Source: Alphaproteobacteria bacterium
GTDB lineage: Bacteria; Pseudomonadota; Alphaproteobacteria; CAAHEQ01; UBA3637
Assembly: GCA_015062395.1 (NCBI GenBank)
Contig: SUUS01000012.1
Span: forward strand, 1 to 35,741
DNA length: 35,741 bases
Direction of reading: 5' to 3'
In this document: positions 1 through 35,741 of the stretch, in pieces
Position numbering within the stretch: the first letter of the stretch is position 1
How the letters are laid out: the number at the start of each line of letters is the position of its first letter
Program-made: the position numbers and the translations under genes
Notes under the pieces: model-generated
Told to the model about the DNA's origin: nothing
Database searches by the model: none
What the model saw: the letters and a program-made list of their open reading frames with translations, nothing else

Positions 1-75
1 CCCCCCCCTGTCAAGTCCTTTTTTGCCCTTCTACGACCTTTTTTAACGATTTTTTATTTTTTGGGAAAAACTCAA

Positions 76-103
76 GAGATTCTTCGCATTCGCTCAGAAT
101 GAC
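76..103. repeat. REP-like short palindrome
   Basis: A GA-rich segment in which ATTCT (79-83) and AGAAT (96-100) form a small inverted repeat around TCGCATTCGCTC. It lies in non-coding DNA beyond the terminator at 150-175. Short imperfect palindromes of this look occur as dispersed intergenic repeats in many bacteria. Only one copy is visible here, so calling it a repeat is inference from resemblance. Confidence 0.3.
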
Positions 104-143
104 GCGATGAAAAGTGCAGAATAACGGATATAAAAATTTATAT

Positions 144-175
144 AAAAAAGATTTCCCCGTAAAAACGGGGAAATC
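144..175 (-). terminator. Rho-independent terminator (oad operon and candidate sRNA)
   Basis: An 11-bp perfect stem (150-160 with 165-175, GATTTCCCCGT / ACGGGGAAATC) with a 4-nt loop is followed, reading the minus strand, by six T residues (149-144). It ends transcription coming from the TPR-methyltransferase/oad genes and also that from the promoter at 245-273. Confidence 0.85.
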
Positions 176-239
176 CTCCTGAACAACTTATCAAAAAAGG
201 AGATTTTGAATAAATAAAGGGGAGTTCCTTTTTTGATTT
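144..239 (-). ncRNA. Candidate small RNA downstream of the oad operon
   Basis: A complete transcription unit without an ORF. The promoter at 245-273 would start RNA near 239. Two or three bases later an 11-bp stem forms (236-226 with 201-191, TCAAAAAAGGA / TCCTTTTTTGA) closing a 24-nt loop. A short single-stranded stretch with AGGAGG follows, then the terminator hairpin and T-run. This is the usual architecture of a trans-acting bacterial sRNA. The loop carries ACTCCCCTTT (225-216), which can form 10 contiguous pairs, one of them G-U, with the ribosome-binding site of oadA (4618-4609). An alternative fold pairs AAATCTCCT with AGGAGGATTT, so an attenuator for a gene beyond position 1 is also possible. 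Expression is unproven. Confidence 0.5.
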
Positions 240-244
240 TTAAT

Positions 245-273
245 AATCTAACATATATTTTTAGTTTTGTCAA
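245..273 (-). promoter_or_regulatory. Sigma70-type promoter for the candidate sRNA
   Basis: On the minus strand TTGACA (273-268), a 17-nt spacer and TAGATT (250-245) preceded by TGT, an extended -10. The -35 box abuts the stop codon of the TPR-methyltransferase gene (274-276), so it can only serve something between there and the terminator, or beyond. Confidence 0.6.
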
Positions 274-1593
274 CTATTTTTTTATTTTTTTTACAACATA
301 AAAATACTTTTTATCATGTATCACTTCTTCCAGCCCATCTTGCATCGATTGAATCGACACAATTTCGAAACCGTTTTTCTTTAATGCATAACGGACATAA
401 CTTTCTGAAAAAATATACGAAAATGGAGGATATAAAACAACATCATCATCGTTTAATGTGTTGCGACGAATCGAAAAGAAAAACATTCCATCTTCTTTTA
501 AAACACGATTAAATTTAGAAAATGCAACATCTAAATCCTTAAAAAACGGTAAACTTGATGAAGCTACTAAAATATCAAATGGTTCTGCTTGTCTGTCAAT
601 CCATGACAAAACTTCTTCGTTTTCAAGTTGCGAGTAAACATTTTTGCTTTCTGCCTGCTCCAACAACGTTTTTGAAACATCCACACCTACCAACTTACCA
701 TTTGAAGTATAACCACGTAAAGCTAAAGCTCCTAAACCAGTTCCACAGCCAATATCCAATGCAGTTAAATCATTTTGATTTGCATAAATTGGCATCAACG
801 CATTCTCCAACATATTAATAAAAGTAATTGCTTCATCTTGATTCGCATCATCATAAGAATAACCTATGGCATCAAATGCTGCACTTAAACGCTCTGTCGT
901 TAGAGGCGTATAATTCATTTGCTTCGAAGACAAAATTGGTGCGACATCAGAAACAATTTGATGTCCAGAAAATTCTTTTTGCCATTGCTGGATAAATTCC
1001 ATAACTTTTTTCAATGGTACGCCATTTTGCATAAAAAATGCCAAAGTAGCGGCCATTTGCAACTGTAATGCATTATTTTTAGGATAGATTTTCAATAATT
1101 GCATTAATAAATTAAATGCTTCTTCAGGTTCTTCTTGTTTCGAATAAAGTTCTGCAACATAGGATCCCAAAACGATATTTTCTGGATCAAACGTCAATGC
1201 TCTGTGATAGGAATACATTGCCTGTTCAGGGAAGCCCAGTAAAGATAAAACATTTCCACAAATTAAGTATGGATCTGGAAAATCTGGGTCCATTAAAACA
1301 GCAGCATCTGCAGCATTTAAAGCACCAACATAATCTTTCAATGTATAAAGAACAGAAGCGTAATTTGTTCTGGCAACGACATCATTTGGATCATACATAA
1401 TAGCCCAACGATAGGCTGTCAAAGCACCATCCAAATCGCCTTTTTCTCGCAAAGCATTCCCTTTAAAAACGTATAATAATCCAAAATCTGGATTTTCTTT
1501 TAAATAATCTTCAACTTCATACAACAGCTGATCATACTGACCTGTACTGTCCAATACGCTTAACTTATTAACAACTTCTTCCTCTGTAATCAT
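274..1593 (-). CDS. TPR-repeat protein with C-terminal SAM-dependent methyltransferase
   Basis: 439 residues. Residues about 35-200 form tetratricopeptide helices, with units such as GDLDGALTAYRWAIMYDPND followed by similar 34-residue repeats. Residues about 225-439 are a class I methyltransferase fold: motif I is DIGCGTGLGALAL, followed by an acidic strand end GVDVS and a motif-IV-like FDILVASSSLPFF. The combination resembles the TPR-methyltransferases common in Alphaproteobacteria, whose substrates are mostly unknown. It is the last gene of the run oadG-oadA-oadB, 9 bp after oadB, so it is probably co-transcribed; nothing in the sequence links it biochemically to the decarboxylase. No signal peptide, so cytoplasmic. 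The substrate (protein or small molecule) cannot be told. Confidence 0.8.
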   Translation of the reverse strand: MITEEEVVNKLSVLDSTGQYDQLLYEVEDYLKENPDFGLLYVFKGNALREKGDLDGALTAYRWAIMYDPNDVVARTNYASVLYTLKDYVGALNAADAAVLMDPDFPDPYLICGNVLSLLGFPEQAMYSYHRALTFDPENIVLGSYVAELYSKQEEPEEAFNLLMQLLKIYPKNNALQLQMAATLAFFMQNGVPLKKVMEFIQQWQKEFSGHQIVSDVAPILSSKQMNYTPLTTERLSAAFDAIGYSYDDANQDEAITFINMLENALMPIYANQNDLTALDIGCGTGLGALALRGYTSNGKLVGVDVSKTLLEQAESKNVYSQLENEEVLSWIDRQAEPFDILVASSSLPFFKDLDVAFSKFNRVLKEDGMFFFSIRRNTLNDDDVVLYPPFSYIFSESYVRYALKKNGFEIVSIQSMQDGLEEVIHDKKYFYVVKKIKK

Positions 1594-1602
1594 CTTTTTT
1601 TC

Positions 1603-2799
1603 CTATCCACACAAAGTTAATAAAATACCTGCTGCAACAGCTGAACCGATAGAACCTGCAACATTTGGTCCCATTGCATGCATCAACAAATAATTCGAAG
1701 GGTCGGCTTGTTGCCCCAATTTATTGGAAACTCTTGCCGCCATTGGAATCGCTGAAACACCAGCTGAACCAATTAACGGATTAATTTTTTCCTTACAAAA
1801 AACATTCATCAATTTTGCCATCAAGACACCACTGGCAGTTCCTAAACTAAATGCAATTACGCCTAGAACCAAAATAAAAAGGGTTTTTGGAACTAAAAAC
1901 GATGACGCAATCATTTTAGAGCCAACAGCTAACCCTAAAAATATCGTAATCGTGTTAATTAACGCATTCTGTAAAGTATCGCTTAATCTGTCTGTGACAC
2001 CACTTTCACGTAATAAATTTCCAAACATTAAAGCTCCGATTAAAGGAGTTGCTGATGGAAAAAACAACACACATAACAATAAAACTGTTAAAGGAAATAA
2101 AATTCGTTCCTTTTGAGATACATCTCTTAATTGACGCATTTTAATTTGACGCTCTTTTTGTGTTGTCAATGCGCGCATAATTGGCGGTTGAATAATCGGA
2201 ACCAAAGCCATATAAGAATATGCCGCGACGGCTACTGCAGCCAATAAATCAGGAGCCAAACGTGTTGTTAAATAAATAGACGTAGGTCCATCTGCCCCTC
2301 CTATAATCCCAATAGAAGCAGCTTCTTTCATTGAAAATTGGGCAAAAGGAAATAAATCACCCAACCACAAAGCCCCCAATAAAGTACCAAAAATTCCAAA
2401 TTGAGCTGCTGCACCTAATAAAAAAGTCTTTGGATTTGCTATTACAGGGGAAAAGTCCGTCATAGCACCAACCCCCATAAAAATCAATAATGGAAACAAA
2501 GTATTCGCTATCCCCATTTGATATAAGACATGCAATAAACCTGGTGGTGTTGTTGCTGTCCCAGCATCAACCAAACCAGCAAATGGAATGTTTGCTAAAA
2601 TCCCTCCGAATGCAATAGGAACCAACAGTAAAGGTTCAAACTTTTTTGCTATCCCCAAATAAAGTAAAGCCAAACAGATAAGAAGCATAATAAATTGCCC
2701 TATCCCCAGAGGAAAGCCCCCTGAAATTGTGGCGCTTAAATCCCCAAAGAAACCGTAAAGCCCAGTTTGTTCCCACAAAGAAAGAAATTTTTCAAGCAT
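1603..2799 (-). CDS. oadB: Oxaloacetate decarboxylase beta subunit (Na+ pump)
   Basis: 398 residues, mostly hydrophobic, with about ten membrane segments. It is the Na+-translocating subunit that decarboxylates carboxybiotin on the alpha subunit and exports Na+. Two family signatures are visible: [14 protein letters not shown], containing the aspartate essential for Na+ transport in characterised homologues, and [18 protein letters not shown] near the C-terminus. The length is slightly below the usual 430 or so. The same family covers methylmalonyl-CoA and glutaconyl-CoA decarboxylase beta subunits; the alpha subunit next door points to oxaloacetate. It lies 10 bp downstream of oadA and should be made together with it. 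Confidence 0.93.
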
Positions 2800-2809
2800 G
2801 CGTTTTTCC

Positions 2810-4606
2810 TTATTCTAAAATGAATAACTTTTGACCTGCAGAAACCTGATTTCCTTTAGAAACCAAAATTTCCTTTATTCGACCATCTTTAGTTGCCTTT
2901 ACTGGATTTTCCATTTTCATAACTTCTAAAACCAATACATCATCACCAGCATGAACGACATCGCCTTGTGATACATTAATTTTTACAATCGTACCAACCA
3001 TCGGAGACAAAACAACATCAGAAGTTCCGTTCGTAGTATTTACTTCTTTTGATTTTTCTTCTGTATTTTTTGTTTCAAGCTCAAAAGAATAAGATTTGCC
3101 ATTAACAATAGCTTCGTTATCTTTCAAATCAACAGTAAATTTTTGCCCGTTAATAATAATTTGAGAAACAGAACTTTCTTTTTTCTCTTGAGGCTTTTCT
3201 TGATAACGAACCAAGACCTTTCCTTCCCCCTTTAAGTAAGCGATACCTTTATCTGAACACGTTGCAGCAATAAAGATATTTTCATCCGTAATTGGTAAAT
3301 TTTCTGCCTGCAATTTTGCTTTGGCTGCAGCAATTCCCTTATTTGGATTTTCATCGTTCAACAAACGAGGAGATTTCTTTGTTGGCTCTAAACCTAATTG
3401 TTCGGATGCGATTTTGACAACATCTTTATCTGGCGTTTTCGGAGTTCTTCCAAAATACCCCAAAACCATTTTTCCATAACCTTCTGCAATTTTTTTCCAA
3501 GGACCAATAATAACATTATTAAATGCCTGTTGGAAATAAAATTGAGAAACTGGCGTCACAGATGTTCCGAAACCACCCTTTCGAACAACCTCTTCCATAG
3601 CAGTAATAATCTCGCTATATTTATCCATAATTCCATTATCTCGTAGCATCTGTGTATTGGAGGTCAATGCACCACCAGGCATAGGGCTCCAAGGAATACG
3701 TGGTTCAACACAAACAGCTTCTGGAGGCAAAAAATAATCTTTCATTGCATCTTTAAATGCCTCTTCAACTTTCATAAGAGCATCAACATCAACATCCAAA
3801 TCATAATTTGTATTACGCAAAGCATGCCAAATCGTTGCTATATCAGGCTGACAAGTTCCTCCTGAAACAGGAGCCATAGACAAGTCAACAATATCAGCAC
3901 CTGCCTCAACAGCTGCCAAATAACAAGCAGTACCAACACCAGCAGTTTCGTGCGAATGAAACTCAATAGGAACATTTTTTCCCAACAACTTACGCGCTCT
4001 GATAATTGTATCATAAACAACCGAAGGGACTGTTGTTCCTGACGCATCTTTAAAACAAACAGAATCGAAAGGAATTTCCGCCTTTAATATATTCTTTAAT
4101 GTTTTTTCATAAAATTCTGGCGTATGAGCCCCAACACATCCTGGAGGTAAAGACATCATAGCGATTGCAATTTGATGCTGTAAACCAGCATCCACAATAC
4201 ATTGGCCACTAAATGCCAGATTATCTGGATCATTCAATGCATCAAAATTGCGAATCATAGATACGCCATGTTTTTTAAATAATTGTGCATGTAAACGAAT
4301 AATATCAGAACTTTGGCTATCTAAACCAACAACATTAACGCCTCTTGCTAAAGTTTGCAAATGAACATCTGGTCCAACCGTAGATCTGAATTCATCCATA
4401 ACATCAAAAGCATTTTGATTTAAATAAAAGAAAGCTGACTGAAAAGCAGCGCCTCCACCAGACTCAAAACGTTTAATTCCCGCATCTTTAGCCATTTTAA
4501 CAATCGGCATATAATCTTTTGGTAAAACGCGAGAACCATAAACAGACTGGAATCCATCCCTAAACGCTGTACATAAAACCTGAATTTTTTTCTTTCCAAT
4601 CGCCAT
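2810..4606 (-). CDS. oadA: Oxaloacetate decarboxylase alpha subunit (biotin carboxyl carrier fused)
   Basis: 598 residues. Residues 8 to about 290 are the HMGL-like carboxyltransferase TIM barrel: TAFRDGFQS with D17, K186 in CFKDASG, and H217/H219 in FHSHETAG are the expected metal and substrate ligands. A conserved carboxylase domain follows, then a low-complexity linker (about 475-525) and a biotinyl domain with K564 in EVMKMENP. There is no biotin carboxylase domain, so with OadB and OadG next to it this is a decarboxylase that transfers CO2 from oxaloacetate to biotin, not an ATP-dependent carboxylase. The opening TAFRDGFQS differs from the usual DTTLRDAHQS, placing it in a divergent branch. 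A strong ribosome-binding site GGGGGAG lies across the end of oadG, 4 nt before the ATG. Confidence 0.92.
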
Positions 4607-4786
4607 TTACTCCCCCTTTTGTTTTAATGCAATTGCTATTGCAACAGCCACCTGTTCTGCATCAGAAGAAACTGCTGTTTTACGAACGAACCAAGACATT
4701 AAGTGTATTGTCAACATTAATACGTATAAAAACGCAAAAACAGATAACATCCCAAATAATGTAATCAGTAAACCATCAAGCAACAT
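4607..4786 (-). CDS. oadG: Oxaloacetate decarboxylase gamma subunit
   Basis: 59 residues with the chosen start. One N-terminal membrane helix (LLDGLLITLFGMLSVFAFLYVLMLTIH is interrupted only by short polar spots) is followed by a short soluble tail ending in VAVAIAIALKQKGE, the alanine-rich tail typical of OadG, which holds the alpha and beta subunits together. An upstream ATG at 4813 is in frame, but GAGGGG sits 6 nt before the ATG at 4786, so the shorter form is preferred. Its TAA directly abuts the oadA ATG, which fits translational coupling. Confidence 0.85.
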   Translation of the reverse strand: MLLDGLLITLFGMLSVFAFLYVLMLTIHLMSWFVRKTAVSSDAEQVAVAIAIALKQKGE

Positions 4787-4833
4787 ATTCCCCTCATTTA
4801 TTATTCTATTCATTTAATCTTTTAACATGTTTC

Positions 4834-4842
4834 AATATATCA
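4834..4842 (-). promoter_or_regulatory. Possible extended -10 promoter for oadG-oadA-oadB
   Basis: TGATATATT on the minus strand is an extended -10 element about 50 nt before the oadG start, in the only gap (98 nt) upstream of this operon. No convincing -35 box is seen at the right distance. Confidence 0.35.
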
Positions 4843-4884
4843 TGCAAGAAAAAAACAAAAAGTTAATTTTAATACATTTATTTT

Positions 4885-6141
4885 TTAACGTTTTAACATA
4901 TCGACTAATTTTTCATATCCTATTACATGCGAAACAGGACCCAATGTTGCAAGAGTTGGCTTCCCTGAAAACAATAAATTAGCCGTTTTTATTAAGCTGG
5001 CTTTATCAACTTGATTTATGTTTTCAATTGTTTCTGCAGGAGAAATAATCCGATTATAAATTGCTAATTTTCTGGCATTTCCTTCAGCTCTGGCAGAAGT
5101 ACTTTCTTGTTTCATCAAAACATGAGCTCTTAATTGTGCTTTAGCTCGATTAATTTCAGCTTCAGTCAATGTATTTGATACGTTTAACAATTCATCACAA
5201 ACGACAGGCAACAACTCCGATACTTGTTTCTCACCTGTCCCAGCAAAAATACCAAAATTACCACTATCAGCATAAGAAGATGTAAAGGCGTAAATTGCAT
5301 AAACCAATCCCCGTTTTTCACGAATCTCTTGAAACAAACGAGAAGACATTCCTCCTCCCAAAATTGTTGTCAAAATACTTTGTGAGTAATAAAGTTCGTG
5401 ATTATAAGAAAGTCCATCAAATCCTAAAACCAAATTAACTTGTTCATTTTTCTTATTTTCACGATACTCTCCCCCTTTATAACGCGTTAATTGACTTTTT
5501 CTTTTTCCTGTTAATTTTAAATTTGTTAAAGCTTTTTGAATTGCATCAACCAAGTATGCGTGGTCGATATTCCCAGCAGCCGAAACAATAAGTCGTTGAG
5601 CTGCATATTCTTCACGCATATAATCTAACAATGTTTGACGTGAAATTGAACGAACTTTATCTGCTGTTCCTAAAATCGAACGACCAAAAGCTTGGTTTGG
5701 ATAAGCCGTTTCATGATAGTATTCAAAAACGGCCTCATCTGGAGAATCATATGTTTGACCGATTTCTTGAATAATAACCTCTTTTTCTTTTATTAATTCA
5801 TCTTCAATCATTGTTGAATTTTGAAAAATATCTGCCAAAATAGACAAAGCCAAGGGAACATCTTGCTTTAAAACCTTTACATAATAAGCAGTCACATCTC
5901 TAGACGTATAAGCATTAATAATCCCTCCAACGTCTTCAATTTGTTCTGCAATTTGAAGAGCTGTACGCGTTTTTGTTCCCTTAAAAGCCATATGCTCTAA
6001 CAGATGTGAAATACCATTGATATTTTCCTCTTCAAAGCGAGAACCAACAGAAACCCAAAACCCTAAAGAAACAGTTTCAACATCACTCATTGTATCTGTC
6101 ACGACTTGAATACCAGAATCTAATTTTGTTATCTGAACCAT
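4885..6141 (-). CDS. M16-family zinc peptidase (processing-peptidase-like)
   Basis: 418 residues. The inverted zinc motif HLLEH is at H46-E49-H50, and the third ligand E126 in IIQEI lies exactly 76 residues further, as in M16 peptidases. The N-terminal half is the catalytic domain. The C-terminal half holds the glycine-rich loop and R-x-x-x-Y region (IREKRGLVYAIYAF). The length matches the M16B single-chain form related to mitochondrial processing peptidase beta and widespread in Alphaproteobacteria. No signal peptide is visible, so it would act in the cytoplasm unless exported in another way. It lies 22 bp after the secreted protein gene upstream; its substrate is unknown. Confidence 0.9.
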   Translation of the reverse strand: MVQITKLDSGIQVVTDTMSDVETVSLGFWVSVGSRFEEENINGISHLLEHMAFKGTKTRTALQIAEQIEDVGGIINAYTSRDVTAYYVKVLKQDVPLALSILADIFQNSTMIEDELIKEKEVIIQEIGQTYDSPDEAVFEYYHETAYPNQAFGRSILGTADKVRSISRQTLLDYMREEYAAQRLIVSAAGNIDHAYLVDAIQKALTNLKLTGKRKSQLTRYKGGEYRENKKNEQVNLVLGFDGLSYNHELYYSQSILTTILGGGMSSRLFQEIREKRGLVYAIYAFTSSYADSGNFGIFAGTGEKQVSELLPVVCDELLNVSNTLTEAEINRAKAQLRAHVLMKQESTSARAEGNARKLAIYNRIISPAETIENINQVDKASLIKTANLLFSGKPTLATLGPVSHVIGYEKLVDMLKR

Positions 6142-6163
6142 ACTAAACCTCTATCTATAAAAA

Positions 6164-7261
6164 TTATTTTTCCCAATTTGATACAGCACGAACTTGACCT
6201 GGAGCAACATCTTCTTCCAAATCAGCGACAACAGGAACTCCTGGTTTTAAAATTTGCGTTGTTGTAACAACAGTTACATCTTCTACAACTGGTAAAGGGC
6301 CTATATCTTCCATATTTTGATATTTTTCAGAAGATGAGTTCTGTTCTAAAGCCTCTAATTCTTGAATAACCGAAATTGATTTTGGTTTCTCTGGCAAAGC
6401 ATCAGATTCTGTAAAAACAGCTTCTTCGACATCAGAAAGAACAACTAAATTTTCTTCAATCTGCAACACAGGACTATATTCCCGAGGAACAGGTCTTTCT
6501 TCAACAAAAGTATTTTCCTCAACTTCTTCTATGATAAGTTCATCATCGGAACAACGACAGATGGGTTTTTGAGTTTCATCACATAAACAATCGCAACTTT
6601 TCATCAAATCTGAAAAATTTGCTGCCACCTTCGGAAAATGCAATAGTGTATAACCTTTTTTTTCACCCGTAGAATTTCCATGCAAAGACAACATATAATC
6701 AGCACCTAAAATTCCTCTGTCTAAATCAATATAATTGACATTGTAATCCAATTTAACAGAACTTTGACCACTATTCGTAAAATCACAACGGAAACCGTTT
6801 GTTTGAATTGAAACATCTAAAGCAGAAACCAAAAGCGTATTCAAAGTAGCTTGACAAACTGGATATGTTCCAGATACATCCATCAAATATTCAAAAACAA
6901 ATTTTTGTTCTGCTTTATTCTGCATTGATTTTGTATCGATTAAATGAGCTGATGGTAATTTTAAAATCGCATTAGAAGCACCTATTTTGACATCGGCCTC
7001 TATTTCATTTGATAAACATTTATAATCATCTGTATTAGCTTCACAAAAAGTAATAGTTTGACCGACATTTTCCTTGAACAAACCAGCCAACTTCATGGAT
7101 AAAAAATGACGTCCAACAAAACCATTGGCAGTCAAACATTTTCCTTGTTGACATACAAGTATATTTTCACCAAAAGTCAAACTTTGTGTTTCCTGCGCCT
7201 TTGCAGAAAAAGCAAATAAACTTAAAAATAAGTTAAAACATATAATCCATTTATTTTTCAT
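6164..7261 (-). CDS. Secreted protein with cysteine cluster and acidic tail, unrecognised
   Basis: 365 residues from the ATG at 7261, chosen because AAGGTG lies 6 nt upstream and the protein then begins with a clean signal peptide: two lysines, a hydrophobic core and AKA before QETQ (cleavage near residue 22). An in-frame start at 7321 would bury the signal. The mature part has a beta-rich domain with scattered cysteines that could form disulfides. A dense cluster CDCLCDETQKPICRCSDDE follows near residues 225-245. After it comes an acidic, Pro/Val-rich, low-complexity tail of about 120 residues. It is likely periplasmic or surface exposed. No family recognised. It sits between rsmE and the M16 peptidase. 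Confidence 0.75.
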   Translation of the reverse strand: MKNKWIICFNLFLSLFAFSAKAQETQSLTFGENILVCQQGKCLTANGFVGRHFLSMKLAGLFKENVGQTITFCEANTDDYKCLSNEIEADVKIGASNAILKLPSAHLIDTKSMQNKAEQKFVFEYLMDVSGTYPVCQATLNTLLVSALDVSIQTNGFRCDFTNSGQSSVKLDYNVNYIDLDRGILGADYMLSLHGNSTGEKKGYTLLHFPKVAANFSDLMKSCDCLCDETQKPICRCSDDELIIEEVEENTFVEERPVPREYSPVLQIEENLVVLSDVEEAVFTESDALPEKPKSISVIQELEALEQNSSSEKYQNMEDIGPLPVVEDVTVVTTTQILKPGVPVVADLEEDVAPGQVRAVSNWEK

Positions 7262-7324
7262 TTTATCACCTTTTTTAAATATCTTCTTTTTTAACCTCTT
7301 TTCCATTTTTTTGCAAGGCATTTT

Positions 7325-8032
7325 TTAATGCCAACCCGATAAGTAATTATGAACAGATAAAACAGCAAAACATGCAGTTTCTGCACGTAAAATCCTGCGC
7401 CCAAAATGAAGTGGTGTCGCAAACTTTAATCCACGCATTAAATCTAATTCTTGAATATCAAAGCCTCCTTCTGGTCCAACCAAGTATGCAACCTTGCTAG
7501 AATGAACCAAAATTTCCCCCTCGCCACGTTCATCTAAAAAATAAAGTTTTCTATCTAAGTCCCAGTTTTCAATCATTTTTTTCATAGAAATAGCTTCGTT
7601 AATTTGTGGAACGGATAAGCGTTCAGATTGTTCAGCTGCCTCAATAGCTTGCAATCGCATTTTTTCCACACTTACATTCGAAACAACAGAACGATGAGAT
7701 ATAACAGGTTGCAAAACACTTACCCCTAATTCGGTTGCCTTTTGAATGATTAAATGCATATTTTCCTTTTTAATTAAGGAAAAACACAACCAAACATCAG
7801 ATAAATTTTCTTCATTTTGTTTTCTGGTTTGTTTTTCAATTTTTAAAAGAGTTTTCTTTTTCGAAATATCTTCAATAACAGCCGACCATTCTCCATCTTT
7901 TCCATTAAAAAGTAGAACCGCGTCTCCAATTTCAGAGCGCATCACATGAGCTAAATAATGGTGCTGATTATCAACTAACGCAACATCAGCATCCACAGAC
8001 AATTCATCATCTACGAACAAACGAACTACCAT
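7325..8032 (-). CDS. rsmE: 16S rRNA (uracil-1498-N3)-methyltransferase
   Basis: 235 residues, the usual length. The N-terminal PUA-like part contains HHYLAHVMR; the C-terminal SPOUT knot holds the AdoMet-binding LVGPEGGF (residues about 188-195) and the final knot motif LRAETACFAVL. It methylates U1498 of 16S rRNA in the assembled small subunit. The start codon overlaps the end of the upstream regulator gene by 7 bp, so the two are probably translated from one mRNA. Confidence 0.93.
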   Translation of the reverse strand: MVVRLFVDDELSVDADVALVDNQHHYLAHVMRSEIGDAVLLFNGKDGEWSAVIEDISKKKTLLKIEKQTRKQNEENLSDVWLCFSLIKKENMHLIIQKATELGVSVLQPVISHRSVVSNVSVEKMRLQAIEAAEQSERLSVPQINEAISMKKMIENWDLDRKLYFLDERGEGEILVHSSKVAYLVGPEGGFDIQELDLMRGLKFATPLHFGRRILRAETACFAVLSVHNYLSGWH

Positions 8033-10044
8033 ATAATTTGAGCATCCTTTCTTTCTAAATACACAACAGTCACATCATCGGGTGGTGGTTTTGGTGCAAA
8101 ATCAAAAAAGCGTTCCATAACAGAAGATACTGTTTGTTCTGGAGTAAAACTTGCATCCCTTACAAAGGGTTTAACCAAGTTAGAAAAGCCATCTTCGCCC
8201 AAACGCAATCCTTCTTTATTTGGAGATTCTGTTAATGCATCAGAATACAACATCAACTTTGAACCTTTAGGAAACGGTATCTGATAATTGTGATATTGAG
8301 CTTGCTTACTAATTCCCAATGGCATTCCATCAGCATTAACTAATTCTATTTTTTCGCCATTAATCAAAAGTGGTTTAGGAACACCAGCGGCCGAATAAAC
8401 AATTCTATCCTTCTTCAAATCAACAACCCCTAAAAAGAAAGTTGCAAATTGACCTCTGGGCAACAAATGAAGTAATTGAGCATTCATCATAGTCATTGCA
8501 GATGCTGGGATTTCAATACTAATACTATCCATTTGAGTAATTAATGCATGCAATCTAAAAGTATTTAATGCAGCAGAAACACCATGCCCAGAAAAATCAC
8601 AAATATAAACAGCAAACTTACTGTCAGACAAAGGAACTATATCCCAAAAATCCCCCCCCAAACGAGAAGAGGGTTCAAAATGATGCGCAAAATGCACTCC
8701 ATATTTAGATGCTATATTTTGCAACATCAAATCAGATGGTAAAAGCGTTCTTTGCATACGTTGTGCCGAATTTAATTCTTCATTTAATTGATTAAGTTGT
8801 TTCTCTAAATGCTTGATTAACATACGATTTTCGAGATGAACTTTAATTCGAGAGAAAAACTCCAATGGATTAATCGGCTTTGTAATAAAATCCGTTGCAC
8901 CACTTCTGAATGTTTTATCTCTGGCTTCTCGAGTATCGCTTGCAGTCTCGATTAAAACAGGAATATCTTGTGTAGCAGGAGATGATTTTAAACTATGTAA
9001 AACTTCATACCCATTCATACGAGGCATTGTAATGTCCAAAATAATCAAATCTGGTTTAAATGTTTCGACTTTTTTTAATCCTTCTACACCGTCCGTTGCA
9101 CATTCAACCATTGTAATACCGATTACATTTAATAAACGATAAAGCATTGTTTGATTGGATAAATTATCCTCGATAACTAACACGCGACAATCGGCAACGG
9201 AAGGACGTGAATAAAGTTCTTGTTTTGGTGCTGAAGACACCTCCTCCTCTTCCTTATCAACATAAACGCTTTCTGCTTGCGTATAAGTATCTTTCAAACC
9301 AAAAACAAGGTTCATTTCACGACCAAAATCATCTATTGTACAAGAATCTGCTATGCCAGCAATAAACAACAAACCTCGCCCACTTTTATTTCGGACAGCA
9401 GTTAAAGAACGATTCGCAAAATTATCACGAATAACATACCCTGCCCCCTCATCTTTGATTTTTATACGCAAAATTGAATTATCCCACGTAGCCGACAAAG
9501 ACAAACTTTTACGAGCATACGCAGGATCTTTTAAGCGTTCTGATAAAATTCGTCCATATTCCATAAACAAACGAGCAGACTGACGGTATTCACTACTGAT
9601 ATCCAAATTACCATGTATCAAACCATTTACAATCGCTTCATGTAAAGCCAAATGAATCCCAGCCGATCTATCTGGACTTAAATTAATGCGTTGATTAAGC
9701 GCATCAACAAAAATCTTGGCAATATCGCAATTGTAAATAACAGGACAAGTCAACAAAAAAGACAAAGAATTTGATAAATTATCCTTATTTGTAATTTCAA
9801 TAAAATCACGCACGGAGTCTTCCATCGATTGTGCATCAATAATCCGTTCAAAATTCTTTGAAAATAAATCTGCCAACCTGACGTCTTCAAATTCATCTGC
9901 AATCAAAGTAGAACCTGATGGAATTTCCTTTAATTCCGATAAAAAAGGAGCATTTTCATTAGGATACAGATGAAAAGCATCCATTTTAGCTATATTTTTG
10001 ACGACATCCAAAGGAACCGAATCAGAAATAAGATATTTTTCCAT
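8026..10044 (-). CDS. HATPase - response receiver - PP2C (SpoIIE-type) phosphatase fusion
   Basis: 672 residues with three signalling modules. Residues about 110-255 are a GHKL ATPase of the RsbW anti-sigma kinase kind (HEAIVNGLIHGN with N140; DEGAGY; GRGLLFI). Residues 286-405 are a receiver domain with acidic pair E292-D293, phosphoacceptor D337 and K389. A short coiled linker (about 405-430) leads to the PP2C phosphatase at about 435-665, with metal-binding aspartates in GGDFWD (463-468), CDFSGHG (D483), YSDALTE (D602) and PPDDVTV (D657). The layout suggests one protein that both phosphorylates and dephosphorylates a partner (an anti-anti-sigma-like protein), gated by a sensor kinase. No partner gene is in the window. 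Its ribosome-binding site lies in a hairpin (10047-10077). Confidence 0.9.
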   Translation of the reverse strand: MEKYLISDSVPLDVVKNIAKMDAFHLYPNENAPFLSELKEIPSGSTLIADEFEDVRLADLFSKNFERIIDAQSMEDSVRDFIEITNKDNLSNSLSFLLTCPVIYNCDIAKIFVDALNQRINLSPDRSAGIHLALHEAIVNGLIHGNLDISSEYRQSARLFMEYGRILSERLKDPAYARKSLSLSATWDNSILRIKIKDEGAGYVIRDNFANRSLTAVRNKSGRGLLFIAGIADSCTIDDFGREMNLVFGLKDTYTQAESVYVDKEEEEVSSAPKQELYSRPSVADCRVLVIEDNLSNQTMLYRLLNVIGITMVECATDGVEGLKKVETFKPDLIILDITMPRMNGYEVLHSLKSSPATQDIPVLIETASDTREARDKTFRSGATDFITKPINPLEFFSRIKVHLENRMLIKHLEKQLNQLNEELNSAQRMQRTLLPSDLMLQNIASKYGVHFAHHFEPSSRLGGDFWDIVPLSDSKFAVYICDFSGHGVSAALNTFRLHALITQMDSISIEIPASAMTMMNAQLLHLLPRGQFATFFLGVVDLKKDRIVYSAAGVPKPLLINGEKIELVNADGMPLGISKQAQYHNYQIPFPKGSKLMLYSDALTESPNKEGLRLGEDGFSNLVKPFVRDASFTPEQTVSSVMERFFDFAPKPPPDDVTVVYLERKDAQIIW

Positions 10045-10046
10045 AA

Positions 10047-10077
10047 AAAACCTCTTTTTTTCTTATTTTGAGGTTTT
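10047..10077 (-). promoter_or_regulatory. Hairpin covering the ribosome-binding site of the HATPase-REC-PP2C gene
   Basis: On the minus strand AAAACCTC (10077-10070) can pair with GAGGTTTT (10054-10047) around a 15-nt A-rich loop. GAGG (10054-10051) is the only Shine-Dalgarno candidate, 6 nt before the ATG, so an 8-bp stem would hide it. This could control translation by temperature or by a binder; it is inference from base complementarity alone. Confidence 0.4.
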
Positions 10078-10137
10078 AAAGTTAATAAAGCGTAAAATCG
10101 AATAAAAAAACTTTCTTTATTTACAGTTTACTGCAGA

Positions 10138-10374
10138 TTATTTATCGGATATACAGCGCCAAAAATTTTCATCGAGTAATGTTTCCAATGCAACAGTCAC
10201 TGTTCTTTCATTCCCCCCCTGTTCTTTCAAACGAACATGAACTGGAGCTGGTGAATAATCTATCACTCTGTCAAGAATGAAAGTAGAAGGAACCTTATCA
10301 TTTTTCACAAATATACTTCCCTCTTTTAGGTCAACATTTAAATTATCTTTTTTCTTTTTCTTAAAAAACAGCAT
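10138..10374 (-). CDS. Small basic hypothetical protein at the end of the F0 operon
   Basis: 78 residues, beginning with a lysine run after FF (MLFFKKKKKDN), then a mainly beta-strand-like region (SIFVKNDKVPSTFILDRVID, VHVRLKEQ) and FWRCISDK at the end. No signal peptide or membrane helix. It starts 12 bp after the b subunit gene with GAGG just upstream, so it is very likely expressed with the ATP synthase genes. No family recognised; the position could mean a role in F0 assembly, but nothing in the sequence shows that. Confidence 0.6.
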   Translation of the reverse strand: MLFFKKKKKDNLNVDLKEGSIFVKNDKVPSTFILDRVIDYSPAPVHVRLKEQGGNERTVTVALETLLDENFWRCISDK

Positions 10375-10386
10375 TTTTTCCTCTTT

Positions 10387-10923
10387 TTACTTTTCTAAAA
10401 TTGCACTTTTTAATGAAGATGAATCTTTTTCTAAAAAAGTTGCCAATTCATCAAAAGCAACACTCATAAAATCTTTTTTCTCTTCATTCAAATCCATCAA
10501 AACGTTTTTAGTTATATCTGTAGACAAAGATAAAACCTTGCGATTTAAATCTGCTAATCCAGTTTTTTGTATTAAATTAACGCGATCTAAAATTTCTTGT
10601 TTTTTATCTTTTAGATATTGAGCTTGCTCCAACTGGGTATTTTCTTTCAGAGCTCTTGCTTCTTTTAAACCTGCTTGCATTATTTTTTTACGTTCAACAT
10701 CTTTATAAAAATTTTTTTGCTGAACCGACTTAAGTAAATCTTCAGCCTCTCGCCTTAACTTTAAAGCTTCGTGCCAATGTGAACAAATGTGATTAGAACG
10801 AATTTTAACCCATTTAATCAGCAAACGATATATAGGAACAGAAATCAATCCTATAGAAATAAAAAAGGCTACCCCTTTCCATAATTCTGCATCATCAAGA
10901 AATAAAAAAACATTATCCCACAT
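10387..10923 (-). CDS. atpF: ATP synthase F0 subunit b
   Basis: 178 residues. One N-terminal membrane helix (about 15-35) is followed by a long charged alpha-helical stalk (HEALKLRREAEDLLK, then repeated Lys/Glu heptads). This is one half of the b-b' peripheral stalk that holds F1 to F0. Assignment as b, not b', rests on its position after b' and on the LRREAEDLL segment seen in alphaproteobacterial b subunits. It overlaps the b' gene by 11 bp. Confidence 0.88.
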   Translation of the reverse strand: MWDNVFLFLDDAELWKGVAFFISIGLISVPIYRLLIKWVKIRSNHICSHWHEALKLRREAEDLLKSVQQKNFYKDVERKKIMQAGLKEARALKENTQLEQAQYLKDKKQEILDRVNLIQKTGLADLNRKVLSLSTDITKNVLMDLNEEKKDFMSVAFDELATFLEKDSSSLKSAILEK

Positions 10924-11413
10924 TTGCTTCCTCTTTTATCTGTGATGCAACTTTTTCTTGCAAAACATTATTCGAAACATCAGTACGATAAAAAAACTTT
11001 AAAACAGCTTTTACAAAAGTTTGAGCTATCGTCTCTAAACGATTTAATGTATCTGTTTGTATTTTTTGTATGTTATCTTCTGCTTGCTTTGTATTTTCTG
11101 CCAAAGTTTGCATTAAATTTTTTTCTTGTTGAGCATAAGACAATGCGATTTCATCGTGAACTGTTTGTAAAACTTTTGAAGAATACTGCTTCGCTTCATC
11201 AACATATTGCTGATAAGCTTTTTGTGTTAATTGAGCTTGAGCCGTAAATTTATCAGCTTGACGCAAAATATCTTTAATTTTCTCATCTCGCTCTTTAATG
11301 ATATTTTCCAACGGAGGCAACAGCCAAAACTTTACAGCAAAAAACAATATGCCGAACGAAATTAGCAGCCAAAAAATCTGTGCACAATAAAAATGAAACT
11401 CTAATTGAGGCAT
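10913..11413 (-). CDS. atpF2: ATP synthase F0 subunit b'
   Basis: 166 residues starting MPQLEFHFYCAQIFWLLISF, very close to the MPQLD...QIFWL opening of alphaproteobacterial b' subunits. A single membrane helix (about 10-30) with LPPLENIIKERDEKIKDIL is followed by a coiled-coil stalk. Having separate b and b' is usual in Alphaproteobacteria and phototrophs. It follows atpE by 15 bp. Confidence 0.9.
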   Translation of the reverse strand: MPQLEFHFYCAQIFWLLISFGILFFAVKFWLLPPLENIIKERDEKIKDILRQADKFTAQAQLTQKAYQQYVDEAKQYSSKVLQTVHDEIALSYAQQEKNLMQTLAENTKQAEDNIQKIQTDTLNRLETIAQTFVKAVLKFFYRTDVSNNVLQEKVASQIKEEANVG

Positions 11414-11428
11414 TAAACACCTTTAATT

Positions 11429-11671
11429 TTAAGAAAACAACATCATAAATGCTAAAACCAACGCATACAAGGCAATAGCTTCTGTCATACCAGCACCGAT
11501 ATAAGCAAACAAAGTGACATCATTCTTCACAGAAGGATTTCTGCTGATTGAAGATATAATTGTAATCCAAATTTGTGCAACCCATTTTGCAACAGAAATC
11601 ATAACCAAAGAACAAATACCTATTGATAAGTATTTAGCTGCTTGAGCAATATATTGCATAGAATCTTCCAT
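11429..11671 (-). CDS. atpE: ATP synthase F0 subunit c with aberrant first helix
   Basis: 80 residues forming a two-helix hairpin with polar loop R44-N45-P46 and the ion-binding carboxylate E64 in GMTEAIALYALVLAF, which closely matches alphaproteobacterial c subunits. The first helix is abnormal: where relatives have a run of alternating glycines (GAGIGIGN) this protein has SVAKWVAQ, with a lysine and bulky residues. The alternating glycines let neighbouring inner helices pack, so the rotor ring should differ in size or packing. E64 is followed by Ala and the first-helix Gln is two positions off, so the Na+-type signature (Gln, Glu-Ser) is not met and protons are the likelier ion. The reading frame is intact and in operon context. 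Confidence 0.9.
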   Translation of the reverse strand: MEDSMQYIAQAAKYLSIGICSLVMISVAKWVAQIWITIISSISRNPSVKNDVTLFAYIGAGMTEAIALYALVLAFMMLFS

Positions 11672-11683
11672 TTTTTTCTCCTT

Positions 11684-12415
11684 TTACTCTTCTTGTTCAA
11701 AAGCTTCACTTAAGTAAATACAGCTTAAAATTGTAAAAATATACGCCTGTAATACTGCAATGAAAACTTCAAATAAAATTAAAACACCCGTAAATAATAA
11801 TGGTATAAACCCAGCCAAGCCCAGAATAAAAACAAAGCCAGCAACAACCTCTAACATAATATGTCCGACGGTCATATTCATAACTAAACGCACAGTCAAA
11901 CTGAATGGTTTAGATAAAAATGATATAATTTCAATAGGAACCATCAATGGCGCCAACGCCCAAGGTATCCCCTTTGGAAAAAAGATATGAAACCATGAAA
12001 AACCACGCTTCCAAACCCCTAAAACAATAGAAACCAACAAACCGATTAAAGAAATGGCTCCCACGATAGACAAATGACTTGTAAATGTAAATGCGTAAGG
12101 GAACAATCCCATAAAATTTCCAAATAAAATAAATAAAAACAACGTTAATATGAATGGTAAAATACTTAACCCATGACTTCCGATTGTATCTTCTATCATT
12201 TTTTTGATAAAAGAATAAAGCGTTTCTGCTATTGTTTGTCCAAGATGGGGAACTATTTTTAAACGACGTGTTAAGAGCCACATAAACAAAATAATCAAAA
12301 AACTACTCAACAACATCATAATCGAAGCATTAGATAAAGAAATATCTAACGGGCCTAAACGAAGTGGCACATAAACGTCTATATTAAATTGTTCCAATGG
12401 ATTATGCATTTTCAT
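11684..12415 (-). CDS. atpB: ATP synthase F0 subunit a
   Basis: 243 residues with about six membrane helices. The essential arginine is R176 in SLTVRLVMNM, matching the R-L-x-x-N-M motif of the family; the second half-channel helix shows LQAYIFTILSCIYLSEA near the C-terminus. It forms the ion half-channels next to the c ring. The ATG overlaps the atpI stop codon by 4 bp (ATGA), so translation is probably coupled. Confidence 0.93.
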   Translation of the reverse strand: MKMHNPLEQFNIDVYVPLRLGPLDISLSNASIMMLLSSFLIILFMWLLTRRLKIVPHLGQTIAETLYSFIKKMIEDTIGSHGLSILPFILTLFLFILFGNFMGLFPYAFTFTSHLSIVGAISLIGLLVSIVLGVWKRGFSWFHIFFPKGIPWALAPLMVPIEIISFLSKPFSLTVRLVMNMTVGHIMLEVVAGFVFILGLAGFIPLLFTGVLILFEVFIAVLQAYIFTILSCIYLSEAFEQEE

Positions 12416-12708
12416 TTCTGATTTTCCTTTGAAATTACTTTTACAGACCTGTAAAGGTTAAGAATAGACGCAAAACCACCTAACAAAACAAAAACAGCGA
12501 TAACAAAAACATGTAAATCAAAAATTCGATATAATAAATAACCGATAGCCGTCCCCACTAAAACACCACTAATTAAATCGGAAAAAACCATTGTCAATAC
12601 ATAAAAAGGCGTTAACGACTTATTTTTTTTTGACACACGTTTTTTTTGAAAAGAGCTAATCTTTTCCTTTAATTGAGATATATTTTGTTGAACAGCCTCA
12701 TTCATCAA
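12412..12708 (-). CDS. atpI: ATP synthase assembly protein AtpI
   Basis: 98 residues: a charged N-terminal helix (LKEKISSFQKKRVSKKNK) and two membrane helices containing DLISGVLVGTAIGYLLYR and the following hydrophobic stretch, as in the AtpI/AtpZ family that helps build the c ring and may carry Mg2+ or Ca2+. It is first of the F0 subunit genes proper and 3 bp after the DsbA-like gene. Confidence 0.85.
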   Translation of the reverse strand: MMNEAVQQNISQLKEKISSFQKKRVSKKNKSLTPFYVLTMVFSDLISGVLVGTAIGYLLYRIFDLHVFVIAVFVLLGGFASILNLYRSVKVISKENQK

Positions 12709-12711
12709 AAC

Positions 12712-13482
12712 TTATTCCTTTGACATCTTATTTAAAACAGATAAAAGCTTAACTTCATCAGCTCCAGAAATAATTTCAGTCTGATTACCCTTTACAACCA
12801 CAGTGGTCGGAGTTCCATTAATTTTATACTGTTGTGCATATTTATCTCGATTAACAATAATATGTTGTTGCAATGTTTTATCCGATAAACAAGCCCTGAC
12901 ATCACCTTTAGTCATACCTTGCAATGATGCATAAGCTGTCACGATTTCTTGAGCATTCGGCTTAAAAGCCCAATTTTCTTGATTTTCAAATAACAGATTT
13001 AAAAATTTAAAATAATTCTCTTTTTTTGCACAACGAGCCAACATAGCACCAGCCAACGCTCTGTTATCAAAAGGAAAATCAACGTAAGTCAAGAAAACTT
13101 TTCCTGTTTCAATAAAATCTTTTTCAACCTTTTTAAGTGCTTTTACATGAAAATCTGCACAATGAGAACAAGTTAAAGATGAAAAAACATACATTTTAAC
13201 AGGCGCATTTTCATCCCCCATCGTTCTGGGAGCCAACTTTGCTAAAGTAGAAACAGCGACTGGTTTATTTTCTGTTGCATTTGCAGATTTGATTATATTA
13301 AATGATAAATCCAACGGTTCATAAACATCTTCTGGAGATACAGGTGCAGAATTTTCAAAAATAACTGTTTCCCCCTTATTTGCCGTTAAACCTGGCATCG
13401 GAGTGGGCGCAACTTGATTCATATAATAAACAATACCAAAAAAAAGAAGCCCACCCAAAATAGTTAACCAAATAGATTTCAT
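12712..13482 (-). CDS. Membrane-anchored DsbA-like thiol oxidoreductase
   Basis: 256 residues. An uncleaved N-terminal membrane anchor (about 4-20) is followed by a Pro/Ala-rich linker and a thioredoxin-fold DsbA domain with the active site C105-S-H-C108 and the cis-proline loop in INGTPTTVV. It would oxidise or isomerise cysteines in periplasmic proteins; the window encodes at least two Cys-rich exported candidates. It resembles the Com1/BdbD-like DsbA proteins of Alphaproteobacteria. It heads the F0 operon under a good promoter (13511-13539), a position without obvious functional reason. AAAGGA lies 8 nt before the ATG. Confidence 0.87.
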   Translation of the reverse strand: MKSIWLTILGGLLFFGIVYYMNQVAPTPMPGLTANKGETVIFENSAPVSPEDVYEPLDLSFNIIKSANATENKPVAVSTLAKLAPRTMGDENAPVKMYVFSSLTCSHCADFHVKALKKVEKDFIETGKVFLTYVDFPFDNRALAGAMLARCAKKENYFKFLNLLFENQENWAFKPNAQEIVTAYASLQGMTKGDVRACLSDKTLQQHIIVNRDKYAQQYKINGTPTTVVVKGNQTEIISGADEVKLLSVLNKMSKE

Positions 13483-13510
13483 TTTAAATTCCTTTCAATC
13501 TTTCATCGTT

Positions 13511-13539
13511 ATATTAAATTGTTTTTTTCTGCTTGGCAA
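13511..13539 (-). promoter_or_regulatory. Sigma70-type promoter for the dsbA-like/F0 ATP synthase operon
   Basis: Minus strand TTGCCA (13539-13534), 17-nt spacer, TAATAT (13516-13511), about 30 nt before the start codon of the DsbA-like gene. It would drive the whole dsbA-like-atpI-atpB-atpE-b'-b run. Confidence 0.6.
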
Positions 13540-13542
13540 GTA

Positions 13543-15167
<1,625 letters not shown>

Positions 15168-15170
15168 CTA

Positions 15171-15198
15171 TTGATATTTTCAAAAAAACATTTATTAT
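15171..15198 (+). promoter_or_regulatory. Probable promoter for lepB-rnc-era-recO
   Basis: TTGATA (15171-15176), 16-nt spacer, TATTAT (15193-15198), in the 81-bp gap between divergent tgt and lepB and 35 nt before the lepB ATG. Confidence 0.5.
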
Positions 15199-15233
15199 AG
15201 GCGTTAGTTTAACAAAAAAGAAAAGATTTAACA

Positions 15234-16004
15234 ATGATAAAAGATAAAAAAACAACAAAAAAAGATGAAACAACGTTTAAATCATGGCTAAAAGAAAATG
15301 CAAAAGCATTATTTTGGGCGCTTCTGATTGCTTTATCCGTTCGCTCCTGTGCTTTGGAACCGTTTAACATTCCCTCTGGGTCAATGATTCCAACATTGTT
15401 AGTAGGCGATTATTTATTCGTGAATAAAAACAGCTATGGTTATTCAAAGTATTCCTTTCCATTTGCTCTAGCGCCCATTTCTGATAGAATTTTTTATTCA
15501 GAACCTAAACAAGGCGATATTGTGGTATTTAGACTTCCAACGAATCCGTCTGTTGACTTTATTAAACGGGTTATTGGCTTACCAGGAGATACCATTCAGG
15601 TAAAAGCAGGCGTATTACACATCAATAACAAACCTGTTAAAAGAAATTTCAAAGCTACAGTTATGCAAGAACGACAAGGACAAATGCTAGAACATAAATT
15701 GTATGATGAAGTCTTGCCAAATGGTTTGATACATGAAATTATTGAATTTTCAGATAACGAAGAAGCTGACAACACAATTTCATTTGTCGTCCCAGAGAAT
15801 CACTTTTTTATGATGGGAGACAATCGAGATAATTCCGTAGACTCGCGCTTTTTAGATAAAGTTGGGTACGTTCCTAAAACTCACTTAATCGGACATGCTA
15901 GCTTCATCTTCTATTCTAACAATGGTTATGCTCCATTTGTTGCGTTTTGGAGTTGGCCAAAATCAATCAGATGGAACAGATTATTTAGAAAAATAGGACC
16001 TTAA
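15234..16004 (+). CDS. lepB: Signal peptidase I
   Basis: 256 residues. After a lysine-rich cytoplasmic start there is one membrane helix (about 28-45), then the catalytic serine in IPSGSMIPTLLVGD, the general-base lysine in DFIKRVIGLPGD, and box E GDNRDNSVDSR. It removes signal peptides from exported proteins on the outer side of the inner membrane. First gene of the conserved lepB-rnc-era-recO operon; the stop is 1 bp from the rnc start. Confidence 0.95.
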   Translation: MIKDKKTTKKDETTFKSWLKENAKALFWALLIALSVRSCALEPFNIPSGSMIPTLLVGDYLFVNKNSYGYSKYSFPFALAPISDRIFYSEPKQGDIVVFRLPTNPSVDFIKRVIGLPGDTIQVKAGVLHINNKPVKRNFKATVMQERQGQMLEHKLYDEVLPNGLIHEIIEFSDNEEADNTISFVVPENHFFMMGDNRDNSVDSRFLDKVGYVPKTHLIGHASFIFYSNNGYAPFVAFWSWPKSIRWNRLFRKIGP

Positions 16005-16005
16005 A

Positions 16006-16656
16006 ATGGAAAACTTGCAAAAAACTATAAATTATCATTTTAAAAATATATCCTTATTGAAAAACGCTTTGACTTTAGCAAAGGGAAATAAGGCTGCTCG
16101 ATATGAACGTTTAGAGTTTTTAGGGGATAGAGTATTGGGTCTTATAGTTGCCGACTTATTGTTGCAACACCACACGAAAGAAAAAGAAGGTGATATCGCC
16201 AAACGTTTTACAGCTCTGGTTCGCGAAGAAACACTGGCTGATTTAGCTAAAAGTTTAGGAATCGGTAATGCGCTCATTACAGACGTACCTGAATTGCGTG
16301 AAAACAACTCCGTATTAGCTGATGTTATGGAAGCTCTTTTGGCTGCAATTTACAAAGACAGCGACTTTGAAACCGTTTACAAATTAACAGCTCCATTATT
16401 TAGACCTCTTTTAGATAAAGATATTAAACCACCAACAGATCCGAAAACAGCAATTCAAGAATGGGGCCACAAACACAATATCATGCTTCCCAAATATACA
16501 ATAGTCTCGCAATCAGGTCCTGCTCACGCGCCTGTTTTTAAAGTCTGTCTTCAAATGGCTGGATTTTCTGATGTTTTTGGCGAAGGAACTTCAAAAAAAT
16601 TGGCCGAACAAAATGCAGCTGAAACATTTTTAAATACATACGTAAAGGAAAAGTAA
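16006..16656 (+). CDS. rnc: Ribonuclease III
   Basis: 216 residues. The family signature ERLEFLGDRVLGL (about 34-46) and the second metal-binding stretch LADVMEALLAAIY (about 104-116) are intact. The C-terminal double-stranded RNA-binding domain starts near DPKTAIQEWGHKH and ends with KKLAEQNAAETFL. It processes rRNA precursors and double-stranded RNA. Two bases separate it from era. Confidence 0.95.
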   Translation: MENLQKTINYHFKNISLLKNALTLAKGNKAARYERLEFLGDRVLGLIVADLLLQHHTKEKEGDIAKRFTALVREETLADLAKSLGIGNALITDVPELRENNSVLADVMEALLAAIYKDSDFETVYKLTAPLFRPLLDKDIKPPTDPKTAIQEWGHKHNIMLPKYTIVSQSGPAHAPVFKVCLQMAGFSDVFGEGTSKKLAEQNAAETFLNTYVKEK

Positions 16657-16658
16657 AT

Positions 16659-17561
16659 ATGGAAAATCAAACTCATTGTGGTTTTGTTGCCGTATTGGGA
16701 GCTCCAAATGCAGGAAAATCAACTTTAGTCAATCTGTTAGTTGGTGCCAAAGTGTCCATTGTATCACCAAAAGTTCAAACAACACGTTCCAGAGTTCGAG
16801 GCATTGTTGTAGAAGGAAATACAGAAATCATATTGGTCGATGTTCCAGGTATTTTCAAACCCAAACGCAGATTGGACAGAGCAATGGTCGCAACAGCTTG
16901 GAGCGAATCGAATGATGCTGATGAAAGAATGTTATTGATTGACGTAAAAAAAGGATTAGATGACGATACGATTCGAATCATAAATCAGCTAGAAAAAGAC
17001 CATCGACCGACAATTTTGGTCTTAAATAAAATCGATTTAATTGAAAAAGAAAAACTATTGCCTCTGATAGAAAAATTAAAAGATTATTCTATATTCAAAG
17101 AAACCTTTATGATTAGTGCTAAAAATGGCGAAAATGTAAAAGAATTACTCGATTATTTAGTATCACAAATGCCCATTGGTACTTTTATGTTTCCATCGGA
17201 TAATTTATCAGATTTACCGAATCGACTTTTTGTTGCAGAAATTACCAGAGAAAAGTTATACTTAAATCTGCAACAAGAATTACCCTATTCCATAGCAGTT
17301 GAAACAAATAAATTTGAACGAAACCTCGAAAAAAACGATATTCGAATTGAACAAACTATTTATGTTGAACGAACGGGACAAAAAGCAATTATAATTGGAA
17401 AAAATGGTACTATGCTCAAAAAGATTGGTTCTGCAGTCAGATATGAATTAACAAAAATTTTTGAATGCCCTGTTCATGTTTTTTTATTTGTAAAGGTTAA
17501 AGAAAATTGGGTCAACGACCCAGAACGCTATGCAGAATGGGGGCTGGACTTTAATGCCTGA
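16659..17561 (+). CDS. era: GTPase Era
   Basis: 300 residues. GTPase motifs: G1 GAPNAGKST (14-22), switch I TTRSRVRG, G3 DVPGI, G4 NKID, G5 SAKNG. The C-terminal KH domain shows IIIGKNGTMLKKIG. It binds the 3' end of 16S rRNA during small-subunit assembly. Its last 8 bases overlap the recO start. Confidence 0.96.
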   Translation: MENQTHCGFVAVLGAPNAGKSTLVNLLVGAKVSIVSPKVQTTRSRVRGIVVEGNTEIILVDVPGIFKPKRRLDRAMVATAWSESNDADERMLLIDVKKGLDDDTIRIINQLEKDHRPTILVLNKIDLIEKEKLLPLIEKLKDYSIFKETFMISAKNGENVKELLDYLVSQMPIGTFMFPSDNLSDLPNRLFVAEITREKLYLNLQQELPYSIAVETNKFERNLEKNDIRIEQTIYVERTGQKAIIIGKNGTMLKKIGSAVRYELTKIFECPVHVFLFVKVKENWVNDPERYAEWGLDFNA

Positions 17562-18237
17562 TTGGCAAGATTCAGGTTTTGTATTGGGGACTAAAAGACT
17601 GGGAGAAAACAATGTTATTCTCTCTCTTTTAACGCAAAATCATGGACGTCATTTGGGACTTATTCGTACAAAAAACAAACCATTATCTGGTTGTTTTATA
17701 CAAGTAAAATGGAAAGCGCGCTTACCTGAACATTTGGGAACATATACCATAGAAAACATAAAACCTTTTTCTGCTGGTTTTATGGATGACAGAAAACGTC
17801 TGGCTGCAATCAGCTGTTTATGTACATTATTAGAAGAAACCCTACCAGAAAGGGAAAATGTTTTAAGTTTTTACAATCATCTGATGTTATTTTTAAAAAA
17901 TATACAAAATGAAGATTGGGTAAAAGAATATGTCCGTTTAGAAGTAAAATTATTAAAAACGATTGGTTTTGGATTAGATTTATCAAAATGTGCAGCAGGA
18001 GGAAATAGCGCTGATTTGGCTTATATTTCCCCAAAAACAGGACGTGCTGTTAGCATGGAAAAAGGGAAGCCTTATCATGAAAAATTACTACCACTTCCTT
18101 CTTTTCTGTGGAAAGATGATATTTATACATCTAAAGACATCCATAATGGTTTACAATTAACGGGCTATTTCCTGTCACAGCATGTAAAAAAGATGCCCAT
18201 AACAAGAGCATCTCTCTTACCTGAAAAAAATTGCTAA
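17554..18237 (+). CDS. recO: DNA repair protein RecO
   Basis: 227 residues from the ATG at 17554, chosen because GGGGG lies about 10 nt upstream and the protein then begins MPDWQDSGFVLGTKRLGENN like other RecO proteins; an in-frame ATG at 17530 lies inside era. The N-terminal OB fold contains GRHLGLIRT and the central helical domain LAAISCLCTLLEETLPE. It loads RecA onto SSB-coated DNA with RecR. The C-terminal part is as short as in other Alphaproteobacteria. Confidence 0.92.
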   Translation: MPDWQDSGFVLGTKRLGENNVILSLLTQNHGRHLGLIRTKNKPLSGCFIQVKWKARLPEHLGTYTIENIKPFSAGFMDDRKRLAAISCLCTLLEETLPERENVLSFYNHLMLFLKNIQNEDWVKEYVRLEVKLLKTIGFGLDLSKCAAGGNSADLAYISPKTGRAVSMEKGKPYHEKLLPLPSFLWKDDIYTSKDIHNGLQLTGYFLSQHVKKMPITRASLLPEKNC

Positions 18238-18265
18238 TTTAGATAGAAAAATTTCTACATACAAA

Positions 18266-18291
18266 AAAGCCCCTGCAAAAACAGGGGCTTT
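18266..18291. terminator. Bidirectional terminator between recO and the DUF2934 gene
   Basis: A 10-bp perfect stem AAAGCCCCTG / CAGGGGCTTT with a 6-nt loop. Read on the minus strand it is followed by six T residues, so it mainly ends the DUF2934 gene; on the plus strand the T-run is shorter but it can also stop the lepB-recO transcript. Confidence 0.8.
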
Positions 18292-18309
18292 ACAAAAAAT
18301 CAACTTAAA

Positions 18310-18657
18310 TTATTTCTTTACAGAACCATATAATGGTGTGATAATTTTTGCAGGTGATTTTACAGGAACTGGACTAATTTTTGATTTAGCAGCCTTTTTT
18401 GCAGGAGCCTTAATTGCCGAAGCAACTTTTACAACTGGTTTTGCATCCAAAGAATCCATTGACTTTGTTGCTTTTGAAGCTGTCTTTTTAGCAACTGCTT
18501 TTTTGGCAGGAGCTTTTGCTTTTTTATCATAGCCACAAGTTAAAAATTGTTCACATGCTAAAGACCAAAATTCTTCGGATTTGCCCTCTGGTTTACCCGC
18601 ATTTTCCCACATAAAATATGCAGCTGTACGAATGTATTCAATATCTTTTTCACTCAT
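18310..18657 (-). CDS. DUF2934 protein with histone H1-like tail
   Basis: 115 residues from the ATG at 18657, selected because GAGGAG lies 9 nt upstream; a TTG at 18663 would be too close to it. Residues about 5-45 form the DUF2934 helix pair (IRTAAYFMWENAGKPEGKSE, then FWSLACEQFL). Residues 48-115 are a low-complexity Lys/Ala/Pro repeat (KAPAKKAVAKK type), as in bacterial histone H1-like tails that bind DNA or RNA non-specifically. A nucleoid-associated role is inference. It has its own promoter (18703-18730) and terminator (18266-18291), so it is a single-gene unit. Confidence 0.8.
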   Translation of the reverse strand: MSEKDIEYIRTAAYFMWENAGKPEGKSEEFWSLACEQFLTCGYDKKAKAPAKKAVAKKTASKATKSMDSLDAKPVVKVASAIKAPAKKAAKSKISPVPVKSPAKIITPLYGSVKK

Positions 18658-18702
18658 TTTCAATATCTCCTCTTGTTCAGGAAAAAAATAACTACATTTC
18701 TT

Positions 18703-18730
18703 AATATAACAAATAAAATTTTTTTTACAA
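18703..18730 (-). promoter_or_regulatory. Promoter of the DUF2934 gene
   Basis: Minus strand TTGTAA (18730-18725), 16-nt spacer, TATATT (18708-18703) with TGT just before it (extended -10). It lies in the T/A-rich 147-bp gap after the transporter gene, about 45 nt before the ATG. Confidence 0.5.
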
Positions 18731-18810
18731 GTACTTTTTTTGTTTTTTTACATTTTTTTTCATATTTTACAATAAGTTAATAAATTATTAACCATTTTAT
18801 TCGCTTTTTA

Positions 18811-19779
18811 TTAAAACCATCTTTTACGTTTAAGATACCAAACTTGTAAAAAGCCCAAAAATAAAAGAAACAAAGTAATCCACATAAAACCGACTGGTTT
18901 CTCAACTGCTTCTGTATAATTTGACCCTAAAATACCAGTCAGCAAAGTTAAAGGAGCTAGCACCACCATAATTATTGTCAAAAGATACATAGTTTTATTC
19001 AACTGGACATTAATGCGACTATCTAACTCTTCTTGACTAACAGTGGAATGTTCTCTGGCATATTCTAAAGCAGAAACAACTTGAAGCATATCTCTGCGAA
19101 TCGAACGTAAAACAGCCTTTTCTTGTTTATTTAAATCCGTTTCGATGCTTTTTAACGAAATAAAGACATCCTTTTGAGGTCCAATATAACGTCTCATCCC
19201 CAAAACTTGATGACGAATATCACTGATTCGATAGCGCAAATCATCGGCTTTCATCGTATCGACATCTATCAGTTCATCTTCTATATCATCCAAACTATCG
19301 TCTATTTTATTTAAAACTTTTGAAATGTTTAATGTAATACTTTCAGCCAAACGAATAAAAGCACCTGCAGGCGTTAAAGGTGCATTTCCCATAACAAACG
19401 AATCCACTAAATGTTCTATTGCAGGCTGACGTCTGTGAGAAATAGATATCATTCTATTTTTTTCAATCCAAAAACGAACAGCAATCATATCTTCCACATC
19501 AGCATTTCTGTTTAAATTAACATCGCGCAAAACAATAAATGTTCCAGATGGCAAAGTAAAAAATCGAGGTTGAGTTTCTTCATCTAACAAATTTTCGACA
19601 ATCAGCTCATCTAAACCACTTTCATTTATCAACCAATTAACGCTTTCAGGATTTTCTTCATCTAAATGAATCCATAATTTTCCTGCTTTAATACGTGTCA
19701 ACTTTTGTAAAGTGTATTTATCTACATGACCATTTTCTTTAAATCGAAGACAAAATTCAGATGTAGCACCTCTTGCCAT
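18811..19779 (-). CDS. CorA/ZntB-family divalent cation transporter
   Basis: 322 residues from the ATG at 19779, preferred over the GTG at 19794 because GGGGAG lies 6 nt upstream. A large cytoplasmic N-terminal domain with a long helix (IRHQVLGMRRYIGPQKDVF) is followed by two C-terminal membrane helices (about 262-285 and 298-316) and a basic tail KRKRWF, the CorA pentamer layout. The sequence is closer to ZntB than to classic CorA. The loop motif that forms the ion entrance is normally GMN (GVN or GIN in ZntB); here it reads GSN in GILGSNYTEAVE. Transport of Zn2+, Mg2+ or another ion cannot be decided. The start lies 15 bp after the hemolysin III-type gene. Confidence 0.88.
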   Translation of the reverse strand: MARGATSEFCLRFKENGHVDKYTLQKLTRIKAGKLWIHLDEENPESVNWLINESGLDELIVENLLDEETQPRFFTLPSGTFIVLRDVNLNRNADVEDMIAVRFWIEKNRMISISHRRQPAIEHLVDSFVMGNAPLTPAGAFIRLAESITLNISKVLNKIDDSLDDIEDELIDVDTMKADDLRYRISDIRHQVLGMRRYIGPQKDVFISLKSIETDLNKQEKAVLRSIRRDMLQVVSALEYAREHSTVSQEELDSRINVQLNKTMYLLTIIMVVLAPLTLLTGILGSNYTEAVEKPVGFMWITLFLLFLGFLQVWYLKRKRWF

Positions 19780-19794
19780 AATAAATCTCCCCAC

Positions 19795-20454
19795 TCATAA
19801 AACACAACCGTAAAGCACTGCAAAAAAGTGCATAACACTTCCCAACAAAACGAAAAAATGCCAAATTGCATGCGTATATTTTTTACTTTTCCAAATATAA
19901 AAGGCTATTCCCAAGGTATAAAAAAGACCACCCAAAACCAAAAATATCAATCCAGTTTTAGAAATAACTGAAAACAACTTGTCTGATGCAACTAAAACAA
20001 GCCACCCCATTCCTAAATATAAACCAACAGACCATACCTTTTTACCATTGGAAGGCAAGACGATTTTCAAAAATGTTCCTAATAAAGCCAATCCCCAAAT
20101 AATACCAAACAATGTCCAACCTAAAGGACCTCGCAATAAAGTTAGTAAAAAAGGCGTATAAGTTCCTGCTATCAAGTAATAAATAGCTATATGGTCACAT
20201 TTTTTCAGATATTTTTTCACTGTTAAATTCGAAACAGAATGGTATATGGTTGACATTGAATACATTAAAATCAAAGATGCACCAAAAATGGCACAAGACA
20301 CCAAAGCCCATATATTGTGAGTGACTGCTGAAAAAGCAACCAAAATAACCAACCCAGCAATGGACAATAAAATACCGATACCATGCACCAGCGCATGCCA
20401 TAATTCTTCAATTCCTGTATAAGCACGTATCATCTTTACATAATCATCAGTCAT
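19795..20454 (-). CDS. Hemolysin III / PAQR-family membrane protein
   Basis: 219 residues from the ATG at 20454, chosen for GGAGGGG 5 nt upstream. Seven membrane helices with the PAQR metal-site residues: EELWHALVHGIG in the first part, S-x3-H in MSTIYHSV, and HAIWHFFVLLGSVMHFF near the C-terminus. Despite the family name, most members are not toxins; relatives are thought to act on membrane lipids or ceramide-like substrates. Transcribed divergently from the HNH-like pair and just ahead of the cation transporter. Confidence 0.9.
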   Translation of the reverse strand: MTDDYVKMIRAYTGIEELWHALVHGIGILLSIAGLVILVAFSAVTHNIWALVSCAIFGASLILMYSMSTIYHSVSNLTVKKYLKKCDHIAIYYLIAGTYTPFLLTLLRGPLGWTLFGIIWGLALLGTFLKIVLPSNGKKVWSVGLYLGMGWLVLVASDKLFSVISKTGLIFLVLGGLFYTLGIAFYIWKSKKYTHAIWHFFVLLGSVMHFFAVLYGCVL

Positions 20455-20509
20455 TTTTCCCCTCCACTTTAAAATAAAATCAAAATACAATTATGTCAAA
20501 TAAAAATGT

Positions 20510-20538
20510 TTGACAGTTTTTCTATTTTTTGCTATAAT
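20510..20538 (+). promoter_or_regulatory. Perfect consensus sigma70 promoter of the HNH-like gene pair
   Basis: TTGACA (20510-20515), 17-nt spacer, TATAAT (20533-20538): both boxes match the consensus exactly. RNA would start near 20545, giving a leader of about 25 nt with AAAGGGG before the ATG at 20570. No operator-like palindrome is obvious next to it. Confidence 0.8.
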
Positions 20539-20569
20539 GCTTTGTCAACTTTTTATAAAGGGGTTTCTT

Positions 20570-21313
20570 ATGTATAAGAACGATTCTTATCAAACTCAAA
20601 TAGAACGACATCCGATTTTACAACGGTTGGGATGCTCTGCTGTTAAAACAGAAACAACACATCCCCTCCCCAAAAGAAAACGTGTTTTACGTAGGAAAAA
20701 ATTTCACCGTAGCATTCAAAAAGTATTTGTAAAATATCTTTATCTTGTAGATTCACAGTCGATTAGAAAATTTTTTAATCAAAAAGAAATACTTGCTTTG
20801 CAACTGGGGGAATTACCTTCTAACTGGACTGTTCATCACCAAAAATCGATATTTTGGGGAGGAACAAATTTTAATCCAAAATTTGAACAGCAAATATATC
20901 AAACACCATTGACAAAAACACAGGAAAACAAATGCAAAAAACAACAAAACGCTGAAGAGTTAAAGCTGCGTTTTCAATTAGAGAACTTTTTACAAAATGC
21001 CCTGAAAAAAGGCCACTTAAAAAGAACTTTTTTAGAATTGTTCAAGGGCTATCTTATTGCTTTGCCCATAGATATTCATCGCAAATTGGAAGATGATTAT
21101 CTAAAACCACAGGAAGCACAAGCAACACAAGATGAAGAAACGAATCCATCCAATACCTTTAAGTATGAAATATCATATCCTATTTGGAATCAATTAATTT
21201 ATCATGGTCAAGATTTTAGTAAGAAAAAGCCCCCTCAAACAATAGGAAAACACAAAATTAAAGACACGCAAGAAAAAAATAAGAAGAAAGGACATTCTAA
21301 AGCTGATGATTAA
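20570..21313 (+). CDS. HNH-like protein, paralogue A
   Basis: 247 residues from the ATG at 20570 (AAAGGGG 6 nt upstream; the longer in-frame form would start inside the promoter). Not a family I can name. It is a clear paralogue of the next gene. The shared core is P-x-x-W-T-V-H-H-Q-K-S with H89-H90, then WGG (96-98) and N102, and after an insertion containing FQLENFLQNAL the segment LPIDIHRKLEDDYL with H170. The pattern HH...GG...N...LP..IH..L is what HNH/His-Me finger nucleases show, here with about 65 residues inserted before the last histidine. Both ends are Lys-rich (KRKRVLRRKK; C-terminal KKK runs), fitting nucleic-acid binding. No signal peptide. Nuclease activity is inference. Confidence 0.65.
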   Translation: MYKNDSYQTQIERHPILQRLGCSAVKTETTHPLPKRKRVLRRKKFHRSIQKVFVKYLYLVDSQSIRKFFNQKEILALQLGELPSNWTVHHQKSIFWGGTNFNPKFEQQIYQTPLTKTQENKCKKQQNAEELKLRFQLENFLQNALKKGHLKRTFLELFKGYLIALPIDIHRKLEDDYLKPQEAQATQDEETNPSNTFKYEISYPIWNQLIYHGQDFSKKKPPQTIGKHKIKDTQEKNKKKGHSKADD

Positions 21314-21334
21314 CAAGCTTTAAAATAAACAACG

Positions 21335-22108
21335 ATGAAACGATTAAAAGAAGAATTTTTGAGACTTGTTATGTTTTCATTTTCATTAAATGCAAATGAA
21401 GTAAGAATTGATATGGATTATCCTAGACCAAAAGAAAAAATTGCAGAATTACGACAGGAATTTCATCACGGCATACGCCCTATTTTTTTAAAGTATCTTC
21501 CTTTAGCCGATCCAAAAGCTGTTTCAGAAAAATTTTCCCAAGAAGAACAAAAACTCTTATTATCTGGAAAAGTTCCTCCTGGTTGGAGTGTTCATCATCA
21601 AAAATCTTTAAGTTGGGGTGGGCAAAGTTTTAACGTGGACTTGCTAGAAGAAATCGAACGTATCCCATTAACACCAGAACAAATTCAAATTTGTGAAAGA
21701 GCTTTAAATACAGAAAAAACCAGAAGACATTTTCAAATAGAAAATTTTTTACAAAATGCCATTAGGAAAAAAACTTTTCCGAAAGCTTTTCGCGCGTTGT
21801 TTAAAAACTATTTAATTTTACTTCCCCAAGAAATCCATGAAAAATTAGAAAAAGAATACCTAAAAGTACAAAGAGATATTGGTTTTTCTATTAAAACAGA
21901 AAATAAAGACACACCAGAATTGGCGTTAAAACTCCCTCTTTCTTTTCCTTTATGGGATCAATATATTTTGGGTGGAAGCCATCTTAATGTACAGGCACAA
22001 AAACCAATTTACCATTCCAGAGAAGATTATCGTAAAAAACGACTCTTCAGACATCAAAATGCAGCACTTCGACATATGCGTTTATCAGATAGACTAAAAG
22101 ATGATTAA
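21335..22108 (+). CDS. HNH-like protein, paralogue B
   Basis: 257 residues, 21 bp after paralogue A and presumably on the same mRNA. Shared blocks: GWSVHHQKSLSWGG with H87-H88 and G95-G96, N100, FQIENFLQNAI (133-143), and LLPQEIHEKLEKEYLKVQ with H168. The first 25 residues and the C-terminal 40 are unlike paralogue A; the C-terminus is Arg/His-rich. The start is uncertain because no good ribosome-binding site precedes 21335; ATGs at 21371 and 21413 are alternatives. The stop overlaps the lptB stop by 4 bp, with no terminator between the convergent genes. Function unproven; an HNH-type nuclease is the best guess from the residue pattern. Confidence 0.65.
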   Translation: MKRLKEEFLRLVMFSFSLNANEVRIDMDYPRPKEKIAELRQEFHHGIRPIFLKYLPLADPKAVSEKFSQEEQKLLLSGKVPPGWSVHHQKSLSWGGQSFNVDLLEEIERIPLTPEQIQICERALNTEKTRRHFQIENFLQNAIRKKTFPKAFRALFKNYLILLPQEIHEKLEKEYLKVQRDIGFSIKTENKDTPELALKLPLSFPLWDQYILGGSHLNVQAQKPIYHSREDYRKKRLFRHQNAALRHMRLSDRLKDD

Positions 22109-22839
22109 ATAGAAAAACTTTCGCCTAAATAAATTTTTCTGACCCGTTCATCAGAAACAATTTCGTTTGGAGTTCCTTCTTTTAACATAATTCCATCACT
22201 TAAAATATATGCTCTATCAATAATTCCAAGAGTTTCTCTGACATTATGATCTGTAATTAAAACGCCCAATCCTCTGTTTTTTAAGTGCGCTACCAAATTA
22301 CGAATTTCAGAAACGGCAATTGGATCAATTCCAGCCAAAGGTTCATCCAATAAAATAAAAGATGGATTGCTTGCCAAAGCTCGTGCGATTTCCAAACGTC
22401 TTCTTTCCCCTCCAGATAAAGCTTTTGAAGGAGATCTTCTTAAATGAGAAATTGAAAATTCACCCAATAGAGAATCTAATTTTGCTTGACGTTCTGTTGT
22501 ATCTGATATTGTTAATTCCAAAATACTCATTATATTATCTTCAACACTCAAACCTCTAAAAATAGAAGATTCTTGAGGCAAATAGCCAATTCCCAAACGA
22601 GAACGCTGATACATTGGTAAACGCGTAATATCAATACCATCTAAAAAAATCTGACCAAAATTAGGCTGAATTAAACCTGTAATACAGTAAAAACAAGTCG
22701 TTTTCCCTGCGCCATTAGGTCCCAACAAACCGACGGCTTCTCCTTGTTTTACGGACAGAGAAATATCTCGTAAAACAGTTCTCGTTTTATAAGACTTTCC
22801 TATATTTTTTGCCACTAAACCTTTTTGAATTTTATCCAT
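22105..22839 (-). CDS. lptB: LPS export ABC transporter ATP-binding protein LptB
   Basis: 244 residues. Walker A GPNGAGKTT (40-48), Q-loop in YLPQESSIFRGLS, signature LSGGERRRLEIARAL, Walker B FILLDEPLAGID and the switch histidine in ITDHNVRETL. It powers extraction of lipopolysaccharide from the inner membrane with LptF/G. Ten bases separate it from the fused lptC-lptA gene, matching the usual lptC-lptA-lptB order. Confidence 0.95.
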   Translation of the reverse strand: MDKIQKGLVAKNIGKSYKTRTVLRDISLSVKQGEAVGLLGPNGAGKTTCFYCITGLIQPNFGQIFLDGIDITRLPMYQRSRLGIGYLPQESSIFRGLSVEDNIMSILELTISDTTERQAKLDSLLGEFSISHLRRSPSKALSGGERRRLEIARALASNPSFILLDEPLAGIDPIAVSEIRNLVAHLKNRGLGVLITDHNVRETLGIIDRAYILSDGIMLKEGTPNEIVSDERVRKIYLGESFSI

Positions 22840-22849
22840 TTTACGTTCC

Positions 22850-23905
22850 TTACTTTTTCAATTTTGTTGGAAAAATAGTTCCTCTTACTCGTTGTTGCGA
22901 TTTTCTTGGTTTAGAATAATCAACTTCAAGTTGACTGTGTCCAGTTTTCATATCTATAACGGCTCTATCACCATGCATCAATCCCTCATTTCGTTCAACA
23001 GAAACATTTCCCGTAATAAAAGCTTTTTCTTTTACTAAATCATAAAAAACATCATTTCCTGTTATTGTTTCAGTTGGCGTTATAATTTTTACATTGGACT
23101 TTGCCTGAATAGATTTTAATTCGTAGCGATTTCCCCCTAAAGAACGAAAATAAGCCGTCATTTCATCAGAAAAAACTTGATTTTGCCCATCATCTGCCAA
23201 AACATTTTTAAAAGCCGTTATTGTTTGCGTTTTTTGACGAACTTCAAATCCATTATCTGCAGTAATCACAACCTGTTGATTTCTTGGTTCTTGCTTTAAT
23301 ACAGCTTTTGCAGGTCCTTTAAAGTCGATTTCCTGACCATTTTGACGCATATAAAAACCTGTCGCATCTAAATCAGCTTTTAATCCTCTGATTGCAATAT
23401 CTTTATCCGAATAAGCCTTTTGATTTTTATAATCAACAATCACTGCAGAAGAATCTGCAACATAACCGTTATCCGTTTCCAAATATACCTTGTCCTTAAA
23501 GAAAACAATATCTGTTTCTTGATAAAACCATGCAAAAGGAGCTTTTGAAAAAATTTTAACACCAGAATTTAAGGTCATTTCTCCATCTGGTAAGTCTAAT
23601 TGAACTAATCGTTGTTTTGGATCTATTTCCAAAATCTTATCAGACGTAATTGTAAAAGGTTGCCCTTTTTCATCTTCTGAATAAAACTGAACTTTTTGCA
23701 TATCTATCGTAGCTTTTGATAGTTCTGGAGAAACAGAATCTTTCAAGCCATCAGAAAAAAAGTCACTTTTCTTTTGAAGCTGCGGCCAAACCAACAAAGA
23801 CAAAAGTAATCCTCCTGCTAAAACAGGCAACACAACACGCATAATATAAACAAAGCGCTGATGCTTTTTTAACGTTTGGATGTAATTTTTCAAAATACTA
23901 AACAA
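22850..23905 (-). CDS. lptC: LptC-LptA fusion, LPS transport bridge
   Basis: 351 residues, nearly twice the length of LptC. Residues about 20-42 are a single membrane anchor; about 60-203 is the LptC beta-jellyroll (MQKVQFYSEDEKGQPFTITS and following strands). Residues 212-351 repeat the fold as an LptA/OstA_N domain: VVITADNGFEVRQ, TITAFKNVLADDG, ITGNDVFYD, and a basic tail ending RVRGTIFPTKLKK. LptA is normally a separate periplasmic protein with its own signal peptide encoded between lptC and lptB. Here no signal peptide or stop lies between the parts and no separate lptA is present, so one chain would anchor the periplasmic bridge. Its start overlaps the kdsD stop by 8 bp. Confidence 0.85.
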   Translation of the reverse strand: MFSILKNYIQTLKKHQRFVYIMRVVLPVLAGGLLLSLLVWPQLQKKSDFFSDGLKDSVSPELSKATIDMQKVQFYSEDEKGQPFTITSDKILEIDPKQRLVQLDLPDGEMTLNSGVKIFSKAPFAWFYQETDIVFFKDKVYLETDNGYVADSSAVIVDYKNQKAYSDKDIAIRGLKADLDATGFYMRQNGQEIDFKGPAKAVLKQEPRNQQVVITADNGFEVRQKTQTITAFKNVLADDGQNQVFSDEMTAYFRSLGGNRYELKSIQAKSNVKIITPTETITGNDVFYDLVKEKAFITGNVSVERNEGLMHGDRAVIDMKTGHSQLEVDYSKPRKSQQRVRGTIFPTKLKK

Positions 23906-24860
23906 CCCCAGCTGATAAACAATGATGCAAATGCAACAAACCTATTGGTTTTCCGTCTTTTACAACAAAGATATTGGTAATTTGCTTTTCATTTAATATA
24001 CGTACAGCCTCTACTGCCAACATATTTTCATCATTTAAAACCTTTGGTGAAGATGTCATTATTTCGACTGTTTTGTGAGCCAATAAATCTGGACTGATAT
24101 GACGTCTTAAATCACCATCCGTCACCATACCAACGAAATTACCTGCGTCATCAATAACACCAACACAACCCAATTTCTTTTTGGTCATTTCAACCAATGT
24201 ATCAGACATTAAACTGTCATCTTTTACCAAAGGCAACTCATCACCAACGGCCATTAATTCTCTAACTTTCAGTAAAAGAGCGCCCAATTTTCCACCAGGA
24301 TGTCTGTCACGATATTGTTCTTTGGAAAAACCTTTCATTTCCAACAATGTCATCGCCAAAGCATCCCCCATAGCTAAACTAACAGTAGTCGAAGTTGTCG
24401 GAGCCATACCAAAAGAACAGGCTTCTTGGAACTCTGGATAGCAAATAACAATATCAGAAGCTTTTGCTAAAGTGCTTTGAGCATTTCCAACCATTGAAAT
24501 CAAAGTAATACCAAAGCGACGTGAAAAAGCAATAACATCAGCCAATTCTTTTGATTCACCAGAATAAGATAATGCTAAAATAGTGTCATCCGTTGTAAAC
24601 ATCCCCAAATCGCCATGACTAGCTTCTCCTGGATGGACGAAAAAAGCTGGTGTTCCGACAGACGCTAAAGTTGCTGCGATTTTTTTACCGACATGACCAC
24701 TTTTTCCCATTCCAGTCACAATAACACGACCCTTTGTATTAAACATCGTCTGAACAGCTTGATAAAAACTTTCTCCTAAATTTTCTGAAACTTTACGAAT
24801 AGCTTCCCATTCCATATCCAAAACATGACGACCTTGTGCGATTATTTCGTTTTTTTCCAT
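23898..24860 (-). CDS. kdsD: D-arabinose 5-phosphate isomerase
   Basis: 320 residues. The SIS sugar-isomerase domain comes first (GMGKSGHVGKKIAATLAS, then HPGEASHGDLGM and SYSGES), followed by two CBS domains (about 200-320; GVIDDAGNFVGMVTDGDLRR is part of the first). It makes arabinose 5-phosphate for Kdo, the sugar that links lipid A to the LPS core. Its position ahead of lptC-A and lptB groups LPS synthesis with export. Confidence 0.94.
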   Translation of the reverse strand: MEKNEIIAQGRHVLDMEWEAIRKVSENLGESFYQAVQTMFNTKGRVIVTGMGKSGHVGKKIAATLASVGTPAFFVHPGEASHGDLGMFTTDDTILALSYSGESKELADVIAFSRRFGITLISMVGNAQSTLAKASDIVICYPEFQEACSFGMAPTTSTTVSLAMGDALAMTLLEMKGFSKEQYRDRHPGGKLGALLLKVRELMAVGDELPLVKDDSLMSDTLVEMTKKKLGCVGVIDDAGNFVGMVTDGDLRRHISPDLLAHKTVEIMTSSPKVLNDENMLAVEAVRILNEKQITNIFVVKDGKPIGLLHLHHCLSAGVV

Positions 24861-24872
24861 TTTTAAATCCTT

Positions 24873-25484
24873 TTAATGTTCAAAAATATCTGGATTTTTA
24901 AAACTATTTAAATCCAATTCTGCCCTTGCTGGTAGAAAATCAAAACAAGCTTGAGCTAAATCCTTACGCCCTTCTCTGACCAAAAGAGCATCTAACTTTT
25001 CTTTTAATGCATGCAAATACAAAACATCATTTGCTGCATACTGTTTTTGTGCATCGGTTAAATCTTCAGCGCCCCAATCGGATAGTTGCTGTTCTTTTTC
25101 CAGTTCAACCCCCAACAATTCTGAACAAATTGCTTTCAATCCATGCATTGGTGCAGATGGACGAACCAACTTATGTGCTATTTTTGTACAATAAACAGGA
25201 GCGCAAACAATATCTAAATCATGCAACATTTTTGCCAAATCAAAACGCGCATAATGAAAAATTTTCAAAACTTTTGGATTGGTTAATAACTTTTTTAAAT
25301 TTTTAGGCTCTTTTCCTGCGACAATTTGAACCAAATAAGCATTTCCCTGTCCATCTCCGATTTGAACTAAACACAAACGATCCCTGTGCAAATCCAATCC
25401 CATTGTTTCTGTATCTACAGAAATAACATTTGGAAAAGATATCTTCGCGGGTAAATCAGCTTTATAAAAGAAAATTTTTCCCAT
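24873..25484 (-). CDS. rnd: Ribonuclease D-type 3'-5' exonuclease
   Basis: 203 residues, only the DEDD exonuclease domain: Exo I VDTETMGLDL, Exo II FHYARFDLAKM, Exo III YAANDVLYLH. The HRDC domains of E. coli RNase D are missing, as is common in Alphaproteobacteria. It would trim tRNA or other small RNA 3' ends. It lies just downstream of a tRNA gene and 12 bp before kdsD. Confidence 0.88.
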   Translation of the reverse strand: MGKIFFYKADLPAKISFPNVISVDTETMGLDLHRDRLCLVQIGDGQGNAYLVQIVAGKEPKNLKKLLTNPKVLKIFHYARFDLAKMLHDLDIVCAPVYCTKIAHKLVRPSAPMHGLKAICSELLGVELEKEQQLSDWGAEDLTDAQKQYAANDVLYLHALKEKLDALLVREGRKDLAQACFDFLPARAELDLNSFKNPDIFEH

Positions 25485-25506
25485 AAAAAATCCCTTCTTT
25501 TAATTT

Positions 25507-25591
25507 TGGTGCCCAGAAGAGGACTCGAACCTCCATGTTTTGCAACACTCGCACCTGAAACGAGCGCGTCTACCAATTCCGCCATCTGGGC
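25507..25591 (-). tRNA. tRNA-Leu (anticodon CAG)
   Basis: 85 nt with encoded CCA end. Acceptor stem GCCCAGA / TCTGGGC, leucine-type D arm GGCGGAATTGGTAGACGC, anticodon stem CTCGT / GCGAG around loop TTCAGGT (anticodon CAG), a long variable arm, and T arm GGTTCGAGTCC. The class II shape and the CAG anticodon agree on leucine. Confidence 0.96.
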
Positions 25592-25661
25592 TAATCTTTT
25601 TAATCTGGAGAAAAAATACCATCTTTTATTTTTCAAGTCAAGTATTTTTTAAACTATTGTG

Positions 25662-27809
25662 TTAAGACATCAATGAATCCAGCTGAATATCAATATATTG
25701 ATTGTTTTCTTTTTCCTTATAAGCCTTAACTTCCGAAGGTACTGCTGGTGCAGGAGGAAGTGCGACCAATTCTTTCATCGCTTCATTTTTAAAATAAAGT
25801 GGCGTTTTGGCCTGTATTGGTCTGTGATAATGGGCAGCATATAAAACTAATTGTTTTTCATTTGCCATATTTAAAACACCTGAACCACCGATAACACCAT
25901 CAGAAATCCGTTTTATACCACCACTTCTGACAAAAGGATTAACATCTTTTGCAAAACCAATCTTTCCACCATGAGATGCCTCGACAACTCGAGTTAGCTT
26001 CATAATCCCTGCTAACATTTTATCTCTTGTTTCAATGTTATTTTGCCTTTTTATAATTTTTGCAGCAACAGAACTTAAAATAACATCACAAGTATTTTCT
26101 CCATATTTAGCAGTAATTTGATGCCAGTCTTGAACACAAACTAAATAGATATTTCCTTTCGAACGACCAAAAGTCACCCCATCTGCAATAGATTGTAATT
26201 TGGGCATCCGACCGAAATCATCTAAAATAAATTCCACTGCAAAAGGACCTGCCCCACCTTCATTTTGACCTTTTTCCATCAAATATCCAGAAATCATATT
26301 GATAAACAAAGTACAAACAGAACCACCATCATTGGAAACATAAATCGTCATAGGTTTATATTGCCCTGTTTTTTCATCTTTTATCCCTCTAAAATCCTTA
26401 TAAGAAAAGTCATTCGCAGAAGTTCGCTGACGAATAGCACTGTTTTTAAAAGGCTCTATCCCACTTTGGGCCATAGATAAAACAGAAGAACGTTGTTTAT
26501 CAGGCAAAGAAAAAACTTGGTTTAATTCTAATAACGCTCTGCGACTATAGCCATAAAAGAAAATTTCATTGACCATTGTATCCAAAATACCTTGCCAGAC
26601 GTCCATTGCAACAGCATTTGGGTCACCTGCCTCTCGTCTAGCTCTTAATTCTTTTGTTGTCGCAAACATCCAGTTATTTAACATATCTAAAAGCATACCA
26701 AAAGAAGTTTCTTTTCCAATCCAATTTTTAGGTAAAGGTTCCCAAGTTCCAACAGGTACATATAAAAATTTATTCATTCGTTTTTCTTCTATTGCTTTTA
26801 TAGCCACCTGTACCTCTGGTGTTTGCTGCATTCCTTGATAATAACTTTTTAAAACCTTTAAATCTTCATCATCCAACAGATTTTTATCAATTCTTGCAAC
26901 AAAATAATCGTTGGCTTTTGCCTGTTCTACTTTATTTGCCAAATAAATTGTCAAACCAGTCAAACAAGAACGACCAGATTTTACCCAATACGGATCAGTT
27001 CCTTCTGGACCGTCAGGAATTAAAAAATTAATTAAACCATCGATATAACCATCTCGCCCCTTATGTTGTGGAGGCATATTCGCATCATTTAAAGGATTCC
27101 AACAAGGGTAATAAACCCCTTCTTGAGGATTATCTACTAACGTAAAATTCATATTATAAACAGGACCTAAAGTGGCTCGATAACCACTTGTTTTTTTCAT
27201 TAAATCGCCTGTAGGATCGTGAATAAATAAACAAGCATTATCTGCTTTTAGTATATTAGGAATAATAACACCCGTTGTTTTTCCACTGCCAGGCGCTCCT
27301 ATACAAAAAGCTGACCGAGTGTCTGGCATACGCATTTTAACGTCTTCAAAATTACCCAGATATAAATACTTTCCCGTTGCTAATCCCATATCTTTTAAGT
27401 CACTAACTCGCGCTTCTCGTCCAGAACCAAAATACTGGGGCCGATAATCGTATGGATTATAGGCCAGAAAATAAACCCAAGCCATGAAAAAAGCCAACGT
27501 TGGCAACAGTGGTAAACGCCACATAAAAAAGGATGTCCAAGTAAAATGTTTCGGTTCATTCAACCATAGATTCCACAACCATTTACCATATTCTGTCCAA
27601 ACATGAAAAGGATTATGTAAAGTTTTTTCAAAAAACGAAGAAACGACACTTAAAGAATCTGAAGAAAAACGATTTCCAATACAATATGATAACGGTAATA
27701 TCCCCAAAAGAACCACCCAAAGTATCAATAAACATACAAGCGTCCAAAAAGCTAAATACCTTAATGCTTTTTTCCGTTCTACAAAGGCATATCCCATAAC
27801 AGATTTCAT
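25662..27809 (-). CDS. VirD4/TraG-type IV secretion coupling protein
   Basis: 715 residues. Two N-terminal membrane helices (about 18-42 and 98-117) are followed by a P-loop ATPase: Walker A GAPGSGKTTG (171-180) and Walker B FILDDFGRMP near residue 530, plus DWHQITAKYG further on. This is the hexameric motor that brings substrates to a type IV secretion channel. No other VirB gene, relaxase or transfer origin is in the window, so the rest of the system must be elsewhere if present. The C-terminal 60 residues are Pro/Ala/Lys-rich. AAGGG lies upstream of the ATG, 3 bp after the pentapeptide gene stop. Confidence 0.9.
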   Translation of the reverse strand: MKSVMGYAFVERKKALRYLAFWTLVCLLILWVVLLGILPLSYCIGNRFSSDSLSVVSSFFEKTLHNPFHVWTEYGKWLWNLWLNEPKHFTWTSFFMWRLPLLPTLAFFMAWVYFLAYNPYDYRPQYFGSGREARVSDLKDMGLATGKYLYLGNFEDVKMRMPDTRSAFCIGAPGSGKTTGVIIPNILKADNACLFIHDPTGDLMKKTSGYRATLGPVYNMNFTLVDNPQEGVYYPCWNPLNDANMPPQHKGRDGYIDGLINFLIPDGPEGTDPYWVKSGRSCLTGLTIYLANKVEQAKANDYFVARIDKNLLDDEDLKVLKSYYQGMQQTPEVQVAIKAIEEKRMNKFLYVPVGTWEPLPKNWIGKETSFGMLLDMLNNWMFATTKELRARREAGDPNAVAMDVWQGILDTMVNEIFFYGYSRRALLELNQVFSLPDKQRSSVLSMAQSGIEPFKNSAIRQRTSANDFSYKDFRGIKDEKTGQYKPMTIYVSNDGGSVCTLFINMISGYLMEKGQNEGGAGPFAVEFILDDFGRMPKLQSIADGVTFGRSKGNIYLVCVQDWHQITAKYGENTCDVILSSVAAKIIKRQNNIETRDKMLAGIMKLTRVVEASHGGKIGFAKDVNPFVRSGGIKRISDGVIGGSGVLNMANEKQLVLYAAHYHRPIQAKTPLYFKNEAMKELVALPPAPAVPSEVKAYKEKENNQYIDIQLDSLMS

Positions 27810-27812
27810 ATT

Positions 27813-28820
27813 TTAAGCCCTTTTCTTTAAGTTTGTTTTTTGTGTTTTTACTTTTCTTTTTTGAGATGACAAACGCCTTGTTGTTGTTTTCTTTGCAGAG
27901 GGATGTCTGGATTGAATAATCGCCTCTGTGGTTTCTTTTTTATCTGTTGTTTTTATTTCTTTCACTTCTGTTTTCAATGGGGGACGCCCATTTTTTAAAG
28001 CCTCTTCGCGAACAACTTGTTTTTTCGCCTTTTCTTGTTTACTAAAAGCTAGAACTTTTTCTTTACGTTCTGTACGTATTTTTTGAAATAATAAATCTAA
28101 AGTTCGTTGCGTCCTTTGAATAATCAATTTTGCTCTGGCTTTTTGTTTAGCCATCAATGCCATATTTAAGAAATGTCCTTTTGGGATATAAACACCAGAC
28201 AAATTAACGCCCGTTAAAACAATCGAAGACAAATCAATATCTTCAGGTATTTCAACTTGGCTTAAATCTATTGTTCTTAAATCTAAAAAACTTAATTGAT
28301 CTGGGGGTATTGAATCTAATTTTATTTTTCCTGCTTCTAACTGTTCTAAAAACCATTCAACTGCAGTCAAATAGTTTTTCGTCTCTTCATCCAAATCAGC
28401 CCCGTCCATATTGCAATTTTTATAAAAAACACCCTTCATTTGAGTATTTTGCATAAACGCATTAGAAAAATTCGCATTTTCTAAATAGGCATAAGATAAA
28501 TCCGTCCACTCTAACAACGCATCGGATAAATTGGCATTCATTAAATTGGCTTTTGATAAATTAACACCAGATAAATTCGCACCAGATAAATCAGCCCCCT
28601 TTAAATTAATACCACTCCAATCGGTTCCATATAAATCTTCTCCGTCTTTAATAGCTTTTAAGAAAGCAACAGCTCGCACATCAGTCTTCCAAGTTCCCTG
28701 CTCTGATGGTAAAACAGAAGCGGCCCTATCTATGTAAGGCAAAAAATCATACTTATCAGCCTCTGTCAAAGGCGTTGCATCATACTTCATTTCGGGACGT
28801 TTTAATTCACTTTCATTCAT
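27813..28820 (-). CDS. Pentapeptide-repeat protein with basic tail
   Basis: 335 residues. Residues about 62-145 carry A(D/N)LXX repeats (LKGADLSGANLSGVNLSKAN and onward), which fold into a right-handed beta helix. A second short set lies at about 175-215 (DLRTIDLSQVEIPEDIDL). From about 225 to the end the chain is Lys/Arg/Thr-rich and probably disordered. No signal peptide. It is directly upstream of the VirD4-like gene in the same operon, so a link with secretion (adaptor or substrate) is a reasonable guess and no more. The TATAAT box sits only 7 nt before the ATG, so the mRNA appears leaderless. Confidence 0.85.
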   Translation of the reverse strand: MNESELKRPEMKYDATPLTEADKYDFLPYIDRAASVLPSEQGTWKTDVRAVAFLKAIKDGEDLYGTDWSGINLKGADLSGANLSGVNLSKANLMNANLSDALLEWTDLSYAYLENANFSNAFMQNTQMKGVFYKNCNMDGADLDEETKNYLTAVEWFLEQLEAGKIKLDSIPPDQLSFLDLRTIDLSQVEIPEDIDLSSIVLTGVNLSGVYIPKGHFLNMALMAKQKARAKLIIQRTQRTLDLLFQKIRTERKEKVLAFSKQEKAKKQVVREEALKNGRPPLKTEVKEIKTTDKKETTEAIIQSRHPSAKKTTTRRLSSQKRKVKTQKTNLKKRA

Positions 28821-28827
28821 GTTTTAA

Positions 28828-28856
28828 ATTATAACAAAAAGAAGGATAAAAAGCAA
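28828..28856 (-). promoter_or_regulatory. Promoter giving a leaderless mRNA for the pentapeptide/VirD4 operon
   Basis: Minus strand TTGCTT (28856-28851), 17-nt spacer, TATAAT (28833-28828) with TGT before it (extended -10). The ATG at 28820 begins 7 nt after the -10 box, where transcription should start, and no Shine-Dalgarno sequence is present. Confidence 0.6.
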
Positions 28857-28873
28857 TTTTTTTTTCAAAAATG

Positions 28874-28901
28874 AAAAGCCCTCTATTTTCAGAGGGCTTT
28901 T
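28874..28901 (-). terminator. Terminator of the hydrogenase operon
   Basis: An 11-bp perfect stem AAAAGCCCTCT / AGAGGGCTTTT with a 6-nt loop, 6 bp past the hydrogenase stop codon, followed on the minus strand by CATTTTT. It separates the hydrogenase operon from the pentapeptide operon. Confidence 0.8.
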
Positions 28902-28907
28902 AACAAA

Positions 28908-30665
28908 CTACTTATTGTACAACTTACGTTCTTTATAACTTGTATGCAATAAATGATGTGATCTATTAGACAGTGGTGTTCCCAAAAATTCATCATACAA
29001 CTTCTTGATATCTGGATTTTGGTGAGAACAACGTTTTGCTGAATTTTTATCATCAGTCATCAAACCAGCCATACGTGCCTTGCGAATTTCATCCGTCACA
29101 CCCAATGGCTGTCCGCCACCACCGATACATCCGCCTTCACAAGCCATAACTTCAATAAAGTGATATGGAGGTTCTTCTCCTTTTTGCAAAGCGTCTTTAA
29201 CCTTTTCAAGCAATGCTTGAACATGTCCAATACCATGAGCAACTGCGATTCGAACTTCCTTACCAGCCAAATTCATTGTCATTTCTTTGATACCTTTATC
29301 AAGACCTAAAATAGGCTTAATTTCCAAAGCATCGTCAGCCATTTCCTGACCTGTCACAACATAATGAACTGTACGTAAAGCAGCTTCCATAACACCACCT
29401 GTAAAACCAAACACGGTTGCAGCTCCTGTATAAGAACCCAATGGAGAATCTGCCCCTTCATCTGGTAAGTTTGCAAAGTCGATACCTGCTTGCTTAATCA
29501 TACGAGCTAACTCACGAGTTGTCAAAGAAACATCAACATCTTGGAAACCTGAAGAGAACATTTCTTCACTTCTTAAAATTTCAAACTTTTTAGCTGTACA
29601 TGGCATAATCGAAACAACACGCATTTTGTTTGTTTCAACTCCAATTTTATCTGCATAATAAGTTTTTGACAGTGCACCAACAATCTCATGAGGTGATTTA
29701 CAGGAAGAAAAATGTGGTATCATTTCTGGATAATACTTTTCCATATAATCAACCCATGCAGGACAGCAAGAAGTAATCATAGGTAATACACCTTCACCCT
29801 TTGTAAAACGTTCGATAAACTCACTTCCTTCTTCCATAATTGTCACATCCGCCCCAAAGTTCGTATCAAAAACGGCATCAAACCCTAAACGACGTAAAGC
29901 TGCATAAATTTTTCCTGTAGTAATTGTTCCTGGTGCGAAACCAAAAGCCTCACCAATAGCGACACGAACTGCTGGCGCGATTTGAACAACACAATACTTT
30001 TCTTTATCTTGCAACATATCCCAAACATATTGAGTATCATCACGTTCCGTCAAAGCACCTGTTGGACAATGCGCTGTACATTGACCACATTTAATACATG
30101 GGCTATCGACCAAATTTTCATCTGCGGCAGGAGAAATATGCGTCTTAATTCCTCTTTGCAACATAGACAAAGCCCAAACATTTTGAGTATTTTGACAAAC
30201 TTCAACACAACGTCCACACAAAATACATTTTCTTGGATCTAAAACAATACTTTTTGTTGTATCGTCAACAGGTTGTTCTTCAGATGTTGGTGTGATATTT
30301 TCAAACTCTGTATCTCTGATACCAAAATCAGAAGCCAATTTACGTAATTCACAAGTATCGTTTTTCAAACAAGTCAAACATTCATTTGGATGCTTGCTTA
30401 AAGTCAACTTTAAAACTGTCCTGCGTGCATCAATAATATCTGCATCACGAGTAATAACTTCCATACCTTCTGCAACTGGTGTACAACAAGAACGCAACAT
30501 TTTTCCATTTACTTTAACGATACAAATACCACATGCAGCAGTTGCTGGTAAATCTGGATGATGACACAAAGTTGGAATTTTAATTTGTACAGACTTTGCA
30601 GCATCCAAAATAGAAGTACCTTCAGGAACTTCAACAATGTGAGAATCAATTGTTAATCTAACCAT
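28908..30665 (-). CDS. hndD: [FeFe] hydrogenase catalytic subunit (HndD/HydA type)
   Basis: 585 residues. The N-terminal [2Fe-2S] ferredoxin domain has C34, C45, C48 and C60; a His-Cys3 [4Fe-4S] site follows (HPNECLTCLKNDTC), then two [4Fe-4S] clusters (CILCGRCVEVC and CIKCGQCTAHC). The H-cluster motifs are L1 TSCCPAW (298-304), L2 MPCTAKK (354-360) and L3 ACEGGCIGGGGQP. The small-subunit-like C-terminal segment ends with HLLHTSYKERKLYNK. It reduces protons to H2 or the reverse. With the two NuoE/NuoF-like genes upstream this is the NAD(P)-linked multimeric type. The maturases HydE, HydF and HydG are not in the window. Confidence 0.95.
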   Translation of the reverse strand: MVRLTIDSHIVEVPEGTSILDAAKSVQIKIPTLCHHPDLPATAACGICIVKVNGKMLRSCCTPVAEGMEVITRDADIIDARRTVLKLTLSKHPNECLTCLKNDTCELRKLASDFGIRDTEFENITPTSEEQPVDDTTKSIVLDPRKCILCGRCVEVCQNTQNVWALSMLQRGIKTHISPAADENLVDSPCIKCGQCTAHCPTGALTERDDTQYVWDMLQDKEKYCVVQIAPAVRVAIGEAFGFAPGTITTGKIYAALRRLGFDAVFDTNFGADVTIMEEGSEFIERFTKGEGVLPMITSCCPAWVDYMEKYYPEMIPHFSSCKSPHEIVGALSKTYYADKIGVETNKMRVVSIMPCTAKKFEILRSEEMFSSGFQDVDVSLTTRELARMIKQAGIDFANLPDEGADSPLGSYTGAATVFGFTGGVMEAALRTVHYVVTGQEMADDALEIKPILGLDKGIKEMTMNLAGKEVRIAVAHGIGHVQALLEKVKDALQKGEEPPYHFIEVMACEGGCIGGGGQPLGVTDEIRKARMAGLMTDDKNSAKRCSHQNPDIKKLYDEFLGTPLSNRSHHLLHTSYKERKLYNK

Positions 30666-30675
30666 TTTAAACTCC

Positions 30676-32448
30676 TTAATTATTCTTTGTGTTAATCGTA
30701 CAACCAGTCACAACTTTATCAGCCTTATTTTCTGCATCTGGCTCATTGCCATCTTGCAATAAAGCATCGTATTCTTCTTTAAAGAAACGCATTGTTGATA
30801 AAACTGGGTTTGGAGCAGTTTGTCCTAAACCACACAAAGAAGCTTTTTTCATTGCTTCGCCAATTTCTTTAATTTTCTCCATGTCAGCTTTAGTCCCCTT
30901 ACCATCTGCAATTTTATTCATTAATTGCAACATTTGGTACCCACCAATTCGACATGGTGCGCATTTACCACAAGACTCATCAACGGTAAATCCTAAATAG
31001 AATTTGGCAATTTCAACCATGCTATCATCTTGGTCCATAATAATCATACCACCAGACCCCATCATAGAGCCGATTTTTTTCAATTCTTCATAGCATAAAG
31101 GCATATGCAATTCACTGGCAGGAATAACTCCACCAGAAGGACCACCTGTCTGAACGGCTTTAAATGGCTTTCCAGAACTGGTTCCACCACCGACATCGTT
31201 AACCATTTCACCAACAGTTGTTCCCATTGGAACTTCAACTAAACCAGAATGTTTAACTTTTCCAGTAATCGCAAAAACCTTTGTTCCTTTTGATGTTGCA
31301 GTTCCAACTTCGCTAAACCATTCTGGACCATTGACCATAATTGGAGCAATGTTTGCCAGTGTTTCCACGTTATTAATCGCAGTTGGTTTATCGAACAAAC
31401 CTTTTTGTGTTGGATATGGAGGACGTGGGTGTGGAGTTCCACGTTTACCTTCCAATGATGCCAACAAAGCAGTCTCTTCACCACAAACGAAAGCGCCTGC
31501 ACCATATCGAATATCAGCCATAAAATTGAAGTCTGTTCCAAAGATGTTGCGCCCCAAAATGCCGTATTTTTTAGCTTGTTTAATCGCTAATTCCATACGA
31601 GCAATCGCCAAAGGATATTCTGCACGAATATAGAACCACCCATTCGTTGCACCCGTTGCGTAAGCGCCAATCATCATACCTTCCAAAACAGCATGAGCAC
31701 CACCACCCAAAATACAAGAATCCATATAAGCCCCTGGGTCACCTTCATCGCCATTGCAGACCATGAACTTTTCACCATCTACTAGTGGAGATTTAGAAAG
31801 CATTTCCCACTTAATCCCTGTTGGGAAACCTGCGCCACCACGACCACGCAATCCACTGCGTTTAATAATATCCAAAACTTCTTCTGGTTTCATGGATAAT
31901 GCTTTTATCAATCCTTGATAGCCCCCATTAGCAATGTATTCGCCCAAATCTTCTGGATCAGAATGCCCTAATAAACGCAAAACGATTTTACGTTGTTTTG
32001 TAAAGAACGGTAAATCCAAAGATAATTCTTTATTTTTCAGGAAATCTGATAAACGCAATTCTTCTTCGACTGGCTGCTTTAATGCAGGTGCGACATGTTC
32101 TGCTGCAATAATTCTGGCAACATCTGGTGTCACATGCTCATAAAGCATTGGCTTTCTGCCTTTGATTTCAATTCTAGCCAAAGGACCAGAAGCGCACAAC
32201 CCCATACAGCCTGTACAAACCATACGGACATCTTTTTCCAGCCCCAAAGCAGCTAAACTTTCTTTAAAAGCGTCTATAACGCTTGATGCGCCACCAGAAT
32301 GGCAGCTTGTAGCATCGCAAGTATAGATAGATGCCTTATAATCTTTGACGCGTTCTTTAAATTCATCCCCAAGTTTTAATAAATTTTCTTTTTGAGTACG
32401 CCCCAAAGCTTTTAATTTTTCAATTTGTTCTTGTGTTAACTCTGCCAT
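30676..32448 (-). CDS. hndC: NuoF-like hydrogenase subunit (HndC/HydB type), short form
   Basis: 590 residues. The N-terminal thioredoxin-like [2Fe-2S] domain has CDATSC and CTGCMGLC; the NuoF core has FMN and NADH sites (GLRGRGGAGFPTG, CNGDEGDPGAYMD, GAGAFVCGEETAL). A [4Fe-4S] site follows (ESCGKCAPCRIGG and C-x-L-GQTAPNP). The chain stops about 35 residues later. HydB-type proteins usually continue with a 2x[4Fe-4S] ferredoxin domain; that domain is absent here. It oxidises or reduces NAD(P)H at FMN and passes electrons to the catalytic subunit. 3 bp after hndA. Confidence 0.93.
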   Translation of the reverse strand: MAELTQEQIEKLKALGRTQKENLLKLGDEFKERVKDYKASIYTCDATSCHSGGASSVIDAFKESLAALGLEKDVRMVCTGCMGLCASGPLARIEIKGRKPMLYEHVTPDVARIIAAEHVAPALKQPVEEELRLSDFLKNKELSLDLPFFTKQRKIVLRLLGHSDPEDLGEYIANGGYQGLIKALSMKPEEVLDIIKRSGLRGRGGAGFPTGIKWEMLSKSPLVDGEKFMVCNGDEGDPGAYMDSCILGGGAHAVLEGMMIGAYATGATNGWFYIRAEYPLAIARMELAIKQAKKYGILGRNIFGTDFNFMADIRYGAGAFVCGEETALLASLEGKRGTPHPRPPYPTQKGLFDKPTAINNVETLANIAPIMVNGPEWFSEVGTATSKGTKVFAITGKVKHSGLVEVPMGTTVGEMVNDVGGGTSSGKPFKAVQTGGPSGGVIPASELHMPLCYEELKKIGSMMGSGGMIIMDQDDSMVEIAKFYLGFTVDESCGKCAPCRIGGYQMLQLMNKIADGKGTKADMEKIKEIGEAMKKASLCGLGQTAPNPVLSTMRFFKEEYDALLQDGNEPDAENKADKVVTGCTINTKNN

Positions 32449-32450
32449 TT

Positions 32451-32951
32451 TTATACTCCTTGTTCTGTGGATTGCATTTTTTCACGCCATTCAGCAATAA
32501 TTTTTGGAACATCTATATCTGTCACCTTGCCGTAAGTTTTTCCATTGACAACCACAACAGGAGCCAAACCACAACAACCTAAACAGCGAACAATCTGCGT
32601 ATAGAACAGACCATCTGGAGTCGTCTGTCCTTCTGCAACACCAAGATGTTTTTCCAACGCTTCAATAACCTGTGGAGCTCCCTTAATATGGCATGCCGTT
32701 CCATCACAAACAGAAATAACCACTTTACCTGGAGCTTTTAATTTAAAATAGTTATAAAACGTTAAAACCGAATAAATTTGAGCCATAGGAACACCTAATT
32801 CCTTTGAGGTCACTTCCATAGCGCTCCATGGAACGTATCCAAAAGCCCCCTGTATTTCATGCAAGGCCATAATCAATGCACCACGCTTTGATTTCCACTT
32901 GACCAACATTTTTTTTGTATCTTCTAGGATTTTTTCTTTTTCTTCAGCCAT
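32451..32951 (-). CDS. hndA: NuoE-like [2Fe-2S] hydrogenase subunit (HndA/HydC type)
   Basis: 166 residues, the full NuoE length: a helical N-terminal part (KRGALIMALHEIQGAFGYVP) and a thioredoxin-like domain holding one [2Fe-2S] cluster through CDGTAC and CLGCC. First gene of the three-gene operon, with AAGGAG 8 nt before the ATG. It is the electron-carrying partner of the NuoF-like subunit. Confidence 0.94.
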   Translation of the reverse strand: MAEEKEKILEDTKKMLVKWKSKRGALIMALHEIQGAFGYVPWSAMEVTSKELGVPMAQIYSVLTFYNYFKLKAPGKVVISVCDGTACHIKGAPQVIEALEKHLGVAEGQTTPDGLFYTQIVRCLGCCGLAPVVVVNGKTYGKVTDIDVPKIIAEWREKMQSTEQGV

Positions 32952-32983
32952 ATTTCATACTCCTTATTAAATAGAAAAATCAA

Positions 32984-33012
32984 ATTATGACCTTACTAAC
33001 ACAGTTTTATAA
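32984..33012 (-). promoter_or_regulatory. Tentative promoter of the hydrogenase operon
   Basis: Minus strand TTATAA (33012-33007), 17-nt spacer, CATAAT (32989-32984), about 33 nt before the hndA start. The -35 box is weak. A hydrogenase promoter might need an activator, but no convincing FNR palindrome is seen. Confidence 0.3.
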
Positions 33013-33052
33013 AAAAATCAAATAAAATATATTCCGTACAACAAAAAAATAA

Positions 33053-33081
33053 TTGACAAAAAGTTTTTTTTATGATATTCT
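33053..33081 (+). promoter_or_regulatory. Promoter of the coiled-coil gene pair
   Basis: TTGACA (33053-33058), 17-nt spacer, TATTCT (33076-33081) preceded by TGA (extended -10). About 28 nt before the ATG at 33110; divergent from the hydrogenase operon. Confidence 0.6.
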
Positions 33082-33109
33082 AAAGATATAAAGAAAAGTG
33101 GGGGCTATT

Positions 33110-33793
33110 ATGATAGAAGCAAAAACACGAACAAGAAAGCAACAAAACAACGAACTGACAAACCAACGCAGCAGGTCAGATCGTTTTATCGACGCTCCAG
33201 AAAAAGAACAAACAAGAGAAGCTCAAAAACAAGCTATCATAGACAGAATTAACCAAAATAAAATACGCTATCGTACAGAATTAGAACGCCAAAAAGAAGA
33301 AAATCAACGTCTAAAGACTGAATTAAAACCTGAAATGGAACATGTTGAAGCGCTCCAAGAAGAAAAACAAGCAAATCCAGAAAGACGCTTTGATGGCGCA
33401 AAAGCCACTCAACAATATCGTCAAGGAAAAGTCGCTGCTGATATTGAAAGAGCTCGAAAAAAACATGCATTTCATATGCGTGACGAAGATGCAAATGAGC
33501 GCATTTTAAAAGCTGCAAATAACCCTCATCAAAAAAAAGAAGATGATTTGGATAAACAACTAACACAACAAGAAAGGGATATGAGAAGGGTCTTCAGAGA
33601 TCCAAATATCCCTCCTCATAAAAAAATAGAATTTTTTATAAGCCAAATTCAAGGTGTAAAAGATGCTCCATTGACAGACAGACAAGCCATTGAAAAAAGA
33701 GGAAAGCGCCTTATTAAAGAAACAAAACCAAAGCAAAAAAAGGTATTAAAAAAGCAATTAAATCGTCTGGTCGCCAATTCAGCAGGAAGATAA
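33110..33793 (+). CDS. Charged coiled-coil protein, unrecognised
   Basis: 227 residues from the ATG at 33110, preferred over a GTG at 33098 because GGGGG lies about 7 nt before it. Very rich in Lys, Arg, Glu and Gln and almost without hydrophobic segments. Residues about 25-90 look like a coiled coil (IDRINQNKIRYRTELERQKE and on); residues about 155-190 show MRRVFRDPNIPPHKKIEFFI, the only globular-looking patch; the C-terminus is basic. No signal peptide, no membrane segment, no known domain recognised. Followed after 15 bp by another charged protein. Confidence 0.65.
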   Translation: MIEAKTRTRKQQNNELTNQRSRSDRFIDAPEKEQTREAQKQAIIDRINQNKIRYRTELERQKEENQRLKTELKPEMEHVEALQEEKQANPERRFDGAKATQQYRQGKVAADIERARKKHAFHMRDEDANERILKAANNPHQKKEDDLDKQLTQQERDMRRVFRDPNIPPHKKIEFFISQIQGVKDAPLTDRQAIEKRGKRLIKETKPKQKKVLKKQLNRLVANSAGR

Positions 33794-33808
33794 GAAAGGA
33801 GATTTAAA

Positions 33809-35059
33809 ATGGATGAACATCAAGTTGATAGTTTGATTAGTGAAATAGAAGCCGAAATGGAATTTATACGTGTTTCGGAAATGGAACCCGTCGCGTTAAC
33901 TTCTTCTCAAGAAGATTACATTAAAAGCTTGTCAGAAGAAAAAAGACAAGAAGTAAAAGAACGTCTTTTAAAAGAAAAAAAAGAAGAAAAAAAAGCGCGT
34001 ATAGCACTATTAGTCAGCGCTATTGAAGACAGAATTGCATCATCTGACTTACCTACTGGAACAAAGTCAGAGCTTTTATCTGCTATAAATAATACAAAAG
34101 ATACCGATTGGAAAGTTTCTGCTCAAACGTTGGGAAAAATCAACGAAATCAAAGAAGAAGAAAATACAAAAGAAGAACGTCTAAAAAAAGAAAAAGCGAA
34201 CGCAGAAAAAAATAATGAAGATGATTTAGCTTCTGTTGGCGCAGCAGCAATCACAGCAACGGCTGCTGTTGTTGTTGCTGATTTAATTACCCCCCAACCA
34301 AAAGAAAATGGGCTCTACCAAGCTGAAGAAGATCAAATCTTTACCTTTACTCCAAACAAACCATCCATTTTTTCTGTGGCTGGAATCCATATGCTTTCTG
34401 ATAATGTTTCTCCTGAACGGTTAGAAAAAATGGAAAATGTAAAAAAGAAAGCCATCAAGAAAATGCATAAGGATCCTAAAACTGTATCCATTGAAGAAAT
34501 TAAAGAAAGTAATGTTCTTACGCCAATGGAAAAGAAAGTAGCTGAAGCGATGGTTGTAGAACAAAATCCTGCTCTAAAAAAGGATAAAGAATTTGAAGCT
34601 GAAACCGTACAAAATAAAGCTACTTTAAAGTCGATTGCAAGACAACAGCGCAAAATAACTAAAAAGGCTCATCCTGATAAAGGTAAACCTGAAAACAGAC
34701 CCAATTATCAAGGTGGCGAAGCAATAGCTATGGCTCGTGTAAAAAAGATTAAACAATCGGCTGGAACGTCTTTAACTATCGATGAAATCAAAGAACGGTT
34801 GCCTGTTCCATTAAGAAAGTATTACGAAACTGTTATGCAAAGAGAACATCCAGAATACTATGCAGAACGGAAAAAAGCTGCAGAAAAAAGAGAAACCATA
34901 GCTAAAATTCGTATTCAGAAAAAGTTATATCGAAAAGGATTGATGAAAAAAGAAAATCAAGACGAAAACCAAGATGGAAATGACCTGACTGCTGTTGCAA
35001 GTCGAAACCTGAATATGAATTTAGCAGCAATGAATATGCGTAAAAAAACAGTTGCATAA
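33809..35059 (+). CDS. Charged protein with internal duplication, unrecognised
   Basis: 416 residues; AAAGGAG 8 nt before the ATG makes the start firm. Residues 40-135 are Lys/Glu-rich coiled coil. Residues 142-160 are a short Ala/Val-rich hydrophobic stretch (AAAITATAAVVVADLI) that could be one membrane helix or a packed helix. Two related units lie further on: 208-257 (VKKKAIKKM...SIEEIKESNVLTPMEKKVAEAM) and 308-354 (VKKIKQSAG...TIDEIKERLPVPLRKYYETVM). Both have the form V-K-K...(S/T)-I-x-E-I-K-E...P-x-x-K, so they look like an ancient duplication. The tail is basic and Asn/Met-rich. No known family recognised; its partner gene upstream is of the same style. Confidence 0.65.
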   Translation: MDEHQVDSLISEIEAEMEFIRVSEMEPVALTSSQEDYIKSLSEEKRQEVKERLLKEKKEEKKARIALLVSAIEDRIASSDLPTGTKSELLSAINNTKDTDWKVSAQTLGKINEIKEEENTKEERLKKEKANAEKNNEDDLASVGAAAITATAAVVVADLITPQPKENGLYQAEEDQIFTFTPNKPSIFSVAGIHMLSDNVSPERLEKMENVKKKAIKKMHKDPKTVSIEEIKESNVLTPMEKKVAEAMVVEQNPALKKDKEFEAETVQNKATLKSIARQQRKITKKAHPDKGKPENRPNYQGGEAIAMARVKKIKQSAGTSLTIDEIKERLPVPLRKYYETVMQREHPEYYAERKKAAEKRETIAKIRIQKKLYRKGLMKKENQDENQDGNDLTAVASRNLNMNLAAMNMRKKTVA

Positions 35060-35074
35060 TACAAATAAGATAAG

Positions 35075-35099
35075 AACCACCAGCCTAGCTGGTGGTTTT
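35075..35099 (+). terminator. Terminator of the coiled-coil gene pair
   Basis: A 10-bp stem AACCACCAGC / GCTGGTGGTT with a 3-nt loop, then TT, 15 bp after the stop codon at 35059. Confidence 0.8.
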
Positions 35100-35107
35100 C
35101 ATATTAT

Positions 35108-35134
35108 AAAAAACAGGGGCCATAATAGCCCCTG
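35108..35134 (-). terminator. Terminator of the Cys-pair protein gene
   Basis: A 7-bp GC-rich stem CAGGGGC / GCCCCTG with a 7-nt loop, followed on the minus strand by six T residues (35113-35108). It faces the terminator at 35075-35099. Confidence 0.8.
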
Positions 35135-35156
35135 CCTAACTTTTTCTATAATTCAT

Positions 35157-35741
35157 TTAACATGATTTACCGTTACTTGGATCCCCACTATCAGAACAAC
35201 GACAGTCTTCAAAGACAACCTGCCCATTAACTTCAGCCCCATAACAATACTTGTTACCTTCATACCTTCCGTATTCTGTAGATGAACCATTATAATTTAC
35301 AGACCAGTTATTGGCACAGTAAAAAGCATTGCCATTCTTTTGTACAGATGCATCTGCATCAATGGTATAGTGGCTTGGTGAATAAGCTTGAAAACTACCA
35401 CCAGACGCTGCAACACAACATACTCCGTTTACAGCTCCAACAGGATTTGGATTACGATAATCTTCAACAACAACCATTCCTGTGCCATCAATAGATGGAA
35501 ATGAGGAATAAAGTTCAACTGATTGACAACAAACGTTATTTTGAGGATTGTCATATCCATCTAGATAATTAGGGACACTTTTATAGCCCGTTGGACAACA
35601 AGTATAATAAGGATTTGTTTCATTAGAATAAACCGTTCCATCACAACAAAGGGCACTTTCTCCATCTGGCGTATAAGCATCTTGATACGAATCTTTATAT
35701 GTTTTCTTTGGACAACAAATTTCGCGACCATTAAATCCTCG
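35157..35741 (-). CDS. Cysteine-pair-rich protein, 3' part only
   Basis: The frame is open from the window edge (35741) to the TAA at 35157, about 194 codons, with the 5' part outside. An internal ATG at 35477 is not the start, because the same frame continues upstream with the same composition. The protein is rich in Cys, Tyr, Asn, Gly and Asp. Cys-Cys pairs recur: ICCP, LCCD, TCCP, VCCQ and VCCV, spaced 23, 16, 23 and 37 residues. Single and C-x-C cysteines (CRCSDSGDPSNGKSC) end the chain. Such a pattern implies disulfides and so export to periplasm or surface. No family recognised; a repetitive surface or adhesin-like protein is a guess. Confidence 0.8.
   Translation of the reverse strand, partial: RGFNGREICCPKKTYKDSYQDAYTPDGESALCCDGTVYSNETNPYYTCCPTGYKSVPNYLDGYDNPQNNVCCQSVELYSSFPSIDGTGMVVVEDYRNPNPVGAVNGVCCVAASGGSFQAYSPSHYTIDADASVQKNGNAFYCANNWSVNYNGSSTEYGRYEGNKYCYGAEVNGQVVFEDCRCSDSGDPSNGKSC

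Follow-up and report, generated by a model that had tools for sequence, protein, structure and literature searches.

A conserved small RNA gene with two predicted pairing arms at the end of an oxaloacetate decarboxylase operon in an alphaproteobacterial clade

Results

A conserved small RNA gene behind the oad operon

Sequence comparison identifies the minus strand from 239 to 144 of the window (by which we mean the whole 35,741-nt stretch of DNA analysed here) as a genuine gene for a small regulatory RNA not catalogued before, conserved, structured and equipped with a putative promoter of its own. We think it probable that this small RNA (sRNA) is independently transcribed, is likely to be bound by Hfq and acts in trans through two unpaired arms, repressing translation by covering ribosome-binding regions: the linker between its hairpins would serve as the seed for the leader of a DUF2934 gene, and its C-rich loop would pair with G-rich ribosome-binding sites (RBSs). 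The element comprises the following features.

Positions 268-273, minus strand: -35 element TTGACA, exact in 8/8 homologues; the 17-nt length of the spacer is kept while its sequence diverges.
Positions 245-250, minus strand: -10 element TAGATT, extended (TG ahead); homologues have, at the same spacing, TATTTT, TATTCT, TATGAT, TATAAA, TAAAGT or TATAAT.
Positions 144-239, minus strand: predicted small RNA of about 96 nt, its 5' end placed from the promoter (RNAfold z = -5.4; covariance model).
Positions 190-237, minus strand: hairpin 1, conserved, 12 bp (237-226 with 201-190) with a 24-nt loop (225-202).
Positions 216-225, minus strand: C-rich anti-Shine-Dalgarno loop motif ACUCCCCUUU; CUCCCC in 7/8 homologues, UUCCCC in genome G001.
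Positions 177-187, minus strand: invariant linker seed GUUGUUCAGGA, from hairpin 1 to the terminator, identical in 8/8 (11 nt).
Positions 145-180, minus strand: intrinsic terminator, 16-bp stem and T run, with at least six compensatory pairs across homologues.

The promoter-like sequence, TTGACA (273-268) and TAGATT with an extended -10 (250-245), lies immediately 3' of the stop codon of the gene at 274-1593, the last of the oad run, just as an earlier sequence-only reading of this DNA had described it. Such hexamers are no more frequent in the window than expected by chance (19 seen, 20.4 expected), so conservation had to decide whether the element is real. All eight copies keep TTGACA, the 17-nt spacer, a -10-like hexamer TAnnnT, both hairpins, a UCCCC-containing loop and the linker, and, judged from these sequences, conservation is the feature that lifts the combination of promoter and hairpin above chance.

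The sRNA folds at -34.2 kcal/mol, compared with -18.2 ± 3.0 kcal/mol for shuffled sequences. Hairpin 1 and its 24-nt loop are present as first described, except that the stem has 12 bp rather than 11; its closing pair is A-U in six genomes, with G-U and G-C in one genome each (one compensatory change), and the hairpin also carries several A-U/G-U changes across homologues. In six representative folds, the loop motif is unpaired with a probability of 0.82-0.99 and the linker seed with a mean probability of 0.57-0.84; in the window's own copy, 9 nt of linker separate hairpin 1 from the terminator stem. The terminator (180-145), which had been called strong, is conserved with compensatory pairs. 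No second terminator was seen between 274 and 239, and this one is probably common to the sRNA and the oad-methyltransferase mRNA. A small open reading frame inside the sRNA was rejected on inspection of the eight copies, in which the short ATG frames vary between genomes.

Distribution

In a DNA search of 96 genomes, among them the window's own, six relatives gave clear homologues. A covariance model built from the seven copies added one more, which brought the total to 8 of the family's 43 genomes; these score 79-104 bits, and the best covariance match after them 39 bits. The sRNA-bearing genomes fall in three genera (g1, g6 and g9) and amount to one clade. They are alphaproteobacterial metagenome assemblies, partly gut-derived and one of them from yak rumen, and all eight encode Hfq. 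When 84,980 species genomes were scanned for the exact core (CCTTTTTTGA..GTTGTTCAGGA), seven of the relatives were recovered, all of them alphaproteobacterial metagenome assemblies. Six unrelated contigs that also matched the core scored at most 32 bits with the covariance model and were treated as chance, and a match in Desulfuromonadales (L161) consists of a strong hairpin ahead of the shared motif, again a chance match. Among the weak covariance matches, those in G041, G033, G018 and G034 are plain hairpin and terminator pairs, and those in G027, G007 and G014 represent a different sRNA. Rfam gave no match in the window at the gathering threshold and, at E ≤ 1, nothing relevant for the representative copies.

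The different sRNA is an observation in its own right. It was seen in other genera of the family, in G027 (L054:1400-1640), G007 (L056, reverse), G014 (L059:1400-1640) and G024 (L029, reverse), and consists of a promoter, a small 5' hairpin, one stem whose loop UUUAGUCUCCCUAUAU is invariant, another whose loop is C5-8/U-rich, and a terminator. It shows several compensatory pairs, its flanking genes differ among the three copies examined, and three copies had no Rfam match. Separately, positions 61-115 of the window, near the contig end, resemble TTTTTGGGAAAAACTCAAGAGATTCTTCG..CAGAATGACG, which is also found at the start of L142 (contig C28), and represent a dispersed intergenic repeat.

The linker arm and the DUF2934 gene

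The loop had originally been taken as the key pairing site. The C-rich loop is indeed kept, but the most conserved unpaired stretch of the sRNA is the linker, which exceeds the loop in conservation and whose complement in the leader of a DUF2934 gene had been missed.

Positions 18310-18657, minus strand: DUF2934 gene with a Lys/Ala-rich tail (Pfam DUF2934, E = 2.4e-9).
Positions 18673-18686, minus strand: DUF2934 leader site UUUUUCCUGAACAA, which complements linker 186-175; orthologous site in 7/8 genomes.

The exact complement of ten linker bases, TCCTGAACAA, occurs at 59 non-self sites in the eight genomes, compared with 35 for the reversed control (binomial p = 0.009). All but a few of the 59 sites were fetched and inspected; most are intragenic, and among those inspected the DUF2934 gene is the only orthologous gene that recurs with the site in its leader. 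It encodes a protein of 99-118 amino acids with an N-terminal DUF2934 domain ahead of the Lys/Ala-rich tail, and in 7/8 genomes the site stands directly 5' of its Shine-Dalgarno sequence (GGAG). The predicted linker-leader duplex has 13-15 pairs and an energy of -17.3 to -20.3 kcal/mol; of the 870 RBSs sampled, just 0-4 pair better. A 14-nt island in the leader is 100% conserved, compared with mostly 43-71% in the neighbouring columns. The search itself fixes ten of the 14 columns, since it required the 10-mer that the seven DUF2934 leaders share; independent support comes from the recurrence of the same gene and from four more U residues 5' of the 10-mer that are also kept. The gene was not found in the ~40% of G001 that was examined, nor in ~380 kb of two genomes from sRNA-lacking genera, and literature searches on DUF2934 returned nothing relevant. 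On this complementarity, the gene for the Lys/Ala-rich DUF2934 protein is the best-supported candidate target, which would be reached through the linker rather than the loop.

Two longer complements were rejected as conserved targets and are lineage-specific leads. In G001, a 25-nt perfect complement over the RBS of lemA (L038:1500-1525) pairs with the 3' arm of the hairpin and the linker, and is absent from the seven other genomes. The same two parts of the sRNA have a 20-nt complement over the RBS of a DUF7557-like gene, seen in the window's genome (G000) only. This 68-aa gene (L004:1370-1530, contig C35 of G000) has four CGAGTCG/CGACTCG repeats upstream and an outer-membrane-efflux-like gene downstream.

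The loop arm and the oad operon

The sRNA gene follows a run of oad genes, in which two RBSs are complementary to the loop.

Positions 274-1593, minus strand: TPR-methyltransferase gene, last of the oad run (Pfam TPR, Methyltransf_11/12/25).
Positions 1603-2799, minus strand: oadB (Pfam OAD_beta, E = 2.8e-160).
Positions 2810-4606, minus strand: oadA (Pfam PYC_OADA and biotinyl domains).
Positions 4607-4786, minus strand: oadG, start re-assigned to 4786 (Pfam OAD_gamma on 4607-4813; an internal ATG with a proper Shine-Dalgarno sequence was chosen).
Positions 4609-4618, minus strand: oadA RBS AAGGGGGAGU; ten loop pairs, one of them G-U, in a duplex of -17.1 kcal/mol (7th of 525).
Positions 4787-4802, minus strand: oadG RBS AAUAAAUGAGGGGAAU; forms a bulged duplex of -16.5 kcal/mol with loop 225-207 (9th of 525).

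Potential targets were ranked in about one-third of G000 (chosen partly around BLAST hits), ~40% of G001 and small samples elsewhere, that is, on partial genomes, with a simple start-codon caller and with duplex energies that leave target accessibility aside. The match that had first drawn attention to oadA, ten pairs including one G-U between loop 225-216 and the RBS at 4618-4609, is correct as described but not exceptional alone, oadA ranking 7th-9th among the 508-525 genes sampled in G000. In the same ranking oadG is 9th-10th, and a 7-bp match reported ahead of the gene at 20570 is only about 22nd and unremarkable. Across genomes, oadA has a good loop match in only 3/8 (2/402 in G001), and oadG is the more constant site, ranking 1/38, 1/31, 2/52, 1/48 and 2/43 in five relatives with small background samples. 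The better of the two lies within the best 0.3-3.3% of an 870-RBS pool in all eight sRNA-bearing genomes, whereas the same loops place the oadG RBSs of 20 sRNA-lacking genomes at the 18th percentile on average (p = 0.0005 by genome); averaged by genus, p is 0.07 for oadG and 0.03 for the better of oadG and oadA. Because G-rich oad RBSs also occur in several sRNA-lacking genera and the genus-level p is borderline, feedback on oad by loop pairing is a tentative proposal. Literature searches on oad-targeting sRNAs returned nothing relevant.

Of the feedback on oad translation that the sequence-only reading had suggested, then, the pairing of the loop with the oadA and oadG RBSs stands, and the regulatory claim is weakened by the same genus-level values and G-rich sites. 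Whether such feedback, with the loop masking the RBS of oadG, oadA or both, could even be the main job of the sRNA is a question on which we lean slightly to the negative: the high ranks, the better pairing in sRNA-bearing genomes and the fixed position of the sRNA at the operon end speak for autoregulation, but many sRNA-lacking relatives have equally G-rich oad RBSs, the pairing partner switches between oadG and oadA across genera, and other genes outrank oad in G000.

The genes at the top of the G000 loop ranking are those for a 250-aa predicted secreted protein and for glgB, each with 17 nt of complementarity. BLAST had already matched both to the sRNA, which means that their inclusion in the sample was not blind. 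In both g1 genomes the loop finds its best complement in the RBS of the secreted protein, which has no Pfam match (L121:4677 in G000, L209:7326 in G001). These matches are what one would predict of a general anti-Shine-Dalgarno RNA that uses its loop on numerous G-rich RBSs (glgB, the 250-aa protein, oad and others), with the linker as fine-tuning. We regard this explanation as possible but rather unlikely, given that shuffled loops reach similar best loop-RBS energies in 2/30 trials, that glgB RBSs are G-rich throughout the family regardless of the sRNA (p = 0.08) and that conservation is higher in the linker than in the loop. As a conserved target, glgB was rejected: its match is strong in G000 and g9 and nonexistent in g6. 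In most genera the RBSs of this branching-enzyme gene are G-rich and resemble AAGGGGAGA, whether the sRNA is present or not (L144-L150, L247-L269), and glgB leaders are perhaps regulated by other sRNAs with C-rich loops.

Genomic place and origin

The sRNA adjoins the methyltransferase gene in 8/8 genomes. The seven relatives share the arrangement (oadG-oadA-oadB)-TPR/methyltransferase-[sRNA]-ssb, and gyrA follows in every contig stretch long enough to show it; a small HTH gene stands between the sRNA and ssb in two of the seven, and in G017 the oad genes are on a separate contig from the sRNA. In G000, the contig stops 143 bases past the sRNA. The original proposal of an sRNA gene on the 3' side of the oad operon is borne out by the separate promoter and by the matches in relatives, and hairpin, loop and terminator, on whose conservation beside conserved neighbours that proposal had been staked, are kept where synteny is kept. 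Three sRNA-lacking genera that were inspected retain the order oadB..ssb-gyrA, with a plain terminator at this place in two and a different gene in one. The simplest reading would be that the sRNA gene arose within the clade, a promoter and a hairpin having been added ahead of the oad operon terminator, which would still be shared with the operon mRNA.

The plain terminators in genera without the sRNA, and the frequency of promoter-like hexamers by chance, would also suit a mere operon terminator accompanied by an incidental hairpin and promoter-like sequence, with no function in trans. We consider this very improbable in view of the exact TTGACA at fixed spacing in 8/8 genomes, the invariant unpaired linker and the conserved unpaired loop, none of which termination needs, and of the matching conserved DUF2934 leader. 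Slimmer still is the chance that the element is a leader or attenuator of the co-directional ssb gene, which begins 110-240 nt past the terminator in 5/7 relatives, as the DNA between terminator and ssb has its own promoter-like, family-wide stretch (TTTTTTGTAAAAAA..TATGCT) that is present also without the sRNA, no convincing antiterminator was seen, and the HTH gene intervenes in two genomes.

Discussion

The existence of the element, its conserved structure, promoter, location and complementarity, and the presence of Hfq are what was computed here. The preferred reading, a two-arm sRNA acting in trans, builds on these as follows. The promoter near 273-245 would give rise to a discrete sRNA that starts at about 239 and ends at the terminator. 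Its single-stranded linker GUUGUUCAGGAAAG would be the conserved seed and pair just upstream of the DUF2934 Shine-Dalgarno sequence, and the C-rich hairpin loop CUCCCCUUU would provide a second, more general anti-Shine-Dalgarno arm for G-rich RBSs, including those of oadG and oadA. Pairing 5' of GGAG at DUF2934, or across a G-rich Shine-Dalgarno sequence, would block ribosome loading. Such a block by pairing in the RBS region is what known sRNA biology leads one to expect.

The element has sequence features of trans-acting sRNAs in general: it encodes a discrete structured RNA, conserved, with a promoter and terminator of its own and with an unpaired seed complementary to a conserved leader site (7/8). 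By sequence, it is a new family of a known kind, the trans-acting anti-Shine-Dalgarno sRNAs, its function being predicted. The closest parallel in layout is offered by AbcR1 and AbcR2 (alpha-r15, Sinorhizobium/Agrobacterium); in Sinorhizobium, AbcR1/2 act through two such motifs, located in the loop of the 5' hairpin and in the region separating the stem-loops (PMC8844928). The AbcR motifs aSD1 CUCCUCCC and aSD2 UUCCCCUC are, however, not found in the new sRNA, in which the loops read CUCCCC(C)UUU and the linker is the same in 8/8; it also differs in having two hairpins only, in its genomic place and clade, and in having no Rfam match. It is analogous to AbcR, with no homology shown by any test made here.

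Likewise, the NfeR1/cuckoo RNAs (alpha-r14) have a C-rich anti-Shine-Dalgarno loop, but there three identical motifs occur, whereas the new sRNA has one C-rich loop and the NfeR1-type motif CCUCCUCCC is absent from all eight of its sequences. SisA-D (alpha-r8) of Caulobacter are Hfq-dependent and have a conserved single-stranded seed after a hairpin (PMC12559287), as does the new sRNA, although their seed is UUUCCUCCCU and there is no sequence match. In Vibrio cholerae, OppZ and CarZ are operon-end sRNAs that can act on their own operon; RNase E releases them from the mRNA (PMC7398697). The new sRNA likewise has its gene at the 3' end of an operon and may target that operon; in contrast to OppZ and CarZ, it has its own conserved promoter (8/8), with additional processing possible, and its best-supported interaction lies outside its own operon.

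The literature searches made here returned no sRNA from this alphaproteobacterial lineage. The sRNA described here is compact, well conserved and apparently lineage-specific. Since a plain terminator occupies the interval between these genes in relatives that lack it, it may exemplify the gain of an sRNA gene at an operon end. A more speculative and rather doubtful extension is that a two-seed sRNA from the end of the oad operon links expression of the sodium-pump oxaloacetate decarboxylase, through the loop, to that of the histone-H1-like, lysine-rich DUF2934 protein, through the linker, which would amount to metabolic control of a putative nucleoid or nucleic-acid-binding protein. If the two-arm reading is true, DUF2934, a Lys/Ala-rich protein whose function is unknown, would become part of a regulatory circuit, and the two-motif logic of AbcR would have evolved again from unrelated sequence.

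What the first reader, a model, noticed from the sequence alone, without database searches (positions are those of the whole stretch)
35157..35741. Repetitive Cys-Cys protein running off the window
Seen: five Cys-Cys pairs in the last 194 codons with spacings 23, 16, 23 and 37, plus C-x-C at the end, in a Tyr/Asn/Gly/Asp-rich chain. The 23-16-23 alternation suggests a 39-residue unit. No common domain recognised. Inference: a disulfide-rich surface protein, possibly large and repeated in the genome, and a possible substrate for the DsbA-like protein at 12712.
Basis: partly seen in the sequence, partly recalled or inferred. Interest (0 to 1): 0.6.

Follow-up and report, generated by a model that had tools for sequence, protein, structure and literature searches.

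The report
Surface-loop protein of an adhesin-like family
The cut-off gene is the tail of one member of a large family of disulfide-rich, exported bacterial proteins, many fused to a pilus subunit, that keep one rigid scaffold while their loops differ almost completely from copy to copy, which suggests that this uncultured alphaproteobacterium carries a repertoire of different surface-binding proteins.

Summary
In detail: a 194-codon minus-strand frame has five CC pairs (spacings 23, 16, 23, 37), more than shuffling gives, and is followed by a terminator. The 39-residue unit is not: the true unit has three CC pairs (54 aa in a paralogue), and the window holds one copy plus a C-terminal domain.

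The window is a whole contig. It breaks where its sequence is repeated; 19 of 80 contig ends in this genome lie in this gene family. Paralogues are large (to about 830 aa), exported, and carry either a type IV pilin N-terminus plus serine linker or a Sec signal. The genome has an R64/TCP-like type IVb pilus locus.

The C-terminal domain is undescribed: absent from Pfam, NCBIfam and PDB sequences, and seen only in this GTDB family (5 of 43 genomes). Across 24 members its cysteine framework is fixed, while loops between anchors are about 7-28% identical among paralogues of one genome. Orthologues in two sister species keep their loops, so the repertoire is inherited, not hypermutated.

Best reading: a tip- or surface-displayed adhesin with a disulfide-braced beta-meander and diversified binding loops, working like PilV. 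Adhesion, disulfides and the missing N-terminus are inferred.

The parts
35157..35741 (-). 3' end (194 codons plus stop) of a large exported Cys-rich gene; 5' part missing because the contig ends in a sequence shared with a paralogue
35636..35741 (-). 106 bp identical to the end of contig C19, where a second paralogue with a different C-terminus branches off
35526..35717 (-). one dicysteine repeat unit with its flanking CC pair (residues 9-72; CC at 9, 32, 48, 71), same unit as the 54-aa repeats of paralogue C4end
35160..35585 (-). undescribed C-terminal domain (about residues 53-194) with fixed cysteines and variable loops, found in 5 of 43 genomes of the GTDB family
35415..35438 (-). framework motif GAVNGVCC (consensus GAxNGxCCGGY)
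35313..35336 (-). framework motif NGNAFYCA (consensus NGGxYYCA)
35160..35204 (-). C-terminal framework motif CRCSDSGDPSNGKSC (consensus CxCSxxGDPxNGxxC)
35111..35137 (-). terminator-like hairpin just after the stop codon
12712..13482 (-). DsbA/thioredoxin-fold oxidoreductase (active site CSHC); possible but unproven disulfide catalyst for this family

Best explanation
The window holds the C-terminal end of one member of a paralogous family of exported, cysteine-rich surface proteins in an uncultured, small-genome alphaproteobacterium. Members are built from (i) either a type IV pilin-like N-terminus followed by a Cys-rich region and a serine or Gly/Ser linker, or a plain Sec signal peptide; (ii) a variable number of dicysteine (CC) repeat units; and (iii) one of several C-terminal domains. 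In the domain of the window gene a cysteine framework holds a chain of beta hairpins, and the segments between the framework motifs differ almost completely between paralogues. The likely mechanism is that the pilin-type members are processed by the prepilin peptidase and incorporated into, or at the tip of, the type IVb pilus encoded on contig C22; the Ser/CC stalk holds the C-terminal domain away from the cell; and each paralogue's loops bind a different ligand (a glycan, fibre or cell surface). Shown: the family, the architecture in relatives, the pilus genes, the framework/loop pattern and its conservation between sister species. Inferred: that the missing 5' part of this gene is of the pilin type, that the cysteines form disulfides, and that the function is adhesion.
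For: Paralogues and size. Contig ends in the family, with exact 127-bp overlaps between contig ends. Pilin-type N-termini with the motif GRSMIEMLGVLAVIGVLS on Cys-rich proteins in the same genome. Two short pilins with nearly the same N-terminus on C33. Pilus locus on C22 (TcpQ, secretin, PAP_PilO, T2SSE, T2SSF) and one prepilin peptidase. Pilin-type proteins that carry the C-terminal domain of the window gene: G017 C56 (683 aa), G015 C4 (1164 aa), own genome C32 start (421 aa). Sec-type proteins with the same domain in G006, G015 and G022. The start of the window protein (with the few residues that C19 adds before it) resembles the segment that precedes the repeats in the pilin-type C19 protein and in C21 and C32 (2, 2 and 0 of 1000 shuffles reach the score; 32 of 1000 for C16). 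Framework against loops. High synonymous divergence throughout but very different nonsynonymous divergence. Loops kept between orthologues. Predicted all-beta domain. PilV precedent: PMC9045228.
Against: The 5' part of this gene is not in the assembly, and most relatives that carry this C-terminal domain are Sec-type, not pilin-type. No ligand, binding fold or lectin domain was recognised. The pilin N-terminus scores below Pfam's gathering cut-off for N_methyl, so its assignment rests on the motif, on the downstream pilin-like region and on near-identity to the short pilins. No DsbB was found. The genus-mate G001 has none of these domains, so the family is accessory.
Confidence: 0.58

Rival explanations
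1. The window gene is a Sec-secreted, pilus-independent surface or matrix protein: a disulfide-rich structural coat of galaxin type, with loops that drift because they are little constrained.
For: Most relatives with this C-terminal domain are short proteins with Sec signal peptides; the own genome also has a Sec-type member (C14). Dicysteine repeats are typical of animal matrix proteins (PMC2726143), and one paralogue passes the Pfam Galaxin_repeat cut-off as a stretch (30.7 bits).
Against: The segment before the repeats matches the pilin-type paralogues. Loops are kept at 89-100% between orthologues in sister species, with dN/dS of 0.3 in one pair but 1.0 in another, so constraint on the loops is suggested rather than proved.
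Confidence: 0.27
2. The family is an antigenic-variation system: loops change rapidly by recombination between paralogues, to evade host immunity or phage.
For: Identical blocks (434 bp between C14 and C33; 106-127 bp between several contig ends) sit inside otherwise different genes, so segments are exchanged or recently duplicated. Loops are hypervariable among paralogues.
Against: Orthologues in two sister species keep the same loops. Synonymous divergence is similar in loops and framework in G015 and G006, so cassette swapping is not the main source there. No reverse transcriptase, and the loops differ in length, so a diversity-generating retroelement is unlikely. Only one genome per species could be compared, so variation within a species is untested.
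Confidence: 0.1
3. The frame is a chance open frame or an assembly artefact at a contig end.
For: It lies at a contig end in repeated sequence.
Against: The domain is conserved in 24 members and 5 genomes with the cysteines fixed. The profile has the window itself as one of its five rows, so its own score proves nothing, but the hits in G006, G015 and G017 are independent of the model. A terminator follows the stop.
Confidence: 0.02

Closest known systems
PilV minor pilins of R64/IncI-type type IVb pili (TP114, R64)
   Same: Pilin N-terminus shared across variants with different C-terminal domains; type IVb pilus machinery of the R64 type (PAP_PilO, secretin, T2SSE, T2SSF). In TP114 the PilV C-termini are adhesins with different specificities (PMC9045228).
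   Different: Here the variants are separate genes scattered over the genome, not inverted cassettes behind one gene; long Ser and CC-repeat stalks; some relatives use Sec signals; shufflon recombinase and sites were not looked for; adhesion not shown.
Galaxins and galaxin-like proteins of corals (Pfam PF24748)
   Same: Exported tandem repeats with two or three CC pairs per unit; coral Amgalaxin-like 2 has a 41-residue unit with three (PMC2726143).
   Different: Weak sequence match (one paralogue over the cut-off as a stretch, the window gene none); longer unit with other spacing (15-16-23); bacterial; pilin fusion; extra C-terminal domain. Common origin is not shown.
Variable proteins of diversity-generating retroelements
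   Same: Fixed scaffold with variable, Ser/Thr/Tyr-rich segments.
   Different: No reverse transcriptase in the genome; loops vary in length; loops kept between orthologues; no C-type lectin fold recognised.

Membership tests
Type IVb pilin-like minor pilin (PilV-like) | class III prepilin signal and hydrophobic N-terminal helix on the window gene itself | not testable with these tools
   5' part missing from the assembly; present on paralogues and on relatives with the same C-terminal domain
Type IVb pilin-like minor pilin (PilV-like) | type IVb pilus assembly genes in the same genome | tested here: met
   TcpQ, secretin, PAP_PilO, T2SSE, T2SSF on C22; prepilin peptidase on C1
Type IVb pilin-like minor pilin (PilV-like) | variants made by a shufflon (Rci recombinase, sfx inverted repeats) | not tested
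   variants are found as separate loci; recombinase and sites were not searched for
Galaxin repeat (PF24748) | score of the window protein over the Pfam gathering cut-off | tested here: not met
   window protein: no match up to E = 1; paralogue C14 30.7 bits as a stretch but 21.5 for the whole protein against a cut-off of 28; the same search rings in 3 of 14 control genomes
Galaxin repeat (PF24748) | tandem repeats with two or three CC pairs each | tested here: met
   met by the paralogue C4end: period 54, three CC pairs per unit; the window itself holds one unit
Diversity-generating retroelement target | reverse transcriptase in the genome | tested here: not met
   no RVT_1 match (bin of 40 contigs, completeness 100)
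Known metal-binding or other Cys-rich domain family | match to a curated domain | tested here: not met
   Pfam and NCBIfam
Known fold (OspA-like single-layer sheet, barrel meander, Rhs) | clear structural match to a solved structure | tested here: inconclusive
   best Foldseek E 0.7; VIA Z at most 7.2, mixed barrels and OspA

The most novel reading that the evidence does not exclude
A lineage of uncultured alphaproteobacteria carries a genome-encoded, inherited repertoire of recognition proteins: one disulfide-braced beta scaffold with hypervariable loops, shown either on a type IVb pilus or as free secreted protein, each paralogue with its own ligand, comparable in logic to a receptor repertoire.
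Probability: 0.3. Interest if true: 0.78.

Novelty: new variant of a known kind. Interest (0 to 1): 0.58.

Why it matters
If right, a poorly known lineage of reduced-genome alphaproteobacteria invests much of a 1.36-Mb genome in a family of displayed binding proteins, and the C-terminal domain is a new disulfide scaffold that tolerates almost complete loop replacement. It gives a concrete set of proteins with which to ask what these uncultured bacteria attach to. It also explains why this assembly breaks where it does: the genes share repeats, so they are cut in short-read genomes and hard to annotate.

Tried and rejected
39-residue unit: rejected by self-comparison. Known domains: none in Pfam or NCBIfam; no PDB sequence relative. 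Structure search: Foldseek best E 0.7-1.3 and VIA Z up to 7.2 spread over unrelated barrels and OspA; taken as no evidence either way. Diversity-generating retroelement: no reverse transcriptase. Common origin with animal galaxins: left open, the match is weak and the search rings in control genomes. Finding the missing 5' part: only C19 shares the end, upstream contig not in the bin. Spread: in 385 genomes drawn evenly from the class only the own genome has the domain; that draw held few members of its family. Literature on pilin/Cys-rich proteins in such bacteria: nothing relevant. Host of the lineage: relatives are MAGs titled 'uncultured Alphaproteobacteria bacterium'; a look at a horse-gut paper gave no link, so the habitat was not established.

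Full report
What is there. The frame 35157-35741 on the minus strand encodes 194 residues and is open at the window's edge. It has five CC pairs with spacings 23, 16, 23 and 37, against a shuffled mean of 1.08 (P = 0.0013), and is followed by a terminator-like hairpin on its own strand. The window is the whole of contig C10 of a 1.36-Mb genome in 40 contigs, so the gene runs off the contig, not only off the window.

Why it runs off. The end of C10 shares 106 identical bases with the end of C19, after which the two genes differ. Other contig ends in this genome overlap by exactly 127 bp inside the same gene family (C21/C32, C26/C33, and C32 with the inside of C19), as expected from a de Bruijn assembly with k = 127 (inference). 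Counting from the listed loci, 19 of the 80 contig ends lie in this family. The missing upstream contig is not in the bin.

The repeat. In the paralogue at the end of C4 the repeat has a period of 54 residues and three CC pairs. Window residues 19-72 align to one such unit with score 78.5; shuffles that keep the cysteines in place average 22.2 with sd 10.7 and never reach it in 2000.

The family in this genome. Searches with the window protein, with the C21 protein and with the pilin-like N-terminus found members at many places. Several run to 600-830 aa with 56-83 cysteines and 14-30 CC pairs. Two kinds of N-terminus occur: a pilin-like one (GRSMIEMLGVLAVIGVLS) followed by a Cys-rich region and long serine tracts, and a Sec signal (C14). 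Two short pilins with nearly the same N-terminus lie on C33. A pilus locus on C22 has TcpQ, secretin, PAP_PilO, T2SSE and T2SSF, and one prepilin peptidase is on C1. The Sec signals were read by eye; no signal-peptide predictor was available.

The C-terminal domain. Residues of about 53-194 belong to a domain that matches no Pfam or NCBIfam model and no PDB sequence. A profile finds it in 5 of 43 genomes of the same GTDB family, in 3 of 13 genera. In a draw of 385 genomes from the class only the own genome has it, but that draw held few members of the family. Named relatives are MAGs titled 'uncultured Alphaproteobacteria bacterium'. Their habitat was not established; any statement that this is a gut organism would be a guess.

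Architecture of complete relatives. The same domain ends pilin-type proteins in G017 (683 aa) and G015 (1164 aa, running off a contig inside the pilin-like part) and in the own genome on C32 (421 aa). It also ends many short Sec-type proteins in G006, G015 and G022. The start of the window protein resembles the segment that precedes the repeats in C19, C21 and C32 (2, 2 and 0 of 1000 shuffles reach the score; C16 32 of 1000). This favours the pilin type for the missing 5' part but does not settle it.

Framework and loops. In 24 aligned members the cysteines at window positions 32, 33, 71, 72, 108, 109, 142, 166, 180 and 194 are present in all, or all but one, of the members that reach there, and the motifs GAxNGxCCGGY, NGGxYYCA and GDP are strongly conserved. 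Between them, paralogues of one genome (G022) are 28, 11, 15 and 7% identical in the four loop segments against 88% in the front part and 73% in the first motif. Nonsynonymous differences are 0.60-0.62 per site in loops and 0.07-0.26 in the front part and anchors, while synonymous differences are high everywhere (0.49-0.78). In G015 and G006 synonymous values are alike in loops and framework; in G022 the front part is lower (0.49 against 0.74), which may reflect some homogenisation. Loop boundaries were drawn after seeing the alignment, and loop alignments are uncertain because lengths differ, so these figures are descriptive and rough.

Stability. Three orthologous pairs between G006 and G015 keep their loops at 89, 90 and 100%. 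Loop dN/dS is about 0.3 in one pair and 1.0 in another; the third is nearly identical. So variants are inherited as lineages, and rapid hypermutation is unlikely at that distance. Identical blocks between paralogues in the own genome (up to 434 bp) show that some exchange or recent duplication also happens.

Structure. The window model has mean pLDDT 71, with the last 60 residues at about 83-92. A Sec-type relative from L060 reaches 84.4 and is all beta. Structure searches gave nothing decisive.

Mechanism. The best-supported account is an exported adhesin that works like PilV of R64-type pili, whose C-terminal variants are adhesins with different specificities (PMC9045228). The dicysteine stalk resembles galaxins in arrangement (PMC2726143), but membership is not shown. 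The DsbA-like protein at 12712 is a plausible catalyst of disulfides; no DsbB was found and VKOR was not tested.

Limits. The 5' part is missing; function is inferred from architecture; only one genome per species was available; the novelty claim rests on Pfam, NCBIfam, PDB and an open-access paper library.

Noticed in passing
L034 (G000 C4:1-5000), Ser run in the frame 3-2225: An uninterrupted run of 244 serines coded by a mix of AGT, TCT, TCG, TCA, AGC and TCC, so it is not a simple trinucleotide expansion.
   Followed up: partly
L042 (G000 C12), around 2085-2130: A pilin-type Cys-rich gene is split into two frames, with a frameshift relative to the C19 paralogue just after the pilin part. 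Broken gene, phase variation or assembly error were not told apart.
   Followed up: partly
L056 (G000 C33, match at 4696-5016): Another giant pilin-type protein (open frame 1870 aa) with CxxC/EGF-like repeats instead of CC repeats.
   Followed up: no
L121:960-3515 (G000 C33): Complete 852-aa pilin-type protein with two serine tracts and a different C-terminus; no Pfam domain over cut-off.
   Followed up: no
window 25662-27809 (-): Long frame that looks like a VirD4/TraG-type coupling protein; read by eye from the translation, not tested.
   Followed up: no
window 28908-32951 (-): Three frames that look like an iron-only, NADH-linked hydrogenase set, by eye from the translations, which would suggest an anaerobic life.
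   Followed up: no
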